Below the pieces are notes generated by a model. It was not told where the DNA came from and ran no database searches. It worked only from the letters and a program-made list of their open reading frames with translations. DNA of 64,000 nt from Desulfovibrio sp. (GTDB taxonomy: Bacteria > Desulfobacterota > Desulfovibrionia > Desulfovibrionales > Desulfovibrionaceae): contig JAQYWK010000005.1 in assembly GCA_030145055.1 (NCBI GenBank), positions 62,001 to 126,000 of the forward strand, in the 5' to 3' direction. Positions 1-64,000 of this stretch are shown one piece after another. Both the position numbers and the translations under genes were made by a program. The stretch's first letter is position 1. Every line of letters starts with the position of its first letter.

Positions 1-42
1 GTCGCAGCTGCAGTTGCATATCTGCACAAAAATAAGAGCTAG
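1..42 (+). CDS. C-terminal end of a probable Na+-pump decarboxylase small subunit (partial)
   Basis: The first 14 codons are open from the window edge and end in TAG at 40-42, giving a tail of the form VAAAVAYLHKNKS. An alanine-rich tail directly before a decarboxylase beta subunit fits the gamma (OadG-like) or biotin-carrier subunit of sodium-translocating decarboxylases. The next gene starts 10 bases later, so the two are probably one operon. Only the tail is visible, so the assignment rests on position and composition. Confidence 0.5.
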   Translation, partial: VAAAVAYLHKNKS

Positions 43-52
43 ACGGAACGTT

Positions 53-1180
53 ATGGATATACTTCTTCATTTCTTAAGTACCACAGGGTTCGCTGAAATG
101 ACGATTGGCAATTTCTTAATGATTGTCATCGGAATATTTTTCATCGCCCTTGCTATCATAAAGGACTACGAACCGCTTCTGCTCTTGCCTATCGGATTTG
201 GAGCAATTGTAGGTAATATTCCGTCTATCGCGGGTATGCCTCTTAGCGTCTATGACGAAGGAAGCGTTCTTTCATACATCTACTTCGGAGTCAGCAAAGG
301 GCTATTCCCGCCGCTGATCTTCCTCGGAATAGGAGCCATGACCGACTTTTCGTGCATGCTCTCGAATCCTAAACTTGTACTGCTTGGTGCAGCAGCTCAG
401 ATGGGTATTTTTATTACTCTCGTCGGAGCTATGTATCTTGGTTTCAGCCCTGCTGAAGCTGGCGCGATTGGTATTATCGGTGGGGCGGATGGTCCTACTG
501 CTATCTTCCTGGCGTCGAAGCTTGCCCCGCATCTGCTGGGAGCCATCGCTATTGCGGCTTATTCGTATATGGCGCTAGTTCCCGTAATTCAGCCTCCGAT
601 TATGAAATTGTTTACTTCTAAAGAAGAGCGCCTCATTCGCATGAAAGCTCCAAGAGAAGTATCAGCTCGTGAGAAAGTTCTCTTTCCTGTCGGGGCATTC
701 ATAATTACAGGTCTTATCGCTCCAGGGTCTCTTGCTCTGGTCGGTATGCTCTTCCTAGGTAACTTGCTCAAGGAGTCCGGTGTTACTGAGCGTTTGGCAG
801 AAACAGCGCGTACATCACTCATTGATTCAGTTACTATCCTTCTTGGATTCTCGGTTGGAGCTTCGACTCAGGCTCAGACCTTTCTGACTCCTGATAGTCT
901 GCTCATTTTTGGACTAGGGGCGGCTTCCTTTTGTGTGGCTACGGCAAGTGGTCTTCTTTTTGCGAAGTTTATGAATCTTTTCCTTAAGGAGAAGATTAAC
1001 CCTCTGGTTGGAGCTGCCGGTGTATCCGCTGTTCCTGACTCCGCGCGAGTTGTCCAGATGGTAGCACGCCAAGAAGATCCTCATAACTTCCTGCTCATGC
1101 ATGCCATGGCTCCTAACGTAGCGGGAGTTCTTGGCTCCGCGGTTGCGGCTGGTGTTCTCTGGTCTGTACTTGGACTGTAG
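53..1180 (+). CDS. oadB: Sodium-ion-translocating decarboxylase beta subunit
   Basis: An integral membrane protein of 375 aa in the OadB/GcdB/MmdB family. In the family this subunit couples decarboxylation of carboxybiotin to export of Na+. The sequence is a run of hydrophobic helices and carries the family's GIIGGADGPTAIF motif (near residue 140), which holds the sodium-binding aspartate, and a PDSARVVQ segment near the C-terminus. I start at ATG 53 rather than 14, because the upstream extension is basic and overlaps the end of the preceding gene. Which substrate is decarboxylated (oxaloacetate, methylmalonyl-CoA or another) cannot be told from this subunit. The PEP carboxykinase gene just downstream makes oxaloacetate an attractive inference. 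Confidence 0.93.
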   Translation: MDILLHFLSTTGFAEMTIGNFLMIVIGIFFIALAIIKDYEPLLLLPIGFGAIVGNIPSIAGMPLSVYDEGSVLSYIYFGVSKGLFPPLIFLGIGAMTDFSCMLSNPKLVLLGAAAQMGIFITLVGAMYLGFSPAEAGAIGIIGGADGPTAIFLASKLAPHLLGAIAIAAYSYMALVPVIQPPIMKLFTSKEERLIRMKAPREVSAREKVLFPVGAFIITGLIAPGSLALVGMLFLGNLLKESGVTERLAETARTSLIDSVTILLGFSVGASTQAQTFLTPDSLLIFGLGAASFCVATASGLLFAKFMNLFLKEKINPLVGAAGVSAVPDSARVVQMVARQEDPHNFLLMHAMAPNVAGVLGSAVAAGVLWSVLGL

Positions 1181-1190
1181 AGTTGTGAAC

Positions 1191-1301
1191 ATGGTAATTA
1201 CAAACCGAGCGAGAACTAAAAAGCTTAAGCGCAGTATTGCGCCTAAAACGCTCGGTCTGGAGACAACCATGCAGAAGAAAAAGGCCAAGTTAAACGGTTA
1301 A
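1191..1301 (+). CDS. Small basic ORF, possible microprotein
   Basis: A 36-codon ORF starts 10 bases after oadB and ends just before the terminator. The product is strongly basic, with many Lys and Arg, and has no hydrophobic segment. GTG at 1185 is in frame as an alternative start. I see no good ribosome-binding site, so the main support is its tight placement between gene end and terminator. It may be non-coding trailer. Confidence 0.3.
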   Translation: MVITNRARTKKLKRSIAPKTLGLETTMQKKKAKLNG

Positions 1302-1304
1302 TGA

Positions 1305-1345
1305 AAAAAGGCGCATTCTCAAAATGAGAGTGCGCCTTTTTATTT
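1305..1345 (+). terminator. Intrinsic terminator of the oadB operon
   Basis: A 12-bp stem (1310-1321 with 1325-1336, one G-T wobble) is followed by a T run. Pairing A's lie upstream, so it could act in both directions. Confidence 0.9.
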
Positions 1346-1532
1346 AAGCATATTTCGGTTAGATGTTTTGATTATGTAGTTTGGTGATCACTCTTTAAAC
1401 CATGTTGGTTTATACAGAATCCTTGCAAACATTTGGATCAGGGTTCTGGTTAGGGTGGATTTTTTCTAGGAATAGGGTTAGGGCGATTCTTAACAGTCAG
1501 TCAGACTTATATTTTCTTTGGAGGAGTAACCA

Positions 1533-3269
1533 GTGGCTAGTCAATCTACCTATGATTTTTACAAAGACGATCTTTCTAAAATACCACCTTTAAGGGCTAT
1601 TGCGGAAACACTCGTTAATGATAAAAGAGTAAGAAAAGTTAATGCTGCAGAGGCATACGAACTTGCTAAAAAACAGTGGGATGTCATGGAGACGGATCAG
1701 CTGATCTATCCTAAGGCAGCAAAACGTTTGGGCCTTCCTGAAGGCGCAACTGTTTTAAATCATTGTCACGGTAAGATCGTTGGACGCACAGGTTTGGCTC
1801 GCAGGTTTTATAATAAACTTGAGGGACCAACTCAGCGCAAAGTACTCGGGGATCTCAGAGAAGCCATTTCCGACATGCAGGAACGCCCTCTGATTAAGGC
1901 CGAAGCAATTATCGGCCTTGATAAGGATCTTATGATCAGAGCTACCATCGTTGGTGGTGAAGATGACGCTGCGAATATTTTTAACTGGCTTGTCAACTTC
2001 ACTCCTTACGAAGAGTTGGCAGCAGAATATGAAAAAAGTTCAAAGTTGCCCATTCAGGATATTATCATCATTGGTGATAATGTTTGGCGCAATGAAGATC
2101 CTTTCTATCATAATCAGGGCTTCCCGCAGCTCGCTCTTGTAGATGAAGAATGTAACGTTATCTATAATTTCGGCATGCGTTACTTTGGTGAACGTAAAAA
2201 GGGAACTTTGACACTTGCATGGACTTCCGGAATTCGCGTTGGAATGGCTGCTTGTCATGGCGGAATCAAGGAAATTGATTTCACTGGATGTACAAGTGAT
2301 GATGCTAAGAAAATGGGACAGCGTTCCATTGCCTTTTTCGGTCTTTCCGGAACAGGGAAATCATCTCACACAAACTCCCATGATAACGGCGGAACTCTAC
2401 CTGAAGGGTTTGCCAAGAAAGTTTTGCATGATGACGCATTTCAGATTGATATTGAGAATCGTGTTTGCCGCGTATGGGAGCCGACTCTTTTTGATAAAAC
2501 AGACTCAAGACCACTAGGCAACCCCGACTGGGAATACATGGTATCAGTAATGAACCATGCTACTCTGAATGTTGACGGTAAAGTTCTTCCTATTGGTCAG
2601 GATTTACGTAATCCAAACGGCCGCGCCCTTATTGATCGCGACGTTTTGGGATCTCATGTAAATCGTTGTAAGTTTCCTGAAGTTCTTTGCTGGCTCATGA
2701 AAGATACATGTTTGCCTCCACTTATTCGTTTTACTGACACAAACCTCGCAGTTGCCATGGGCGCAGCCCTGATGACTAAGCGTAACCTTGCAGAAAACGT
2801 CTCGGAAGAAGAGCTTAAAAAGCTTGTTTTCATTCCTTATGCAAATCCATTCAGAGTTTATGAACTTTGGAAAGATGTTGATGCATTTACCAAGGTCTAC
2901 GAAAACGGAGCCACAGGCTACAGCTTCAACTCCGTCGGTTTCTGGAGATCTTCGGATACTGATCTTCAGCCTATTCCGTTACAGACATCCTTGCACCTTC
3001 AATCATTGATTTTGCAGGATAAGCTGGAATGGGAAGACTGGGATCTTCTACCAGGTGCTCAGCTACCGAAACGTGATTGTATGGAAAACTTCCTTCCAGG
3101 ATATCATTTCACATACAATCCTAAGAATACAGATAATCAGACTTTGTACATGCAGACACTTAAAGATAGATTTGCTCAGCGCAGACACTTTCTTGAGCAG
3201 ACTGCAGACCTTAACTGCAAACCTGAAATTCTCGCTAAACTTACTAAAGCTCTTCATATCAGAGAGTAA
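1533..3269 (+). CDS. pckA: Phosphoenolpyruvate carboxykinase (ATP-type)
   Basis: A 578-aa cytoplasmic enzyme interconverting oxaloacetate + ATP and PEP + CO2 + ADP. The kinase P-loop FFGLSGTGKS lies at about residues 268-277, and an acidic metal-binding HDDAF follows near 299-303. The P-loop wording is that of ATP-dependent PEPCK, although the surrounding sequence and the length (about 40 aa more than the E. coli enzyme) mark a divergent branch. The start is GTG at 1533, chosen because GGAGGAG at 1520-1526 sits six bases upstream and the next residues continue the domain. It follows the Na+-pump decarboxylase, and the two would act on the same pyruvate/oxaloacetate/PEP node, but a terminator separates them. 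Confidence 0.92.
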   Translation: MASQSTYDFYKDDLSKIPPLRAIAETLVNDKRVRKVNAAEAYELAKKQWDVMETDQLIYPKAAKRLGLPEGATVLNHCHGKIVGRTGLARRFYNKLEGPTQRKVLGDLREAISDMQERPLIKAEAIIGLDKDLMIRATIVGGEDDAANIFNWLVNFTPYEELAAEYEKSSKLPIQDIIIIGDNVWRNEDPFYHNQGFPQLALVDEECNVIYNFGMRYFGERKKGTLTLAWTSGIRVGMAACHGGIKEIDFTGCTSDDAKKMGQRSIAFFGLSGTGKSSHTNSHDNGGTLPEGFAKKVLHDDAFQIDIENRVCRVWEPTLFDKTDSRPLGNPDWEYMVSVMNHATLNVDGKVLPIGQDLRNPNGRALIDRDVLGSHVNRCKFPEVLCWLMKDTCLPPLIRFTDTNLAVAMGAALMTKRNLAENVSEEELKKLVFIPYANPFRVYELWKDVDAFTKVYENGATGYSFNSVGFWRSSDTDLQPIPLQTSLHLQSLILQDKLEWEDWDLLPGAQLPKRDCMENFLPGYHFTYNPKNTDNQTLYMQTLKDRFAQRRHFLEQTADLNCKPEILAKLTKALHIRE

Positions 3270-3312
3270 TCGTAAGTCGAGTCCTGAATTTTTATTCAGA
3301 GCGATAAATATT

Positions 3313-3348
3313 AAAACCCCGGTGAAGGTAATCTTCACCGGGGTTTTT
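3313..3348 (+). terminator. Intrinsic terminator after pckA
   Basis: A 13-bp perfect GC-rich stem (3315-3327 with 3333-3345) with a five-base loop and T run. The A-rich left flank allows bidirectional use with the convergent glycosyltransferase gene. Confidence 0.92.
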
Positions 3349-3397
3349 CTGTGTATGAGATAATTGGTTTAAGGCTGGACGGTGAAAGGCGAGTTCA

Positions 3398-4393
3398 TTA
3401 ATTCTTAGCAGCTTCTAAATATATTGATTGAAGCTTAGGGTCGTTGATCGCTTCAGCCCAGTGAAGGTAGATGCTTTTCATGAAATTTTTGCGAAGTGTC
3501 GGCGCGGCGGCAAGTCTGTCGCTGACGGCTTTTTCAACATTCATATCTATAATCAGGTTATGAAGAATTTTCGCACGGTGTATGATTCGATGCTCTGATT
3601 CGATCAGATCATGTCCTTGCTTGGCTATGCGTTTTCTGCGTTCATCATCAATAAGAAGTCCCTGCAATTTTTCAACAAGGTCGAGAGCATTATTAGATTT
3701 GTAAGTAACAAGGTGTTTGCCGTCTTGGAAAATGTCATTTAAGCCGTGTTCGATATCTGGTGTAAGTAAGCATGATCCGCAGGCAAGAGCTTCGAATACT
3801 CTGAAATTTAAGTCCCCGCGTTCTGCAATATTGAGAACCACTTTAGCTTTAGGAAAAAGCTTACGGTATTCACCTTGAGTAACATGAAGACCCGGAACAA
3901 GTTTCGCGACTTGATCAAGAAATAGCATTCGTTCGGGAGTGAGTTCAGGATCGACTTTACCTACGAACAATAAGTCCCATTCTTTTTCCATTTGGACGGG
4001 CACATCATTATCCATGACTACTGGAGGAAACCAAGTGAGGCGTGATTCTGGTAGGCGAGGTGTAAGGCGATCTAAGTGATCTTTCAGGCTGACGAGGCAT
4101 ATGTCAAACCCTTGCGCATAGAGTGGATACCAGCTGTGGATATGCGTATCTATGCAATAGAAGACGGTAAGGCAGGGAAAAGATTCAACTCCAGCGAGGG
4201 GGGGGGCGATAGATCTGTCAGCATACACGACTATATCTGGAGCTGATCCTGTTTTCTCTAAAATGTCAGCCCACGTAAAAACCTGCTGTCCACGGATAGG
4301 GATGTGGGTTGTTTCATAGCCCAGTTGATCCATACCTGTTCGGAAGAAGGTGTTGCCGATCCACGCAATTGTTTTAAGTTTTTTGCTATTCAC
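3398..4393 (-). CDS. CgeB-like glycosyltransferase
   Basis: A 331-aa soluble protein. The C-terminal half carries the nucleotide-sugar-binding pattern of the CgeB-type GT-B family, with the core FRVFEALACGSCLLTP (near residue 200), where Glu and the small residues contact the donor in relatives. The N-terminal half has Rossmann-like strands but low similarity to named enzymes. Desulfovibrio relatives are often tied to surface or flagellar glycosylation, but no sugar or acceptor can be deduced here. The last 50 residues form a helical extension. A PilZ gene lies 45 bases upstream on the same strand, so the two may be co-transcribed. Confidence 0.75.
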   Translation of the reverse strand: MNSKKLKTIAWIGNTFFRTGMDQLGYETTHIPIRGQQVFTWADILEKTGSAPDIVVYADRSIAPPLAGVESFPCLTVFYCIDTHIHSWYPLYAQGFDICLVSLKDHLDRLTPRLPESRLTWFPPVVMDNDVPVQMEKEWDLLFVGKVDPELTPERMLFLDQVAKLVPGLHVTQGEYRKLFPKAKVVLNIAERGDLNFRVFEALACGSCLLTPDIEHGLNDIFQDGKHLVTYKSNNALDLVEKLQGLLIDDERRKRIAKQGHDLIESEHRIIHRAKILHNLIIDMNVEKAVSDRLAAAPTLRKNFMKSIYLHWAEAINDPKLQSIYLEAAKN

Positions 4394-4437
4394 AATTATG
4401 AACGTAGCAATTTATGGAAGCATAATAAAGTAATGAG

Positions 4438-4791
4438 TTATGCTTCCAGCATTTCGCGGAGGTGAAGTTCATCTATTTCAAGTGAAGGGATGAATTTAAG
4501 CCCAATATGTTTCTTGTCCTTCCAAACGGCAATTCCTTTCTGGCTACTTAGAAACCCGATGCGGTCGTTAAAGATACAACCACGGATGAAAACCTCATCG
4601 CTGAGATTAAGTTTTTCATAATCATCATCGCAATTGAGTTTTAGCTTCATGCCTTTGGCTGAAATATTCAGTATGGTAATATCTAAATCTGTTGAGCATG
4701 AAGAAGCCGAGATGTCACATTGTCTGAAAATATCATTCAGATTAGTGAGATCTATTCTATCTAAATTGCGTCTTTCGCGTAGTGTATTCAT
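4438..4791 (-). CDS. PilZ-domain protein
   Basis: A 117-aa single-domain protein. The N-terminal RERRNLDR and the later NISAKG match the two halves of the PilZ c-di-GMP site, (R)xxxR and (D/N)xSxxG, with Asn in the usual variable first position. No output domain is attached, so it probably acts as a stand-alone c-di-GMP receptor contacting another protein. It precedes the glycosyltransferase gene on the same strand, which suggests but does not prove c-di-GMP control of a surface sugar. A second PilZ gene lies at 50727-51083. Confidence 0.8.
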   Translation of the reverse strand: MNTLRERRNLDRIDLTNLNDIFRQCDISASSCSTDLDITILNISAKGMKLKLNCDDDYEKLNLSDEVFIRGCIFNDRIGFLSSQKGIAVWKDKKHIGLKFIPSLEIDELHLREMLEA

Positions 4792-4995
4792 TATATCTCC
4801 AATGGATTAATTTTTTTTATGGTTATTTTTGATAGAAGTGTATTATTTTTTTTGTTTTTGAGACGTATAGTCCTTTCATTCCTTGGCTAAAGTGGATAAA
4901 ACAGCTAAGAAACTATAATAAGTTAATGCTGTTTAAATTTAGTCAGTCACGCGATAGAGCCCGTTTCGTATAATTTTATTTCTCAGGAGTCCGGG

Positions 4996-5568
4996 GTGCA
5001 GAAGTTATTTTTGGTATTGATGTTATTTGTTATGAGTCTTTCCGGTTGTGTCTATGTAGACATGAACATACAGAATAAGCCTACTCCCGGGCTGGATTTT
5101 AAGACGGTTAAATCTTTCGCATATAAGAAAGCAGATGATTCGAAGAGTACACTCGAGACTGTCTTACTTGAGGCGGCGAGGGTTGAATTGGAAGCAAAAG
5201 GATTCAGGTACGACTCTGAAAATCCTGATTTTCTTGTAATCGTAAATTTCGGATCTAAGTCAGTTATCGAGAGGGGAGTCACCTACACCCGCGACGCAAA
5301 TAACTACGATTTGCTTCACAATACTTACGCCAACATTGGTGTCGTTAAAACTGGTGATGAATCCAGAAATGACAACACCGTCAGGGTGTACATGGTTACT
5401 CCCGAAAATGAGAATTTAAGAACTTACCTTTGGCGCGGGAGCGCAACCAGCAATGATCAGGATGGACTTGGGATTGTTGGTAAATGTCTTATTAAAGGAG
5501 CTCTTCTTAAATTTCCGGCAGTCAGTGGCGAATTCCGCGAGAAGATTCGTCTTGGAACATGTGAATAG
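4996..5568 (+). CDS. DUF4136-like lipoprotein
   Basis: A 190-aa predicted lipoprotein. A hydrophobic signal sequence ends in LSGC, putting the lipid-modified cysteine at residue 18. The mature part begins with a segment typical of DUF4136 proteins (LDFKTVKSFAY), followed by a helix and mixed strands. The start is GTG 4996 with AGGAG six bases upstream. DUF4136 proteins are envelope lipoproteins of unknown function. It stands alone between divergent and terminated neighbours. Confidence 0.72.
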   Translation: MQKLFLVLMLFVMSLSGCVYVDMNIQNKPTPGLDFKTVKSFAYKKADDSKSTLETVLLEAARVELEAKGFRYDSENPDFLVIVNFGSKSVIERGVTYTRDANNYDLLHNTYANIGVVKTGDESRNDNTVRVYMVTPENENLRTYLWRGSATSNDQDGLGIVGKCLIKGALLKFPAVSGEFREKIRLGTCE

Positions 5569-5593
5569 CTAATTTTTTTATAGAGAATGCTTG

Positions 5594-5630
5594 AACACCC
5601 TCGGAGTTATTATTTCGAGGGTGTTTTTTT
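5594..5630 (+). terminator. Intrinsic terminator after the lipoprotein gene
   Basis: A 10-bp perfect stem (5594-5603 with 5616-5625) followed by a run of seven or more T's. Confidence 0.9.
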
Positions 5631-5680
5631 GCTTTACTATATAACAATATGTTTATATAGAGATGTTGAAATGTTGATTG

Positions 5681-5831
5681 TGCAGGAAACGGAAGGTAGT
5701 GAAAATCTGCCGCAGGCGCGCTGCTGTAACCGGGGATTTTGAACTAAGTCATGTGGCACAGATTCACTGGGAAACCGGGAAGGAACTGAGTCGTGCGTCG
5801 GAGAAGACCGGAAGCCAGAAGACGTCCTGCA
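5681..5831 (+). promoter_or_regulatory. Cobalamin (B12) riboswitch aptamer of metE
   Basis: The closing stem TGCAGGA/TCCTGCA (5681-5687 with 5825-5831) encloses the conserved cobalamin-aptamer core. It contains the GTGAAAATCTGCC segment, GCTGCTGTAACCGGG, and near the 3' end CCGGAAGCCAGAAGAC, which matches the B12 box. It lies 94 bases upstream of the B12-independent methionine synthase start. Known riboswitches of this class switch off metE when cobalamin is available. Confidence 0.93.
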
Positions 5832-5865
5832 TTAATGCGCATTGAGTCACGCGAAAAGATTCATA

Positions 5866-5902
5866 AACGGAAGAATTGTTCTTCTTGCCGTTATAGAACG
5901 GC
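5866..5902 (+). promoter_or_regulatory. Mutually exclusive hairpins, likely riboswitch expression platform
   Basis: Hairpin 1 pairs 5866-5875 with 5882-5892 (one bulged G). Hairpin 2 pairs 5887-5892 with 5897-5902 around an ATAG loop. Both use the CCGTT at 5888-5892, so only one can form. There is no T run, so control of translation is more likely than termination. This is inferred from sequence only. Confidence 0.5.
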
Positions 5903-5925
5903 GCACCATAAAACTGGAGAAAATA

Positions 5926-8208
5926 ATGCTGACGCACATTTTGGGGTACCCACGAATTGGCAGTAATAGAGAGTTAAAAAAGAAATTGGAATCTTATTGG
6001 AAAGGTGATGTTCTCGCAGATGACTTGGCTTCTACGGCACGCGCACTTAGGCGTTTGCACTGGCAAAATCAGTCACAGGCAGGGGTAGATCTGATACCTG
6101 TTGGAGATTTTTCCTACTACGATCATATGCTTGATAATGCTATTCGGTTTGGGGTTATTCCCGAGAGGTTCAATGTTGCGGATCAAAAAGCAGGATTGGA
6201 TGACTACTTTGTGATGGCTCGTGGTGAATCTGGAGAACATGGTACACCTGCTATGGAAATGACTAAGTGGTTCGATACAAACTATCACTATATAGTTCCT
6301 GAGTTTAAAGAAGATCAGAATTTCTTTATCGGAGAGGAGTCTCTTTTGGAGCAGGCTAAAGAAGCAAACAACATAGGATATAGAGTTAAAGTTGTTTTGC
6401 CCGGTCCGTTCACTTTTTTATTACTCGGGAAATGTTCTGGCAAAGAATTTGATCGTTTAAATTTGCTCGAAAATTTGGTTCCGGCATATGTCGAGTTGGT
6501 TGAACGCCTTTCTGGGCACTGTGAATGGATTCAGTTTGATGAACCCGTGCTTGCACTTGATCTTGATAAAGAAAATCTGAAGCTATTCAGCCCGGTATAT
6601 AGAACCTTAAAGGAAGCTGTTTCAGATACTAAACTTATGGTGGCAACTTATTTTGGTGGACTTGGCGAAAATCTTGAAACCGCCGCTAATCTTCCTGTTG
6701 ATGCCTTGCATGTCGACCTAGTTCGAGGCGGTAAGGACATTGATGACTTGCTCGCGAAAATCGGAAGCAAGGTTGCTCTGTCGCTTGGAGTTGTTGATGG
6801 TAGAAATATTTGGCGTACAGATCTAGATAAGGCTGTTTCAACAGTTAAAAAAGCTGTGCAAGCTTTAGGTTCTGACAGGGTGTTTGTGGCTCCTTCATGT
6901 TCACTTCTTCATGTTCCATTTGACCTTGATCTCGAAACTGATCTTGATTCAGAAATAAAGTCATGGATGTCTTATGCGCGTCAGAAATGTGCAGAAATCA
7001 GGCTCATAGCCGATGCTGCTAATGCTGCTAATGGTGTTAAGGTTGATGATAAACTGCAGGTTAACCGCAAAATTATTGAGTCACGCCAAAACAGCTCAAG
7101 GGTGAACAATCCCGAAGTTGCAAAAAGGCTATCAGCTTTGGGCTCTAAAGATTTTATGCGAAATTCAGTTTATAGTTTGCGTTCTGATATTCAGCGGAAA
7201 GAGTTAGGCTTTCCTCTTTTACCGACGACTACGATTGGCTCATTCCCTCAAACTGCTGAAGTTCGCTCAACCAGAAGAAATTTCAAATTAGGGAAGATTG
7301 AAAGCAATGAGTATGAAAAGTTCATGCAAGATTATATTGCTGACTGTTTAAAACGTCAGGAAGAAATTGGTTTGGACTTACTCGTTCACGGTGAGCCTGA
7401 GCGAAATGACATGGTGGAATATTTTGGTGAGCATTTCGAAGGATATTGCTTCACATCAAATGGTTGGGTGCAAAGTTATGGGTCTAGATGCGTCAAGCCT
7501 CCGGTCATTTATGGCGACGTATCCCGCCCTGAGCCGATCACTGTCGATTGGATTAATTATGCACGAAGCCTTTCTGCAAAAGAAGTTAAAGGGATGCTCA
7601 CAGGTCCTGTAACAATCCTTTGTTGGAGCTTTGTTCGTGATGATCAGCCCCGCAGTGAAACGTGCAGGCAGATTGCTCTTGCCGTGCGTGATGAAGTCGC
7701 AGATCTGGAAAAAAGCGGAGTTAAGGTTATACAGATTGATGAGCCTGCGCTACGTGAAGGTTTGCCATTGCGGAAAGCTGAGCAGGCTGAGTATTTGAAT
7801 TGGGCGCAGGAATGCTTTCGTTTGTCATCTTCTTGCGTTGAAGACAAAACTCAGATTCATACTCATATGTGTTATTGCGAATTCGATGAAATTATTAAAG
7901 CAATTGCCGCGCTGGATGCCGATGTAATTAGCATTGAAGCGAGCCGTAGCCGTATGGAACTTCTCGGTAGTTTTAAAGATTTCAGCTACCCCAATGAAGT
8001 AGGTCCGGGCGTGTATGATATTCATAGTCCGGCTATTCCGTCCGAAGATGAAATGGTCGCACTTTTAGAAAAAGCTTTAGCGGTAATTCCTGCCGAAAGG
8101 CTTTGGGTGAACCCTGACTGCGGTTTAAAGACTCGAAGATGGGAAGAAGTTGAACCTTCTTTGAAAAATATGGTTCAGGCCGCGAAAAGAGCTCGGTTGA
8201 TTATTTAA
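5926..8208 (+). CDS. metE: Cobalamin-independent methionine synthase
   Basis: A 760-aa cytoplasmic zinc enzyme that transfers the methyl group of 5-methyltetrahydropteroyl-triglutamate to homocysteine. The N-terminal barrel begins MLTHILGYPRIG, and the C-terminal barrel carries LLPTTTIGSFPQT and VLVHGEPERNDMVEYF-type sequence, with later His, Cys and Glu zinc ligands (THMCYCEF, and the WVNPDCGLKTR cysteine). The length is normal for the family. I use ATG 5926 because it opens the conserved N-terminus and has TGGAG upstream. A TTG at 5842 is in frame, but it would start within ten bases of the aptamer's end and translate the expression platform. Expression should fall when cobalamin is plentiful. 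metF follows, so the two supply and use methyl-folate. Confidence 0.96.
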   Translation: MLTHILGYPRIGSNRELKKKLESYWKGDVLADDLASTARALRRLHWQNQSQAGVDLIPVGDFSYYDHMLDNAIRFGVIPERFNVADQKAGLDDYFVMARGESGEHGTPAMEMTKWFDTNYHYIVPEFKEDQNFFIGEESLLEQAKEANNIGYRVKVVLPGPFTFLLLGKCSGKEFDRLNLLENLVPAYVELVERLSGHCEWIQFDEPVLALDLDKENLKLFSPVYRTLKEAVSDTKLMVATYFGGLGENLETAANLPVDALHVDLVRGGKDIDDLLAKIGSKVALSLGVVDGRNIWRTDLDKAVSTVKKAVQALGSDRVFVAPSCSLLHVPFDLDLETDLDSEIKSWMSYARQKCAEIRLIADAANAANGVKVDDKLQVNRKIIESRQNSSRVNNPEVAKRLSALGSKDFMRNSVYSLRSDIQRKELGFPLLPTTTIGSFPQTAEVRSTRRNFKLGKIESNEYEKFMQDYIADCLKRQEEIGLDLLVHGEPERNDMVEYFGEHFEGYCFTSNGWVQSYGSRCVKPPVIYGDVSRPEPITVDWINYARSLSAKEVKGMLTGPVTILCWSFVRDDQPRSETCRQIALAVRDEVADLEKSGVKVIQIDEPALREGLPLRKAEQAEYLNWAQECFRLSSSCVEDKTQIHTHMCYCEFDEIIKAIAALDADVISIEASRSRMELLGSFKDFSYPNEVGPGVYDIHSPAIPSEDEMVALLEKALAVIPAERLWVNPDCGLKTRRWEEVEPSLKNMVQAAKRARLII

Positions 8209-8216
8209 TAAGACCA

Positions 8217-8255
8217 CTCCTCCTCTAATTTGGAAATACATCAAGTTCGAGGAGG
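8217..8255 (+). promoter_or_regulatory. Inverted repeat masking a GGAGG sequence between metE and metF
   Basis: CTCCTCCTC at 8217-8225 is complementary to GAGGAGG at 8249-8255. The best Shine-Dalgarno-like sequence of this gap is thus inside the stem and 23 bases from the metF ATG, farther than usual. It could be an mRNA processing or translation-control hairpin. No T run follows, so it is not a terminator. Confidence 0.35.
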
Positions 8256-8278
8256 TATATAAAAAGCGAGATATAGCG

Positions 8279-9157
8279 ATGAATGTTGCAAGTAGTATAA
8301 ACGGTTCCAGTCAGTTTTTTTCGTTTGAATTTTTTCCTCCTAAAAATAAGGATGCGTGGGATAGCTTTATGGGGAAAGCGGAAAGATTGGCTGACTTGGA
8401 ACCTCTTTTTGCCTCGGTTACGTACGGTGCAGGAGGTTCAAGCCATGAGAATTCACTTGATGTTTGCGGGGTAATCAAAAGAGAAATGGGGATTGATATT
8501 TTAGCTCATTTAACTTGTGTTGGAGCAAGTGAAAAATCGATTAATGATTACATAAGCAGGTTAAGTGATGTCGGTGTGACAGATATTCTCGCACTTGGTG
8601 GAGATGGGCAAAAGGATGACGAAAACAGTGAAAGCAACTTCTACCATGCTGCAGATCTAGTAGAATATGTTGATGAAAACTTCACAGATGTGGGAATTGC
8701 GGTTGCTGGATATCCCGGCGGACACCCTGATGCTCCTACCATTGCGCAGGATCTTGAATTTCATCGAGCAAAGCTTTCCAAAGGGTCTGACTTCACTATT
8801 ACCCAATTGTTTTTTGATCATAGACAGTATTTTGATTATGTAAGCAGGCTTAAATGTTCTGGTTTTGAACAGCCCGTAATCCCGGGAGTTTTGCCTATAC
8901 AATCGTTAGGGTCACTGCGGAGAATCATGTCTTTATGTGGAGCCTCTATTCCCGGCGACTTGTATTGTGGAGTAGAAAAGGCATTTGATGCAGGTGGAGA
9001 CGAAGCTGTAATGGAATTCGGGTTTAACTTTGCACGGAATCAAATTGTAACTCTTCTCGATGAAGGAGCTCCCGGTGTTCATATATACACCCTTAATCGA
9101 GCAGCCATGTGTGAACGTTTGATTGGAGATTTAAAATCTGATGGGTATTTTAGCTAA
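8279..9157 (+). CDS. metF: 5,10-methylenetetrahydrofolate reductase
   Basis: A 292-aa FAD enzyme of one-carbon metabolism reducing methylene-THF to methyl-THF, the donor used by MetE. The single TIM barrel starts with FSFEFFPPK (catalytic Glu), then VTYGAGGSS, LAHLTCVG, LALGGDGQ, AGYPGGHP and TQLFFD, all family landmarks in the expected order. Length matches bacterial MetF. It lies 70 bases after metE on the same strand with no terminator between, so co-transcription from the riboswitch-controlled promoter is likely. A weak GAG near the start is the only properly spaced ribosome-binding signal. Confidence 0.95.
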   Translation: MNVASSINGSSQFFSFEFFPPKNKDAWDSFMGKAERLADLEPLFASVTYGAGGSSHENSLDVCGVIKREMGIDILAHLTCVGASEKSINDYISRLSDVGVTDILALGGDGQKDDENSESNFYHAADLVEYVDENFTDVGIAVAGYPGGHPDAPTIAQDLEFHRAKLSKGSDFTITQLFFDHRQYFDYVSRLKCSGFEQPVIPGVLPIQSLGSLRRIMSLCGASIPGDLYCGVEKAFDAGGDEAVMEFGFNFARNQIVTLLDEGAPGVHIYTLNRAAMCERLIGDLKSDGYFS

Positions 9158-9161
9158 ACAT

Positions 9162-9209
9162 AAGAAAGTCCCCGTTTGCCAAGATCAAGGCGAATGGGGA
9201 CTTTCTTTT
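9162..9209. terminator. Bidirectional terminator between metF and a convergent gene
   Basis: A 19-nt imperfect stem (9162-9180 with 9189-9207) with an eight-base loop. It is flanked by T's on the metF side and can serve the minus-strand gene ending at 9228 as well. Confidence 0.88.
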
Positions 9210-9227
9210 GTGATTTTGCGTTGCGGT

Positions 9228-9908
9228 TTAGAGAAATCCTTTAAGAACTTCAGCCAATTTACCCGCAGTCTGAACCTGCTCAGGGCCGTGCTCCATTATG
9301 AATGGCAGTATTTTATCTGAGTAGTCACCAAGGTTTTCAAGTAGTCCTATATTCAAACCTTTTGAGGAAGGCGAAGCGATAAAATTTTTGATTTCACTAT
9401 AGAGAGTTTTTGCTTCCATGACGGAAGTTTTTCCAGAAGAATAAGCTCCCGATGCATTGTTATATATGGACTGCGCCTTTTCTAAGCTTGATGGATCTGT
9501 GAAGATTTTAGTAAGTCTGCCAGTAAGATCCATGCCACCCATTTCAGACCCCAGACTATTAGATAAAGAAGTCATTTCCATCAGTTTGGTAAGCCCCGTG
9601 GCGGAATCAAATGCACCAGCGCCAACCACATGCTGTGTGGGATTGATAAGGGACATGGTTGTACTCTGGGCGTTTATGAGCTGTTCTGTGGAACCTGCGA
9701 AGCCATTGTAAACGTTTTTAGCACGATTTAAGAGACTTGCTCCGTCCGCTGAAGCTTGAGCCGTGTCGGATGCTGTTTTAATGGAGTCCGCTGATGAGGA
9801 TAGATCCTCTAGTCCGAAGGCGTTTGCGTTGGAAATATGAAATAGAAGGCAGGATACAGCCACGAAAGATATTAATAATTTTTTAGAACACGCAAGATAG
9901 TTTTTCAT
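9228..9908 (-). CDS. Secreted alpha-helical protein of unknown function
   Basis: A 226-aa protein with a clear Sec signal peptide (basic start, hydrophobic core, ANA-F cleavage region near residue 30). The mature part is rich in Ser, Ala and Asn, predicted largely helical, with repeated short helices and no cysteine. I recognise no domain. It stands alone between two transcription units, so context gives no function. The start ATG at 9908 is the natural one given the signal peptide. Confidence 0.65.
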   Translation of the reverse strand: MKNYLACSKKLLISFVAVSCLLFHISNANAFGLEDLSSSADSIKTASDTAQASADGASLLNRAKNVYNGFAGSTEQLINAQSTTMSLINPTQHVVGAGAFDSATGLTKLMEMTSLSNSLGSEMGGMDLTGRLTKIFTDPSSLEKAQSIYNNASGAYSSGKTSVMEAKTLYSEIKNFIASPSSKGLNIGLLENLGDYSDKILPFIMEHGPEQVQTAGKLAEVLKGFL

Positions 9909-10027
9909 AAAATTACTCCATTTTTTTATAGTAGATAATAGATATACTTAAAAGTGCATCCTTTTACCATTAGAAAGAGACATGGAGTGATAAAATAAAG
10001 GCGTGCCGAAAGGTTTAAACTTGCTAG

Positions 10028-10738
10028 TTAGAGCAACAACATACTCTTGATCTTTTTGAGATACATGCGGCTGACTGGAACGGAGCCGCCAGAAGAAGTT
10101 GTGATTACTCCTAGCCCGTTTTCGAGCAGCGCGATTTCATTAACGAAGTCCATGTTAACCAGATACTGCTTATGGCAGCGAATAAGGTTGGTTCGTTCTT
10201 CTAAAACCTTGAGGGTTATGTCTGTGTAATATTCGTCTTCGCTAGTAACCAGATAGTGCCCTCTGGTTCCGGCAGAAACGAATTCAACTTTATCCAGCCC
10301 AATCAACTTGATTCGTTTACCGATGAGGCAGGGGATGCGCTTGATTTCTTCAGCTTCAAAAGCAACAGGCTGCGCGGTGATGAGAAGTTCTTTCAGTTTA
10401 GCAATGGTTTTGTTAATGCGCTTAATTGATACGGGTTTCAGTATATAGTCGAGAGTCTTTTCTTCAAAGGCTTTGAGCGAATATTCATCGTACGCAGTTA
10501 CGAATACGACGTGAGGCATTATTTCCGAATTGACCATGCTGAGCAGTTCAAATCCGTTTACCATTGGCATCTGGATATCTAAAAAAACAACATCAGGGCG
10601 GTGTTTATTTATGGCCTTTAAGGCTTCAAAAGCGTTTTCGCAGGAGCCTACAACTTCAACTTCGCCCGTTTCGTTGAGCAGTGCTTCCATTTCTTCTCGT
10701 GCATGTCTCTCGTCATCAATAATCAGTACTCTTATCAC
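10028..10738 (-). CDS. LytTR-family response regulator
   Basis: A 236-aa two-component regulator. The N-terminal receiver has the acidic pair IIDDE, the phospho-acceptor Asp at about residue 54 in FLDIQMP and the conserved Lys in YILKPVS. The C-terminal half is a LytTR DNA-binding domain (GTRGHYLV, LIRCHKQYLVN). I start at GTG 10738, which has GAGGA seven bases upstream and opens the receiver. A longer in-frame ATG at 10795 adds an unrelated segment. It overlaps the end of the sensor-kinase gene by 23 bases, so the pair is translationally coupled. Confidence 0.9.
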   Translation of the reverse strand: MIRVLIIDDERHAREEMEALLNETGEVEVVGSCENAFEALKAINKHRPDVVFLDIQMPMVNGFELLSMVNSEIMPHVVFVTAYDEYSLKAFEEKTLDYILKPVSIKRINKTIAKLKELLITAQPVAFEAEEIKRIPCLIGKRIKLIGLDKVEFVSAGTRGHYLVTSEDEYYTDITLKVLEERTNLIRCHKQYLVNMDFVNEIALLENGLGVITTSSGGSVPVSRMYLKKIKSMLLL

Positions 10739-12428
10739 TCCGGCATCCTCGCTCAGGAAGTTTGACGGTAACGGTGGTTCGTTCCTCGGGCACACAGTCT
10801 ACTTCTAGCCCGTATTGTTCACCGCAAAGGTTCTTAATCCGTTTTTCCACAATATTCATGCCTAGTCCAGTTGTGTCCCACTCTCCGCAATTGCCCGCAT
10901 TGTCTTCAATTGCGATGAAGGTCATTCCGTCTACTCTTTTTGCAGAAATTTTAACTGTTCCGGGTGTGATCATATCCGATATACCGTGCTTGATAGCATT
11001 TTCAATTAGAGGCTGAAGCGTGAATACTGGTATTTTTATATTTAGCAGGTCTGGATCAATATTTATTTCTAGATTTAGCCTATCTTCGAAGCGGGCTTTT
11101 TCTATAACGAGGTATGAGTTTACGTGGTTCATTTCTTCTTCAAGAGTGGCCAGCGCACCTTTTCGCTTGAGATTTGTGCGGAAGAAATTTGAAATATGGA
11201 GCAGTAATTCGCGCGCACGATCAGAATCCTTACGCAGAATAGCAATGATGGTGTTAAGTGCATTGAACAGGAAATGCGGGTTAATCTGGGCTTGAATGAG
11301 TTTTAACTCAGCCTCGACTAATAAACTTTTTTGTTCATTATATCGAACGTGAAGCAATTGGTTGGAGAGTAAATTTGTAATGCCCTCACCAAGAGTTTTA
11401 TTCATAGTAAGAAAAAGTTTATTCTTTGGCTCGAAGAGGTTGATGGTCCCGATTACTTCGTTTTCAAAACGCAGAGGTACGGAAAGTATTGATCCAAGTG
11501 GGCAGTTTTCAGAAAGAGTACACTTCCAGCGTTTTCGAACTCCGTCTATGAATATGATTCGATCTTCATTGATGGCCTGAATGGTGGGCTGGGCACTTAA
11601 TGTAATTCCGACTTTGTGATGGTCACTACCAATGCCATGAAATGCTAGCACTTTTTCGCGATCCGTAATTGCAACTGCCCCGACCTTTGTTTCCTGATGG
11701 ATTATTTTTGCCAGCTTGTCCGCTGTTTCTTGGTTGAATCCTTTACTCAAGATAGAAAGAGTTTCATCAGCAATGCGAAGAGCTTTATTGGAGAAGATTA
11801 CACCCAGTTTATCGAACATGCTTTTTTGATCGCGGATGATGCTGACGAAGATGGCGGAACCGCAACTGTTAGCAACGATCATGGGCAGGTAGATAATATG
11901 AACAAGGGCTACAGCTTCACTATAAGGTTTTGCTGTTAGTAAAATCGTAAACATTTGAACTATTTCAGCTATGAATGTTGCGATGAAAGCTATTTTGGGG
12001 CTGAGAAGTTTTGACTGCTGATTAGTTCGAACGAGATAAAGATGAAACAGTCCTCCGATCAATCCTTCAAGCGTGGTGGAAATTCCGCAGGATACTGCTG
12101 TGAATCCACCTAAAGTCACGCGGTGCAGGCCGGATGTAAGACCCACAGCTGTACCAAGTGCTGGGCCGCCGATGATTCCGGCAAGAACTGCTCCGATGGC
12201 CCGGGTGTTAGCTATGGCATCGTTTATAGGGAAGCCGAAATAGGTTCCCATTATAGAAAATGTAGAGAAAACGACATAGAGGATGATCATCTGCTTAGGG
12301 CGCAGGTCTCCAATATTGAAAGTACGAAATACCGGGGATTTTGTGAACAGATACGCGATGACAAGGAATACAGACATTTGCTGTAGCAGCATGAAAATAT
12401 TGTGCTGAGTAAAAAGAAGTGTATCCAT
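10716..12428 (-). CDS. LytS/BtsS-type sensor histidine kinase
   Basis: A 570-aa membrane kinase. Residues 1-195 form several helices of the 5TM-LYT sensor type, with the family's GAVLAGIIGGP and GLTSGLHR motifs. A GAF domain covers about 215-365. The kinase core follows, with His385 in QINPHFLFNALNT as phospho-acceptor, N-box LIENAIKHG near 474-482, and GLGMNIVEKR. This is the LytS/YpdA/BtsS subfamily; the E. coli members BtsS and YpdA respond to pyruvate. It is encoded after a TRAP transporter on the same strand, and that transporter looks like the 2-oxoacid type, so an extracellular 2-oxoacid is a reasonable guess for the stimulus. Confidence 0.9.
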   Translation of the reverse strand: MDTLLFTQHNIFMLLQQMSVFLVIAYLFTKSPVFRTFNIGDLRPKQMIILYVVFSTFSIMGTYFGFPINDAIANTRAIGAVLAGIIGGPALGTAVGLTSGLHRVTLGGFTAVSCGISTTLEGLIGGLFHLYLVRTNQQSKLLSPKIAFIATFIAEIVQMFTILLTAKPYSEAVALVHIIYLPMIVANSCGSAIFVSIIRDQKSMFDKLGVIFSNKALRIADETLSILSKGFNQETADKLAKIIHQETKVGAVAITDREKVLAFHGIGSDHHKVGITLSAQPTIQAINEDRIIFIDGVRKRWKCTLSENCPLGSILSVPLRFENEVIGTINLFEPKNKLFLTMNKTLGEGITNLLSNQLLHVRYNEQKSLLVEAELKLIQAQINPHFLFNALNTIIAILRKDSDRARELLLHISNFFRTNLKRKGALATLEEEMNHVNSYLVIEKARFEDRLNLEINIDPDLLNIKIPVFTLQPLIENAIKHGISDMITPGTVKISAKRVDGMTFIAIEDNAGNCGEWDTTGLGMNIVEKRIKNLCGEQYGLEVDCVPEERTTVTVKLPERGCRSDKSTDY

Positions 12429-12447
12429 AATCTGTCCGTTTTAAAAG

Positions 12448-12485
12448 CCTGAAGATGGAACTTGAAATCAAGTTCCATCTTCAGG
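12448..12485 (-). terminator. Perfect hairpin between dctM and the sensor kinase gene
   Basis: A 17-bp perfect stem (12448-12464 with 12469-12485) with a four-base loop and a short T run on the minus strand. It probably ends most TRAP transcripts before the kinase gene. Confidence 0.85.
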
Positions 12486-12499
12486 TGAGAGTCAATTAA

Positions 12500-13831
12500 C
12501 TACTGGAGGCCATATATGGCAGGGAAAATAACGATAGATGCCAACACCAGTAACTGGATGATAATAAATGGCACTACCCCTCGATAAATGTCGGTCGTTC
12601 GCACCTCGGGCGGACAGACTCCTTTTAAATAAAAGAGCGAGAATCCGAATGGAGGTGAAAGGAAAGACGTCTGGAGGTTCATCGCTATGAGAATCGCATA
12701 CCATAATGGGTTGATGCCGATTGCTTCTGCAATAGGAAGCAGGATCGGTACAACGATGTATGATATTTCGATGAAGTCGATGAAGAACCCGAGCACCATA
12801 ATAGCAGACATGGACAAGATGAGGAATCCCCATTTTTCGCCAGGTAAGCTCATCATGAATTCTTCAACCATATAGTCCGCGCCAGTGTAGACGAAAACCA
12901 TGGAGAAGGCGGTTGCACCGATGAGGATAGCGAAAACCATAGCTGTGATTTTAACTGTCTCAAGCGATGACTCGATAACAACATCCCAACTGAGTCTTTT
13001 AAACATAGCAGCAAGTACCATTGCACCGAGTGCGCCGACAGATGCAGATTCAGTTGGCGTCGCAACGCCCATGAAGATGGATCCGAGTACCATAATGATC
13101 AAAGCCAGAGGAGGCACGATGGCTATGATCGCCCGCAGTACAGCCCCTTTTTTTAATTCTTCAGGAACAATGATTTCAGGGGCAGCATCTTTGTCAATTA
13201 TGGAAATAACTATGATGTAAAGTATGTAGCAACCAACTAGAACGAGGCCAGGCATAAGTGCCGCCTGGAACAGGTCACCTACTGGCTGCTGGAATACATC
13301 ACCCAAAATGATAAGTACGATGGATGGCGGAATAATCTGGCCAAGTGTTCCGGCCGCACAGATAGTACCTGTAGCCAGTTTTTTAGAATAGCCATGTTTG
13401 AGCATGACTGGCAGAGAAATTACACCCATAGCAACAACGGAAGCTCCAACAACACCAGTGGAAGCTGCAAGCAGGGTTCCTACTAGTACTGTACTGATGG
13501 CGAGTCCGCCGCGCAGTTTACCGAATAGGATACCCATTGATTCGAGAAGACGTTCGGCAAGCTGTGATCTCTGAAGGATAAGTCCCATCAAAATAAACAG
13601 TGGAATCGCCATTAGAATCGTGTTGGTCATGATAGAGTATATACGGAATGGCATCATGGAGAACATGCTGCCGAATTCTTCCGCAACCATCATGAAAGTA
13701 GGATCAGGCATCATCTCAACGAAAGCTGCGATAGCTCCGAAGACAAGGGCCACCGAACCGAAGGTGAAGGCTACAGGATAGCCTATGACTAGTGCTGCAA
13801 GGGCGGCAGCGAACATGACTAAACCTGTCAT
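12500..13831 (-). CDS. dctM: TRAP transporter large permease (DctM-like)
   Basis: A 443-aa inner-membrane protein with about 12 hydrophobic helices, the ion-driven transport subunit of a tripartite ATP-independent periplasmic transporter. It shows DctM landmarks such as GQIIPPSIVLIILG and GVATPTESASVGALGA. It overlaps the small-permease gene by four bases, so both are co-translated. The order on the minus strand is dctP, dctQ, dctM, the usual one for this subfamily. Uptake is probably Na+-coupled, from knowledge of the family. Confidence 0.93.
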   Translation of the reverse strand: MTGLVMFAAALAALVIGYPVAFTFGSVALVFGAIAAFVEMMPDPTFMMVAEEFGSMFSMMPFRIYSIMTNTILMAIPLFILMGLILQRSQLAERLLESMGILFGKLRGGLAISTVLVGTLLAASTGVVGASVVAMGVISLPVMLKHGYSKKLATGTICAAGTLGQIIPPSIVLIILGDVFQQPVGDLFQAALMPGLVLVGCYILYIIVISIIDKDAAPEIIVPEELKKGAVLRAIIAIVPPLALIIMVLGSIFMGVATPTESASVGALGAMVLAAMFKRLSWDVVIESSLETVKITAMVFAILIGATAFSMVFVYTGADYMVEEFMMSLPGEKWGFLILSMSAIMVLGFFIDFIEISYIVVPILLPIAEAIGINPLWYAILIAMNLQTSFLSPPFGFSLFYLKGVCPPEVRTTDIYRGVVPFIIIQLLVLASIVIFPAIYGLQ

Positions 13832-14331
13832 AGCTTCGCCTCCTTGTATTTTCTGATATTTGTAAGGACGAATCCTAGTGCACTATACAAAAGGAATATG
13901 AAAGAGAGAGGTATCATACTTTTGATTATCCAGCGGAAAGGTAGGCCGCCTGGATCTTCGGAAATCTCGTTTGATACGAATGCGTCCTGAACGTATTCAA
14001 AAGAACCGAAAAGGATAAGTAGTGCCAAGGGAACAAGCATGAATATCGTTCCCCAAATGTTAATCATGGCTCTTTTTTTAGGGCCAAGACGGTCGTAGAC
14101 GAAGTCGACGCGGACATGAGCATCATGTTGCAGCCCAACTCCCATTCCGAAAAGAATGATAATAGCGAAAAGGTGCCATTCCATTTCCTGCATGCCAACG
14201 GAACTGGCATGGAAAGTGTATCGCATCATAACGTCAAAGGAGACGTTGAGAACCATGAGGATCAGCACACCTGCCAGCGCGAGTCCCACATAGTCGACAG
14301 AGCGACGAATAAAATTTTCTATTTTTTGCAT
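13828..14331 (-). CDS. dctQ: TRAP transporter small permease (DctQ-like)
   Basis: A 167-aa membrane protein with four hydrophobic helices, the partner of DctM in TRAP systems. The MEWHLFAIIILFGMGV segment and following HVRVDFVYD are characteristic of DctQ. Its stop overlaps the dctM start. A stable hairpin lies between its start and the end of dctP. Confidence 0.92.
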   Translation of the reverse strand: MQKIENFIRRSVDYVGLALAGVLILMVLNVSFDVMMRYTFHASSVGMQEMEWHLFAIIILFGMGVGLQHDAHVRVDFVYDRLGPKKRAMINIWGTIFMLVPLALLILFGSFEYVQDAFVSNEISEDPGGLPFRWIIKSMIPLSFIFLLYSALGFVLTNIRKYKEAKL

Positions 14332-14364
14332 TGTACTCTCGGTATTTTCAGATGGCGTAAATAA

Positions 14365-14393
14365 CCGCTCCGTCCTGTAGGGGGACGGAACGG
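14365..14393 (-). other. Intercistronic hairpin between dctP and dctQ
   Basis: An 11-bp GC-rich stem with one mismatch (14365-14375 with 14383-14393). There is no T run. Such hairpins commonly protect the binding-protein mRNA, giving more DctP than permease; here this is inference. Confidence 0.6.
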
Positions 14394-14422
14394 CACGATA
14401 TACGCCTTAGAGGGTCATTACT

Positions 14423-15496
14423 CTACTTTTCAAGTTCCATAGAAGTCTTGATGTAGTTGTATTCAGAGATTGCGGTCCATGCACGAGCTTTTTTCATGTA
14501 AGCGCGCTGTGATTCGAGCACTTCTTTGAAGAATGCATCTTCAGCAGCGTAAGTGTCGTAGATTTCGTTAGCAGCTTTTTTCATAGCTTTAAGAACTGGC
14601 ATAGGGAATTCTTTAACTTTGATGTTAGGGAATTCTGTCTGCATTTTGTCCCAAGCGTCGATGCTACCAGCGTAGTTTTCAATGTACATATCCATGGAAG
14701 AAGCTTTCATAGCAACTTTGAGGATAGCTTTGTATTCAGCTGGAAGTTTTTCATATTCACGTTTGTTAACGATGAACTGAAGCTCAGTAGCTGGCTCATG
14801 CCAACCTGTGTAGTAGTAAGGTGCAATTTTGTGGAAGCCCATCTTGATGTCCATTGCAGGTCCAACCCACTCAAGAGCGTCGATAGTACCACGATCAAGT
14901 GATGTGTATAGTTCGCCGGAAGGAATGTTAGTTACGTTAACGCCGAGTTTAGCGAAAACTTCACCAGCAAGGCCAGGAATGCGCATTTTGAGACCTTTAA
15001 GGTCTGCGACTGAGTTGATTTCTTTCTTGAACCATCCGCCCATCTGCACGCCGGAGTTACCACCGGGGAAGCTGAGGACTTTGTATTTGGAGAAAGCTTT
15101 TTCCATGAGTTCCATACCTCCGCCGTAGTACAACCATGCGTACTGCTCGTCAGCGTTCATTCCGAAAGGAACTGTGCAGAAAAATACGGTGCTGATGTCT
15201 TTGCCTTTCCAGTAGTATGCAGCACTATGGCCGATGTCATACTGGCCGCCTTTAACCATGTCGAGGATACCTAGAGCCGCTTTGTGCTTTTCGGAGCCTT
15301 CAACGCGGATAACGAAGTTACCACCACTCATTTCTTCGACCATTTTAGCCATCTTGATCGGTGAAGATGCGAAAGGTGTTAAAGTGGATGACCATGTCAT
15401 AGCCAATTTCCATTTAACTTTCTTAGCTGCGAATGCAGGGCTGGCCATCAGGCACAACATTGTGAAAAATACGAGAACTTTAATCTTAGACTTCAT
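14423..15496 (-). CDS. dctP: TRAP substrate-binding protein, 2-oxoacid (TakP)-like
   Basis: A 357-aa periplasmic protein with a Sec signal peptide (cleavage after PAFA, about residue 23). It has the DctP fold. The segment GTIDALEWVGP followed by GF-KIAPYYY and GWHEP resembles TakP, the Rhodobacter 2-oxoacid binder, more than C4-dicarboxylate DctP. MRIPGLAGEVFAKLG, with the ligand-clamping Arg of the family, is also present. It is the first gene of the TRAP operon. Pyruvate or another 2-oxoacid is the inferred ligand; lactate or related monocarboxylates cannot be excluded. Confidence 0.88.
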   Translation of the reverse strand: MKSKIKVLVFFTMLCLMASPAFAAKKVKWKLAMTWSSTLTPFASSPIKMAKMVEEMSGGNFVIRVEGSEKHKAALGILDMVKGGQYDIGHSAAYYWKGKDISTVFFCTVPFGMNADEQYAWLYYGGGMELMEKAFSKYKVLSFPGGNSGVQMGGWFKKEINSVADLKGLKMRIPGLAGEVFAKLGVNVTNIPSGELYTSLDRGTIDALEWVGPAMDIKMGFHKIAPYYYTGWHEPATELQFIVNKREYEKLPAEYKAILKVAMKASSMDMYIENYAGSIDAWDKMQTEFPNIKVKEFPMPVLKAMKKAANEIYDTYAAEDAFFKEVLESQRAYMKKARAWTAISEYNYIKTSMELEK

Positions 15497-15662
15497 TCCA
15501 AACCTCCATGGTATGAAGGAGGGAGTACCCCCCTTTGTGTTTGCACTCTTCTAAATGAAGAGGAATGTTTGGTATACTACAGAAAGTTCATTAGGTCGTA
15601 TTATTTGCCAAGTGGTAGCATGGGGAGGCTAACTGGTTTTGATTTCGTGCGGGAATGGGCGG

Positions 15663-16547
15663 TTATCTCCGTTTAAGCACATATACGCCAATGAAAATCA
15701 ACGCCGTTGCTAAGTAATCAAGGAGCTCAATTGGTTCACCAACCAGAACAACTCCGATCAATAGCGCAACAAGTGGCGGGATGTAGGTAACAGAAGATGC
15801 TGCGATAGCGCCCATAGTGGACACTATATAATAGTAGATGATGTAGGCTAGACCTGTTCCAAGAAGACCAAGTCCCACAATCATGCCGATCGCGGCATTG
15901 TTGTCTGCCCATATGTTACCTATTCCGTCATAGTTGGTAGTAAATGCCAACAGTATCATGGCGAAACCAAGCTGGTAAGTTGTCAGCGCGGATGCCGGAA
16001 TATTTAGCGGTGTAATGAATCTTCTGGCATAAACGAATGAAGCACCGACACTGAGTGAACCTGCTACCATATATAGTACACCCTCAAAATTGGATGACAG
16101 CAAGCTGTCTCCGGAAGGGCGTGCTATTATGACTACTCCGATGAAGCCGATGATGATGCCAAGAACTTTCATAAGCGAAGATTTTTCTTCAGGAATAAAA
16201 ATAATGGCGAGTATAAATGTGAAAAGTGGGATGGATCCGCTTAGTGCTCCGGCTAATCCAGAAAGTAGAAGGGACGCTCCTTTTGCAAAACCGTAATAAT
16301 AAAGTGTTGTCGCAAGTAGAGCCATCACAATGAAATGAGCAGAGTGTTTCAGGTGGGCCATGCGTAAAGATTTCTTAAAAATAGCATACGATAAAATAGG
16401 TAGAAACCCGAATAGAACACGGAAAAACACAATTTGCGCCGGGGTGATCAGCTCGGACGCAAGTTTCATGTATATGAAGTTGCTGCCCCATATTGTGCCT
16501 AGTAGTATGAAAGAAATGATTGGGAGATTATTAGTGATCTTAGACAT
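15663..16547 (-). CDS. EamA/DMT-family permease
   Basis: A 294-aa inner-membrane protein with ten predicted helices arranged as two EamA repeats (roughly residues 10-140 and 155-290). The GTIWGSNFIYMKLA start and the GVVLVGEPI end are typical of drug/metabolite transporters. The substrate cannot be predicted. It is monocistronic and ends 160 bases upstream of the TRAP operon. Confidence 0.85.
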   Translation of the reverse strand: MSKITNNLPIISFILLGTIWGSNFIYMKLASELITPAQIVFFRVLFGFLPILSYAIFKKSLRMAHLKHSAHFIVMALLATTLYYYGFAKGASLLLSGLAGALSGSIPLFTFILAIIFIPEEKSSLMKVLGIIIGFIGVVIIARPSGDSLLSSNFEGVLYMVAGSLSVGASFVYARRFITPLNIPASALTTYQLGFAMILLAFTTNYDGIGNIWADNNAAIGMIVGLGLLGTGLAYIIYYYIVSTMGAIAASSVTYIPPLVALLIGVVLVGEPIELLDYLATALIFIGVYVLKRR

Positions 16548-16674
16548 ATATAACCTTAGAGCGAAAGTGTGATGATTGATCGTAATGACGTCGAATGTCG
16601 AGGCGTGAGGCTATCTTTGATAGGATATCATGGTCAAGCTGTCTTTTATGAATGTAAGAGTTTGCGTTAAAAAC

Positions 16675-16715
16675 AAGAATAAGGGTTGTAGCATATTGCT
16701 ACAACCCTTATTCTT
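16675..16715. terminator. Terminator hairpin, copy 1 of a repeated element
   Basis: An 18-bp perfect stem (16675-16692 with 16698-16715) with core GGGTTGTAGC/GCTACAACCC and a five-base loop. The same core occurs at 18078, 19532 and 25393. The flanking A/T arms differ from copy to copy but still pair. Confidence 0.85.
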
Positions 16716-16724
16716 TATTGTCGG

Positions 16725-16754
16725 TGGTGCCAAAGAGAAGAGTTTGAAGCTCCT
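16725..16754 (-). pseudogene. Remnant of the 3' end of a tRNA-Leu
   Basis: On the minus strand this ends GGCACCA, preceded by the T-arm/acceptor half of a tRNA-Leu. Together with the adjacent hairpin it matches the intact tRNA-Leu region at 25391-25456 over about 67 bases, with roughly five substitutions and one or two one-base gaps. The T-loop is damaged and no 5' half follows. It is in the same orientation as the intact tRNA gene 8.7 kb away. Confidence 0.75.
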
Positions 16755-16877
16755 CAAGATCTATTCGCAATGCCATTCCCCTCAGTTATGCGGAAAACAA
16801 ATGGGCATGGGTGAAGTTAAGGAGCTAGCTAAGGACCTGTCAATCTTACACAAAAGAAAGCATAACGAGGAGAGACC

Positions 16878-18065
16878 ATGAGTTTAAAATTAACAGACAG
16901 CGTTACGTGGGTAGGGAAAATAGATTGGGCATTGGAGAAGTTCCACGGTGAGGAGTATTCAACGTTCAAAGGTTCCTCGTACAACTCTTATCTCGTTCGT
17001 GATGAGAAAACCGTCTTGATTGATACCGTGTACGGGCCATATGGCGCAGAATTTGTTGCCAACCTCGAACGAGAAATTGACCTTTCAAAGATTGATTACA
17101 TTATCATGAATCACTGCGAGGTGGATCACAGCGGCGGGTTGCCGGAGTTGATGCGCCGCATCCCGGATGTGCCTATCTATTGCTCGGCACAGGCTGTTAA
17201 TATTCTCAAGGGATACTACCATGCAGACTGGAATTACAAAGTAGTTAAAAGTGGTGACACTCTCTCTTTAGGAGAGAAAACCCTTTCCTTCGTCTCTGCC
17301 CCTATGTTGCATTGGCCGGATTCCATGTTTACTTACATGGATAAGGAAAACGTGCTGTTCAGCAATGATGCCTTTGGTCATCATTTCGCGTCCGATTTGA
17401 TGTTCAACGACCTCGTTGGTCAGGACGAGCTAATGCACGAATGTATCAAATACTATGCAAATATCCTGACGCCGTTCAACAAGCTCGTTACCAAAAAAAT
17501 AAAAGAGATTGTCGCAATGGAATTGCCTCTTGATTTCATCTTTCCTAGCCATGGTATTATGTGGCGGGAAAATCCGTTGCAGATTGTTCAAAAATACCTC
17601 GAATGGGCGGATGATTATCAGGAAGACCAAATCACAATCATCTACGACACCATGTGGAACAGCACTCGGGATATGGCTGAGGCGATTGCTTCCGGTATTA
17701 GGCAGCAGAACAAAGATATTGCAATCAAAATTTACAATGTGGGACAGCGGGACAAAAACGAAGTTCTCATGGAAATATTCCGCTCTAAAATGGTGGTGGC
17801 AGGATGTTCAACAATTAATAAAGGCATCCTATTCCACATGGCGGGTATGCTGGAAATGATCCACGGACTTTCTTTCAAGAACAAGAAGGGAGCTGCATTC
17901 GGCTCATATGGTTGGTCTGGGGAAAGCGTCAAAATGGTCGCAGATTCCCTTGAAAAGTCTGGGTTGGAAATGGTTGGAGATGGCTTAAAGGTGTTGTGGA
18001 AGCCGGATAGTGCAGCTAAAGAAGAATGCGAAGCCTATGGACGACTTTTGGCTGAATCTTTGTAG
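16878..18065 (+). CDS. roo: Flavodiiron protein (rubredoxin:oxygen oxidoreductase type)
   Basis: A 395-aa cytoplasmic A-type flavoprotein. The N-terminal beta-lactamase-like domain has diiron ligands in HCEVDH (His79, Glu81, Asp83, His84), LHWPDS, SNDAF and SHG. The C-terminal flavodoxin domain (from about residue 250) has an FMN site around TMWNSTRDMAEAI. In Desulfovibrio this protein takes electrons from rubredoxin and reduces O2 to water, and it can also reduce NO. GAGGAGAGA precedes ATG 16878. It is monocistronic, with hairpin terminators of the same family on both sides. The name roo is by homology; no rubredoxin gene is adjacent here. Confidence 0.92.
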   Translation: MSLKLTDSVTWVGKIDWALEKFHGEEYSTFKGSSYNSYLVRDEKTVLIDTVYGPYGAEFVANLEREIDLSKIDYIIMNHCEVDHSGGLPELMRRIPDVPIYCSAQAVNILKGYYHADWNYKVVKSGDTLSLGEKTLSFVSAPMLHWPDSMFTYMDKENVLFSNDAFGHHFASDLMFNDLVGQDELMHECIKYYANILTPFNKLVTKKIKEIVAMELPLDFIFPSHGIMWRENPLQIVQKYLEWADDYQEDQITIIYDTMWNSTRDMAEAIASGIRQQNKDIAIKIYNVGQRDKNEVLMEIFRSKMVVAGCSTINKGILFHMAGMLEMIHGLSFKNKKGAAFGSYGWSGESVKMVADSLEKSGLEMVGDGLKVLWKPDSAAKEECEAYGRLLAESL

Positions 18066-18072
18066 GTAAACT

Positions 18073-18107
18073 AAAAAGGGTTGTAGCGTATTGCTACAAC
18101 CCTTTTT
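18073..18107. terminator. Terminator hairpin, copy 2 of the repeated element
   Basis: Arms 18073-18087 and 18093-18107 form a 15-bp perfect stem with the shared core and a GTATT loop. It separates the convergent flavodiiron and GltD-like genes and can end both. Confidence 0.88.
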
Positions 18108-18136
18108 CGTAGTGAGGGCCGTATTCTTTTAATATG

Positions 18137-19372
18137 TTATGATTCCAAACTCTTCACGTAATCCATGATGGACTTGGCGGAGCGTTTAGAAAAACTAACC
18201 GCTTCGGCCACGGTTTTTGCGCCGGTGACGACGTCTCCGGATGCGAAAATACCTTCGTGTGTGGTTCGACCTTCTTCGTCTGTTATGACCAGTCCTGTCT
18301 TGCCTATTTCAATGCCGGATAGATTGCTTCTGGGAGTCTGGCTTGCTGCAATGAATATTGAGTCGGCATGGAAGACCGCTTCGGTTCCTTCAATGGTGGC
18401 GAGGTGTGTATTACCTTCATTGTCGGTTTCTATGCAGGTTTTGATGCATATTACGCCTTCGTCGACAATTCTGAGAGGTGACTTGTAGAATTTGAAGTGG
18501 ACTCCATCGAGTTTGGCGTATTCATATTCATACTTTGTTGCGGTTATATCTTCTTCTCCTCGGCGGTAGAGTATGGTTACTTCCTTAGCTCCTTTACGGA
18601 GAGCCGTGCGCGCCACATCCATGGCGACATTACCAGCGCCGATAACGGCTACTTTTTCCCCTAGAGTATATACATCAGGATTTTTCAGATAGTTGATGGC
18701 GTAATGTACATGGCCAAGGGTTTCGCCTTTGAGTCTTAGAGGTTTAGGACTCCATACTCCGGTGCCGATGAAGATAGCTTTGTACTCATCTTCCAGAAGA
18801 TTATCGAGGGTTATAACCGGGCCGATAAGCATGTTCGGGCGAATTTTAACACCCAAGCGGAGTAGTCTGTCCCTAAGTTTTTCAAGTACACCCTTAGGAA
18901 GTCGGAACTCAGGGATGCCGTACTGGAGTACTCCTCCGATTTTTTCTTCTGATTCAAAGATTGTTACATTGAAACCATTGGAAGCCAAAATGAAGGCTAC
19001 TGTTATTCCCGCAGGCCCCGAACCCACGATCGCGATCCTCGTTCCGTTGTTTTCGTGGATTGGTCTTACTGGTTTAAATTGGTCCAGATAGTAGTTGGAA
19101 ATATAGTTTTCAATATCGCTGACCTGTACGGGGGAACTTTTACGCCCGAGGATGCAGTGTCCTTCGCAAAAATTTTCGTGTGGGCAGATGAGTGAGCAAA
19201 TGGCCGAAAGCGGGTTGTTTTCAAAAAGTATCGCTCCTGCTTCTTGCATTTTGCCTTCCAGCAGAAGTTTCACCATTTTGTTGACGGGAGTGCTGACAGG
19301 GCAGCCTTTACTACAGAGAGGTTTTTTACATTGCAGGCAACGGCTTGCTTCTTCGAGGATGTGTTTTCCCAT
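18137..19372 (-). CDS. GltD-like NAD(P)H-dependent iron-sulfur flavoprotein
   Basis: A 411-aa oxidoreductase of the glutamate-synthase small-subunit type. Cysteines in CLQCKKPLCSKGCP and CSLICPHENFCEGHC give two [4Fe-4S] clusters. An FAD-binding IVGSGPAGIT (near residue 115) and a NAD(P)-binding VIGAGNVAMD (near 245) follow, and the C-terminal GIFASGDVV closes the FAD site. No large glutamate synthase subunit is nearby, so it more likely feeds or drains electrons for another enzyme. The molybdenum hydroxylase directly upstream on the same strand is the obvious candidate, though a terminator hairpin lies between them. Proteins of this type often accompany anaerobic molybdenum hydroxylases. Confidence 0.88.
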   Translation of the reverse strand: MGKHILEEASRCLQCKKPLCSKGCPVSTPVNKMVKLLLEGKMQEAGAILFENNPLSAICSLICPHENFCEGHCILGRKSSPVQVSDIENYISNYYLDQFKPVRPIHENNGTRIAIVGSGPAGITVAFILASNGFNVTIFESEEKIGGVLQYGIPEFRLPKGVLEKLRDRLLRLGVKIRPNMLIGPVITLDNLLEDEYKAIFIGTGVWSPKPLRLKGETLGHVHYAINYLKNPDVYTLGEKVAVIGAGNVAMDVARTALRKGAKEVTILYRRGEEDITATKYEYEYAKLDGVHFKFYKSPLRIVDEGVICIKTCIETDNEGNTHLATIEGTEAVFHADSIFIAASQTPRSNLSGIEIGKTGLVITDEEGRTTHEGIFASGDVVTGAKTVAEAVSFSKRSAKSIMDYVKSLES

Positions 19373-19521
19373 GGTAGTCCTATTTTAATTTTTTGTTTGA
19401 AGCAGTAGATATAATCTGATTTTTAGAAATGTAAATGGGGATTGAGGTAGAGTGGCGGGCATATAGAGGGAATAATAAATGGCGGGGTGTTGCTTCGTTC
19501 AGGTAGTTCGTTTGCTGAATA

Positions 19522-19568
19522 AATAAGAAAAGGGTTGTAGCAATTTGCTACAACCCTTTTTTCTTATT
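19522..19568. terminator. Terminator hairpin, copy 3 of the repeated element
   Basis: The core stem 19532-19541 pairs with 19547-19556 and extends through A/T arms. It lies just after the molybdenum hydroxylase operon (minus strand). Confidence 0.88.
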
Positions 19569-19607
19569 GAGAGGCTTTACCGGAAGTGAGAATGATGCCG
19601 GAAACGT

Positions 19608-20591
19608 CTATTTGATGCAATCTAGCAGGGTGTCAGACACGATGGTTTTAGCCATCTGAACCTTGTATATATTCTGGAGCAGGGGTTTTGCTTCGGCTAC
19701 GGCTAGTTCGCCCGCTTCTTTGGCAACTGCTTCAGTCAATTGTTTACCTACAAGCATTTGTTCGGAAGTTTCACAACGGCGGGGATTGTTATGAACTCCA
19801 TTGAGGCAAATGCGCGCGGCAGTGACTTTTCCGTCTTCGATGGTAATCGACGCGGCACAGTTCACTAAAGCGAAATCGATGGATTTGCGATAAGCGATCT
19901 TGTTGAACGCGCTTGTCGGTCCTGCTTTCGGTGTTGGAACAACGATCTCGGTTACGATTTCGTTGCGGTCCAGAATAGTGGATTGTGCTCCCATTTCTGC
20001 GGAGAAGAATTCATCTATGGGAATATCGCGCTTGGTGGTCTTGATAGTAGCATTGAGGGCTACGAATGCAGGAGCCGTATCACTTGGATTGACTGCGATA
20101 CATTTTTTAACCTGGCCGAATATTGAGTGGAGGCGATGGTCGCCAGGAACTGCGAGGCAACGCTTGCCGCCTTTGCGTACACAGTCGATACGTCCGCCGA
20201 TCTTATCGGGGTAACGGTAGTACCAGCAGCGATTTTCCTGACATATGTTGCCAGCTACGGTACCCATGTTGCGTAGTAAAGGAGAAGCGGTGCGACGGGC
20301 TGCTTCAGCTAGTCCGGGCCACTGTTCCTTGACTGCGTCAGATTCGGCTACTTCAGTTAATGTGACCATGGCGCCAATGTGTAGGCCGTCATCTTTCACG
20401 TTAATTTCCTTGAGACCGGGAATGGTCTTAAGGTTAATCACGCGCTCAGGGGCTTCCATCCACAGGTTGTCTTTTAGACACCCCATGAGATCGCTTCCTC
20501 CGGCGATAACGTAGGCTGGGCCTTCGCTTTCATTTAGAAGATTCACAGCTTCTTCCATGGTGGTGGCGTTAAAATGATTGAAACGTTTCAT
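19608..20591 (-). CDS. Molybdenum hydroxylase FAD subunit with extra [4Fe-4S] loop
   Basis: A 327-aa subunit of the xanthine dehydrogenase family. The PCMH FAD-binding motif AGGSDLMG is near residue 31 and GTVAGNICQ near 110. Between them and the C-terminal CO-dehydrogenase-like domain is an insertion with four cysteines (CQENRCWYYRYP, then Cys in DCVRKGGKRC and KKC). Such a loop binds an additional [4Fe-4S] cluster in 4-hydroxybenzoyl-CoA reductase. The start codon shares its A with the stop of the large-subunit gene (TAATG), so the two are coupled. It passes electrons between the [2Fe-2S] subunit and an external partner. Confidence 0.9.
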   Translation of the reverse strand: MKRFNHFNATTMEEAVNLLNESEGPAYVIAGGSDLMGCLKDNLWMEAPERVINLKTIPGLKEINVKDDGLHIGAMVTLTEVAESDAVKEQWPGLAEAARRTASPLLRNMGTVAGNICQENRCWYYRYPDKIGGRIDCVRKGGKRCLAVPGDHRLHSIFGQVKKCIAVNPSDTAPAFVALNATIKTTKRDIPIDEFFSAEMGAQSTILDRNEIVTEIVVPTPKAGPTSAFNKIAYRKSIDFALVNCAASITIEDGKVTAARICLNGVHNNPRRCETSEQMLVGKQLTEAVAKEAGELAVAEAKPLLQNIYKVQMAKTIVSDTLLDCIK

Positions 20592-22960
20592 TATTTCTTC
20601 TTCCTTTTATCCTGGATTTTTCCAAGAGCTGTGAGGATTCTTTCAGGTGTAAACGGCGTTTCCAAAATGCGAACACCGATGGCATTGAACAGGGCGTTCG
20701 AGAATGAAGCCAATGTTGGACAGGCTGCACCTTCACCACAAGCCGTAGCTCCAAGCGGATGACTCGGATCACCAGGCTTTTCGATGACGAGCGGTGTCAC
20801 ATCAGAATCCAATGCAGTGGAGTGACGGTAGTCAATCCAGTTGGGAGTCATGAGCCAGCCGTTACGTTTGTCCACGATGCAGTCGTTGCCTAATGTTGCA
20901 TTTTCAAGGCCGTGGCGAGCGCCAAGCATCTGACCTGCAACGATCTTTGGGTTTAATGCCTTGCCAACATTCTGGGCCATGATGGCATGAACATTAGAGA
21001 TGATGCCTGTTTCGGTATCGACATCCAAGGTAACGAACTGTGCACCCTTTTCTTTAGGGATGTATATTTCGTCTTTTTTGCCGTCTTTGTGGCCCGTGCC
21101 GTCAGGAGAGTTATGGACGTAATAGCCGATGACTTCATGAATGCCACCGTAGTGTCCACGGGTACCGAACGCGTCGGAAAACGAGATATTCTTGTCTTTG
21201 TCACCCACAGCATGGATTCCATTCTCGTCTAGAGTTAGCTCTTCAGCGGGGACATCAAGCTTCGCTGCTGCAAGTTCGAGAACCTGGCGTTTGGCATCCA
21301 TGGCAGCACCATATGTGGCCCAGCCCTGAATCCAAGTGCCGCAACTTCCTGCTACCAATGTTGCAAATGGGGTTGAATCTGTGTCGTGGGAGACCAGTCC
21401 AATTTTTTCATAAGGTAGGCCCAATACGTCAGCGACGATCTGGGTTTGAACGGTGTGCTGGCCCTGTCCGATGTCGGCAATTGCACTGACCAGAGAGGCT
21501 GTGCCGTCAGGGAATATTTTGACAATGGCTTCACTAGAGTTGCCTGGTCCGGGACGTCCTGCAGCCATGGCAAATATAGCAACTCCTAAACCGCTGCGGA
21601 TGCGTCCAGTTTTTTCTCTAGGATGCTGCCACTTGTTTTTCCAATCCACATGTTCTGCACCTGCATCGAGACAGTCGCGGATACCGGAAGAAGATATGTA
21701 TGCAGATTTGTAAGTCAGCGGATCCCAACCGGAGTCGACATCGCCAGCACGCATGCAATTCATTTTGCGAATTTCAACGGGGTCAATGCCCATCTGTTCA
21801 GCCGCGATGTCCATGGTGGTTTCAACCGCGTATGTGCCTTCTGGGACTCCGTAGCCCTGCCAGCCGTTGCAGCAGAATCGGTTGGTGTGAACGTAGTGAA
21901 TCTTGCTGCGCTGATGTTCGACATTGCGGGAATAAAGGACTGCTCCGGTAGCAAGGACTGCGTTCTTAGCAGGATATTTGTCACCGCCTGCGCCACATTC
22001 TTGCCAGTGGAAGAAGTCCATGGTGGTTAGTGTTCCGTCTTTCTTGAAGCCGACTTTAACATCACCGATGCTGCCGCGGGACCAACCGCACAACATTTCT
22101 TCTTCGCGGGAGTAGCTGCAGTGAACTGGCTTGTGTAGTTCCAAGGTCGCGAGGCTAGCTATCATCAGGTAGTGGGATGCAATGTTGCGATCAAGCGGGA
22201 ACGCATTTTTGCCTCCAAAACTGGAGCCGGTGTAGGGTGATATATAATTGAGTATGCTTGCGTTGATGCCTAGAGCCTGTGCGAGACAGAGTTTCTCATC
22301 GTGGAGGCCCTGTGAATGGGTATACATATTGAGCTTGCTGCCGTTGTAGTGGGCAGAACAGCCGCGTGGTTCCATTGCCGGGCTCTTACAGTACGCGTAC
22401 TTGAGGCCTTTCTGTTCAACAATTACATCCGCTTCGGCAAATCCTTTTTCAATGTCGCCGAAACCATTGTATTCGCCATGTGTTTTTGTTTTGAAAAGCT
22501 TTGTCTCAGGATCGCGGTCGCTCATGTAGTAGTGAAATTCCCACTCATGGCAATTGTCTACACCTTCGAATACCTGCGGGGAATCCTTCTCGATGGCATC
22601 TTCAATGTTCAGAACGAATTTCTTTTTTTCGTATTCAACTTTGATTAGTTCTAATGCTTCTTCAGCAAGAGTCGCATCGGTAGCAACTACAGCTGCAACC
22701 AGATCTCCAACATAGTACAGAGTGTTGCGGAACGCTTTGGGGAAATTCTTGTAAGTCATGACGAGCTTCACGCCCGGCATGGCCTCGGCTTCGGCTGTGT
22801 CGATGCTGATGATATTGGCTGCCGGGTACGGGCTACGCAAAATTCGAGTCTGTAGCATGCCCGGGAGTAATACATCGGCATAGTATTTTGCTTCGCCGGT
22901 AACGCGAGGAGCGCCACCCTTCTGGCGGACAGACTGGCCCACTGCTTTGGTCTTAAACAT
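20591..22960 (-). CDS. Molybdenum hydroxylase large (molybdopterin) subunit
   Basis: A 789-aa catalytic subunit of the xanthine dehydrogenase/CO dehydrogenase family. Mo-cofactor contacts GSSFGGK (245-251), GQGQ (498-501) and the catalytic Glu743 in CGEGA are present. The usual aromatic-RGxG motif is replaced by GWQGYG at 366-371, so the substrate-binding arginine is missing. The start is ATG 22960 with AAGGAG seven bases upstream. Frame extension to 23071 only reads the overlapping [2Fe-2S] gene. It overlaps that gene by eight bases. The reaction is water-derived hydroxylation, or its reverse, on an unknown aldehyde, heterocycle or thioester. Confidence 0.92.
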   Translation of the reverse strand: MFKTKAVGQSVRQKGGAPRVTGEAKYYADVLLPGMLQTRILRSPYPAANIISIDTAEAEAMPGVKLVMTYKNFPKAFRNTLYYVGDLVAAVVATDATLAEEALELIKVEYEKKKFVLNIEDAIEKDSPQVFEGVDNCHEWEFHYYMSDRDPETKLFKTKTHGEYNGFGDIEKGFAEADVIVEQKGLKYAYCKSPAMEPRGCSAHYNGSKLNMYTHSQGLHDEKLCLAQALGINASILNYISPYTGSSFGGKNAFPLDRNIASHYLMIASLATLELHKPVHCSYSREEEMLCGWSRGSIGDVKVGFKKDGTLTTMDFFHWQECGAGGDKYPAKNAVLATGAVLYSRNVEHQRSKIHYVHTNRFCCNGWQGYGVPEGTYAVETTMDIAAEQMGIDPVEIRKMNCMRAGDVDSGWDPLTYKSAYISSSGIRDCLDAGAEHVDWKNKWQHPREKTGRIRSGLGVAIFAMAAGRPGPGNSSEAIVKIFPDGTASLVSAIADIGQGQHTVQTQIVADVLGLPYEKIGLVSHDTDSTPFATLVAGSCGTWIQGWATYGAAMDAKRQVLELAAAKLDVPAEELTLDENGIHAVGDKDKNISFSDAFGTRGHYGGIHEVIGYYVHNSPDGTGHKDGKKDEIYIPKEKGAQFVTLDVDTETGIISNVHAIMAQNVGKALNPKIVAGQMLGARHGLENATLGNDCIVDKRNGWLMTPNWIDYRHSTALDSDVTPLVIEKPGDPSHPLGATACGEGAACPTLASFSNALFNAIGVRILETPFTPERILTALGKIQDKRKKK

Positions 22961-23450
22961 GTGTCTGCTCCTTGGACATCTTTTGAGCGGCACTTCGTAC
23001 AGCGTTGATGATGTGCTCGTAGTTGCTGCAAATGCAGAGATTGCCGCCGATAGCTTCTTTGATCTCGTCATCAGTGGGATTGGGATTCTTGCTTAACAGA
23101 TATTTGGTAGTCATGATCATGCCAGGGGAGCAGAATCCACACTGCGAACCGTACTCTTCAAGCCACGCTTCCTGGATAGGATGGAGCTTCCCGTCCACGG
23201 AGAGGCCTTCAATGGTCTCAATGTCCTTGCCTTCCTGTTCAACGGCTAAAATCATGCATGCGGGCACAGCCAAACCATCGATGAGTACTGTACATGCGCC
23301 ACATGCACCTTCGTCGCAGGCTTCTTTGGTGCCAGTGTGTCCACAGTCGTTGCGCAGGACTTTAGAAAGGGTCCAGTGTGATTCAACTGGGACAGTTTGA
23401 ATTTCACCGTTTACCGTGAGTTGGATGAGTCTTTTTGGGTTGTCATTCAT
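22953..23450 (-). CDS. Molybdenum hydroxylase [2Fe-2S] subunit
   Basis: A 165-aa ferredoxin-like subunit. The plant-type cluster is held by Cys45, Cys50, Cys53 and Cys65 (CDEGACGAC). The second cluster is held by CGFC (104-107) and a C-terminal pair in GNLCICSNY, where the family normally reads CRCTGY. It is the first gene of the three-subunit operon, 195 bases downstream of a -24/-12 promoter. It moves electrons from the molybdenum site to the FAD subunit. Confidence 0.93.
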   Translation of the reverse strand: MNDNPKRLIQLTVNGEIQTVPVESHWTLSKVLRNDCGHTGTKEACDEGACGACTVLIDGLAVPACMILAVEQEGKDIETIEGLSVDGKLHPIQEAWLEEYGSQCGFCSPGMIMTTKYLLSKNPNPTDDEIKEAIGGNLCICSNYEHIINAVRSAAQKMSKEQTHV

Positions 23451-23644
23451 AGCAATAATCCTTTATTAATGGTGACTTTGCGGTCTTTAGTAGGCCACGA
23501 ATTCATTATGTAAAGCCTCGTAAGGCAGGAATCCATTTCTCGTTTCCCGCATGATGTCGCGCGAGATGAAATTTGTTCAGGGCAGGCATTCTCAAGACCT
23601 ATGGTGCTTGGGCCCGATGTTTTTTTTCTGACTAATAGTAATAA

Positions 23645-23659
23645 GCAAGCGGTATGCCA
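23645..23659 (-). promoter_or_regulatory. Sigma-54 (-24/-12) promoter of the molybdenum hydroxylase operon
   Basis: The minus strand reads TGGCATACCGCTTGC, matching the consensus TGGCAYR-N4-TTGC, with GG and GC ten bases apart. It lies between the operon and the gene for a sigma-54 activator. The predicted start is near 23633, giving a leader of about 180 nt. Confidence 0.82.
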
Positions 23660-23717
23660 AAGAAGTGTGGTAGTTTTTTATGAGAAAAATGCTTAAAAAA
23701 CAGGAGTTTATGTGTGC

Positions 23718-23774
23718 GATTGGGCTGATTGCTCAATCGACAGGTATTGATATGGTGAGTTGGTTTCGACTCAC
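23718..23774 (-). promoter_or_regulatory. Two inverted repeats upstream of the -24/-12 promoter, likely activator sites
   Basis: GATTGGGC/GCTCAATC (23718-23725 with 23731-23738) and GTGAGT/ACTCAC (23755-23760 with 23769-23774) lie about 60-120 bases upstream of the promoter, the usual place for enhancer-binding-protein sites. The two arms do not share one consensus, so at most one may be the true site. Confidence 0.45.
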
Positions 23775-23839
23775 AAAAATGTAATAAGTGGGGCTGTCAG
23801 TGACTTTTGGATCACCGAGTCAATAACGATTCAGTGGGT

Positions 23840-25207
23840 CTATTCTGACTCGGAAATGCCCGTGTATTTGCGAATAAGGCGGGAGGCGCGGGATTGGCTG
23901 ATCCCAAGGGCTGTTGCTACTTTGCGTGTGCTGCCGAATTTGGTTTGCGCGTCCAGTACCAGCTTACGTTCAACGACTGTCATTGCCTTGTCCAGTGAGC
24001 CAAATAGAGTCATGTCCGTTAAAGTGGGCGTGGTTTGGTAGAGCGTGGTAGGAAGGTGGTCGATGGTGATGGTTTCTTCTTCCGCAGTCACAATAAGACG
24101 CTCTACAAGGTGCGCAAGTTCACGGACGTTACCGGGCCAGGCGTGCTGACACAGAATTGATTGGACTTCAGGTGAAAGATGCTTTCCGGTGCCGTGTTTT
24201 TTCCCATAGTGATTGAGGAAGTAAAAGAGAAGAGGAATTAGGTCGTCTCGGCGCTCCCGAAGCGGGGGGATGGTGATATCAAAGACATTGAGACGGAAAA
24301 AGAGGTCTTGGCGGAAAGCTCCGTCACTGGCCATGCGGCTGAGGTTCCTATTAGATGCGGCAAGAATGCGGATGTCGGCCTTCACTGTTTGTGAGCTTCC
24401 TACTGGGCGGTACTCCATTTCTTGTACAGCATGCAGCAACTTTGCCTGCATGGGGAGTGGTAGTTCTGAAATCTCATCAAGAAAGAGCGTGCCGCCCTTG
24501 GCCTTGGCAAAGAGTCCTCCACGGGCGTGAGTAGCTCCGGAGAATGCGCCTTTTACGTGTCCAAATAATTCGGATTCAAAGAGCTGTTCCGGAATGGCCG
24601 CACAGTTGACGACTACAAAGGGTTTTTCTTTACGATCACTGTTGGTATGGATGAATTTTGCCAGCAGGCTCTTTCCGCAGCCAGACTCGCCGAGCAACAG
24701 GCAGGGCGCGCTGAGGTTTGCTACTTTTCGCGCTGATTGCACAACATTTTCCATGGCGGAACTGTGGTAGATGAGGTCTTCGGGTCTTGGGTCTTCAAAT
24801 ACGACCTGCTTGGCGTCCAATTCGTCTAGCGTCGGGATTTGTCCTTTGTGGAAGTCGTCTCGAATATTTAGGACTACGTATTCCACCTCTCCATCCTCAT
24901 CAAGAATGGGGACAGCTATGGTCAAGACGTCATATCCTAGGTACGTTTTCTGTTTCTGTTTGATCGGGCGCTTGTGCTCATAGACTGCAGGTAGGGCAGG
25001 TTTGTTCCAGGCCGCATATTTTTCGATTATTTCCCAAAAAGGGAGTCCTGCCATTTCTTCTTGGGTAAATCCGTAATGACGTTCACACGCTTTGTTCACG
25101 TACAACATGCGGTAGTTGTTGTCGTAGATAAAGACCTCATCGTGCATGTTATCGATGAGTCGCGCGAAGGTCTCAAAATCCAATCCGAAATGTTCTGTCT
25201 TGGTCAT
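23840..25207 (-). CDS. PAS-containing sigma-54-dependent activator
   Basis: A 455-aa regulator. A PAS sensor covers about residues 10-120. The AAA+ domain follows with Walker A GESGCGKS (173-180), the sigma-54-contacting GAFSGA, GGTLFLDEI (Walker B) and FRQDLFFRLNVF. The C-terminal helix-turn-helix reads LGISQSRASRLIRKY. The nearest -24/-12 promoter is that of the molybdenum hydroxylase operon immediately downstream in transcription, so that operon is the likely target. The PAS domain probably binds the substrate or a related aromatic compound, by analogy only. The gene's last codons lie in an inverted repeat (23815-23822 with 23846-23853). Confidence 0.92.
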   Translation of the reverse strand: MTKTEHFGLDFETFARLIDNMHDEVFIYDNNYRMLYVNKACERHYGFTQEEMAGLPFWEIIEKYAAWNKPALPAVYEHKRPIKQKQKTYLGYDVLTIAVPILDEDGEVEYVVLNIRDDFHKGQIPTLDELDAKQVVFEDPRPEDLIYHSSAMENVVQSARKVANLSAPCLLLGESGCGKSLLAKFIHTNSDRKEKPFVVVNCAAIPEQLFESELFGHVKGAFSGATHARGGLFAKAKGGTLFLDEISELPLPMQAKLLHAVQEMEYRPVGSSQTVKADIRILAASNRNLSRMASDGAFRQDLFFRLNVFDITIPPLRERRDDLIPLLFYFLNHYGKKHGTGKHLSPEVQSILCQHAWPGNVRELAHLVERLIVTAEEETITIDHLPTTLYQTTPTLTDMTLFGSLDKAMTVVERKLVLDAQTKFGSTRKVATALGISQSRASRLIRKYTGISESE

Positions 25208-25376
25208 GGCTTTTCCTATTGCTCCAATTTTAACTAATTGAAATCAAGCAATGGTATTAGGTGAAGACGAACCTTTTCTTAGCAAAGAGCGGTGGGAAAG
25301 ACTATGTTCTTTTACCATAAACGTACGGAAAAAATGACCTCAAAACTCGCTTGAAAAATAAAATCACGTAACTTGC

Positions 25377-25433
25377 CCGACAACAAAGAAAAGGGTTGTA
25401 GCACATTGCTACAACCCTTTTCTTTGTTGTCGG
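25377..25433. terminator. 26-bp perfect palindrome at the 3' end of tRNA-Leu (copy 4)
   Basis: Arms 25377-25402 and 25408-25433 are perfectly complementary with a five-base loop. The base next to the palindrome is the last base of the tRNA CCA end. The core is the same as in copies 1-3. It should terminate the tRNA transcript and, from the other side, any rightward transcript. Confidence 0.88.
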
Positions 25434-25520
25434 TGGTGCCGAAGAGAAGACTCGAACTTCCACGGAGTTGCCCCCACTAGACCCTGAATCTAGCGTGTCT
25501 ACCAATTCCACCACTTCGGC
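25434..25520 (-). tRNA. tRNA-Leu (anticodon CAG)
   Basis: An 87-nt tRNA with an encoded CCA end. The acceptor pairs GCCGAAG (from 25520) with the 3' CTTCGGC, followed by ACCA. The D-arm GTGGAATTGGTAGACAC, the anticodon stem around TTCAGGG (CAG, reads CUG), a long variable arm and the T-loop GTTCGAGTC are all readable. The long variable arm is typical of class II tRNA-Leu. Confidence 0.95.
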
Positions 25521-25675
25521 ACTGGGAATTTGTATAGTGATTTAGGGGGCCTTTGGCAAGATCTTTTTTAGAATCCTGGCGCTGTGTCATTGTGAACTTA
25601 AATAAGTTTCTAATTGTCCGTACAGTCATGTATTGTTATACCAATAGAAATCAGGAAAATATTCAGGGGGAATAT

Positions 25676-26716
25676 ATGGTTCCATCTTCACTCATTCCGG
25701 CGATACACACTATTGCAGTCGACCCTATTTGGCCGATTTCACTATTGGTTGCCACTTTCGGCATACATCTTTTGCTCATGAACATCGCGCTTGGTGGGAC
25801 ATTCATTGTTGCGTGGCATAGCCTGAGCGGAGGAAGTAAAATTTCGCGCGATCTTTCAGGTAAACTGCCGACAATATTGGCTCTGGTTATTAATGCCGGT
25901 GTTCCTCCGCTTTTATTTGTCAAAGCTGTATATGCTCAATTTAATTATACGTCTTCAGTGCTAATGGCTGTTTTCTGGCTTGCCGCGGTAGGTGCACTGC
26001 TTATCGGGTATTACGCTTTGTATTATCATTATTATCGGTACGACAGTATGAAAGATGGCGGCCGTAAAGGGCTTATCTTTATGGTGCTGTGTATCCTATT
26101 ATATGTAGGGTTCATGCTTACCAACAATATGACTTTGATGCTGAGGCCCGATCATTGGATAGAATACTTTCAGAATCCCAACGGGCTTGTTCTTAATCTT
26201 AACGATTCTGCATTGATGCCCCGCTATCTACATTTCATGGTTTCAGCTCTTGCTGTTGGCGGACTCTTTGTCGCCATTCTCGGGAAAATGAAATCTGACC
26301 AAGATTATATCAAGACCGGATCAAAATGGTTTGTGCGGGCTACCATTGTTAATATCGGGGTAGGTTTGTGGTTTCTCATGGCACTTCCTAGAGATATCAT
26401 GCTCATCTTTATGGGGCGTGATATGTTTGCAACGGTCCTTCTCGGTATCGGGATGGTCGGAACCCTCGGTCTCATTCATGCTGGTATGAAACGCAATGTA
26501 GTACTCTCGTCAGTCTTTACTGTTATAATGGTCTATGTTATGATAATAATGAGACATTTACTGCGAAAAGCTTATCTTTCACCATATTTCAAAGTTGAGG
26601 ATATTCCGGTAACCGGACAATATTCTCCGTTATATTTATTTCTCATATCGCTCGTAATCGGGATTATTGGTATCGCTTATATGCTTAAGCTTATGTTCAA
26701 GGCGGGGAGGAGTTAA
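25676..26716 (+). CDS. CydA-superfamily membrane subunit (smaller partner)
   Basis: A 346-aa integral membrane protein with about nine hydrophobic helices. It has no cofactor motif outside the membrane. The N-terminal pattern (IWPISLLVATFGIHLLLMNI, then a Gly-rich helix) and the following helices parallel the N-terminal half of the next gene's product, so the two appear to be diverged copies of one CydA-like fold. The start is ATG 25676, preceded by GGGGG; the longer frame from 25553 reads the tRNA promoter region. It is two bases from the next gene and surely co-translated. It probably contributes to a heterodimeric quinol- or haem-containing core; whether it keeps haem ligands is uncertain. 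Confidence 0.72.
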   Translation: MVPSSLIPAIHTIAVDPIWPISLLVATFGIHLLLMNIALGGTFIVAWHSLSGGSKISRDLSGKLPTILALVINAGVPPLLFVKAVYAQFNYTSSVLMAVFWLAAVGALLIGYYALYYHYYRYDSMKDGGRKGLIFMVLCILLYVGFMLTNNMTLMLRPDHWIEYFQNPNGLVLNLNDSALMPRYLHFMVSALAVGGLFVAILGKMKSDQDYIKTGSKWFVRATIVNIGVGLWFLMALPRDIMLIFMGRDMFATVLLGIGMVGTLGLIHAGMKRNVVLSSVFTVIMVYVMIIMRHLLRKAYLSPYFKVEDIPVTGQYSPLYLFLISLVIGIIGIAYMLKLMFKAGRS

Positions 26717-26718
26717 TC

Positions 26719-29187
26719 ATGGAATATCCAATTTGGCACCTCACTACTTTCGGCGGCGGCTTCTGGATTGCTTTTATCGCGACTATTCACGTTTTTGTGG
26801 CTCAGTTTGCAGTTGGCGGCGGGCTTTTCCTCGTTTTAAGCGAGCAGTTGGCGTACCGCACAGGTTCTGATGAACTACTTGGTTACGTGAAAAAACATTC
26901 TAAATTCTTCCTGCTCTTGTCGATGGTTTTCGGCGGGGTAAGCGGGGTAGCGCTTTGGTTTAGTATGGCGCTTCTCAGTCCGCAGGGTGCGCTAATTCTT
27001 GTCCGCGAATTTTTATTTGCTTGGGCGACTGAATGGGTTTGGTTCGTGGGCGAAATCGTTGCACTGCTGATCTATTTTTATTACTGGGATAAAATGAAGC
27101 GGTCTGATCATATAAAGATAGGCTGGTTCTATTTCATATTTGCATGGCTGTCCCTTTTCACCATCAACGGCGTGGTTGGCTTTATGCTTACCCCCGGAGA
27201 ATGGCTGGAAACTCATGATTTCTGGGACGGTATATTTAACCCTACCTTCTGGCCGCAATTGGCTTTCCGCTCATTCTTATGTGTGATGCTGGCGGGATTA
27301 TTCGGTTTTGTCACGGCATCATGGCTGAAAGATGATGTGGTTCGTTGTAAAATGGTCAGGCTTTGTAGTATTTGGACTTTACTCGGACTAATTTTAGTTA
27401 TTCCATGCGGCTATTGGTATCTGATGGCTCTGCCTCCAGAGCAGGCTGCGATGGTGCTAGATAAATCTCACCGCGTTACATATTACTTGAAAATGTACCA
27501 GATTACCGCTCCGATTATTTTGGTGGGCGGACTGCTAATGGCAATCTGTCAGCCTCGTATAATAAAGTTTCCATCAGCGATAATATTGCTTTTGGTTGCT
27601 TTAACTTTCTACGGTTCATTCGAGTTCATTCGTGAAGCCGGAAGAAAGCCTTACGTTTTGTGGGGAGTTGTTTATTCCAACTCAGTTAAGGTCGAGAGAG
27701 TGCCGTCCCTTGAGGGTAAAAGCTTCTTGCAGGAAGCAAAGTGGGTTCCTGATAATTTAAGGAATATCACTGACGAGAATCAAATTGAAGCAGGCTCTTG
27801 GCTTTACCAGATGCAGTGCGCTCCTTGCCATGCCATTAACGGGCCTATGAACGACATCGTTCCGAGAACAGCTAAATATAGTTTAGCAGGACTCGATGCA
27901 TTTATATCCGGCATGGGCAGCCTGTCTAAATATATGTCTCCGTTCCTTGGTTTGCCCGACGAACGTATGGCTCTTGCCGCATATATTGATGGACTAAGTC
28001 CTCAAGAAAAGGTCGCGCTTGCTGCTCCTGTTGAAGCTGAGGCGGTTCCTGCACCATTCATAAAAGATCAGAAGTATACATTAATGGCTTGGCCTCTCGA
28101 AGGTTTGCGCCTCATCGTGCAAAGTGAAGGGCGGGTAGAGCTTTCTGAAAGTGGTAGTAAAGTTCGCGCACAGCTTCTTCTTCGCGGCGATCCACCCGAA
28201 GTTGTTACTGACGATGTTAAAATCGTATGCGAACTCAAGTCGATTAATCAAACTTACGATATGACAGTTAAAGACGGATTCTTTGAGTCATCCGCTATCA
28301 ATGCGCTTCCTTATTCAGATGATGGCTACCAGCCGTTACCTTTAGTCGAGGTCAGTGCTGTGGACCATCTTGGAGAGATTATCGCGACGACGGCTATTGT
28401 TTTGCCTGTTTCCACAAGAGTGACATGTAACAATTGTCATGGTGGAGAATGGGCGGTGAAAGGTCAGGGTGGTTTAGCATCACAAACTGCTGATGATTTC
28501 CTAAAGATTCATGACCGCGACAACCATACTAATTTTGTCGCTAAATTGAATTCTGAGGATGGCGGTGCTATTGATTGTCTTAGCTGTCATGACGGTGATA
28601 CCCAGCTTGAATTATCTACTGCACTTCACGGATTTCACGCTGTATATCTTGCCGAAAAAGATAATGAAGCTTGCACCATGTGTCATCCGCAAGAGAGCTT
28701 GCGCGGTCTACATAAAGATGTGGGTATGGAATGTGTGAATTGTCATGGTCCGATGGAGAATCACGCGTTGGCACTGCTTAAGTCTGAAAAAGATAAGCCT
28801 GTCGCCAAAGAGTTGATGTCACTGATCATGCCTGTTGATATTGACGTTGCTGATATTAATCCTCGTACCCCTTGGATACAGGAACCGGATTGTCTGACTT
28901 GTCACGTGGACTTTGCCGGGCCTGATACGGATTCTGCCTTCAATGTATGGAATGAGGATAAGGCTGAGCTGTTCCGTAATCGCAAAGATGAAATGGACGC
29001 TGTTATGTGCGCTGCATGTCATAACGCTCCGCACGCCATCTTCCCCGCGGTTGATGAACGCGACAACCTGCGCGCACTTCAATACATGGGAGAGGCTAAA
29101 CCAATCGGGTCTGGCGGAACATGTACCGTATGTCATGAAGACGATATGGGCTACGCCGCTCATCATCCAGGAATGGGGTTAGAATAG
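26719..29187 (+). CDS. CydA-like membrane protein fused to eight c-type haem motifs
   Basis: An 822-aa protein. Residues 1-320 form about nine helices resembling cytochrome bd subunit I, including His24 in a helix near the N-terminus. A monohaem cytochrome c domain follows (C367-H371). A beta-rich region of about 190 residues has no haem. A C-terminal multihaem region has CxxCH at 570, 620, 652, 672, 725, 764 and 802. The soluble part should face the periplasm. It forms an operon with the preceding CydA-like gene. It could move electrons between the quinone pool and periplasmic cytochromes, or reduce O2 or another acceptor. No quinol-oxidase loop can be assigned with confidence. Confidence 0.82.
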   Translation: MEYPIWHLTTFGGGFWIAFIATIHVFVAQFAVGGGLFLVLSEQLAYRTGSDELLGYVKKHSKFFLLLSMVFGGVSGVALWFSMALLSPQGALILVREFLFAWATEWVWFVGEIVALLIYFYYWDKMKRSDHIKIGWFYFIFAWLSLFTINGVVGFMLTPGEWLETHDFWDGIFNPTFWPQLAFRSFLCVMLAGLFGFVTASWLKDDVVRCKMVRLCSIWTLLGLILVIPCGYWYLMALPPEQAAMVLDKSHRVTYYLKMYQITAPIILVGGLLMAICQPRIIKFPSAIILLLVALTFYGSFEFIREAGRKPYVLWGVVYSNSVKVERVPSLEGKSFLQEAKWVPDNLRNITDENQIEAGSWLYQMQCAPCHAINGPMNDIVPRTAKYSLAGLDAFISGMGSLSKYMSPFLGLPDERMALAAYIDGLSPQEKVALAAPVEAEAVPAPFIKDQKYTLMAWPLEGLRLIVQSEGRVELSESGSKVRAQLLLRGDPPEVVTDDVKIVCELKSINQTYDMTVKDGFFESSAINALPYSDDGYQPLPLVEVSAVDHLGEIIATTAIVLPVSTRVTCNNCHGGEWAVKGQGGLASQTADDFLKIHDRDNHTNFVAKLNSEDGGAIDCLSCHDGDTQLELSTALHGFHAVYLAEKDNEACTMCHPQESLRGLHKDVGMECVNCHGPMENHALALLKSEKDKPVAKELMSLIMPVDIDVADINPRTPWIQEPDCLTCHVDFAGPDTDSAFNVWNEDKAELFRNRKDEMDAVMCAACHNAPHAIFPAVDERDNLRALQYMGEAKPIGSGGTCTVCHEDDMGYAAHHPGMGLE

Positions 29188-29227
29188 TAAGTTATAAACT
29201 CTTGATTAGCTCTGTAAGAATAACACG

Positions 29228-29263
29228 AAAAAGCCCGTCCAAGTTAACTTGGACGGGCTTTTA
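29228..29263. terminator. Bidirectional palindromic terminator
   Basis: A long perfect palindrome (AAGCCCGTCC.../...GGACGGGCTT) flanked by A and T runs. It lies between the convergent haem-protein and helicase genes. Confidence 0.92.
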
Positions 29264-29284
29264 TTATTCTATTGTAGCTTAAGA

Positions 29285-30847
29285 CTAGTTGCGTCTTAGA
29301 AGTGGTTTGCCGTTGTTAGAAGCTTTATTCACTGTACGCATAACGTTGTCAGAGTCAGTTCCTGGTACGGTGAAGGTGGACATCTGTCCGTTGATCTTCA
29401 CGTGCTGAATGCTGACAGGATTTATTCTTGATTTGCGGCAAATCATATCAACCAGTTTACGAGGAGTCATACCGTGGGTGCGACCTACGCAAGCTGTGAA
29501 TCTAACTCTACCACGTCCGCCACGGCCTGCGCCTTCTTCAATTCTACGGTACGCGCTCTTATCGAGAATGTCGCCCTGTGACTGCTTGAGAAGAGCTGCG
29601 ATGACTTCGAGTGGATCGTTGTCTTCGAGCAATTCACTTGCGAGAGGAAGGTAAGACAAGTGCTTGCCGTTGGTGACGATGTCATGAAGCTCTTCACCCA
29701 TCTGGCTCTTTTTAGCTTCGATAACTTCATCAATGGTAGGTAGAGCTTTTTTGTCGATTTTAGCGCCAGTCATTTTAGCAATATATCTAAGTTTTCCGAA
29801 CTCATTAGGATTTACCAGAGTAACTGCAATCCCTTTTTTACCTGCACGGCCAGTACGACCGATACGGTGAACGTAACTCTGCGGGTCCTGAGGAAGTGCA
29901 AAGTTAACAACATGAGTAAGGTCAGGTACGTCAATACCACGAGCTGCAACGTCAGTAGCAACAAGGATTTTACATTTTTTTGCTCTGAACTTGCGAAGAA
30001 TTTCTTCACGGCGAGACTGTGAAAGATCACCATGAATAGGTTCAGCCGGGTATTTGCGTTCGTTAAGAGCGGCTGCTACGCGGTCAGCATCTGAACGTGT
30101 TCTACAGAAAACCAGTCCGAAGAAATCGTTCTGGGAGTCAATAACACGGCAAAGAGCTTCAAGGCGATCGCGTTCGGGCATTTCATGGAAAACCTGTTCG
30201 GTAAGAGCAACTTCGTCTTTTTCAGGCTTAACGGAAACAACATCATAATCGCCCATGAATTTACGAGCAATACGCATAACAGCCTGAGGCATGGTTGCAG
30301 AGAAAAGAAGTGTGCGGTGGTTATCGCCGCCAGCTTCCATGATTTCACTTACGTCTTCAAGAAAACCCATGTTACACATTTCATCAGCTTCATCTAAAAC
30401 GAAGAATGAAATCTGTGAAAGCTTCAAAGTCTTTCTTTTAATATGATCAAGAACACGACCAGGTGTTCCAACTACAATGTCAGCTCCGCGTTTTAGCGCT
30501 TTAAGCTGCGGGAGCATTGCCTGCCCACCGTATACAGTAGCGATGCTAATTCTTTTTTTACCGCGGAATGAGTTAATTTCTTCTGCAACCTGCATAGCAA
30601 GTTCGCGTGTAGGAGTAAGGATGATCGCCTGAACGTGTCCGGCGCCTTCAACTACGTTTTCAAGGATAGGCAGTCCGAAAGCGGCTGTCTTGCCTGTTCC
30701 GGTCTGTGCCTGACCAACGATATCTTTTTCGCCGGTGAGAAGCATTGGAATTGTCTGTTCCTGAATAGGAGTAGGAGCAGTAAAACCTTTTTTAGCAAGT
30801 GCAGCGATAATGTCATCAGAGAGACCGAGATTCTTAAATTTTTCCAT
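29285..30847 (-). CDS. DEAD-box RNA helicase (DeaD/DbpA-like)
   Basis: A 520-aa ATP-dependent RNA helicase. All core motifs are present: the Q motif near residue 28, AQTGTGKT (46-53), PTRELA, VLDEADEM, SAT, and HRIGRTGRAG. After residue 370 comes a helical dimerisation-like region, then an RGG-like stretch and a C-terminal DbpA-type RNA-binding domain (about 440-515). Such enzymes assist ribosome assembly and mRNA turnover, often at low temperature. The gene has an unusually long and structured leader, which suggests RNA-level control, perhaps by the helicase itself. The Shine-Dalgarno sequence is weak (AAGAAG). Confidence 0.93.
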   Translation of the reverse strand: MEKFKNLGLSDDIIAALAKKGFTAPTPIQEQTIPMLLTGEKDIVGQAQTGTGKTAAFGLPILENVVEGAGHVQAIILTPTRELAMQVAEEINSFRGKKRISIATVYGGQAMLPQLKALKRGADIVVGTPGRVLDHIKRKTLKLSQISFFVLDEADEMCNMGFLEDVSEIMEAGGDNHRTLLFSATMPQAVMRIARKFMGDYDVVSVKPEKDEVALTEQVFHEMPERDRLEALCRVIDSQNDFFGLVFCRTRSDADRVAAALNERKYPAEPIHGDLSQSRREEILRKFRAKKCKILVATDVAARGIDVPDLTHVVNFALPQDPQSYVHRIGRTGRAGKKGIAVTLVNPNEFGKLRYIAKMTGAKIDKKALPTIDEVIEAKKSQMGEELHDIVTNGKHLSYLPLASELLEDNDPLEVIAALLKQSQGDILDKSAYRRIEEGAGRGGRGRVRFTACVGRTHGMTPRKLVDMICRKSRINPVSIQHVKINGQMSTFTVPGTDSDNVMRTVNKASNNGKPLLRRN

Positions 30848-31416
30848 ATTATTATATTCTTCTTATTTAGTTTTGTGTGGTTTTTTTGTGTAATTGATAA
30901 TGAAAACAGGGCAATAAACATCGCATTGCGTCCATGGTGTAAGCATGGAATCGTGTTTAATTCCCGTTATTCAGCTAATCCGGATTTTGTATAAAGCCAA
31001 CAGTCGTGGATCTATAACTTTTGCATAAGCAAAAAAATATAAAGCGCGATCAACTCATCGTGATCGACAGTCCCGGTTCGGCGGAAATGCGGGGTGGAAA
31101 CAAAATGAAAAGTCCACCCCAGAAATTTAGGGGAGGTCTTTTTACCGTATTAAATATGTCCGGTATTTGAGGGGGACCGTCCGGTTATCGCGATCTACAA
31201 ACAGCACACCAAAAAGTGAGCTTATAAGGGCAGATCGTACTTACATTCTTAGAACAGCCAGGCGGGGTGCCTGACATAACTGGTCCCAGTCATTTAAAAG
31301 GAGTTCTAAGATCTATCGTCTTTATAGGTAGGACGGAGTACGAAACAGGTACACTGCCCTTGCAATGATTCAATTCTGTATAAACAGAATCAACACAACC
31401 GGATCTGGACGGACGA
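30848..31416 (-). promoter_or_regulatory. Long structured 5' leader of the helicase gene
   Basis: About 570 gene-free bases. The promoter-proximal part (31177-31412) folds into nested stems: 31177-31182 with 31407-31412 (or 31181-31186 with 31397-31402), 31226-31233 with 31354-31361, 31235-31241 with 31337-31343, and 31247-31255 with 31303-31311. These enclose two small hairpins, and there is a separate hairpin at 31373-31390. Closer to the gene are a GGGGTGGA/TCCACCCC hairpin and a short stem followed by a T-rich stretch. It does not match RNase P, tmRNA, SRP RNA or a T-box that I know. Confidence 0.55.
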
Positions 31417-31421
31417 AGACC

Positions 31422-31450
31422 CTTTAATCATTTGTATGGGGTTGAGTCAA
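31422..31450 (-). promoter_or_regulatory. Candidate sigma-70 promoter of the helicase leader
   Basis: The minus strand reads TTGACT (31450-31445), a 17-base spacer, then TTAAAG (31427-31422). The -10 is poor, but the predicted start coincides with the beginning of the structured region. Confidence 0.4.
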
Positions 31451-31493
31451 GGTTTTTCTTTAGAAATGTGATTGTTTTTTAGTGTTGACCAAA

Positions 31494-31530
31494 ATAAAAA
31501 AGCCGCAACACACGTTGTGGCTTTCCTTTT
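31494..31530 (-). terminator. Terminator of the alpha/beta hydrolase gene
   Basis: A nine-base stem (31501-31509 with 31514-31522, one mismatch) is followed on the minus strand by a T run. Confidence 0.85.
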
Positions 31531-31551
31531 ATCACTATCTAACATTGATTA

Positions 31552-32496
31552 CTAAAGATCGATACGCTTTTCTCTATCTCTTATTCTTCCACCCTTAAGC
31601 ATTTTAATCATATGTTCAAATGCAGGGCTTTTCTTCTCGTTTTTGGTCATAAAGTATGTGTGACCCTTTGTATCAAATTTATTATTGAAGCTGTCGCAAT
31701 TGGCCGCGAGCACCTTATTCTCTGGGATTGAAGACCAGTCCTCTGGCCCAGAATGACCGAGGCGGCGGCTAAATACTAGGTTTTTAACGTTGGCTATCTT
31801 GCTCGCAGGCATCGCCATGTCATCATTTGCATAGTAGCAGACAACCTTTTGTGATGCCGTACATATGTGATGTCCTTCCTCATTTTTCTCAAGAGATTCA
31901 TTCGGGATATCTGGGGCCATGAGGAAGGAGTTCTTGAATAAATAGGGAACACCTCCACGCGCAATGTGCTTTGAAAAGTACGATAATGATTTCATGAAAA
32001 CGCGTGCACCCATCGAATGAGCCATCATATGAATTCGTTTCATACAGGGGTTATCTTTATTGTTTTGCTGCCATTCCATCAGCTTGCCAATTACTCTGGC
32101 AAGGAACTTCCCGCTGAAATCAGCTGCTTCTTGATCATCCCAATAGTCTTTAATGACGCCAAAATCATCATCACACGGCCAAATGATGGGAAGAACGATA
32201 ATATGATTTAGGTCTGCCTCATTAAGTTGGTTTTGCATTCTATCTGCATTCGGAAAGATGTCAGTCCACGGCTGATTATTAAAACCATGAACGTAAAGGA
32301 GGAATTCCGTGTATCCCTCTGAGTCTCTAAGGTCCGCAAACATTTCTGGGCTGTCTACTAGAGTAATCGTTCTTTCAGCTTTGTTGTTAACCTTGCCGAA
32401 ATGTAAGTTCGGTGAGCATTCATTGGTCTCTTTAAACTTTATTTCCGCGCCATCGCCTTCCATCATTCTGTTGGTGATGAAATACATGTCTTGCAT
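31552..32496 (-). CDS. Alpha/beta-hydrolase protein, DUF900-like
   Basis: A 314-aa protein without signal peptide. The hydrolase fold is shown by YVHGFNN (oxyanion region, near residue 88) and the nucleophile elbow AHSMGAR (near 160). A late His in GHSGPEDW could complete the triad. The overall pattern fits DUF900, a group of alpha/beta hydrolases of unknown substrate that often act alone. It is monocistronic. The upstream side holds gene debris, so the locus may have been rearranged. Lipase, esterase and toxin-like roles are all possible, and I make no choice. Confidence 0.72.
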   Translation of the reverse strand: MQDMYFITNRMMEGDGAEIKFKETNECSPNLHFGKVNNKAERTITLVDSPEMFADLRDSEGYTEFLLYVHGFNNQPWTDIFPNADRMQNQLNEADLNHIIVLPIIWPCDDDFGVIKDYWDDQEAADFSGKFLARVIGKLMEWQQNNKDNPCMKRIHMMAHSMGARVFMKSLSYFSKHIARGGVPYLFKNSFLMAPDIPNESLEKNEEGHHICTASQKVVCYYANDDMAMPASKIANVKNLVFSRRLGHSGPEDWSSIPENKVLAANCDSFNNKFDTKGHTYFMTKNEKKSPAFEHMIKMLKGGRIRDREKRIDL

Positions 32497-32636
32497 TGTA
32501 AGTCTCCATGTTAAAGTTTAGATACGTTATCATGATTATAACACGTGTGTGAATGTAAAATAAATACTTTGTACATGTTGATTGATAGAGGCCGGAAAAT
32601 GAGCCTCTTAGAGTTTGTTTTACCAGCCAGCAAAGC

Positions 32637-32675
32637 AGAAAACACTTTCAGCCTCCACAGCTAAAAGCGTTTTCT
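32637..32675 (-). terminator. Hairpin that may have terminated a lost gene
   Basis: A 16-base stem with two mismatches (32637-32652 with 32660-32675). It lies just downstream (minus strand) of the C-terminal coding remnant ending at 32707. Confidence 0.5.
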
Positions 32676-32706
32676 TTATAATGTATATGAACGTTCAATG
32701 TATCAG

Positions 32707-32781
32707 CTATACAGCCTCATCAACAATCTCAATATCCGCTTCTTGTCCTTCCATTTGCTTCGCTGAAAATTGACAGTATAT
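32707..32781 (-). pseudogene. C-terminal remnant of a lost gene
   Basis: The minus strand has an open frame ending in TAG at 32707 with an acidic tail (EGQEADIEIVDEAV) that looks like natural coding sequence. It is closed upstream by a stop after about 24 codons. A terminator-like hairpin follows. I read it as the stub of a deleted gene. The rest of 32497-32905 holds only short hairpins and the upstream region of the chemoreceptor. Confidence 0.4.
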
Positions 32782-32791
32782 TTAAGTTGAT

Positions 32792-32816
32792 GTTGACTAT
32801 GTTCTTCATAGTCAAC
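32792..32816. promoter_or_regulatory. Perfect 10-bp inverted repeat upstream of the chemoreceptor gene
   Basis: GTTGACTATG at 32792-32801 pairs with CATAGTCAAC at 32807-32816 across a TTCTT loop. It contains a TTGACT that could be a -35 element, so it may be an operator. No T run follows. Confidence 0.4.
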
Positions 32817-32905
32817 TACTGTCTTATAGATTTTAATTCTAGGTTCGGTGTTGATAATGGCGTGGTTTTACTGCTCAGTTTGCAACTTTATTGAAAGGAG
32901 TTTCT

Positions 32906-35101
32906 ATGGATTGGTTGCTGAATTACAACATCAAAACTAAGTTTCTCGGCAATATTGCCGCAGTTATGTGCTTCTTCGGTATAGCTTTGGGGGTATATCA
33001 TTACGCCCTAAGTCATGTTGAGGAGGGGTATACTGAAATTCTTAAACAGGAAGTTTTGATAGCTAATGATGCTAGAAGAGCAGATATTTCTATGCTATCT
33101 GCTCGGCGTTCTGAGAAAGATTTCTTGCTGAGATTGGATATGAAATATCCGCCTAAAGTTGAAAAAAGTATTGCGGAAATGATAGGCCTTCTTGAAGATA
33201 TTGGTGAAGTAAGTACGCAAGCAGAGCTGAATGAACTTACTCGCGTCTCCGTTTTAGCCATTCAAAAAGCCAAAGATTATCTGGGTTCATTTGCAAAGGT
33301 AGTTGAAGGGCACAAAATAAAGGGTTTGGAACAGCAATTCGGCTTACAGGGTGACTTTAGGGCCGCAGCTCATGAGATGGCAGCTAAAATACCCGAGCAT
33401 GCAATCGATAATCTGCTTGTAGATCTCCTGCAAATGAGACGCTATGAGAAAGACTATATGCGCACTAAAGCAAATAAATATCGTACAAAGCTTATTGTCG
33501 CCATGGATACATATAAATCAAATTTAGAAGCAAGCGGTTGTGACAAAGTAGCCAAAGATTCGCAACTAGTGGCACTGGCTTCTTATCGGAATGCACTAGA
33601 TCAAATTTTACAAGGACGTTCTCTTGCAGAAGAGGATACGTACTATCAAAAAGCAAGAGGAGCTGCAGCAAAACTTGAAGTTGCCATTAACTCCGTGTTG
33701 GTATCAAGAATAGAGGCACTTGTGCTTGATATCAGAAAGAATGAGAAAGATTATTTGCTTCGTGGTGATGCGAAATATGTCAAAAAAACAATTGGCTCCA
33801 TCGATGCTCTGCGTACAGCTTTAAAGCAATCCGCTGCGCTCCCAGAACACACTGTAGATGTGGAAAAGTCTCTTGATGTGTATAAAGCTGCTTTTCTCGG
33901 GTTGGTTGAATATGATCAGTTAATAGCAGGTTATATAAAGGAAATGAGGAAAGCTACTCATGCTGTTGAACCTTTGCTCACAAAGATTGAAGAATTGTCT
34001 GAAAAGGCTGAAAGAGCAGAAGTTGCGGACCTAGAGATTGCCGTAAGAGATTACTCCATTACTGCAGTAAGTATTGGTATTATAGCATTCGTCTTTGGCT
34101 TGTTACTTTCTGTGTTAATAACCAATGCAATTACAACTCCTCTGAAAGCTGCGGCTGTAACGGCTAAGAGAATGGCTGATGGTGACTTGAGCGAAGATGT
34201 AGAGGCTAAAGGTAGTGATGAAACGGGTCAGATGCTTGCTGCCATGGGGGATATGATATTAAGATTGCGTGATGTTGTGTACGGCGTGAATGACGCTGTA
34301 GAGAACGTCGCCGCGGGCAGTGAAGAGCTATCTAGTACTTCGGGAGCGTTGTCTCAAGGGACTACGGAACAGGCGTCCAGTATTGAAGAGCTGTCTACTG
34401 CCATTGAGCAAGTTACAGCATCTATTACTCAAAATGCAGAAAACTCTCAACAAACCGCACAAATAGCCTCAAAATCTGCTCAGAAAGCAAGTGAAAGTGG
34501 TGAGGCAGTGACTCAAGCTGTGAGCGCCATGAAAGAAATTGCTGAAAAAATATCTATTATAGAAGAAATTGCACGTCAGACTAATCTGCTCGCTTTAAAT
34601 GCCGCCATTGAGGCCGCTCGGGCAGGTGAGCATGGCAAGGGTTTTGCTGTTGTAGCAGCTGAAGTTCGCAAGCTAGCCGAGCGAAGCGGTACTGCTGCTA
34701 ACGAGATTAGTGGCCTTTCATCTAGTACTGTTGATGTGGCTGACAAGGCATTGATTATGCTTGATGAGCTGGTGCCGGACATTGAAAAAACTTCAGAATT
34801 GATTGCTGAGATTAATGCCTCTTGTGAAGAGCAGGATGAAGCTATTAAGCAAATATCTAATGCTGTTAATCAGGTCGAAGTTGCAACTCATTCAAGTGCC
34901 GCAGCCTCAGAGGAAATGGCTTCAACATCCGAAGAACTAGCTGCCCAAGGTAGCTCCCTTAAACAAATGATGTCGTACTTTAACTGTGGGGAAAGGAAAG
35001 CTCTTGGGTCCGCGGTAACTTCCCGGCCCGCTTTAGCAGGAAGGACTCCTGAAGCCATCCCGTCTAGCCAAGACGAAGAAGATTATTTTGAGCGTTTTTA
35101 G
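32906..35101 (+). CDS. Methyl-accepting chemotaxis protein with HBM-type sensor
   Basis: A 731-aa chemoreceptor. The first transmembrane helix is at about residues 14-32. A periplasmic helical region of about 350 residues repeats [23 protein letters not shown], typical of the helical bimodular (HBM) domain. A second membrane helix is near 390-415, then a HAMP domain. The signalling tip contains [27 protein letters not shown] precedes ATG 32906. HBM receptors known elsewhere bind small organic acids. There is no clear C-terminal CheR-tethering pentapeptide. Confidence 0.93.
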
Positions 35102-35208
35102 TTTTTCTAAAAGCTTACATGGGATAATAATCGATTTATAGATAATTTATTATATATTGCAAATTGGTCGTAATCAGGTATCATGTTGTAAACATGGAGG
35201 AAATTGCT

Positions 35209-35658
35209 TTGAAAAAAAGACTTTTAAGCTTGTTGTGTGTGCTGTTTATCCTGTCTATTAGTTGCGTGTCCTATGCCGCTAATGATCACGAACTTCCTTG
35301 GGGAAAAGACTTCTCAACATTTAAGAATTTGACCTTCTCGCATGAGCGCGGGGATGTTAAATACTATACAGTTAATGATGAAAAGGTCTGTGAGGTCACT
35401 AAGATCGCAGCTGCCAAAGTTACTTACGCTTTTAAGAGTGGTAAGTTGTATGCTAGGATAGTTAACATTCTTGATTCCACCGATCTTGACAAGCTTCACA
35501 AGCATTTCAGTGATAGTTTCGGAAAATCAAAGGTATCCACTCAAGATGGCTGGAATATTAATAAGTGGGTTAAAGGTGATGTTAAGATTAAGTTAAAAGA
35601 GGATGTTGAAGAAACAGTGCACAAGCTCGGGATGTATTATACGCCTCTTGCTGATTAA
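35209..35658 (+). CDS. Small periplasmic protein of unknown function
   Basis: A 149-aa protein. I start at TTG 35209 because GGAGG lies seven bases upstream and the product then begins with a standard signal peptide (KKRLLSLL... cleaved after YA, about residue 23). The longer frame from 35164 would bury it. The mature part is lysine-rich with alternating strands (KVTYAFKSGKLYARIVNI) and one cysteine. It resembles small envelope proteins of Desulfovibrio, but I recognise no family. The chemoreceptor gene ends 107 bases upstream, so a functional link is possible but unsupported. Confidence 0.65.
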   Translation: MKKRLLSLLCVLFILSISCVSYAANDHELPWGKDFSTFKNLTFSHERGDVKYYTVNDEKVCEVTKIAAAKVTYAFKSGKLYARIVNILDSTDLDKLHKHFSDSFGKSKVSTQDGWNINKWVKGDVKIKLKEDVEETVHKLGMYYTPLAD

Positions 35659-35731
35659 TTTAGTATGGCCAAGAGTGGTGATGCATAAGTGCTCATCAAT
35701 AATCTCATTATATTAGATTGCCAAAGAAAAT

Positions 35732-35769
35732 AAAAATGGGTTGCAGCTATTAAGCTGCAACCCATTTTT
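35732..35769. terminator. Bidirectional terminator, variant of the repeated hairpin
   Basis: The core GGGTTGCAGC/GCTGCAACCC (35738-35747 with 35754-35763) differs from the 16-25 kb copies by one compensated base pair. A and T runs flank it. Confidence 0.85.
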
Positions 35770-35804
35770 ATTTTTAATAGCGCTGAAAAGAGTGCTCGGC
35801 AAAT

Positions 35805-38800
35805 CTAATTATCCTGGGTTTTTATCTTGTAGAACATGGCATAGAGCACGGGGACGACTATCAGAGTTAGGATGGTCGCAAAAGCCAAGCCTGACATGAT
35901 GGTAACTGCCATGGCGGAGAAGAATGCATCCGCTACCAGTGGAATCATGCCTAGGATCGTTGTTGCTGCCGCCATGCTGACAGGTCTGATGCGGCTGATA
36001 GATGCATCAATAATGGCGTGATACGGCTCTTTCCCTTCAGATAATTCCAGCTTGATTTGATCGAGCAGGACCACTCCATTTTTGATAAGCATACCCGACA
36101 GACTGAAAAATCCGAGTAAGGCCATGAATCCAAATGGTTCACCTGTTAGCAGGAGTCCTGAAGATACCCCGATGATGGCAAGGGGAACAGTTAGCCATAT
36201 AATGAGCGGATTTAGAAGGTTATTGAAGAGCATTATGGTAATAAGAATCATGATGGTCACTGGAAGTATCAAGCTTTTTGCGAGACTCTTTTGGGCGTCG
36301 GAAGAGTCTTCGTGCTCGCCCCCCCATGCCATTGAATACCCCAAAGGAAGTTCCATGGTTTCGATTTGGGGCCGAATCTTTTTGAAGAAAGCGGAAGGGA
36401 ATCCTTTTATTGGCTCACAAGCTGTGGTCACGGTGAGCATTCTGTTCCGGGTTTTAAGTGTACCTAATTCCATTTCTGTTTTGAAATCCGAAACAATTTC
36501 CTCCACCGGAATCATTCGACCTGCTATAGGGCTGAAGACCTGCACATTGCCTATTTCCTGGATGTCCATACGCTCGCTTTCTGGCATTCTGGCAGTGATC
36601 GGCAGAAGGCTATCTCCATCTCTATATACGCCTACAGTTGTGCCTGAAAAAAACATTTTTATAGTGTTTGCCAAGGCTGGACGAGTTATTCCGGCAAGCT
36701 TCGCTTGCGCTTCGGATATAACAGGTTTCACAACTTTGACTTCTTGTCTCCAGTCGTCTCGGATAGATTCGGCGTTGCCGGAGTTCTGCATGATTTCTTG
36801 TGCTCTTAGAGATAACTCTCGGAGTACGTGGGTGTCGGGGCCGCTGAATCGGACTTCGACGGATGAGTCGCGTCCTGGACCAAGGCGGAATTTCTTTAGT
36901 TTGGCCTCAGCATCAGGGTACTCAGCTGCAATTTTTTGTTTGTAATGCTCAATTATTTCGTCGATCTGATGGTAGTCATTCACTTCTACCAGCAACATTC
37001 CATAGGACGTGTTCGGCTTTTCCGGGTTGTATGTGAGAATGAATCTGGGCCCGCCGCTCCCGGTAAAGGTTGTGACGGATTTGATGCGTTCGTCTTCAGC
37101 GAAGGATTTCTCAATATTTTTGAGGTCGTCGCTTGTAGACCTAATATCAGTGCCTTGTGGCAACCAATAGTGGATGAAAAAGCGCGGCTGTGTCGATGCT
37201 GGGAAAAAGTTCTGTTTGATAAATCCAAATCCATAAATTGACACCGCGAGCATAGCGACAAGAGTAAGCATTGTACCGATTCTACGGTGCAAGCAATATT
37301 CAAGGAGTAGGCGGTACCAGCGGTAGAAGCGTCCGCCATAGATGTCTTCTCCTTCATTTATTTTGGGATGCAGAAACATATCGCATAGCATTGGGGTAAT
37401 GGTCATGGCAGTAAGCCAGCTCATTGCCAGCGAGATGCACAGGACGATAAAGAGTGAGCGACAGAACTCGCCAACCGAGTCTTGACTCAGGCCTATTCCG
37501 GCGAAAGCCATGATTGCTATGATTGTGGCTCCAAGTAAGGGCCACTTGTTTTGGTTAACCACTTCGATGGCGGCCTCAAGCCTGTTCTTGCCTTCCTGAT
37601 AACGAATGAGCAATCCTTCTACTATGACGATGGCATTATCCACTAGCATGCCAAGTGCTATGATTAGTGCTCCGAGTGAGATTCGCTCAAGTGCTACGCC
37701 AGCCATCTTGATAAAGATGAATGATCCGCAAATGGTTATGAGAAGGATTGCTCCAATGAGCATACCGCTTTGCATGCCCATGAAAAGTAGCAGAACAATG
37801 ATGACAATTGCTACGGCTTCACCGAGGCTTATTGCAAAGGCATCGACTGCCTGCTCAACCCGCTTTGGCTGATAGTAGATCGGCGTGACTATGATTCCGA
37901 TGGGTGTTTGTGCCGTGAGCGATTCCAGCTTGGCGTCAATTGCCATGCCTAGATCCACCACATTTCCTGATGAAACCATGGAAACTCCCATGGTGATAGC
38001 GTTCTGGGAATTGTATCGCATTATTTGGGCGGGTGGGTCCGCATAGCCGCGCCGGATGTCGGCAATATCTCTAAGAGGGACAAGCCTTTTCCCTGTCGCG
38101 CCCTTGATAAACAAATCACCAAGACTTTCCACGGATTCAACATTACCAGTCGGCGATATCTCTACATATTCTCGGCCGATGCGGACATTTCCGGAAGGGA
38201 CAACCAGATTCCGTTGGGCAAGGGTGTCGTATACAGCCTCGAGAGAAACTCCCATCTGGCTCATTCTGGCTCTGGAAATTTCTACAAAAACGTTTTCTTG
38301 TTGCTTGCCCCATATGGTTACTTTGGCAACATTATCTACTAACAGAATCTGCTTGCGTAGGTAGTCTACGTAATCCTGCAAATCCTGTTGTGAATATCCA
38401 TCTCCAGTAACGGCAAGCATGATGCCGTATACATCGCTGAAATCATCTATTATGAGTGATGGTCCCGCGCCGGGGGGAAGGCTGCCTTGTGCGTCATTAA
38501 CTTTACGTCTGAGTTCATCCCACACCTGCGGCAGAGACTTTTTGTCATATTTGTCTTGCACTTCAACCGTAACAATGGACTGTCCTGGATTATTGACGGA
38601 TGTAACTTTTTCGAGCTGGCCGAGTTGCTGCGCCGCACTTTCTATAACGTCCGTGACTTCATTTGCCACTTCTACTGGTGTGGCGCCAGGGTAATTTGTT
38701 ATGACCAGAGCTTGCTTGATGGTGAATTCTGGGTTTTCCAGTCTTGGCATGTCAAGAAAAGCCAACACTCCACCTATTAATATGGCAAGTGTGAGCACTA

Positions 38801-38843
38801 TTGATGTGGTCCGGTTGCGAATGGTTAATTCTGCTAAGTTCAT
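35805..38843 (-). CDS. RND-family efflux permease
   Basis: A 1012-aa inner-membrane pump of the AcrB/HAE type with 12 helices and two large periplasmic loops (after helices 1 and 7). The helix-4 proton-relay region reads LGMLVDNAIVIVEG, so the usual second Asp is Asn. The repeat-typical GATIIAIMAF and GMLIKNGVVLLDQI follow. Its start overlaps the adaptor gene stop by four bases. Export is driven by proton exchange. The substrate is unknown; the TetR gene next to it suggests induction by a toxic small molecule. No outer-membrane factor is encoded here. Confidence 0.93.
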   Translation of the reverse strand: MNLAELTIRNRTTSIVLTLAILIGGVLAFLDMPRLENPEFTIKQALVITNYPGATPVEVANEVTDVIESAAQQLGQLEKVTSVNNPGQSIVTVEVQDKYDKKSLPQVWDELRRKVNDAQGSLPPGAGPSLIIDDFSDVYGIMLAVTGDGYSQQDLQDYVDYLRKQILLVDNVAKVTIWGKQQENVFVEISRARMSQMGVSLEAVYDTLAQRNLVVPSGNVRIGREYVEISPTGNVESVESLGDLFIKGATGKRLVPLRDIADIRRGYADPPAQIMRYNSQNAITMGVSMVSSGNVVDLGMAIDAKLESLTAQTPIGIIVTPIYYQPKRVEQAVDAFAISLGEAVAIVIIVLLLFMGMQSGMLIGAILLITICGSFIFIKMAGVALERISLGALIIALGMLVDNAIVIVEGLLIRYQEGKNRLEAAIEVVNQNKWPLLGATIIAIMAFAGIGLSQDSVGEFCRSLFIVLCISLAMSWLTAMTITPMLCDMFLHPKINEGEDIYGGRFYRWYRLLLEYCLHRRIGTMLTLVAMLAVSIYGFGFIKQNFFPASTQPRFFIHYWLPQGTDIRSTSDDLKNIEKSFAEDERIKSVTTFTGSGGPRFILTYNPEKPNTSYGMLLVEVNDYHQIDEIIEHYKQKIAAEYPDAEAKLKKFRLGPGRDSSVEVRFSGPDTHVLRELSLRAQEIMQNSGNAESIRDDWRQEVKVVKPVISEAQAKLAGITRPALANTIKMFFSGTTVGVYRDGDSLLPITARMPESERMDIQEIGNVQVFSPIAGRMIPVEEIVSDFKTEMELGTLKTRNRMLTVTTACEPIKGFPSAFFKKIRPQIETMELPLGYSMAWGGEHEDSSDAQKSLAKSLILPVTIMILITIMLFNNLLNPLIIWLTVPLAIIGVSSGLLLTGEPFGFMALLGFFSLSGMLIKNGVVLLDQIKLELSEGKEPYHAIIDASISRIRPVSMAAATTILGMIPLVADAFFSAMAVTIMSGLAFATILTLIVVPVLYAMFYKIKTQDN

Positions 38844-39949
38844 CCTCGGCCCCCGATCCGTCCTTTAAGCACAGTAACATTTTGGCCTTCGGACAAATAG
38901 TTGGCGCCGCCTACAATGATGGTTTCGCCTTGAATTACTCCGCTCTTTACGATGAACATGTCGTTCCTGATTCGTCCGACTTCGATTTCTCTTTTGTTCA
39001 CGATATTGTCGGCGTTCAGGATCCATACATATTTGGCCCCTTCAGGAGAGCCGAGCACGGAAGAGAATGGAATGCTGACGGTTTTGGCGGTCGCATCTTC
39101 CGGCATGCTGCCAATAATTTCCGCTGTCATGCCTGGGCGGATTCCAAGTCCGGCTGGGTTTGCCATATTCAATGTCACTTCATAGGTTTGCGTATGTGCG
39201 TTGGCCTTTGTCTGAAATTCCTTCACGGTCAAGGGGAACGAGTGTTCAGGGAATGCCTCAAATCGTGCCACAGCCTTATCAATAGGGGCGTTGCCGGAAC
39301 CAAAAGCTTTGGCCCAAAAGGATTCAGGAATATCCATTACTACATCGAGGGACGATGTATCTTCAAGTTGAACAATGGCTTCCTTTGCTTGGATATATTC
39401 ATGATTATCAATTTCTTTGACAGCAATAGTGCCGTCAAAGGGGGCTTCTAAACGGGTATATTGTAAGTTCAATTCTGCGCGGCGCAGTGATTGTTCAAGG
39501 GATAGAGCGTTGGCTCGGCTCGTCTCAAATCTACTGGTGGCTGTGTCGAAGTCAGATTGTGCAATAATGTTTTTGGCGAGAAGCTTTTTATTTCGTTCGA
39601 TATTGAGGCGAGCTTCTTTTAGTACGGATCGGTAACCAACTAGTTTGGCTCTGAGGTTGGCTACCGCAGCCTGGTAGTCTCTTTGGTCGAGTAGAGCTAT
39701 GAGCTGGCCTTTTTTGACCTGATCGCCTTCCTTAACGGTGAATTTTATGACTTGTCCTGAGATGCGAAAGGCAAGTGTGGCTTCTCTAGTTGCTTTAACC
39801 TTTCCTGGAAAGGTTCTTTTTTCCAGATTAAGATCTCCGTTGATCTTGAATGTGCGGACAGGGCGTATCGGCTCTATTTTTTTGATTTCTTCATTGCAAC
39901 CGACAAGCATAGTGCTTAGCAGCAGGCATAACCAAATTGCTCTTTTCAT
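38840..39949 (-). CDS. RND efflux periplasmic adaptor lipoprotein
   Basis: A 369-aa membrane-fusion protein. The signal ends in LVGC, giving a lipidated Cys18. A lipoyl-like half motif (FRISGQVIKFTVKEGDQV) is followed by an alpha-helical hairpin (about 95-165), the second lipoyl half (APFDGTIA) and a beta-barrel. It links the inner-membrane pump to an outer-membrane channel encoded elsewhere. It is the first gene of the pump operon and has a palindromic operator 27 bases upstream of its start. Confidence 0.92.
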   Translation of the reverse strand: MKRAIWLCLLLSTMLVGCNEEIKKIEPIRPVRTFKINGDLNLEKRTFPGKVKATREATLAFRISGQVIKFTVKEGDQVKKGQLIALLDQRDYQAAVANLRAKLVGYRSVLKEARLNIERNKKLLAKNIIAQSDFDTATSRFETSRANALSLEQSLRRAELNLQYTRLEAPFDGTIAVKEIDNHEYIQAKEAIVQLEDTSSLDVVMDIPESFWAKAFGSGNAPIDKAVARFEAFPEHSFPLTVKEFQTKANAHTQTYEVTLNMANPAGLGIRPGMTAEIIGSMPEDATAKTVSIPFSSVLGSPEGAKYVWILNADNIVNKREIEVGRIRNDMFIVKSGVIQGETIIVGGANYLSEGQNVTVLKGRIGGRG

Positions 39950-39976
39950 GTTTTCTCCATTTGCTGAAATAAGTTA

Positions 39977-39994
39977 ATCAATCAGTTGATTGAT
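39977..39994. promoter_or_regulatory. Palindromic operator upstream of the efflux operon
   Basis: ATCAATCA-GT-TGATTGAT is a perfect palindrome between the adaptor gene and the TetR gene end. A related palindrome lies in front of the TetR gene, which supports binding by that repressor. Confidence 0.72.
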
Positions 39995-40011
39995 TTTAAT
40001 GTAAAAAAAAA

Positions 40012-40593
40012 TTACTGCCAGAGCTGAGAGGCGCCTCTCTGAAGTATTGTGGTGACTATTCTTATGTATTTTTCAAAATTGGCATCGTCATCTATGTATG
40101 TTCCGCCGCCCAAAAGGTAATCAGAAAAAATCGTTCCCATGATCGTGGTGAAGATCATGTCCGATTCATGCTCGTCTTTTACGTTTGTGATTCCTATTTT
40201 TTCCAAAAAAATGGAAAATTGATTCCATACCCGTTCTTGTAATGCTTCACTGAGATCTCGTATTTCTTCTCTGTTACTATTGAGTTCTCTTAATCCAACA
40301 ATGTAGATATTTCTGTTTGCGCGAGCCGCTGTCAGGAATATTCGAGTGGTGTGCACACTCAGGCTATCCATATCGGTTGATTTTGCGAGGGTTTCCTTCT
40401 TACTTTCTAGAAGCAGAACTGTGAATTGTATAAATATTTCACGAAGTAAGCCGCTCTTGCCAGCATAATAGTATGAGAGCATAGCGCTATTGACGCCTGA
40501 TTCATTCGCGATATCGCGGATTCCAACAGCATCATATGAGCGTTCGGCAAAAAGTTTTGCCCCAGCTGTAAATATCAATTCCTTTTTAGTCAT
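40012..40593 (-). CDS. TetR-family repressor of the efflux operon
   Basis: A 193-aa regulator. The N-terminal helix-turn-helix (IRDIANESGVNSAMLSYYYAGK) is typical of TetR, and the C-terminal helical ligand domain is of the CerR/DUF1956-like length. I start at ATG 40593; TTG 40602 is in frame, but its three extra residues add nothing. It is encoded just upstream of the adaptor-pump genes on the same strand and has its own palindromic operator, so it is probably autoregulated and releases the pump operon on ligand binding. Confidence 0.9.
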   Translation of the reverse strand: MTKKELIFTAGAKLFAERSYDAVGIRDIANESGVNSAMLSYYYAGKSGLLREIFIQFTVLLLESKKETLAKSTDMDSLSVHTTRIFLTAARANRNIYIVGLRELNSNREEIRDLSEALQERVWNQFSIFLEKIGITNVKDEHESDMIFTTIMGTIFSDYLLGGGTYIDDDANFEKYIRIVTTILQRGASQLWQ

Positions 40594-40602
40594 GGAATTC
40601 AA

Positions 40603-40618
40603 TTAATCGTTTGATTAA
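40603..40618. promoter_or_regulatory. Palindromic operator upstream of the tetR-like gene
   Basis: TTAATC-GTTT-GATTAA lies 10 bases before the repressor start and shares the AATC/GATT half-sites with the operator at 39977. The position would block initiation. Confidence 0.6.
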
Positions 40619-40695
40619 CTTGTGTCAACTTTTAATTATGTCATCGTTACCAAATGTGTTGTCATAGCTAGTATGGTGTAAGAGTAAGCAAAGAA

Positions 40696-40740
40696 AAATT
40701 CCTGAATTACAGCATAATTAAATGCGTAATTCAGGAATTT
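40696..40740. terminator. Terminator of the citrate synthase gene
   Basis: A 15-bp perfect stem (40696-40710 with 40726-40740); its loop contains a further GCAT/ATGC pairing. A T run follows on the minus strand. Confidence 0.9.
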
Positions 40741-40784
40741 CATGGTTTAATTGACTGAATTAATTAGCTTTAGATCTTCTCTGG

Positions 40785-42071
40785 TTATTTCCTGAAATCA
40801 ATGGGCATATAGTTACGTTCTGTTTCGCCAGTGTATATCTGTCTCGGGCGGTTGATTCTGGTGTTTGGATTTTCGAAATCTTCGTACCAGTGAGCAATCC
40901 AACCGGGCATACGTCCAATTGCAAACATTACAGGGAACATGGCAACCGGGATACCTAGTGCGCGAAGGATGATTCCGGAGTAGAAATCAACATTCGGGTA
41001 AAGTTTGCGCTCGGTGAAGTACTCATCCGCTAGCGCTTTCCCCTCCAGTTCCATTGCGATGTCTAAAAGTTCATCGTTGAAACCTTGCTGCAGCAGGTCG
41101 TGGGTTGCATGTTTTAGGATGCGCGCACGTGGGTCAAAGCTCTTGTAGATACGGTGACCAAATCCCATTAGCTTGCATTCTTTTCTTTTTACGCGCTCAA
41201 GATATTCATCAATGGTGTAGTCTCCGCTCTTAATATGCTCGAGCATATCAATAACAGCTGAGTTTGCTCCGCCGTGTAAGCGTCCCCAGAGGGCGCATAT
41301 TCCGGCTGAGACAGATGCAAAAATATTTGCCTGTGTCGATCCAACCATGCGGACAGTTGAGCATGAACAGTTCTGTTCGTGATCGGCGTGCAACATGAAC
41401 ACTAATGAGAGCGCCTTAACGGCTGCTTCTGGGGGATCATAATGCTTATTTGGGATCGAAAACATCATATGCAGAAAGTTATGGCAGTAACTGAGATCCG
41501 GATCCGGGTACATGAACGGTCTGCCTATGGATTTTCTGTATGAAAATGCAGCAATGGTTCTTATCTTAGATATTATTTTACCCACAGCTAGGAAAAATTC
41601 CGCCTTATTATTAATGTCATAGAGGTCTGTATGGTAGCTACCGAGGGCGTTAATTACCGCGGACAGAATCGCCATGGGCTGACTTTTGTGAGATGGGAAT
41701 CCATTGAAGTGGTGAAGTAGATCTTCATGGATTAGTTCTTCAGCACAAAGCAGCGCTCTGAACCTGGCAAGGTCTTCCTTGATTGGAAGTTGTCCGAAAA
41801 TAAGAAGCCAAGCTGTTTCGATGAAGTTACCATGTTCGGCAAGTTCTTCGATGGGATACCCTCTGTAGCGCAGGATTCCGTTTTCGCCATCAACAAAGGT
41901 TATGTTACTTTTACATGCACCTGTGTTACCGAATCCAGGGTCGAATGTTATCAGTCCACTTTCAGAACGCAGTCTTGAGATATCAATACCGACTTCGCCT
42001 TCTGATCCTGTGATGACAGGCAGTTCGTATTCTTTGCCGTTGTAGTTAAGTGTAGCTTTATCATTGCTCAT
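40785..42071 (-). CDS. gltA: Citrate synthase (Si-type, hexameric class)
   Basis: A 428-aa cytoplasmic enzyme condensing oxaloacetate and acetyl-CoA. Catalytic His in SIPNKHYDPP-like and LHADHEQN segments, GFGHRIYKSFDPR (oxaloacetate binding, catalytic His) and Asp in PNVDFYSG are all present. The N-terminal strand-rich domain (first 60 residues) marks the type II, NADH-sensitive class. In many sulfate reducers this enzyme serves glutamate synthesis in an incomplete cycle. It is monocistronic, with a long upstream gap shared with a divergent iron-sulfur gene. Confidence 0.96.
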   Translation of the reverse strand: MSNDKATLNYNGKEYELPVITGSEGEVGIDISRLRSESGLITFDPGFGNTGACKSNITFVDGENGILRYRGYPIEELAEHGNFIETAWLLIFGQLPIKEDLARFRALLCAEELIHEDLLHHFNGFPSHKSQPMAILSAVINALGSYHTDLYDINNKAEFFLAVGKIISKIRTIAAFSYRKSIGRPFMYPDPDLSYCHNFLHMMFSIPNKHYDPPEAAVKALSLVFMLHADHEQNCSCSTVRMVGSTQANIFASVSAGICALWGRLHGGANSAVIDMLEHIKSGDYTIDEYLERVKRKECKLMGFGHRIYKSFDPRARILKHATHDLLQQGFNDELLDIAMELEGKALADEYFTERKLYPNVDFYSGIILRALGIPVAMFPVMFAIGRMPGWIAHWYEDFENPNTRINRPRQIYTGETERNYMPIDFRK

Positions 42072-42739
42072 AGAAGTCTCCTCTGGGTTTCAAGCCAGTG
42101 CGCGCCGTCATTGTTTGATTAAGAGGCAATTACCCATTTCAAAAAATCTCCGCCTTTCCAATATGAAAAGGGCTGAAGTATTTCTACTTATAGGTATTGC
42201 AGTTTCCGGCGGTGAGGTTTTTGTCACCTCAATTAAATCCGGGTTTAGAGCGGGCAAATCGTGGCTTTGTCACTGGGATCAAGTCAGCTGCGGCTTGATT
42301 ATACGTCACCAGTGTATGAGTTATACGGCTGAAAATTCGGGGTAAAGACGGTTGCTTCCTCCCCTGATGTTGAACAATTAATATGCAATTGTCGGCCAAA
42401 AGTCCAGTCAAAACGGGCCATGTTTTCTCTTCTGCAAAGGGAGGTTGCGGCTGAATTATTGTTTGTTATAATTGTCAAAAAGAAACAATAATTCGCAATA
42501 CTCTTGCATGTACTATTCCCGTGCTTACTTTGTATGAGACGCGGTTGATGGTGTTACTCTTATTTTTGTGATACATCTTAAGATAAATCGTAATGTATAT
42601 TTCCCATTTTATAACGTTTGTTTTGGTTAAAAAAAGGTTAAACATTAGTTTGTTTTTATTGATGAATATGGATATACGGTGTCGTTTTTTTGTTTCTTGA
42701 ATTGTTGATTTTAAATGTTGAGTCCAACTCGGAAAAAAT
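42072..42739. other. Divergent intergenic region between gltA and an iron-sulfur operon
   Basis: 668 bases without a convincing gene. A perfect 12-bp inverted repeat, GAATTATTGTTT/AAACAATAATTC (42453-42464 with 42483-42494), lies near the middle. A short GAGGT/ACCTC hairpin is nearer gltA. Several AT-rich tracts precede the iron-sulfur gene. I see no riboswitch motif. A 60-codon frame at 42163-42345 lacks a ribosome-binding site and is probably chance. Confidence 0.45.
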
Positions 42740-43732
42740 ATGAAGTCGAAAAAGACAGGAATTTCAAGACGTAATTTTTTGAAGGGATTAGGAGTTGGGA
42801 GTGCCGCAGCACTTTTGCCTTCTGTAGCTCCTTCATTTGTCAGCGCGGCCTCGCCTAAGACCGAAGAGCTTATGACCTTGCTTGATATTTCTAAGTGCAC
42901 AGGGTGCGGTGAATGTGTGCAGGGCTGCTCGGAGGTTAATGAATCCAAGTATCCTGATCCCATAAAGCCATACCCGGGAATGTATCCTGCATCGCTCGCA
43001 AAGCCCGAAGACTGGTCTGGTAAACGGGATGTTGATGATCGGCTGACTCCTTACAACTGGCTATACATCCAGACTGCGGCAGTTGAATATAATGGAGTGT
43101 CGCACGAAATAAATATCCCTCGTCGTTGTCTGCATTGTGAGAATCCTCCGTGTGCGAATCTGTGTCCGTGGGGCGCGGCGGCCAAGCAGAAAAACGGAAT
43201 CGTACGGATTTTTGATAATGTGTGTCTTGGCGGGGCAAAGTGCCGTGCTGTATGTCCTTGGCATATTCCTCAACGGCAAACCGGAGTTGGATTATATCTG
43301 CGCCTGCTTCCAAAATTCGCAGGTAATGGTGTCATGTATAAATGTGACCGTTGTTATAATCGTATAGATGAAGGGAAGCTGCCCGCATGCGTTGAAGTTT
43401 GCCCTGAATCTGTGCAGACGATAGGTCCACGCAGTGAAATTCTGGCCAAAGCGCATGCGCTTGTTGAAAAAAACGGGTGGTTTATTTACGGGGAAGATGA
43501 AAATGGCGGGACTAATACGGTTTACGTTTCGCCCGTCCCATTTGATCTCCTAAATGGTGCAGTCGAAAAGGGCGCTGGAAAGCCCGGTTTGCAAGCCGTT
43601 GCGGACTCAATGGCAGATGAAGAGAAACTTGCAACAGCCATAGCGATTGCTCCTTTTGCAGGAATAGCTGCCGGAATCATCAAGGTTGGCCGCTATTTGT
43701 CTTCTTCTACAAAGGAGAATGACAATGAATAA
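42740..43732 (+). CDS. Periplasmic TAT-exported four-cluster ferredoxin (HybA/FdnH-like)
   Basis: A 330-aa iron-sulfur protein. A twin-arginine signal (RRNFLK, Arg10-Arg11) shows export in folded form. Cysteine groups CTGCGECVQGC (53-63), CENPPCANLC, CLGGAKCRAVC and CDRCYN...CVEVC supply four [4Fe-4S] clusters in the order of HybA, FdnH and DmsB subunits. The C-terminus has a hydrophobic Ala/Ile-rich stretch that may be a membrane anchor. It overlaps a small membrane-protein gene by eight bases. No catalytic molybdenum or hydrogenase subunit is present, so the pair may pass electrons between a separately encoded periplasmic enzyme and the quinone pool. Confidence 0.88.
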   Translation: MKSKKTGISRRNFLKGLGVGSAAALLPSVAPSFVSAASPKTEELMTLLDISKCTGCGECVQGCSEVNESKYPDPIKPYPGMYPASLAKPEDWSGKRDVDDRLTPYNWLYIQTAAVEYNGVSHEINIPRRCLHCENPPCANLCPWGAAAKQKNGIVRIFDNVCLGGAKCRAVCPWHIPQRQTGVGLYLRLLPKFAGNGVMYKCDRCYNRIDEGKLPACVEVCPESVQTIGPRSEILAKAHALVEKNGWFIYGEDENGGTNTVYVSPVPFDLLNGAVEKGAGKPGLQAVADSMADEEKLATAIAIAPFAGIAAGIIKVGRYLSSSTKENDNE

Positions 43733-44189
43733 TATTCTTTTTGTACGGTTTTTTAAAATTGTGGTATTTTTTATGGCTCTAACCGGAGTCGCGCAGATGC
43801 CTATCTTTAAAAGATATTATATTTCGGATCTGCCGGGGTTAGGCTGGCTGGCTGATTTTTACCTAACCAATAAAATTCACTATGCACTCGCTGCGGTGCT
43901 GATCTTCTTGGTTATGTACCTTGCTACCGAATATATTTTGACTAAACGTAACAGCATGAAGCTTTCCCGTTGCGGTGTGGTCCGCGCTTCACTCTTCGCG
44001 CTAATAATATTTACGGGAGTTTTCCGTGTTATCAAAAACCTGCCGTATGTCACCATGGACCCATTTACAGTTATGATGATTGATTGGACTCATTTGGTTT
44101 TTGCGATGTTGCTCGGAATAGTTGCCTTAATGGCGTTTATACGGGGCAAGTCGTCTTACTTTGAGGAAAGTAGAAATCTTATAAGATAA
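43725..44189 (+). CDS. Small membrane subunit, probable cytochrome b-like anchor
   Basis: A 154-aa integral membrane protein with four predicted helices. His residues in KIHYALA and THLVFAM sit at helix ends or within helices, as for haem-b ligands of small quinone-reactive subunits. The start is ATG 43725 with AAGGAG eight bases upstream, overlapping the iron-sulfur gene. It is the presumed membrane partner of that protein. I am sure of the membrane nature but not of haem binding. Confidence 0.72.
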   Translation: MNNILFVRFFKIVVFFMALTGVAQMPIFKRYYISDLPGLGWLADFYLTNKIHYALAAVLIFLVMYLATEYILTKRNSMKLSRCGVVRASLFALIIFTGVFRVIKNLPYVTMDPFTVMMIDWTHLVFAMLLGIVALMAFIRGKSSYFEESRNLIR

Positions 44190-44197
44190 GTTCAATA

Positions 44198-44235
44198 GTA
44201 AAGTCCCGCTGAACTAATGTTCAGCGGGACTTTAC
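44198..44235. terminator. Bidirectional terminator
   Basis: A 15-bp perfect stem (44200-44214 with 44219-44233) with a four-base loop lies between the convergent iron-sulfur and moeA operons. Confidence 0.92.
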
Positions 44236-44280
44236 TACGTTATGATAAATATGTGTTTTGTTAATTTGCGGTCTATAAGT

Positions 44281-46218
44281 TTAGCTCTGGCTAAGCCCCA
44301 TACCTGGTAGCATAGTTTGCCCGGTCAGCGGAGTCTCGTACCCTCCGAGTTTACCTATAGCCTCTTTAATCTTTTCAGATTTCAGCAAACCTATTAGCGT
44401 AACGATTCTTTTGTCTTCCAGATATCTATTAGGAATCACGATGTCGTATCTTTCATGAGCTAAGGGAACAAAATCGAGGCCTAGCGCATTTGCTGCTGCA
44501 AAGATGCCAAGCCCGCAGTCTGCTGATCCTGTGAGAACATTCGCCGCGACTGCCATATGCGTGTATTCTTCGCGGTCATATCCCATAACGAGGTTGGGCA
44601 ATATTTCTGCTTTATCAAGATGATAGTCGAAGAGTATTCTTGTGCCTGCACCGCGCTGTCTGTTGATGAAATTTATTTTTCCTGAGCCGAGGCTTTCAAT
44701 TCCGGTTATCCCGAGAGGGTTACCTTTAGGAACGATGAATCCCTGATGGCGGATAGCCAGATTGATTACCGTGACATCCACATCAGGTAAGTATTTTTTA
44801 AGGAACGGAAAGTTGAAATCTCCGCTTTCGGGATCGAAAAGGTGCGTTCCAGCAAAAAGGGCGACGTTAGATTTAAGCGCGGACAGTCCCCCCATTGATC
44901 CTGCATGGGTTGATACCAGGCGCATGGGGGTATCTCCTCCCATGAGAATGTCACCCAGTAAATCTAGGGTGTTGTCGTGACTTCCCACATGCATGAGGGT
45001 GTTATTTAAAGCTTGCTTGCCTGAGAAAAGTTCTACCTCGACGGATTCATTAAGTTCAATGCCCTCACTTTCCGCAGGTATTCTGGTAAACCCTTGGGCT
45101 TTGGTAAGCGTTGTAATCATACCCGCTCCGCGTGCAAGTGGAACCCCTGCGTATCCGTCTCCTACTTTAGCGACGGCAAGCCTGACGATTTCTTCCATGC
45201 CGGGTTTGGAAGGGGTGCGTCTTGCTAGACGGACCTGAACTTTTTCCCTTTCGGGTGTTATTTTTCCGGAGAGCCATGAAATGATAGGTGTCAGTACGTC
45301 TTCGAAGCATACAACTGCGCTAACCGGATAGCCCGGTGCTCCTACAAGTAATTTATTGTTTGCAGTGCCTAGGACCGTGGGTTTACCCGGCATTATGGCT
45401 ATCCCATGAACCAGTAAAGTTCCAAGTTCTCCGATTACTTTGCTTGTGAAATCTTTACTACCGGCTGAAGAGCCTGCTCCGATCACAACTATATGGGAGT
45501 TTTGAAGGGCGGTCTGAACGGCTTTTACTAGTAAGTCTTTTCTGTCACGTACCGGGGAGGTTGCTGTAAATTCTACGTCTAAACCTGTTGCGAGGGAACG
45601 GAACACCTGCGAGTTGGATTCAATTACTTCTCCTGGAGAAGGGGTCGGGCGATCGGCAAATGGTAGAATTTCATCCCCTGTAGGAATGAAGGTCATGCGT
45701 ATTTTTTCATGAACTTTAATATCATAAATACCAGCTGAAAGCAGAGCTCCGAGGTCAAAAGCGGAAATAGTATGGTTGCGTGGAAGGAGCATTTCTGTGG
45801 CAACGATGTCTTCGCCTATGCGGCGAATGTGCTGCCATGGAAAAGCAGGTGATTCGATGCTGATGGTGGCGTCGTTATCCACGATATTTTCTATCATGAT
45901 GACCGCATCCATACCTTCTGGCAGAGCATTACCCGTGTTAACAGGAATACATGTCTCGTTCTTGATCAAGTCTATAGGTTGACCTTCACGTGCTGCAAAA
46001 GTTGTGTCGCTTTTAACAGCGTATCCGTCCATAGCGGCGGAGTGATATGTGGGAGATGAGCATCTTGCGTAGACTGCTTCGGATGTAACTCTCCCAAGCG
46101 ATTCATGGACTGGAACTGACTCAGGCAGAACCAGTGTGTCGCGATCAAGGGCCGCAATGGCTGTGGCTACTGCTTCTGGAACGGGGATAGTTTTGAGATA
46201 TATATTGCGATCAGACAT
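44281..46218 (-). CDS. MoeA-like protein fused to a periplasmic-binding-type domain
   Basis: A 645-aa protein. Residues 1-405 are a complete MoeA molybdotransferase (MDGYAVKS near 65, then GAGSSAGSKDF and MPGKPTVLG). MoeA inserts molybdate into adenylylated molybdopterin. Residues 410-640 resemble a type-2 binding protein or LysR effector domain (PF12727-like), with RQRGAGTRILFDYHL and TGSADCGLGIF. Such fusions occur in archaea and anaerobes; the extra domain may sense or hold molybdate or tungstate. It follows a plain moeA, so the cell has two paralogues side by side. Confidence 0.88.
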   Translation of the reverse strand: MSDRNIYLKTIPVPEAVATAIAALDRDTLVLPESVPVHESLGRVTSEAVYARCSSPTYHSAAMDGYAVKSDTTFAAREGQPIDLIKNETCIPVNTGNALPEGMDAVIMIENIVDNDATISIESPAFPWQHIRRIGEDIVATEMLLPRNHTISAFDLGALLSAGIYDIKVHEKIRMTFIPTGDEILPFADRPTPSPGEVIESNSQVFRSLATGLDVEFTATSPVRDRKDLLVKAVQTALQNSHIVVIGAGSSAGSKDFTSKVIGELGTLLVHGIAIMPGKPTVLGTANNKLLVGAPGYPVSAVVCFEDVLTPIISWLSGKITPEREKVQVRLARRTPSKPGMEEIVRLAVAKVGDGYAGVPLARGAGMITTLTKAQGFTRIPAESEGIELNESVEVELFSGKQALNNTLMHVGSHDNTLDLLGDILMGGDTPMRLVSTHAGSMGGLSALKSNVALFAGTHLFDPESGDFNFPFLKKYLPDVDVTVINLAIRHQGFIVPKGNPLGITGIESLGSGKINFINRQRGAGTRILFDYHLDKAEILPNLVMGYDREEYTHMAVAANVLTGSADCGLGIFAAANALGLDFVPLAHERYDIVIPNRYLEDKRIVTLIGLLKSEKIKEAIGKLGGYETPLTGQTMLPGMGLSQS

Positions 46219-46243
46219 AATGAGTCTCCGTGTATGAAGTATA

Positions 46244-47485
46244 CTAAATAATCCAAACTTGAATTTCTTGTCCGGCGTATGATCCTTCTGTATCAGCAGG
46301 AATGATCATAAGTCCGTCAGCTTGAATTAATGTCTTTAGAAGGCCTGATTTTCCATGAATCGGCATGGCCAGTGGAAGCTGTCCTTCTCTGTTCTCAAGT
46401 TTGACTCTGACATAATCTTCACGGCCGGGTTTAGACGGTGTATTGCGCCCAAGCTCGGCTAACTTTGTGGGTCTATCCAGTCTGGAAAAGCTGTTCTTTT
46501 CACCCATAAGATGTCTGATAAATGGCATCACTATAGAGAGCATAACGACCTGAACTGACGTTACCTGACCGGGAAGTCCAAGTACAGGCTTAGATCCTGC
46601 CTTTCCTAAAATTGTGGGCTTGCCGGGACTGATTGCTACGCCATGAGCAAGTATTTCAGAGTCGGGCATGGCCTCGATAGCTTGAACTGTTAAATCTCTC
46701 ATGCCTACGGAGCTACCCCCAGAAAGTAATACAAGGTCATTTTCCGCTATGGCTTTAGTTAGCGTGGTTTTCAGCTTGTCTATTTCATCACGGACTATGC
46801 CGTAATTAACAGGAATTGCTCCAGCTCTGGATACAAGACAGCTAAGCGTGTGAGAGTTAACATCCCGAATTGATCCAACTCGGGACGGGGAATCAATTTC
46901 GACAAGTTCATCGCCTGTTGAAATAATTCCGACGCGTGGTTTTTTGTGGATAGAAACATTTTTAATTCCGAGAGCTGCCAATAACCCTACGTCCTGAAAG
47001 CGGACAGCATGACCGGCTTCGTAGACTAGTTCACCTTCGGCCGTGTCCTCTCCTTTAAGCATAACGTGCTCTCCGGGGGCAGAAGATTTACGGATTTCAA
47101 TAGTACCGGAACCAAGTTCCTGAGTGTGTTCAACCATAACAACTGCGTCTGCGCCATCAGGCAATGTTCCGCCTGTGGCAATTGCTGCGCAGTCTCCATT
47201 TTTAAGGACAAAATCAGGAGCTTCGTCAACTCGTAACTCCGCACAGCATTCAAGATATGCCGGATTGCCCTCTGTTGCCCCGAAGGCGTCACGGGCATTT
47301 ACAGCAAATCCATCCATGCATGAGCGGTTGGCGGGGGGCAGATCTTCCGGTGAAAGAACATCCTTACCAAGCACAAGACCGAATGCATCTGAAATGGGGG
47401 ACATCTCTAAATCTGTAGGCGCAAACGTAAGCAGGAAAGATTCGAACTCTTCCCTGCTTATGATGTTGAAAAAGTCGTGATTCAT
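46244..47485 (-). CDS. moeA: Molybdopterin molybdotransferase MoeA
   Basis: A 413-aa cytoplasmic enzyme for the last step of molybdenum-cofactor synthesis. Landmarks are SCMDGFAVNA (near 60), TGGTLPDGADAVVMVE (near 110), STGDELV, GGSSVGMRDL and SPGKPTILG, in the expected order, and a C-terminal barrel domain. It lies 26 bases upstream of the fused paralogue and five bases after mobB, so it is within one operon. The cofactor is needed by the molybdenum hydroxylase at 19.6-23.5 kb and probably by formate dehydrogenases elsewhere. Confidence 0.94.
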   Translation of the reverse strand: MNHDFFNIISREEFESFLLTFAPTDLEMSPISDAFGLVLGKDVLSPEDLPPANRSCMDGFAVNARDAFGATEGNPAYLECCAELRVDEAPDFVLKNGDCAAIATGGTLPDGADAVVMVEHTQELGSGTIEIRKSSAPGEHVMLKGEDTAEGELVYEAGHAVRFQDVGLLAALGIKNVSIHKKPRVGIISTGDELVEIDSPSRVGSIRDVNSHTLSCLVSRAGAIPVNYGIVRDEIDKLKTTLTKAIAENDLVLLSGGSSVGMRDLTVQAIEAMPDSEILAHGVAISPGKPTILGKAGSKPVLGLPGQVTSVQVVMLSIVMPFIRHLMGEKNSFSRLDRPTKLAELGRNTPSKPGREDYVRVKLENREGQLPLAMPIHGKSGLLKTLIQADGLMIIPADTEGSYAGQEIQVWII

Positions 47486-47489
47486 CTAT

Positions 47490-48200
47490 TTATCTATCCG
47501 TTTTGATCGTGATATTTAAATCGCCGGGAGTATACCCTTTAAGCTGTCCCAGCATGGCAGAAATACCCGCTGAAAGGATGTCGGATACGAACGGGTTAAG
47601 CGCTAGCGGCATGCCGTTACTTGTTACATCCATTTTTCCGGATGTTGCTTTACAACCATCTCTGGTAGCTTTTCCCGCATTAATATCTGCGGCAAAATCT
47701 CGGCAAAATTCGCGTCCGCAAGCTCCGCAGTTTAAACCGGGCAGGAGAAATCCTTTTTCCATAACAAGTCCAGCAAGCCTTTCAACTTCTTCCGCACTTG
47801 GAGGATTGTCATTTGTACAGGCTGGAATTTGCGCCAGCGCAAGTTCCGGGAAAAACTCTTTGTCGTCAGCATCCTCACGGACAGTAATTATGCGTGGCAT
47901 CCATCCAAGTTTATTTCCACCTTCCATGATGATGACATCAGCTTCCAGCAGGGGGAGCAGGTCTTGCAAAGGCTTTTCTTTATTCCATGAAATAAAAGAT
48001 TGTGTCGGTGAGTATGCTGCCACGCAGGATGCAACCTTTTTATATTTCTGAGTGTCAGTTCCTTCTGCTTCATCAAATCCGTGGTGGGAGTGTTTTATAA
48101 TCCCTACTTTCATTCCTTTGTCTGCAAAATTCTTTGCTAGAGCTAATCCTAGTGTTGTTTTTCCTGTTTTCTTTTTTCCAACTATTGCGATGGCTTTCAT
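47490..48200 (-). CDS. mobB: MobB with a C-terminal cysteine cluster
   Basis: A 236-aa protein. The N-terminal P-loop GKKKTGKTT (8-16) and IIKHSHHGF are typical of MobB, which helps attach GMP to the molybdenum cofactor. After residue 150 comes CGACGREFC...C (Cys158, 161, 166, 183), a pattern like small [4Fe-4S] domains; standard MobB ends before it. The fusion suggests redox-dependent cofactor maturation, as inference. It sits between argB and moeA. Confidence 0.88.
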   Translation of the reverse strand: MKAIAIVGKKKTGKTTLGLALAKNFADKGMKVGIIKHSHHGFDEAEGTDTQKYKKVASCVAAYSPTQSFISWNKEKPLQDLLPLLEADVIIMEGGNKLGWMPRIITVREDADDKEFFPELALAQIPACTNDNPPSAEEVERLAGLVMEKGFLLPGLNCGACGREFCRDFAADINAGKATRDGCKATSGKMDVTSNGMPLALNPFVSDILSAGISAMLGQLKGYTPGDLNITIKTDR

Positions 48201-48218
48201 TGATATCTCCAGATTATG

Positions 48219-49097
48219 TTAGCTGATAATTTCTGTGCCGATACCATTTTTGGTGAAGAGCTCAAGTAGAACGCAGTTCTCAACTCTCCCATCAATAATA
48301 TGTGCTTTTTCGACTCCGCCGTGCACAGCTTCAAGGCAGCAGGTCAGTTTAGGTATCATGCCTCCGGTTGCAAGGCCTGAATCGATTGCTTCAGATGCTT
48401 CACTGCAGGTCATAGTTGAAATGAGCTTTTTATCATGATCTAAAAATCCTGAAACGTCTGTAAGTAGATGAAGCCTTTTTGCGTTCATTGCAACGGCAAC
48501 CGCACTTGCTACGGAATCGGCATTAATATTATATGTGTTTCCTGCGTCATCGACTCCAACCGGAGCAATAACGGGGATAAAACCATCGCGTTGTAATGAG
48601 TGTATTAAAGTTGTGTTAACTTCAGTAACTTCTCCAACTTTACCCAGATCTATTATTTCAGGGGCTTTAGCTTCTGATTCGATAACGAGCTCTTTCTTCT
48701 CCGCTTTTATAAGCATCCCATCTTTTCCAGAAAGTCCAACAGCTTTTCCTCCATTAAGGTTGAGCAAGTTGACAATCTGCTTATTCACCTGTCCGACCAG
48801 TACCATTTCAACAACGTCCATGGTCGCTTCATCCGTGACACGGTAACCACTCTTAAACTGGCTGTCGATGTTTAGTGCGCTAAGCATTTTTTGTATCTGC
48901 GGCCCGCCACCATGAACAACTACCGGATTAACTCCAATATATTTAAGCAGGATAACGTTAAGCGCAAAGGCCCGCTTAAGGGGTTCGTCTATCATGGCAT
49001 TGCCACCATATTTGATGACAACTGTTTCCCCAAAAAATTCTTTGATGTATGGTAATGACTCAATTAGAAGCTGGGCCTTCATAATTTCTCTTTCCAT
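48219..49097 (-). CDS. argB: Acetylglutamate kinase
   Basis: A 292-aa enzyme of arginine synthesis phosphorylating N-acetylglutamate. VIKYGGNAM (ATP site, near 27), VVHGGGPQI (near 60), GLSGKDG and the C-terminal [13 protein letters not shown] are conserved, and an Arg-binding N-terminal helix is present, so feedback inhibition by arginine is likely. GGAGAG lies nine bases before ATG 49097. It is the first gene of a minus-strand run with mobB and two moeA genes, and no biochemical reason links them. Confidence 0.95.
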
Positions 49098-49394
49098 GAT
49101 ATTAAACTCTCCTAATATTTACTCAACTCTTGTAAAATTTATATTGATCAAAAATGCAATTTGTCAGGAAAATCAATTTAAAAACATCAAATTCTATATA
49201 ATTGAAAAAGGTTACAAGGGAAACCCTGTTGTTGCGATGACGAATGACTTAAAGAGTTCTTTTTAATTTGTTAAATTTGATATAAAATCATATGCCCGAT
49301 GAACCTCGGAATACAAGGGGTTTAAGAGTCGATTTTGCGTTAATGTGTTTTTATTTGGGATAAGTCGTAGAATGTTATTTAATTGGGAGGAGTT

Positions 49395-50579
49395 ATGGCT
49401 TCATCTACTCTTACACTAATTACGCTGGGCCTTCTATTTCTGCTGGGCCTTGTGGCCGAATTTATAGGTAGAATTACCCTTGTTCCTAGAGTTTCCATTC
49501 TTATTATTTTTGGGTTTTGCATAGGGCCATCTGGGTTTAATGTGCTTCCTGAGGAAGCAAGTAAATGGTTACCAATTGTTTCGGACATTGCACTTGTTCT
49601 GATTGGGGTTGTTTTGGGAAGCTCATTAAAATGGTCAGAACTTAAAGACTCAGGACGGTTGGTTCTAGGGCTTGTTTTCTCTATTGTGATAGTGACTCTT
49701 TTGGGTGTGGGGGTAGGCTTTTGGGCCGTAGGAATTCCTATACAAATAGCTATTATTTATGCAGGAATTGCTCTCGCAACGGCTCCGGCTACAACTCTTG
49801 ATGTTATTCATGAATCCAAGGCTCATGGTCAATTTACAGATAGTCTTCTTAAAATTGTAGCGACATCTGATGCTCTCGGTTTGATTGTTTTTAGTATAAT
49901 GATAGCCGTAGCACAAATGATGGTAAATAGCGGTGGAGGCATGGAAATTATCATTGTCGGAGGACGCGATATTTTTCTTGCTGTGCTTGTGGGAGTATCC
50001 CTAGGAATCCCTATGAGCTATCTAGCTGGGCGAGTAAAAGAAGGAGAACCAACACTTCTTGAGGTGTTAGGTTTGGTTTTTATTTGTGGAGGAGTTGCTT
50101 TGTGGCTTGATGTTTCATTTCTTTTATCGGCAATGACCATGGGGGTTGTGGTTGCAAATATGGCTAAACATCATAACTGTCCTCTTTGCGCTATAGAAAC
50201 CATAAAATCCATTAAATGGCCTATTCTTGCGCTGTTTTTTATTTATGCAGGGGTTTGCATTGAGCTTGAAGATGTTTCAAAGAATGCTCTGCTTATAGTT
50301 TTATACATAGTTTTTAGGATTGCGAGTCGTCTTATTGGTTCCGTTGCTGGTGCTAAGGTGGCGGGTGCAGATAAAGCTTTTGGAGGGTGGATGGGAATGG
50401 CTTTGATGCCGCAAGCCGGTATAGCTCTTGGCATGGCATTAACTGCTGCACATAGGTTCCCCGAGATTGGATCAGTTGTGACGATTATTGCTACGTCTAC
50501 TGTTTTTTTTGAAATTGTAGGTCCCATATGTACTCGAATTGCTTTGCAAAAGATGGGAGAAGTTTCGCGAAGGTTGTAA
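49395..50579 (+). CDS. CPA-family cation/proton antiporter
   Basis: A 394-aa membrane protein with about 12 helices of the Na+/H+ exchanger fold (PF00999). The fourth-helix region ATAPATTLDVIHE and the following TSDALGLIVFS hold the acidic ion-binding residues expected in the family. No TrkA nucleotide-binding domain follows. ATG 49395 has GGGAGGAG just upstream; the frame extension to 49383 is not needed. Na+ or K+ exchange cannot be told apart. Confidence 0.88.
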   Translation: MASSTLTLITLGLLFLLGLVAEFIGRITLVPRVSILIIFGFCIGPSGFNVLPEEASKWLPIVSDIALVLIGVVLGSSLKWSELKDSGRLVLGLVFSIVIVTLLGVGVGFWAVGIPIQIAIIYAGIALATAPATTLDVIHESKAHGQFTDSLLKIVATSDALGLIVFSIMIAVAQMMVNSGGGMEIIIVGGRDIFLAVLVGVSLGIPMSYLAGRVKEGEPTLLEVLGLVFICGGVALWLDVSFLLSAMTMGVVVANMAKHHNCPLCAIETIKSIKWPILALFFIYAGVCIELEDVSKNALLIVLYIVFRIASRLIGSVAGAKVAGADKAFGGWMGMALMPQAGIALGMALTAAHRFPEIGSVVTIIATSTVFFEIVGPICTRIALQKMGEVSRRL

Positions 50580-50726
50580 ACAGGTTGAGTCAAAAGTTCT
50601 TGTGCTCTTTTTAATGAGGGGACAATTGCAAGTATAACAGATAGTGGTTATTGTCCTAGGTGTGGGTATTTTTTGATTTGCTGGATAGTTTTATGGCATT
50701 TAAGATGCTGATCAATGGAGTAATTA

Positions 50727-51083
50727 ATGGGACAAGATAAAAGGCGCAGAACTCGCATTGATGCTGGGTTTACCGTTCAGATAAGTAAAAAGGGATTTAG
50801 CGTAGAAGCGGAAACTCATAACTTGAGCATGAAAGGTATTCTTTGTGACGGAGTAGAGGGCTTTTCCACCGAAGATGATTGTACTGTGTCAATAACACTT
50901 TGCGAAGATATCGTCGTTACTATCGAAGGTAAGATTGTAAGAGCTGATAAAACTGGTTTGGCTGTAGATTTTGTTGCGATGGATGAGGTTAGTTTTACTC
51001 ATTTGCGCAATATAGTTAAATATAATTCCGCGGATGCAGACCGTATAGATGGTGAGCTTATTTCGCCTGCTTTTGATCTTTAA
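50727..51083 (+). CDS. PilZ-domain protein
   Basis: A 118-aa stand-alone PilZ protein. KRRRTRID at residues 5-12 and NLSMKG at about 32-37 form the c-di-GMP-binding pattern. The remainder is the PilZ barrel and a short acidic C-terminal helix. TGGAG precedes ATG 50727. It has no operon partner and differs clearly from the PilZ protein at 4438. Confidence 0.85.
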   Translation: MGQDKRRRTRIDAGFTVQISKKGFSVEAETHNLSMKGILCDGVEGFSTEDDCTVSITLCEDIVVTIEGKIVRADKTGLAVDFVAMDEVSFTHLRNIVKYNSADADRIDGELISPAFDL

Positions 51084-51219
51084 TAGCCGGAATGCAGAAA
51101 GCTGTAGGTTTAAATATACACAGTTCATATGCTCTGGCTATTTTTTTTGATCTTGTGGAAGAAATCCCACAGTCCATAAGCCTGCAATAGATGTGGAGCG
51201 GGTTGAAAATGTGCTCCAT
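51058..51219 (-). CDS. Small cysteine-containing protein, NPLHxYCRL type
   Basis: A 53-codon frame with a distinctive start (FNPLHIYCRLMDCG) and a helix YELCIFKP. I recall similar short proteins, with the words NPLH, YCRL and YE, in other Desulfovibrio genomes, but cannot verify this here. A longer start at 51243 is possible. The 3' end overlaps the PilZ gene tail by 26 bases on the opposite strand. The function is unknown, and no strong ribosome-binding site is present. Confidence 0.42.
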   Translation of the reverse strand: MEHIFNPLHIYCRLMDCGISSTRSKKIARAYELCIFKPTAFCIPAIKDQKQAK

Positions 51220-51366
51220 AAATTCTTTAATTCCAACTTTCATAAATTTTATAAGTGCTTAAGATTATGCTCTTGAGATGAGCGAGTTGTTTCATTTTCG
51301 CAAAGATCGAAACTGTACCGAAATCTATTTTAAGTCAATTATACCTGTTTTCATACCATGCCTCTT

Positions 51367-52533
51367 TTATGCTTTAAATCCTCTCAGGGTGGCGAGTGTG
51401 ATAATGAATGTTATCGCCGCGATTACGACTCCAGCATAAAAGACTGAATCCAGTCCGAATCCAGCATAAATTAACCCCATTAATATTGGGGCAATTGTTT
51501 GTCCGACTCTTAAAAGCATTCCGTTTATGGCCATGAAAATAGCACGATGCTCCATTGGGGCAATGGCTGTTAGCATTGACATGGAATTCGGCAAGTTAAG
51601 ACCTTGCCCAAGTCCGAAAAAACAAACCGGAATTATGCACCAGAGAGCAGAAGTCGATTCTGGCAGCAGTACCATTGCTGCTGCATACGCAAAGGCTGAA
51701 AGCGCAATCATACTGGTCTGCGTCATGATGCGGAGCAATCTTCCCATTTGAGAAGCCGCAATTGCTGTCACAAATGATGCGCTCGAAATAACTATACCGA
51801 TCATCAGTGGCGAGGCGTCAAAACGCGAATTTAGCAGTATTGGAAGATAGGTAATAATCGGGCCGTAGAGAATGATAAAGGTTAGTATGAAAATAGCGAA
51901 AAGTCCGATAACCTGTCTGTTTTTCATGCCATTAAGAGCTTCGCGCAAATATTTCATGAACGCGCCTTTAGATGTTGGTTCAGGGTTATCAAGCTTAAAA
52001 GCGACAACCCATGCCAGTGGAATAGCGATAACGGCTAATAAGAACGGCGCCTGCCAATTGATTTGGGCAAGAATACCGCCGAGTGCAGGAAATATTGCGG
52101 TACCGATACTGAGCACACTGGCATTTAAGCCCATGGCTCTTATGCGATCATCTCCTGTGAAAAGATCGCCTATTATTGTTAAGTTTATGACTCCGATAGA
52201 GGCTGCTCCTATCCCCTGAATAAGCCTAAGGCCAAGCAGCCATTTATAATCCGGAGCGAAGTAACAGGAAACACCGGCAGCGCCGAAGAGCAGTAATGCC
52301 GGAACAAGAATTTTTTTCCTGCCGATTCTATCCGCAAAGATTCCGGCTAACGGAGCAAAAATTATTCCGGGTAGAGTGAAAGCGGTAAATACTAAGCCAA
52401 TAGATGAAGGAGAAATCTCAAGCTCTTTGATCATGAGTGGTAATGCCGGAATAATACTAGAAACACCCATGATTGCCATGAGGGTCACTGCGAATATAAT
52501 GCGGAGATTTTTATCTTTATAGAGATCTTTCAT
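51367..52533 (-). CDS. MFS efflux permease
   Basis: A 388-aa inner-membrane protein with 12 helices. Motif A (GIFADRIGRKK, near residue 63) between helices 2 and 3 and the antiporter-type GALGGILA-like region in helix 5 fit the drug:H+ antiporter branch. It is monocistronic and divergent from a potassium-channel gene. Substrate unknown. Confidence 0.88.
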   Translation of the reverse strand: MKDLYKDKNLRIIFAVTLMAIMGVSSIIPALPLMIKELEISPSSIGLVFTAFTLPGIIFAPLAGIFADRIGRKKILVPALLLFGAAGVSCYFAPDYKWLLGLRLIQGIGAASIGVINLTIIGDLFTGDDRIRAMGLNASVLSIGTAIFPALGGILAQINWQAPFLLAVIAIPLAWVVAFKLDNPEPTSKGAFMKYLREALNGMKNRQVIGLFAIFILTFIILYGPIITYLPILLNSRFDASPLMIGIVISSASFVTAIAASQMGRLLRIMTQTSMIALSAFAYAAAMVLLPESTSALWCIIPVCFFGLGQGLNLPNSMSMLTAIAPMEHRAIFMAINGMLLRVGQTIAPILMGLIYAGFGLDSVFYAGVVIAAITFIITLATLRGFKA

Positions 52534-52679
52534 TAACTAGTATTCCTTTCCGAGTCTGTAGATGAAGTGGCAAGCTACTCGCAAAATCTACACTCCGCAA
52601 TAGTACGGATTCTGAAAAAGTCATCCGTATAAACAAATGAATAGAAATTTCAGTTTATGTACGATAATAAGAGGCTATT

Positions 52680-53426
52680 ATGTTTAGATTATATAAAATA
52701 TTCAGGCACAGTCCTTCCAAATTTACAATCCTGCTGGGGTTCCTTGTTTCTCAGGTTCTTATTCAGGCCACAGCAGGGGATTCCGTTTTCTGGCAACAAA
52801 CCATTTATTTTTATACATACTTGGTTTTGCTTTCCGCAGTGACAGCCATTGCGAAAAGTCGGGTTAAGTTCATATGCTTTATAGTTCTCTATGTAGTGTC
52901 TTTCATTAGTTCGATAATGTTTATGCGATCCGATGTTATACACTGGCTCGCTCTAAGTGAAATTGCTGATATGATAATTCTCGGTCTAACTGTATGGGGC
53001 ATCATGAATTTTATGTCCAAACAGAAGCGGGTAACTCGTGATTTAATTTCCGGAGCAATTTGTGTCTACATGCTGATAGGGGCTATCTGGGCAAATGGAT
53101 ATAGCGTTTGTGAAATATATCAGTCAGGTTCATTTTCTGGATTAGATCTTGGTGAGTCTGTTTATGCCGCGCGCAGGTCTCTTGCTTACTTCAGCTATGT
53201 TACGATGATGACCATAGGATATGGTGATATGTTGCCTGTTTCCCCTATCTCGCGGGGGCTTGTAATGCTGCAAGGGTTATTCGGTCAAATGTATCTTGCT
53301 GTATTCGTTGCCGGAACTATAGGAATGTTTTTGTCGCAAAGAGATTCGGAGCGAGCAAAAGAAATGAGGGCACATATTAAGAAGGTAGAGGCCGATATTG
53401 AAAAAGAAAATCACAACAGTTCATAA
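52680..53426 (+). CDS. Potassium channel protein
   Basis: A 248-aa membrane protein. Four N-terminal helices precede a pore domain of two helices with the selectivity filter TIGYGD (178-183). A short charged cytoplasmic helix ends the protein. There is no RCK domain, so gating by voltage or membrane state is more likely than by ligand. The last codons form half of the terminator stem. Confidence 0.88.
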   Translation: MFRLYKIFRHSPSKFTILLGFLVSQVLIQATAGDSVFWQQTIYFYTYLVLLSAVTAIAKSRVKFICFIVLYVVSFISSIMFMRSDVIHWLALSEIADMIILGLTVWGIMNFMSKQKRVTRDLISGAICVYMLIGAIWANGYSVCEIYQSGSFSGLDLGESVYAARRSLAYFSYVTMMTIGYGDMLPVSPISRGLVMLQGLFGQMYLAVFVAGTIGMFLSQRDSERAKEMRAHIKKVEADIEKENHNSS

Positions 53427-53446
53427 TTAAGAACTGTTGTGATCTT
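53406..53446. terminator. Bidirectional terminator between the channel gene and proB
   Basis: A 13-bp perfect stem (53410-53422 with 53431-53443) overlaps the end of the channel gene. It can end both convergent units. Confidence 0.88.
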
Positions 53447-53452
53447 TAAAAT

Positions 53453-54604
53453 CTAAAGGGCTGCGTCTAAAAGCAGATTGTCCCTGTGAATAGCTTCCGG
53501 GAACGGACATTTACCTAGAATTGATTCTATTTCGTCAGACTTATGTCCGAGTATTTTGGACATATCTTCAGAACCGTAGCATGAGAGTCCAACTGCAAGC
53601 GGTTTCCCGTCAGCGTCAACTACCCTTACTAATTCGCCTGCTTTGAAAGTTCCAATTACGGATGAAATGCCTGCTGGAAGTAAACTTTTACCACCTGCCA
53701 TAAGAGCTTTTTTAGCCCCTTTATCAATGGCCAAATCTCCGGCGGGATCGCAGTGGTAAGCTAGCCAGAATTTGCGGCGGGATACGCTCTTTTCATCGGG
53801 AACAATCCATGTTCCGCACTCTTCACCATTAAATACACGCTCAATGATCATGCGTTCTTTTCCTGATAAGATCAGGGTGGGAACACCTAGTTGTGCTGCT
53901 CTGTGGGCTGCTCTCATTTTAGAGAACATGCCTCCGGAACCGACCGCGGTCTTGCCGTCGCACATGGCATCAAGATCAAGAGATCCTATATCTTCGATGT
54001 AAGAAAGATGCTTAGCGTCATCATTTTGGTCCGGGTTCTTATCGAAGACCCCGTCTGCTGATGTGAGATTAATGAAAAGATCAGCCTCTACCAGGTTCAG
54101 TATCAAGCTTGCCAGAGTATCATTATCTCCGAACTCAAGTTCCTGAACTGCAACGGTGTCATTTTCATTAATGATTGGAATTACCCGCCACTCAAGAAGT
54201 CTCGAGAGGGTATTGCGGACATTTAAAAAGCGGTCGCGATGTTTAAGGTCGTCACGCGTGAGTAAAATTTGTGAGGATACAAGCCCGAATCTGCGGAAAG
54301 TCTCATCGTATTCATGCATAAGGCGGCTCTGTCCGATAGATGAGGCCGCCTGTCTTGCAGGAAGATCGTTTAACTTATGTCTGGTGGGAATGGTTCCACG
54401 TCCGGCAGCAACAGCTCCGGATGAGACAAGAACAATATCCACTCCGCGCTCGTGAAGAGTTGCAAGCTGATCTGCCAGTCTGCAAATCAAGCCGAGGTTA
54501 ATACCTTCTGACGTGGTCAGAACTGCACTGCCTATTTTTACAACAATTCTCTTTGCTTCGCGAAGAGTTTTAAGCCTTTTCTTCAGTTTTCCTGCTTTGC
54601 TCAT
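53453..54604 (-). CDS. proB: Glutamate 5-kinase
   Basis: A 383-aa enzyme starting proline synthesis by phosphorylating glutamate. The amino-acid-kinase domain (1-265) has VVKIGSAVLT, LVSSGAVAAGR, INENDTVAV and GSGGMFSKM. A PUA domain fills residues 285-365. ATG 54604 has GAGGA six bases upstream and lies inside the end of obg, giving a 35-base overlap in another frame. The tight coupling to obg is common in this order. Confidence 0.95.
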   Translation of the reverse strand: MSKAGKLKKRLKTLREAKRIVVKIGSAVLTTSEGINLGLICRLADQLATLHERGVDIVLVSSGAVAAGRGTIPTRHKLNDLPARQAASSIGQSRLMHEYDETFRRFGLVSSQILLTRDDLKHRDRFLNVRNTLSRLLEWRVIPIINENDTVAVQELEFGDNDTLASLILNLVEADLFINLTSADGVFDKNPDQNDDAKHLSYIEDIGSLDLDAMCDGKTAVGSGGMFSKMRAAHRAAQLGVPTLILSGKERMIIERVFNGEECGTWIVPDEKSVSRRKFWLAYHCDPAGDLAIDKGAKKALMAGGKSLLPAGISSVIGTFKAGELVRVVDADGKPLAVGLSCYGSEDMSKILGHKSDEIESILGKCPFPEAIHRDNLLLDAAL

Positions 54605-55628
54605 CAGCTTCCTCTTGATTCATTTTATTGAATCGAGTCCACATGTCACTAAGGAGTTCTTCAACTCCGTCTTCGTGAAGTGCAGACATGAAATAGATGT
54701 TATCATTAGCCTCTTTAGCTTTTTCTTTTAAAGCTGCAAGGTCTTCTTCGGAAAGCAAATCAATTTTGTTGATGACTCGTATCTGTGTTTTAGCTGCAAG
54801 CTCATCGTCATAAATGCGCAATTCTTCATCAAGCATATCAAATCCTGAAAATGGATCATCTAAGCTGAGATCTGATGCGCTTAAGATATGGACAAGAAAT
54901 CTTGTGCGTTCAACATGTTTCAAATATCTGTGGCCAAGGCCCATACCTGTGCTTGCCCCTTCGATTAATCCGGGGATATCAGCGATGACCATCTTGTTAC
55001 CTTCATAGTCTTCGATAACACCTAGATTCGGAACAAGAGTAGTGAATGGGTATGCTGCAATTTTTGGTTTTGCAGCAGAAATTTTGGAAATGAAAGTTGA
55101 TTTTCCTGCGTTCGGAAGCCCAAGCAAACCAACATCTGCTATAATTTTAAGCTGAAGGCGAATACGTTTTTCCTCGCCGGGGAAACCGTCTTCGGCCTGA
55201 CGCGGAGCTTGGTTGACAGACGATTTGAAGTGTATGTTTCCACGCCCTCCGTCACCGCCCTTACAGACGACAACTTTTTTGCCTTCTTTAGTAAGGTCAG
55301 CAATGAGCTTTTCAGATCCGTCTTCTCTATCTACTTCGAAAATCATTGTTCCCATAGGTAGATCAAGAATTAGATCCTCTGCAGCTTTACCGTATTTATC
55401 ACGGCCCATTCCCTGCTCACCACTTCTAGCTTCATAAACTCTTTTGAGCCTGAAATCGTAGAGTGTCAGGAGCTGAGAGCTTCCGCGAAGAATTAAGTCG
55501 CCGCCCTTTCCGCCATCTCCGCCGCTGGGTCCGCCTTTCGGCATATTGCTTTCTCGTCTGAAGGCAACGCAACCGTTGCCGCCCTTTCCTGATCCCACTG
55601 TAATTCTAGCTTCATCAATAAACTTCAT
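54570..55628 (-). CDS. obg: GTPase Obg/CgtA
   Basis: A 352-aa ribosome-associated GTPase. The glycine-rich Obg fold (1-158, MKFIDEARITVGSGKGGNG) is followed by the G domain with GLPNAGKST, DIPGLIEGA and NKIDLL. The C-terminal tail is short and acidic. It follows rplU-rpmA, the classic ribosomal neighbourhood, though a terminator lies between. Confidence 0.96.
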   Translation of the reverse strand: MKFIDEARITVGSGKGGNGCVAFRRESNMPKGGPSGGDGGKGGDLILRGSSQLLTLYDFRLKRVYEARSGEQGMGRDKYGKAAEDLILDLPMGTMIFEVDREDGSEKLIADLTKEGKKVVVCKGGDGGRGNIHFKSSVNQAPRQAEDGFPGEEKRIRLQLKIIADVGLLGLPNAGKSTFISKISAAKPKIAAYPFTTLVPNLGVIEDYEGNKMVIADIPGLIEGASTGMGLGHRYLKHVERTRFLVHILSASDLSLDDPFSGFDMLDEELRIYDDELAAKTQIRVINKIDLLSEEDLAALKEKAKEANDNIYFMSALHEDGVEELLSDMWTRFNKMNQEEADEQSRKTEEKA

Positions 55629-55810
55629 TTAAAAATCCTTCCTTAAAATGACCTGAGAAGGCGCTAGCCTTATCTCAGCCAGTAATATTCTCGGATTTAA
55701 ATAGACAAAGCTGCAAGTTAACCTTTCAAATGCTTACTGAAATGAAACAGTAATGCATTTTAGTGGCTTATCGCAGCAGGATAAGAGGAATCCATAGTGG
55801 ATTTTAGACG

Positions 55811-55850
55811 ACAAAAGGCAGAGGACGCATTATTAGTGCGACCTCTGCCC
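55811..55850 (-). terminator. Terminator after rpmA
   Basis: An 8-bp GC-rich stem (55817-55824 with 55842-55849) around GCATTATTAGTGC is followed on the minus strand by TTTT. Confidence 0.82.
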
Positions 55851-55873
55851 GAAAAACTTTCGGCCTGGAATTA

Positions 55874-56143
55874 CTAGGCTTCGTGAGGAACTATGCAAAC
55901 TCTGGTTTTGCTACGGTTGTTGCGGATATACTTTTCGTATTTCACAACGCCGTCAACCAGTGCAAACAATGTCCAGTCTCTACCTGTGCCAACATTCGTG
56001 CCGGGATGGATTTTAGTTCCAACCTGACGAACGAGGATGCTGCCAGCAAGAACTTCCTGCCCACCATAACGCTTCACGCCGCGGCGTTTAGCATTACTAT
56101 CGCGACCATTCCTGGTACTTCCGCCTGCTTTTTTATGTGCCAT
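55874..56143 (-). CDS. rpmA: 50S ribosomal protein L27
   Basis: An 89-aa ribosomal protein. It begins [16 protein letters not shown], directly as the mature N-terminus that reaches the peptidyl-transferase centre, so no processed leader is present. [10 protein letters not shown] and the later [10 protein letters not shown] are family hallmarks. It lies 32 bases after rplU. Confidence 0.97.
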
Positions 56144-56175
56144 TTTAAGTCTCCTTAAGAGGAATTGTCGTCAAC

Positions 56176-56487
56176 CTAAGCCTGAATGGCGTCGATTTTG
56201 ATTCTTGTGAAATCTTGACGATGACCCTGCTTAGTCTGTGAGTCTTTCCTGCGTCTTTTCTTGAAAACGATGATTTTTTTATCACGTCCGTGTTCAAGAA
56301 TCGTACAGGCAACTTTTGCGCCATCAACATAAGGTGCGCCGATTTTGATATCTTCGCCCTGGCCGATGAGAAGAATTTTATCAAGATCAACTTTAGTGCC
56401 TGTTTCAACGTCCATTTTCTGGATATTGAGTTCGAGGCCTTCTTCAACGCGGATCTGCTTGCCGCCAGTCTCTATTATTGCATACAT
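56176..56487 (-). CDS. rplU: 50S ribosomal protein L21
   Basis: A 103-aa ribosomal protein, starting MYAIIETGGKQIRVEEG and ending with the conserved KKRRRKDSQTKQGHRQDFT-like basic region that contacts 23S rRNA. I use ATG 56487, which has GGAGGT ten bases upstream; the frame open to 56550 adds residues not found in L21. A candidate TTGACT -35 is at 56550-56545. Confidence 0.97.
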   Translation of the reverse strand: MYAIIETGGKQIRVEEGLELNIQKMDVETGTKVDLDKILLIGQGEDIKIGAPYVDGAKVACTILEHGRDKKIIVFKKRRRKDSQTKQGHRQDFTRIKIDAIQA

Positions 56488-56591
56488 TTTGTAACTTACC
56501 TCCGTCACGTAAGAGAGGGGAAGGTATCCGTAAGTCGGTATAAAAGTCAAGCTCTGTTTTAATATAATTCAACAGAACTTCCACCTAAATT

Positions 56592-59500
56592 TTATTCCGA
56601 ACCAGTGCGGATCGTGTTCCCTTTATTGTTGCGGATTACAGGGCAGCTTTTGCCCATGCACTCCAGATTAGTGGTCATTTGGGTGCACACCATATGCTCG
56701 TCTGCAAGAATACGCAAGCCAAGAATTTCATCTGATATCTTTCCGATTGATTTTAGTGCCAACCATGAGTCTCTCTGGCAACATCTTGCAGCCTCTATAT
56801 TCGCGATTAACTCAAGAGCTGCAAGGGTTCCACGCTGTGCAGCCGACCTAGATTTCCCTGTGTATGGGGTGGCTTCTTGAATTGCACTTATGGCCACTCC
56901 AACGCCTATTGCTGCCCCGCAAGCTCCCATGAAGCCGCAAAATCCTCCTGAAATTTTAGATCCACGTGCAATTGCAGTCTCAATTACTTCGTCAGAAATA
57001 GCCCCGCCGCTATTGCGATATACTGCCGTAATTATGCCCGGGACAATGGAATGGTGCTCCGGTCCGTGGATAGGAATTAAAGGGTGACTTCTAATTTTTT
57101 TAAGAAGCGTTATCATGTCCGTTTCTGTGCTACTTATGAGTAAATGAGGAAGAATATCGACGCTGTCTTCCCTGTGACAGTTGTCGCATACGAAATGGTT
57201 GTTTTTGCAGCGAGCATTTGCTTCCCCTGTTTCACCGCAATACTCACAGGTTAATTCTTTATATTCTGTGAAATAATTCAGTTCAGTTCCGCATACCATG
57301 CACCCAGATTTATTTTTAGGGGCTGATTTGGCAGGCGAGGGGAGTTGCAGCTTGGCTGGCTTGTCGAAGTCGTCAGGAGCAGGGCAACAGCATGAACTGC
57401 CGACCATCATATTCGATATCAGTCCGTCATTGTTTAGAACAAAGATCTGTTCTCCTAGGATGTTAGCTTCCTTCTCAGGCACTTCTGTGATGGATCCCGG
57501 TACAAGTAATTCGCCTTGCGCTGTTTGGGCGGTAGCGAAAGGTCCTCTGAACATTATTTTAGTCATTTTCTCGCGAGCTGGCTTAAGAGCAGAGAACGTC
57601 AGCGAGTAAAAATCATGGCCAGCCACAATCCTGTACGGAAATCTTTTGATCATAGAAATAGATTCAAAACCTGCTTCTTCTAACAACCCGACAAGATTTT
57701 TAAGAGTCTGTGCTCCGGCGATACATTCTCCGTGCAAAGTATCATCGTTTCGTATTTCGGGTCCGGGTTCAGTTTCACAGACAACATCAGATATGGTAAG
57801 TCTGCCGCCCGGAGTAAGAATTCTGAACATTTCTGAAAATGTTTTGCGCTTATCAGCCGAGAGGTTGAGCACGCAGTTTGAAAGGAGCAGGTTCGCGCAA
57901 TTATCTTCCAGAGGCAAAGATTCAAGATATCCTTTGCGGAAATCCATATTGTCGTAGCCAAGATTGTTGGCGACTTTCTCTTGTCCTTTTCGCGAGTGAG
58001 CAAGCATAGGGTCTAGCATATCTATCCCTGTAATCCTGCCGGAACTGCCTACCATTTTAGATGCTATGAAACACTCAATACCGCGCCCGCTACCGAGATC
58101 AACGACATGTTCACCTGACTGAATTTCTGCGTCCATGACAGGAGATCCGCAACCGTAACCTCTGAATCTGAATTCATCAGGAATATGATTCATTAACTCA
58201 GGCGCGTAACATGCGGGATTTAAAATATCTTCTTTTGCCGTGTCCGCCGCCGCAGTGTAAAAATCTTTTACAATTGCAAGGCTGTTGTTGCCTGCTACAG
58301 CTAGAAGGCAGTTGGTATGCGTCAGTGCAACTTTGCCGTGTCCCGAGCACTGATCCAGCTTGTCACCCATCTTTAATAGAAGTTTAGGTGAGTCGTGAGT
58401 CTTGCTCTGGGCCGCTTTGTCGGTGATTAATTTCAGCGCGGTTTTTTCATATAGGGGAGAATATGGATCACTGCCTGTAAAATTAGCCCCATGCAACCAA
58501 CTATGGTCCGTGTCACCACCGCCAAGTATCAGCTTGAACGGAGTGGATAGATCCTTACTGCTTGTCTCGCGTATTTTGCTAAGAACAGCGCTGTTCTTCC
58601 AGCTAGCTTCAAGATCCGTTTCAATCGGTGTGGCAAGCTCTGCAATGCCGATAGTCGCGGGGGATGGGTATATGCACTTGTCAGGGCCTACCGCAAAAGA
58701 TTCCCATCCGGCAGTTGATCCATCATGGATGGTTCCGCAGGGCGCAAATATCATGCTCTTGATGGCTTCAATGTTATCTATTGTAACGCCTGTGCGCTCA
58801 CTGGCATCCATCGCGTCAAGTAAATGCGCGTAGATGTCGTCTGGGTGTGCAAAACGCTCAGATTCGCCCCTGCCGCGCACAAAATACCACATGAAGTGAA
58901 CGTTTGATGCTCCAGTTTTAGCTGCAAACTGCACAACATCCTTCATTTCGGCTACATTGGATTTGGTAACGCACATGGAGATGGTGAATGGAATCGACTC
59001 TGATACTAGCCATTTAAGTGATTTACTGAGGGCGGTAAATGCACCCGTCCCTCTTATTTCATCATGTGTGTCCTTGATGCCGTCAACACTGATTTGCAGA
59101 TGACAGCGGTCAAAGTCATAGCGATTTTTGGAAAAGAATTTTTTAGCGTTAAGGCCGTTGGTAAGAATTGCAACATGGTTGGATTCATTCTCAAGAATTC
59201 TACTGATGATTTTGTCTGCACCGGGATGAATAAGTGGCTCTCCGCCTGTCAGCGCAAAAAGTTTGCAGCCAAGTTTTTCTGCTTGTTCGGTAAGCTCTAA
59301 AACGACCTCTGTCGGGAGTTCCTGCTTTTCCTCGGGCGAGGAGCTGAATAAGCAATGATTACAACTCATGTTGCAATTATTGGTTAGGTGAAACCAGAGT
59401 TCGCGCAGTTTGTTCAGTTGGAGGAGATCTTTCCGGCCCGGATAGGTCGCTGTCGATTCATCAGGAAGTCGTAGCAAAAAACGTTCATCAGCAATTGATA

Positions 59501-59645
59501 AGTATATTTTTTCATCACTTTTAATCTTTTGCAGCAAGGTGTCCCCTGATGGTGTAGGGACAAACCAGTCAGGGGAATCTGCTCTGATATAAACAGGAGT
59601 GTTGTCGTAGGATATTCTGGTCCACTCGGTGAGTTTGAAGGACAA
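56592..59645 (-). CDS. Radical SAM / ArsM-like methyltransferase / DUF5714 fusion
   Basis: A 1017-aa protein with three enzyme-like parts. A radical SAM domain has Cys91, Cys95 and Cys98 (CNMSCNHC) and further cysteines (303, 324, 433, 446) that may bind an auxiliary cluster. A class I methyltransferase (about 465-690) has the SAM motif VVDLGSGRG and matches ArsM arsenite methyltransferases. It keeps the three arsenite-binding cysteines in their contexts: YGCGSP (499), SNCVLNLS (591) and ECIAGA (641). The rest (about 780-1017) has zinc-ribbon-like cysteines and a DUF5714 domain with GFCGFMGACG, AARCC and ECMGKSCP. A CCCP cluster at 752-755 links them. Arsenic or another soft element is the inferred substrate. 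There is no ars operon beside it. Confidence 0.85.
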   Translation of the reverse strand: MSFKLTEWTRISYDNTPVYIRADSPDWFVPTPSGDTLLQKIKSDEKIYLSIADERFLLRLPDESTATYPGRKDLLQLNKLRELWFHLTNNCNMSCNHCLFSSSPEEKQELPTEVVLELTEQAEKLGCKLFALTGGEPLIHPGADKIISRILENESNHVAILTNGLNAKKFFSKNRYDFDRCHLQISVDGIKDTHDEIRGTGAFTALSKSLKWLVSESIPFTISMCVTKSNVAEMKDVVQFAAKTGASNVHFMWYFVRGRGESERFAHPDDIYAHLLDAMDASERTGVTIDNIEAIKSMIFAPCGTIHDGSTAGWESFAVGPDKCIYPSPATIGIAELATPIETDLEASWKNSAVLSKIRETSSKDLSTPFKLILGGGDTDHSWLHGANFTGSDPYSPLYEKTALKLITDKAAQSKTHDSPKLLLKMGDKLDQCSGHGKVALTHTNCLLAVAGNNSLAIVKDFYTAAADTAKEDILNPACYAPELMNHIPDEFRFRGYGCGSPVMDAEIQSGEHVVDLGSGRGIECFIASKMVGSSGRITGIDMLDPMLAHSRKGQEKVANNLGYDNMDFRKGYLESLPLEDNCANLLLSNCVLNLSADKRKTFSEMFRILTPGGRLTISDVVCETEPGPEIRNDDTLHGECIAGAQTLKNLVGLLEEAGFESISMIKRFPYRIVAGHDFYSLTFSALKPAREKMTKIMFRGPFATAQTAQGELLVPGSITEVPEKEANILGEQIFVLNNDGLISNMMVGSSCCCPAPDDFDKPAKLQLPSPAKSAPKNKSGCMVCGTELNYFTEYKELTCEYCGETGEANARCKNNHFVCDNCHREDSVDILPHLLISSTETDMITLLKKIRSHPLIPIHGPEHHSIVPGIITAVYRNSGGAISDEVIETAIARGSKISGGFCGFMGACGAAIGVGVAISAIQEATPYTGKSRSAAQRGTLAALELIANIEAARCCQRDSWLALKSIGKISDEILGLRILADEHMVCTQMTTNLECMGKSCPVIRNNKGNTIRTGSE

Positions 59646-59726
59646 AGCTTATTCTCCGTATTAATTGTTGCTGAGTAAATAAAATTTGTGAAAGGCAGAG
59701 GCGTGAAGTTACCCTATCTCTATGAG

Positions 59727-60473
59727 TTAAATCAAGGGTTTTGCTAGAACTAGAACCTCAACTCGCTTTGCGCCGGCTTTATAAAGGACTCGTGTGCACT
59801 CGCGGGAAGTTGCTCCTGTAGTGTACACGTCATCAATAAGCAGAATCTTTTTATCCGCAATTATTGAGGTGTCGGCGATGAAAGCTTTCTCCATGTTTTC
59901 CGCACGCTTTTTTTTAGATAGCTCCGTTTGAGGTGTAGTTTTCCGAACTCTCACCAATGCACGGTCAGAAAATTTTGCCCTTAATGTTTTGGCAACACTG
60001 CGCCCGAGAACTACGGACTGATTGAATCCACGATCGCGCAGCCTTGAGATGTGGAGCGGGACAGGGATAATTATATCGGGCTCTGATTCTACTGTAATTT
60101 CTTGAGCTGTGATGCTTGCTAATTGTGATAAAACTGAACCATAGCCGAAGCTTGAACCGAATTTCCAGTCCAGAATTAATTGCCGCAGCAATCCTTCATA
60201 TGGGCCGTAATAATATAGCCTTTTGTGTGGCGGGCTGACTTTTAAACAGTCTGAGCAGAGCAATTCTTTGCTTTCATTAATGGATATGTTTACGCCGCAT
60301 AAGGAACACAAAATGCCAGTTTTTTCAATGATCTCGTCTGCGCATTCTTTGCATATGAGAGTAGCCATTGAATGAGGCGTGCGGCAGACAGGGCATCTTT
60401 TTTCAAAGAAAATTGAACGGAATCTATCCAGTGCGGCAGAAGGTGAAAAGTTTGAGAGCAGGCCGGAGATCAT
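59727..60473 (-). CDS. comF: ComF-family phosphoribosyltransferase-like protein
   Basis: A 248-aa protein. The N-terminal zinc ribbon has CPVC/CKEC and CSLC/CSDC pairs. The C-terminal phosphoribosyltransferase domain has the PRPP loop ILLIDDVYTTGAT (near residue 210) and VPLHISRLRDRGFNQS. ComF proteins are linked to DNA uptake in some bacteria and to stress functions in others; the substrate is not known. It starts three bases after the receiver gene. Confidence 0.9.
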   Translation of the reverse strand: MISGLLSNFSPSAALDRFRSIFFEKRCPVCRTPHSMATLICKECADEIIEKTGILCSLCGVNISINESKELLCSDCLKVSPPHKRLYYYGPYEGLLRQLILDWKFGSSFGYGSVLSQLASITAQEITVESEPDIIIPVPLHISRLRDRGFNQSVVLGRSVAKTLRAKFSDRALVRVRKTTPQTELSKKKRAENMEKAFIADTSIIADKKILLIDDVYTTGATSRECTRVLYKAGAKRVEVLVLAKPLI

Positions 60474-60476
60474 AGT

Positions 60477-60860
60477 TTACTGAGAGTCGTGAAATCTGGA
60501 AATTATTTTAGTTAGCTCAGTCTTTGCGATGGGTTTGATCAAGAAACTATTGTATCCGCAATCCAGACACTCGGTGAGCAGGGCTGCTTTGTCTCCGGTA
60601 GTCATAGCAAATATGGGCAAAGTCATTCCTTGTTCTCGAACTTTTGCTACTACTTCAGTTCCGTTCATTTCCGGCATGTGAACATCCATCAATGCCAAAT
60701 CGAAATCTGTACTGGTGAGTTGCTCCAGAGCCTCTTTACCATTCTCCACGAAAACTGGTTTAATGCCCATCTGTGCCAGATAAGTTTTAAGCACAAGGCG
60801 TACAGGCTTAGAGTCTTCAGCTACCAATATTCTCAAATTTGAATTGTCGCTATTGTTCAC
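60477..60860 (-). CDS. Single-domain response regulator
   Basis: A 127-aa CheY-like receiver without output domain. VAEDSKPVR holds the acidic pair, LMDVHMPEMNG the phospho-acceptor Asp (residue 59), MTTGD the switch Thr and LIKPIAK the Lys. I start at GTG 60860, which has AAAGGAG upstream and overlaps the preceding stop as GTGA. The longer frame to 60914 only reads the preceding gene. No kinase is adjacent. Confidence 0.88.
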   Translation of the reverse strand: MNNSDNSNLRILVAEDSKPVRLVLKTYLAQMGIKPVFVENGKEALEQLTSTDFDLALMDVHMPEMNGTEVVAKVREQGMTLPIFAMTTGDKAALLTECLDCGYNSFLIKPIAKTELTKIISRFHDSQ

Positions 60861-61459
60861 GGATTGAGACTCCTTTCCCATGCTTGAGTTCCTGCTTGAA
60901 TCAACAATTGGCACTTTTCGGGATCGCCTTTTAAGTCTTGCGGGGAGTCAATTCCCCTGAATGTTATGGTCGACTCTAGGGCAACTTTGAAAAATTTAAG
61001 GAAAAATTTCAAGGTAAGTTCTGCGCCATCAAAGAGTTTTTCGCCCCGTGGTCTACCCGCAACTAAACACGCGTAGGAGACCCTTTCTTGCAGCTTAGCT
61101 ATTTGCGATTCGGATTGATTCATGGCTTCAAACGCCCATTGCCCACGGTCTATAAATGTCTTTAGTCGTGAGGGAAGATGGTAGAAATATATGGGAGCAG
61201 CAAAGAAAGTGAAAGGGGCGTCAATGATCTTTTGGTAAAGCCGTTGAGCTTCATCTTTTTTAGCAAATATGCAGATGTTGTCTTTGGAAGTTCGGCATTT
61301 CAAGCAGCCCATGCAGTGATGAAAATCAAGGTCTCCAATATAAACAATTTCTGCGTCACCACCGGCTTTGCGAATTCCATCAAGGAAAAGGGACGCAGCA
61401 TAGTCGCTGTTACCCTCTCTATGATGGCTGCACGCAAATATTATCGGAAGTTGTGTCAT
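60857..61459 (-). CDS. NAD(P)H-dependent flavodoxin-fold oxidoreductase
   Basis: A 200-aa protein of the flavodoxin/iron-sulfur-flavoprotein group. FACSHHREGNSDYA forms the FMN phosphate loop. CMGCLKCRTSKDNIC, with four cysteines near residue 49, is the cluster or redox motif of the group, and AAPIYFYHLPS is the isoalloxazine loop. It lies 40 bases downstream of the selenoprotein gene in one operon, so it may reduce that protein or share its substrate; this is inference. Confidence 0.87.
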   Translation of the reverse strand: MTQLPIIFACSHHREGNSDYAASLFLDGIRKAGGDAEIVYIGDLDFHHCMGCLKCRTSKDNICIFAKKDEAQRLYQKIIDAPFTFFAAPIYFYHLPSRLKTFIDRGQWAFEAMNQSESQIAKLQERVSYACLVAGRPRGEKLFDGAELTLKFFLKFFKVALESTITFRGIDSPQDLKGDPEKCQLLIQAGTQAWERSLNP

Positions 61460-61499
61460 ATTTTGTTACTTTGCTGTTTAACTGCTGATCAAACGTTGC

Positions 61500-61745
61500 T
61501 TAGCCCATTCGTTTTCCGCGTGGATGCGTACATGTGAAAGTGGCTTTCACATGATTTTCTTCCTCTTGAAATTCAACGGACCACTCAGGCAAGATAGCCA
61601 GCAGATGATTTAGCTGTGGCTCAGTTCCTTTATCTACAAGAGCGATAACAATCCGCGTCTTGGCAAAACGGAGATACCAACCTACCTCCTGTCCTACTCC
61701 TCAACACTGATTGCGAACATCAACGATGCGTGGCTTCTCGTCCAT
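61500..61745 (-). CDS. TusA/SirA-like selenoprotein with in-frame UGA
   Basis: An 81-codon gene read through TGA at 61703-61701 as selenocysteine 15. The product begins MDEKPRIVDVRNQCUGVGQ. Strand/helix order matches the TusA fold (beta-alpha-beta-alpha-beta-beta, about 80 aa). Counting from the conserved Asp of LDxxGLxC, Sec15 falls on the catalytic Cys of the CPxP motif, preceded by an extra Cys14; the following Pro is Gly. AGAGGT lies five bases before ATG 61745, and the upstream metallo-hydrolase gene ends 10 bases before it. TusA proteins relay sulfur between enzymes; a Sec form would be a redox or selenium/sulfur carrier. The alternative is a nonsense mutation, but the SECIS-like stem, intact frame and operon argue against it. 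Confidence 0.78.
61670..61689 (-). promoter_or_regulatory. Bacterial SECIS-like stem-loop
   Basis: On the minus strand GGAGGTA (61689-61683) pairs with TATCTCC (61676-61670), seven pairs with one G-U, around loop GGTTGG. The stem begins 11 bases, and its loop 18 bases, after the TGA. The loop opens with two G's, as SelB-binding bacterial SECIS elements require. Confidence 0.7.
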
Positions 61746-61754
61746 TATACACCT

Positions 61755-62378
61755 CTAGAATTGCATGCTGCTGAAAAAAGGATTGTGATTTTTTTCTTCA
61801 CTAACGGTAGTTGCCGGACCATGCCCAGAAAGAAGAGCTGTGTTTCCCGGTAGAGTGAAAATCTGTTCCAGTACAGACTTTTGCAGTAGGGCTGTGTCGC
61901 CGCCTTCAAAGTCTGTTCTGCCTATGGAACGGCGGAAAATAAGGTCGCCAACAAATGCTGATTCAAGGGCCGGGAAATAGAAGGTCAAACTGCCTGGAGC
62001 GTGCCCGGGGGTAGCTAAAACAGTGCATTCAAGGCCGATCATTTCAGTTGTACCAACAGCGATGTCTTTGGATTCGAAGGCTGGAACCTGTATCCCCATC
62101 ATGCTACCATTGCCCACTGACGTATCGAGCACTGAAAGGCCAGAGTCCGCGGCGTAGATGGCCGTGCCAGTTGCTGCAGAGAGTTCGGCGTTGCCAAATA
62201 TATGATCAAAATGAAAATGTGTATTTAGAATGCGATCCAGTTTTATACCCGTCTTTTTGAGGAATTCGAGCACCTGTGCAGGGTCTCCGCCCGGATCAAT
62301 TACAACGGCTCTATTCTCGTTAACTATTACGTAGCAGTTCGTTTCAAGAGGGCCGAGGCCAAAAACTTTAATATCCAT
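61755..62378 (-). CDS. Glyoxalase II-like metallo-beta-lactamase-fold hydrolase
   Basis: A 207-aa soluble protein. THFHFDH (near residue 55) supplies the two-metal site, with later ligands in TPGHAPGSL, VGDLIF and SGHGP. The compact size is that of hydroxyacylglutathione-hydrolase-like proteins of anaerobes. The start shares bases with the nitroreductase stop (TAATG) after a GGAGG, so the two are coupled. It may hydrolyse a thioester made or relayed by the neighbouring selenoprotein; the substrate is unproven. Confidence 0.9.
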   Translation of the reverse strand: MDIKVFGLGPLETNCYVIVNENRAVVIDPGGDPAQVLEFLKKTGIKLDRILNTHFHFDHIFGNAELSAATGTAIYAADSGLSVLDTSVGNGSMMGIQVPAFESKDIAVGTTEMIGLECTVLATPGHAPGSLTFYFPALESAFVGDLIFRRSIGRTDFEGGDTALLQKSVLEQIFTLPGNTALLSGHGPATTVSEEKNHNPFFSSMQF

Positions 62379-62896
62379 TAGTAGTCCTCCAACATTATTT
62401 CAGAAAGATCTTTGCGACTTGATCCGCCTTTCTGGGCGGGGTGACCTACAGCGATTACAGCCTGCAGTTCGTATTTATCGAGTGGGATATTTAAAATTTC
62501 GAGAACCTGCGTTTCCTGATTGAGAATTTCTCCCAGCCATACAGAACCGAGGCCGAGTGAGTGGGCGGCAAGCATCATATTCTGGAGACATGCCCCGATG
62601 GATTGATGATCCTTCATCTCATTATAGATGCGTTCACGTTCGAGAAAAACACAGATTTGCAACTGCGCTGCGTCAGCTATTTTTGAATATTTTGTGCATT
62701 TCGCAACTTGGGCCGCACGTTGATCATTTTTATGTATCACCAAAAAACGCCACGGCTGATTATTAAGGCCGCTGGGCGCCCATCTACCCGCTTCGAGTAT
62801 GTTGGTGATATCTTCGCGTGAAACAGCTTCATCGGTATATTTTCGAATAGAACGTCTGTTTAGCAAAGCTTCGAGAATCGGATTGTCATTGCTCAT
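62378..62896 (-). CDS. Nitroreductase-family FMN oxidoreductase
   Basis: A 172-aa FMN protein. NRRSIRKYTDEAV and APSGLNNQPWRFLVI are the N-terminal FMN-binding motifs, and GLGSVWLGEI is the later one. Members reduce nitro compounds, quinones or iodotyrosines, or tailor small molecules, using NAD(P)H. It heads the overlapping run nitroreductase - hydrolase - selenoprotein - flavodoxin. Confidence 0.9.
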   Translation of the reverse strand: MSNDNPILEALLNRRSIRKYTDEAVSREDITNILEAGRWAPSGLNNQPWRFLVIHKNDQRAAQVAKCTKYSKIADAAQLQICVFLERERIYNEMKDHQSIGACLQNMMLAAHSLGLGSVWLGEILNQETQVLEILNIPLDKYELQAVIAVGHPAQKGGSSRKDLSEIMLEDY

Positions 62897-62913
62897 TTTG
62901 TTGATATTCCTTT

Positions 62914-63504
62914 TTAGAAGGGTACGCCCCGGAAAATATTGAATTTGCTGGCAGCATCATCGAATTCTTTGGGATTCAACTCATTATTGAGGTCTTTATC
63001 AAAGTCTCCGAATTTTTCTTTGAGCTGGATTGCTTCGGCTTCTTTTTCATCAATTTTACCATCATTATTACTGTCGGCATCTTCGAATGAAGGGAGCGGC
63101 TCTCTTACTTCAAAGTCAGAAACAAATTCACATTGGATGTGGCGACCATCGGGTGCCATGGTTACATCAATGTTAGTGCCGGGCGCGATGTAGAGTTTTA
63201 CACATGAATCGCCGGACCACATGTCGATGCCGTTCTTGTCTTCAAGAGCGAGCTTGATTTTAGCTTTCCCACCTTTTTTATCAAAGCAATCCTTGTTATA
63301 AAGGGCGTTGCATGAACATTCTGCCAGAGTGCGAGCTTTAACTTTCCCAAATTCAAATTCGTTGCTTTTACCCCACACGTGGATGGTCCCTTTTGTGTGG
63401 TTGATTATGGTGAAACTCTTTTTCTGAGCTATGGCGGAAGGTGCAGCACAAATTAATAAAGCCGCAGTAAGGATGAAAAATATAGATAATTTTTTTAAAG
63501 TCAT
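62914..63504 (-). CDS. Secreted EF-hand calcium-binding protein
   Basis: A 196-aa secreted protein. The signal peptide runs from MTLKKLSIFF to cleavage after AIA (about residue 26). The mature N-terminal domain is strand-rich with four cysteines (CSCN, C, C). Two EF-hand loops lie near the C-terminus: DADSNNDGKIDE, and a following DFDKDLNNELN. ATG 63504 has GGGAGA eight bases upstream; the longer frame has no signal peptide. It is 17 bases from the nitroreductase gene, so possibly the same transcript. Function unknown. Confidence 0.8.
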   Translation of the reverse strand: MTLKKLSIFFILTAALLICAAPSAIAQKKSFTIINHTKGTIHVWGKSNEFEFGKVKARTLAECSCNALYNKDCFDKKGGKAKIKLALEDKNGIDMWSGDSCVKLYIAPGTNIDVTMAPDGRHIQCEFVSDFEVREPLPSFEDADSNNDGKIDEKEAEAIQLKEKFGDFDKDLNNELNPKEFDDAASKFNIFRGVPF

Positions 63505-63586
63505 GTGATCTCCCTGTGAATAACGTTGTACAGGTTTTAACCATACCAGCGCGCAAAAGCAATGCGCTATTGCTAAAATAAATAAA

Positions 63587-63626
63587 AGCTCTTCTTGCCT
63601 GCGAATAAACGCATACAAGAAGAGCT
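63587..63626. terminator. Bidirectional terminator
   Basis: An 11-bp perfect stem (63587-63597 with 63616-63626) with a GCG/CGC inner pairing lies between the EF-hand gene start and the next minus-strand gene end. Confidence 0.82.
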
Positions 63627-63682
63627 CAATTTAATCTTATTTCTTGAAAAAATATACAAGGTCAAGCAAGTGAAACAGGCTA

Positions 63683-63955
63683 TTAAACAACCTTGCCGAA
63701 GGATAAAATCAAGTTTTTGCGGAAGGTGCGGTTATTCCATATTTCGCAAGGGCCACATTCGGTTACTTCCTTGCTTAATATTTCGCGAAGCTCTTCTTTT
63801 TGCTCTTCATCAAGCTTCAATATGTTGATGTCACCAAGCAGGGCTAGCGGATCGCTATAATCTTTGGGTTGCACCTCGGTATGGCTGTCTTTACACAAAA
63901 ACTGAATGGTTCCGGAAGGTCTGTTACTCGATGCTTTTTTGACAATATTTGTCAT
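63683..63955 (-). CDS. Small conserved-type protein of unknown function
   Basis: A 90-aa protein without signal peptide. The middle (SDPLALLGDINILKLDEEQKE) predicts a helix with acidic character, and the C-terminal part has CGPCEIWNNRTFRKNL. Cys-Gly-Pro-Cys is a redox-type CxxC, but the rest does not look like thioredoxin. The segment resembles small Desulfovibrio proteins of unknown role, which I cannot name. A GGAGAT-like site precedes ATG 63955. Confidence 0.6.
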   Translation of the reverse strand: MTNIVKKASSNRPSGTIQFLCKDSHTEVQPKDYSDPLALLGDINILKLDEEQKEELREILSKEVTECGPCEIWNNRTFRKNLILSFGKVV

Positions 63956-64000
63956 GTTAAAAATCTCCGTGTTTGCGTCCTACTCCCTTGAATGCCCTGG

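Follow-up and report, generated by a model that had tools for sequence, protein, structure and literature searches.

Does the in-frame TGA at codon 15 of a short minus-strand frame in Desulfovibrio sp. end a gene or encode selenocysteine (Sec), and what might a protein with Sec at that position do? The frame lies near the end of the window, the whole 64,000-nucleotide stretch of DNA that was analyzed, between a metallo-hydrolase gene and a flavodoxin gene, and a sequence-only reading had proposed that it encodes a TusA/SirA-like selenoprotein. When the sequence was re-read, the frame at 61745..61500 (minus strand) was 81 codons long, followed by TAA, and open apart from the TGA at 61701..61703 (minus strand), exactly as had been proposed; the TGA was read as Sec on the basis of its conservation among relatives. 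The candidate product (U, the TGA codon) is MDEKPRIVDVRNQCUGVGQEVGWYLRFAKTRIVIALVDKGTEPQLNHLLAILPEWSVEFQEEENHVKATFTCTHPRGKRMG, with the putative Cys-Sec pair at residues 14 and 15, and sequence, relatives and a structural model all bear on its annotation as a selenoprotein with a predicted TusA-like fold. Under the standard code, no open reading frame of at least 40 amino acids was listed in this frame in the window. The good ribosome-binding site previously described corresponds to GAGG at 61752..61755 (minus strand), ahead of the ATG. The genes on either side were likewise as described, encoding an MBL-fold protein upstream and an FMN_red/flavodoxin-like protein downstream. Operon spacing had been given as 10 and 40 bases: the 40 bases to the ATG of the flavoprotein gene at 61459 stood, and the gap to the hydrolase gene, the stop codon of which ends at 61755, is 9 bases rather than 10.

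A six-frame protein search with a single-sequence query was run against 199 genomes of the same family and found matches in 110 of them, which represent 25 of the 44 genera. These genomes yielded 111 matches, 109 with one or more in-frame TGA codons and two that were Cys paralogues. Seventy of the 111 matches were inspected for the position of the TGA: 68 shared it, and the remainder were the two Cys paralogues without TGA. Twenty loci read from an order-wide search comprised 13 with TGA, one Cys orthologue and six Cys paralogues, bringing the homologues read to 90 in all (81 TGA, one Cys orthologue and eight Cys paralogues). Homologues that ended at the TGA, or carried TAA or TAG there, had been named beforehand as evidence against Sec, and there were none among the 90. 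Cys was encoded directly before TGA in 81 of 81 TGA loci read from both protein searches (TGC in 55, TGT in 26), in keeping with the proposed Cys-Sec pair, and Asp was found six residues before TGA in all 81.

Purifying selection is apparent downstream of the TGA in sequence comparisons: past the hairpin described below (codons 14–55 after TGA), dN/dS was 0–0.19 in eight of ten same-genus pairs, and the remaining two pairs were saturated at synonymous sites. The terminator of the selenoprotein gene was TGA at 39, TAA at 16 and TAG at 15 of 70 loci (including two Cys paralogues). Because 39 of 70 loci end the same gene with TGA, the genetic code is unchanged and TGA is not a general sense codon. 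One copy, in genome G573 (L248 2073-2075, minus strand), kept Cys-TGA and the hairpin and has an extra in-frame TAA approximately 110 bases after the TGA; because of this internal stop, the copy may be dead (a pseudogene) or hold a sequence error. Some large open-frame lengths looked like fusions; the loci read showed upstream read-through, and no fusion was seen among them.

A phylum-wide profile search matched four of 297 genomes, all from the gene's own family, in a set that includes at least 11 genomes of that family and 273 with no listed kinship. The order search matched at least 144 of 247 genomes and added three further families among the matches listed; because two Cys paralogues contribute to its profile, the 144 genomes may have either the Sec or the Cys form, and where candidates were many, part of them were scored. 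A DNA-pattern scan for TGA plus hairpin, which detects TGA versions with this hairpin alone, returned 53 records labeled as Desulfovibrionales genera or families or as unclassified Proteobacteria/Deltaproteobacteria; at least some of these duplicate contigs of the searched genomes, and the sets are not independent. Within these searches, the gene appears to be confined to Desulfovibrionales.

A SECIS-like hairpin, absent from the text of the earlier reading, was predicted by folding and covariation at 61670..61689 (minus strand), 11 bases after the TGA codon, with a 7-pair stem (GGAGGUA/UAUCUCC) and the loop GGUUGG. This upper stem stacks on a second, weaker one below it (44 bases, −15.4 kcal/mol), and fold z-scores for four overlapping stretches of the window were −3.51 (44 bases), −2.57 (49), −3.42 (66) and −1.49 (64). 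A hairpin was present just after TGA in 81 of 81 loci; its stem is unbroken, with at least five pairs, in 66 of them and interrupted or wide-looped in the other 15, and three distant copies (L126, L134 and L138) keep the hairpin with different letters. In 68 sequences (64 distinct), 96.0% of cells were paired and 26 were altered on both sides. In a set of 77 that included distant sequences, which remained after four identical rows of the 81 were dropped, 93.1% of 539 cells were paired and 30 were altered on both sides. With shuffle and slide controls, which leave relatedness among the sequences in place, none of 500 shuffles reached 93.1% pairing or 30 two-sided cells, and slid versions of the hairpin paired in at most 69.2% of cells. 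The two-sided changes were confined to three of the seven pairs, a number reached by 4 of 500 shuffles; the further pair types numbered seven, which was reached by 29 of 500, and the covariation score was 0.173 for the hairpin structure versus 0.156 for a slide of +2.

Compared with synonymous recoding using the codon usage of neighboring genes, the mean z was −1.60, with p ≤ 0.05 in 26 of 62 loci; part of the stem is imposed by the conserved peptide EVGWYL. Codon choice in the hairpin nevertheless supports the view that the RNA itself is constrained: the Ile codon at the sixth position after TGA is ATA in 21 of 26 cases versus 352 of 1973 Ile codons in neighboring genes, and the Leu codon at the tenth position is CTC in 72 of 81 versus 1034 of 5153. 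In the window, the TGA plus hairpin pattern occurs here without mismatch and at one other place with three mismatches. An Rfam search of the region detected neither a SECIS nor any other family; its two snoRNA matches were at chance level.

The machinery for Sec had been expected in this genome, and selA, selB, selC and selD were all present: selA (E 1e-182) and selB, 1.5 kb away, each over the curated cut-off; selC at 80.1 bits (gathering threshold 47); and selD over its cut-off. The selD match (G000:C1:941762-942682) is on a different contig from the window and includes a TGA in frame, which makes SelD a probable selenoprotein in its own right. Across the 199 family genomes, the gene and selA were both matched in 102, the gene only in 8, selA only in 61 and neither in 28 (Fisher p 1e-5 for co-occurrence, relatedness not removed). 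All eight genomes with the gene but no selA match are drafts (69–96% complete), and one of them, G182, has the Cys paralogue only.

Cys homologues, or TGA with a conserved downstream stem, had been named as support for the selenoprotein, and both were found. The sole Cys orthologue read, locus L125 of genome G538, is one codon longer and has Cys-Pro-Cys (CPC): it reads IDLRQACPCTLTRDTSWYLRF, and the congener G492 reads IDLRRVCUGLMRDASWHLRF at the same stretch. It occupies the same operon place, with the MBL match ending at 1976, the gene running to 2213 and the flavoprotein match starting at 2222. No selA candidate and no selB over the cut-off was found in G538 (an 85% complete draft); the congeners G492 (100% complete) and G540 (83%) have TGA, selA and selB, with selA and selB 255 kb apart in G492. 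The absence of selA and selB from G538 could be due to draft incompleteness, in which case CPC would be unexplained, and this is a single case.

Two other readings of the TGA were weighed against Sec. A leader or regulatory peptide, with translation truly ending at TGA and starting independently for the rest of the frame, would fit the mere 14 codons that precede the TGA, but one predicted domain spans both sides of it, and this reading is also at odds with the purifying selection downstream, with the lack of any other stop at codon 15 in the homologues read and with the stop-free Cys version in a relative with no selA or selB detected; we consider it very improbable. Reading of TGA as Cys or Trp, through suppression or a changed code, would leave the frame just as open, but TGA terminates this same gene at more than half of those 70 loci, and the hairpin and the Sec machinery accompany it, so this explanation deserves equally little credence. 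Judging by the comparative genetics, the window gene almost certainly decodes Sec.

AlphaFold structure prediction from 47 aligned rows gave a mean pLDDT of 89.4, a pTM of 0.79 and the order E-H-E-H-E-E; of 53 sequences, three without a start or cut and four with long tails were left out of the alignment. The top rows in VIA-align were TsuB (PDB: 8k1r, Z 10.3), a SirA-like protein (PDB: 3hz7, 10.1) and TsuB (PDB: 8j4c, 10.0), followed by TusA (PDB: 3lvj, 8.8; PDB: 3lvk, 8.5); Smr (8.3, 8.2) and Alba (8.2, 8.0) came below and were tied with TusA. Smr, Alba and the subsequent IF3 C-domain and SepF rows share a common topology and were not taken as relatives. Foldseek placed 3hz7 at rank 3, 8k1r at rank 6 and 3lvj at rank 16, with unrelated proteins (an EPSP-synthase domain and SpoVS) at ranks 1 and 2 and no E-value under 0.001. 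The alignment with 3lvj_C starts at model residue 2 and chain residue 6; if no gap precedes the active site, Sec15 falls on residue 19, which we take to be the TusA catalytic Cys. The Asp-to-Cys spacing of six was likewise seen in the order's TusA-type proteins, in an alignment that left out 10 of 29 PF01206 loci. The earlier count from the conserved Asp, which had placed the TGA on the catalytic Cys, agrees with both this spacing and the model. The protein is therefore predicted to adopt a TusA-like fold, with Sec occupying the catalytic-Cys position. We put the probability that the window gene is a Sec-decoding gene with such a fold at roughly 0.9 and no higher, because TusA itself was tied with Smr and Alba and only TsuB and the SirA-like protein stood clear.

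Sequence searches did not place the protein in a known family. An hhalign comparison with TusA had a probability of 49.5% (E 1.7e-4) over residues 27–73 only, i.e., after the active site, and of 24.4% with the other alignment. For the window protein, no Pfam family and no NCBIfam model matched at E ≤ 1, PHROGs gave no family and PDB sequence searches gave insignificant matches only; among 39 members, four unrelated Pfam families (E 0.07–0.19) and five unrelated NCBIfam families (E 0.08–0.27) were matched by one member each. A TusA control profile recovers the solved TusAs, whereas the new selenoprotein profile does not. The CPxP motif is also missing; in the aligned members, the Sec position is not followed by Pro. 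Lacking both CPxP and a Pfam match, the protein was not filed as a member of TusA (PF01206): the TusA/SirA-like label is supported by the predicted model as a description of fold, and it did not hold as one of family membership. The window protein resembles TusA/SirA-like proteins (PF01206; 3lvj, 3hz7 and TsuB 8k1r) in its predicted beta-alpha-beta-alpha-beta-beta fold and in having Asp six positions ahead of the catalytic residue, but differs from TusA in having Sec for Cys, an extra Cys before it, no CPxP and no Pfam match. Nor is it of the YedF type, having 81 amino acids and one domain, with selD on another contig.

The same profile also caught a Cys paralogue, the window genome's own copy of which (G000:C5; L097 1483-1752) lies directly after mnmE, as it does at two further loci (L141 and L142), and matches no Pfam or NCBIfam family. 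Found in the same genomes, it differs from the window protein in having no TGA and different neighbors. Nine paralogues were read, with Cys at the Sec place and C, T or V as the preceding residue; because the residue before the Cys varies, position 15 appears to be the essential one. The genome's sole PF01206 match (G000:C3:226377-226559) is a 212-amino acid YedF-like protein, and no short TusA was found among its PF01206 matches.

The surroundings of the gene recur. Directly upstream, at 61755..62378 (minus strand), is the MBL-fold hydrolase (Lactamase_B, 207 amino acids), the solved relatives of which include hydroxyacylglutathione hydrolases and the persulfide dioxygenase ETHE1. Directly downstream, at 60857..61459 (minus strand), is the FMN_red/flavodoxin-like protein (200 amino acids), a probable iron-sulfur flavoprotein by domain and motif; its CX2CX2CX7C is reminiscent of the compact cluster motif known from iron-sulfur flavoproteins, and the first three Cys are present in 115 of 115 proteins and the fourth in 114. 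Domain matches identified a nitroreductase (62378..62896), a response-regulator receiver protein (60477..60914) and a comF-like phosphoribosyltransferase (59727..60473), all on the minus strand; the first and last are recurring neighbors, and the receiver protein is a neighbor mainly in the window's own genus. The neighborhood set held 140 anchored loci, eight of which are Cys paralogues without these neighbors. Among the 132 TGA loci, many of which end early at contig or flank ends, the flavoprotein gene lies 179–357 bases after the TGA in 100, the MBL gene is upstream in 92, and comF is found in 92 and the nitroreductase in 71. The 79 TGA loci from the protein search alone gave 62, 60, 61 and 50, respectively. 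Solidesulfovibrio- and Fundidesulfovibrio-type loci have other neighbors instead, and no known sulfur-transfer gene is among the recurring ones. At eight loci, the MBL and selenoprotein genes are approximately 1.1–1.25 kb apart, with room for a further gene.

Seventeen genomes were searched with the flavoprotein to learn whether the neighbors outlast the Sec gene, and one (G015) proved to carry that gene. Of the other 16, in which absence rests on the single-sequence search and inspection by eye, 12 keep the MBL gene directly upstream of the flavoprotein gene and four do not; by eye, no Cys-TGA frame lies between the two genes in those 12. Because 12 of 16 keep the MBL-flavoprotein pair, the Sec gene seems to be a dispensable third component, inserted between two partners that persist.

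Farther downstream in the window (56592-59645, minus strand), a 1017-amino acid protein combines radical SAM, an arsenite-methyltransferase-like methyltransferase domain and DUF5714. Its sub-cut-off NCBIfam matches include the selenoprotein families MbdU and ArsM-UU types, and a relative (70% identity over 1014 amino acids) is also found downstream of the operon at locus L192.

The comparative genetics suggest that the gene product is a 9-kDa selenoprotein, in which codon 15 UGA would be decoded by SelB and Sec-tRNA with the aid of the hairpin directly downstream. In the predicted fold, Sec15 would take the position held in TusA by the sulfur-accepting Cys, with Cys14 beside it. We hypothesized that the protein most likely serves as a small Cys-Sec relay, in which the two adjacent residues would alternate between the selenol/thiol and selenenylsulfide states or, alternatively, Sec would carry a persulfide-like chalcogen. 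From the conserved neighborhood, electrons would likely come from the iron-sulfur-type flavoprotein, and the MBL-fold hydrolase would be a partner producing or consuming the substrate, perhaps acting on a thioester or persulfide. This redox-relay mechanism with the flavoprotein as donor is offered tentatively, at somewhat below even odds. A strict carrier in the TusA sense, with Sec15 taking a sulfur or selenium atom to an acceptor, the MBL protein acting on a persulfide and electron flow secondary, is possible, at odds well short of even. It would suit the predicted placement of Sec at the catalytic-Cys position, the kinship of the MBL protein with ETHE1, a genome with a YedF-like protein as its only PF01206 match and the Cys paralogue directly after mnmE; however, the CPxP motif is absent, the recurring neighbors lack a known sulfur-transfer gene, and the Cys beside Sec at every TGA locus read, together with CPC in the Cys version, suggests a redox pair. 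Indeed, because the Cys-Sec pair is replaced by Cys-Pro-Cys and not by Cys-Cys, a two-residue redox pair is favored. A broader version of the relay proposal is doubtful: a Sec chalcogen/electron relay on a TusA fold, forming a three-part Desulfovibrionales system with the MBL-fold hydrolase and the iron-sulfur flavoprotein, which would handle persulfide- or selenium-containing substrates. In that version, the MBL protein and flavoprotein would work alone where the Sec part is lost, and the selenoprotein would be the first Sec form of the fold in the inventories covered.

The selenoprotein does not appear to be in the published catalogues of bacterial selenoproteins, in the sections covered; supplementary listings may hold it. 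A 2026 inventory counts 119 prokaryotic selenoprotein families (PMC13188914), and its covered sections, including Table 1, have no TusA/SirA entry and none recognizable as the window protein. The words SirA and TusA are absent from the covered text of a 2022 review (PMC9312934) and of the GOS survey (PMC2398784), and the protein is not named in the covered parts of the 2006 lists for Desulfovibrio vulgaris and D. desulfuricans (PMC1794560) or of a stop-codon survey (PMC1914089). Deep-Sep applied to Salidesulfovibrio onnuriiensis IOR2 returned ten known selenoproteins and no new one, according to the portion covered (PMC12013277). A literature search returned no paper joining "sulfurtransferase TusA" with "selenoprotein." The SirA-like selenoproteins that the sequence-only reading attributed to surveys were not corroborated: a term search of six surveys returned no occurrence of "SirA," and in the text covered, the SirA-like proteins tied to selenium are YedF/SirA-type genes near selD or SelD-like genes and are not described as Sec-containing (PMC2432076, PMC5322559, PMC4607533, PMC4210487). 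Like the window protein, those linked to SelD have a TusA-type domain tied to selenium (PMC2432076, PMC5322559), but YedF has two domains (SirA-like and DsrE-like) with CPxP, whereas the window protein has one. An adjacent Cys-Sec pair is shared with the vicinal "CU" selenoproteins in the covered part of the inventory (SaoL, SaoC, HgcA, KCU-star, CopZ-like form 2 and MbdU; PMC13188914); unlike these, the window protein is matched by no NCBIfam model. Its small size, the scarcity of Cys orthologues and the lack of a Pfam domain may be why homology-driven searches missed the family.

These data provide strong comparative evidence that this tiny frame, interrupted by a stop codon in standard annotation, is a genuine selenoprotein gene. 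Sulfate reducers of a large group retain it, mostly next to a gene for a flavoprotein. With it, the 119-family inventory would gain a further selenoprotein family, in well-sequenced bacteria, with Sec predicted at the sulfur-carrier position of a TusA fold and tied to an iron-sulfur-type flavoprotein. G538, in which selA and selB were not detected, would provide a natural replacement of Sec by CPC, and the question of whether the protein is a redox pair or a sulfur carrier becomes directly testable in sulfate reducers.
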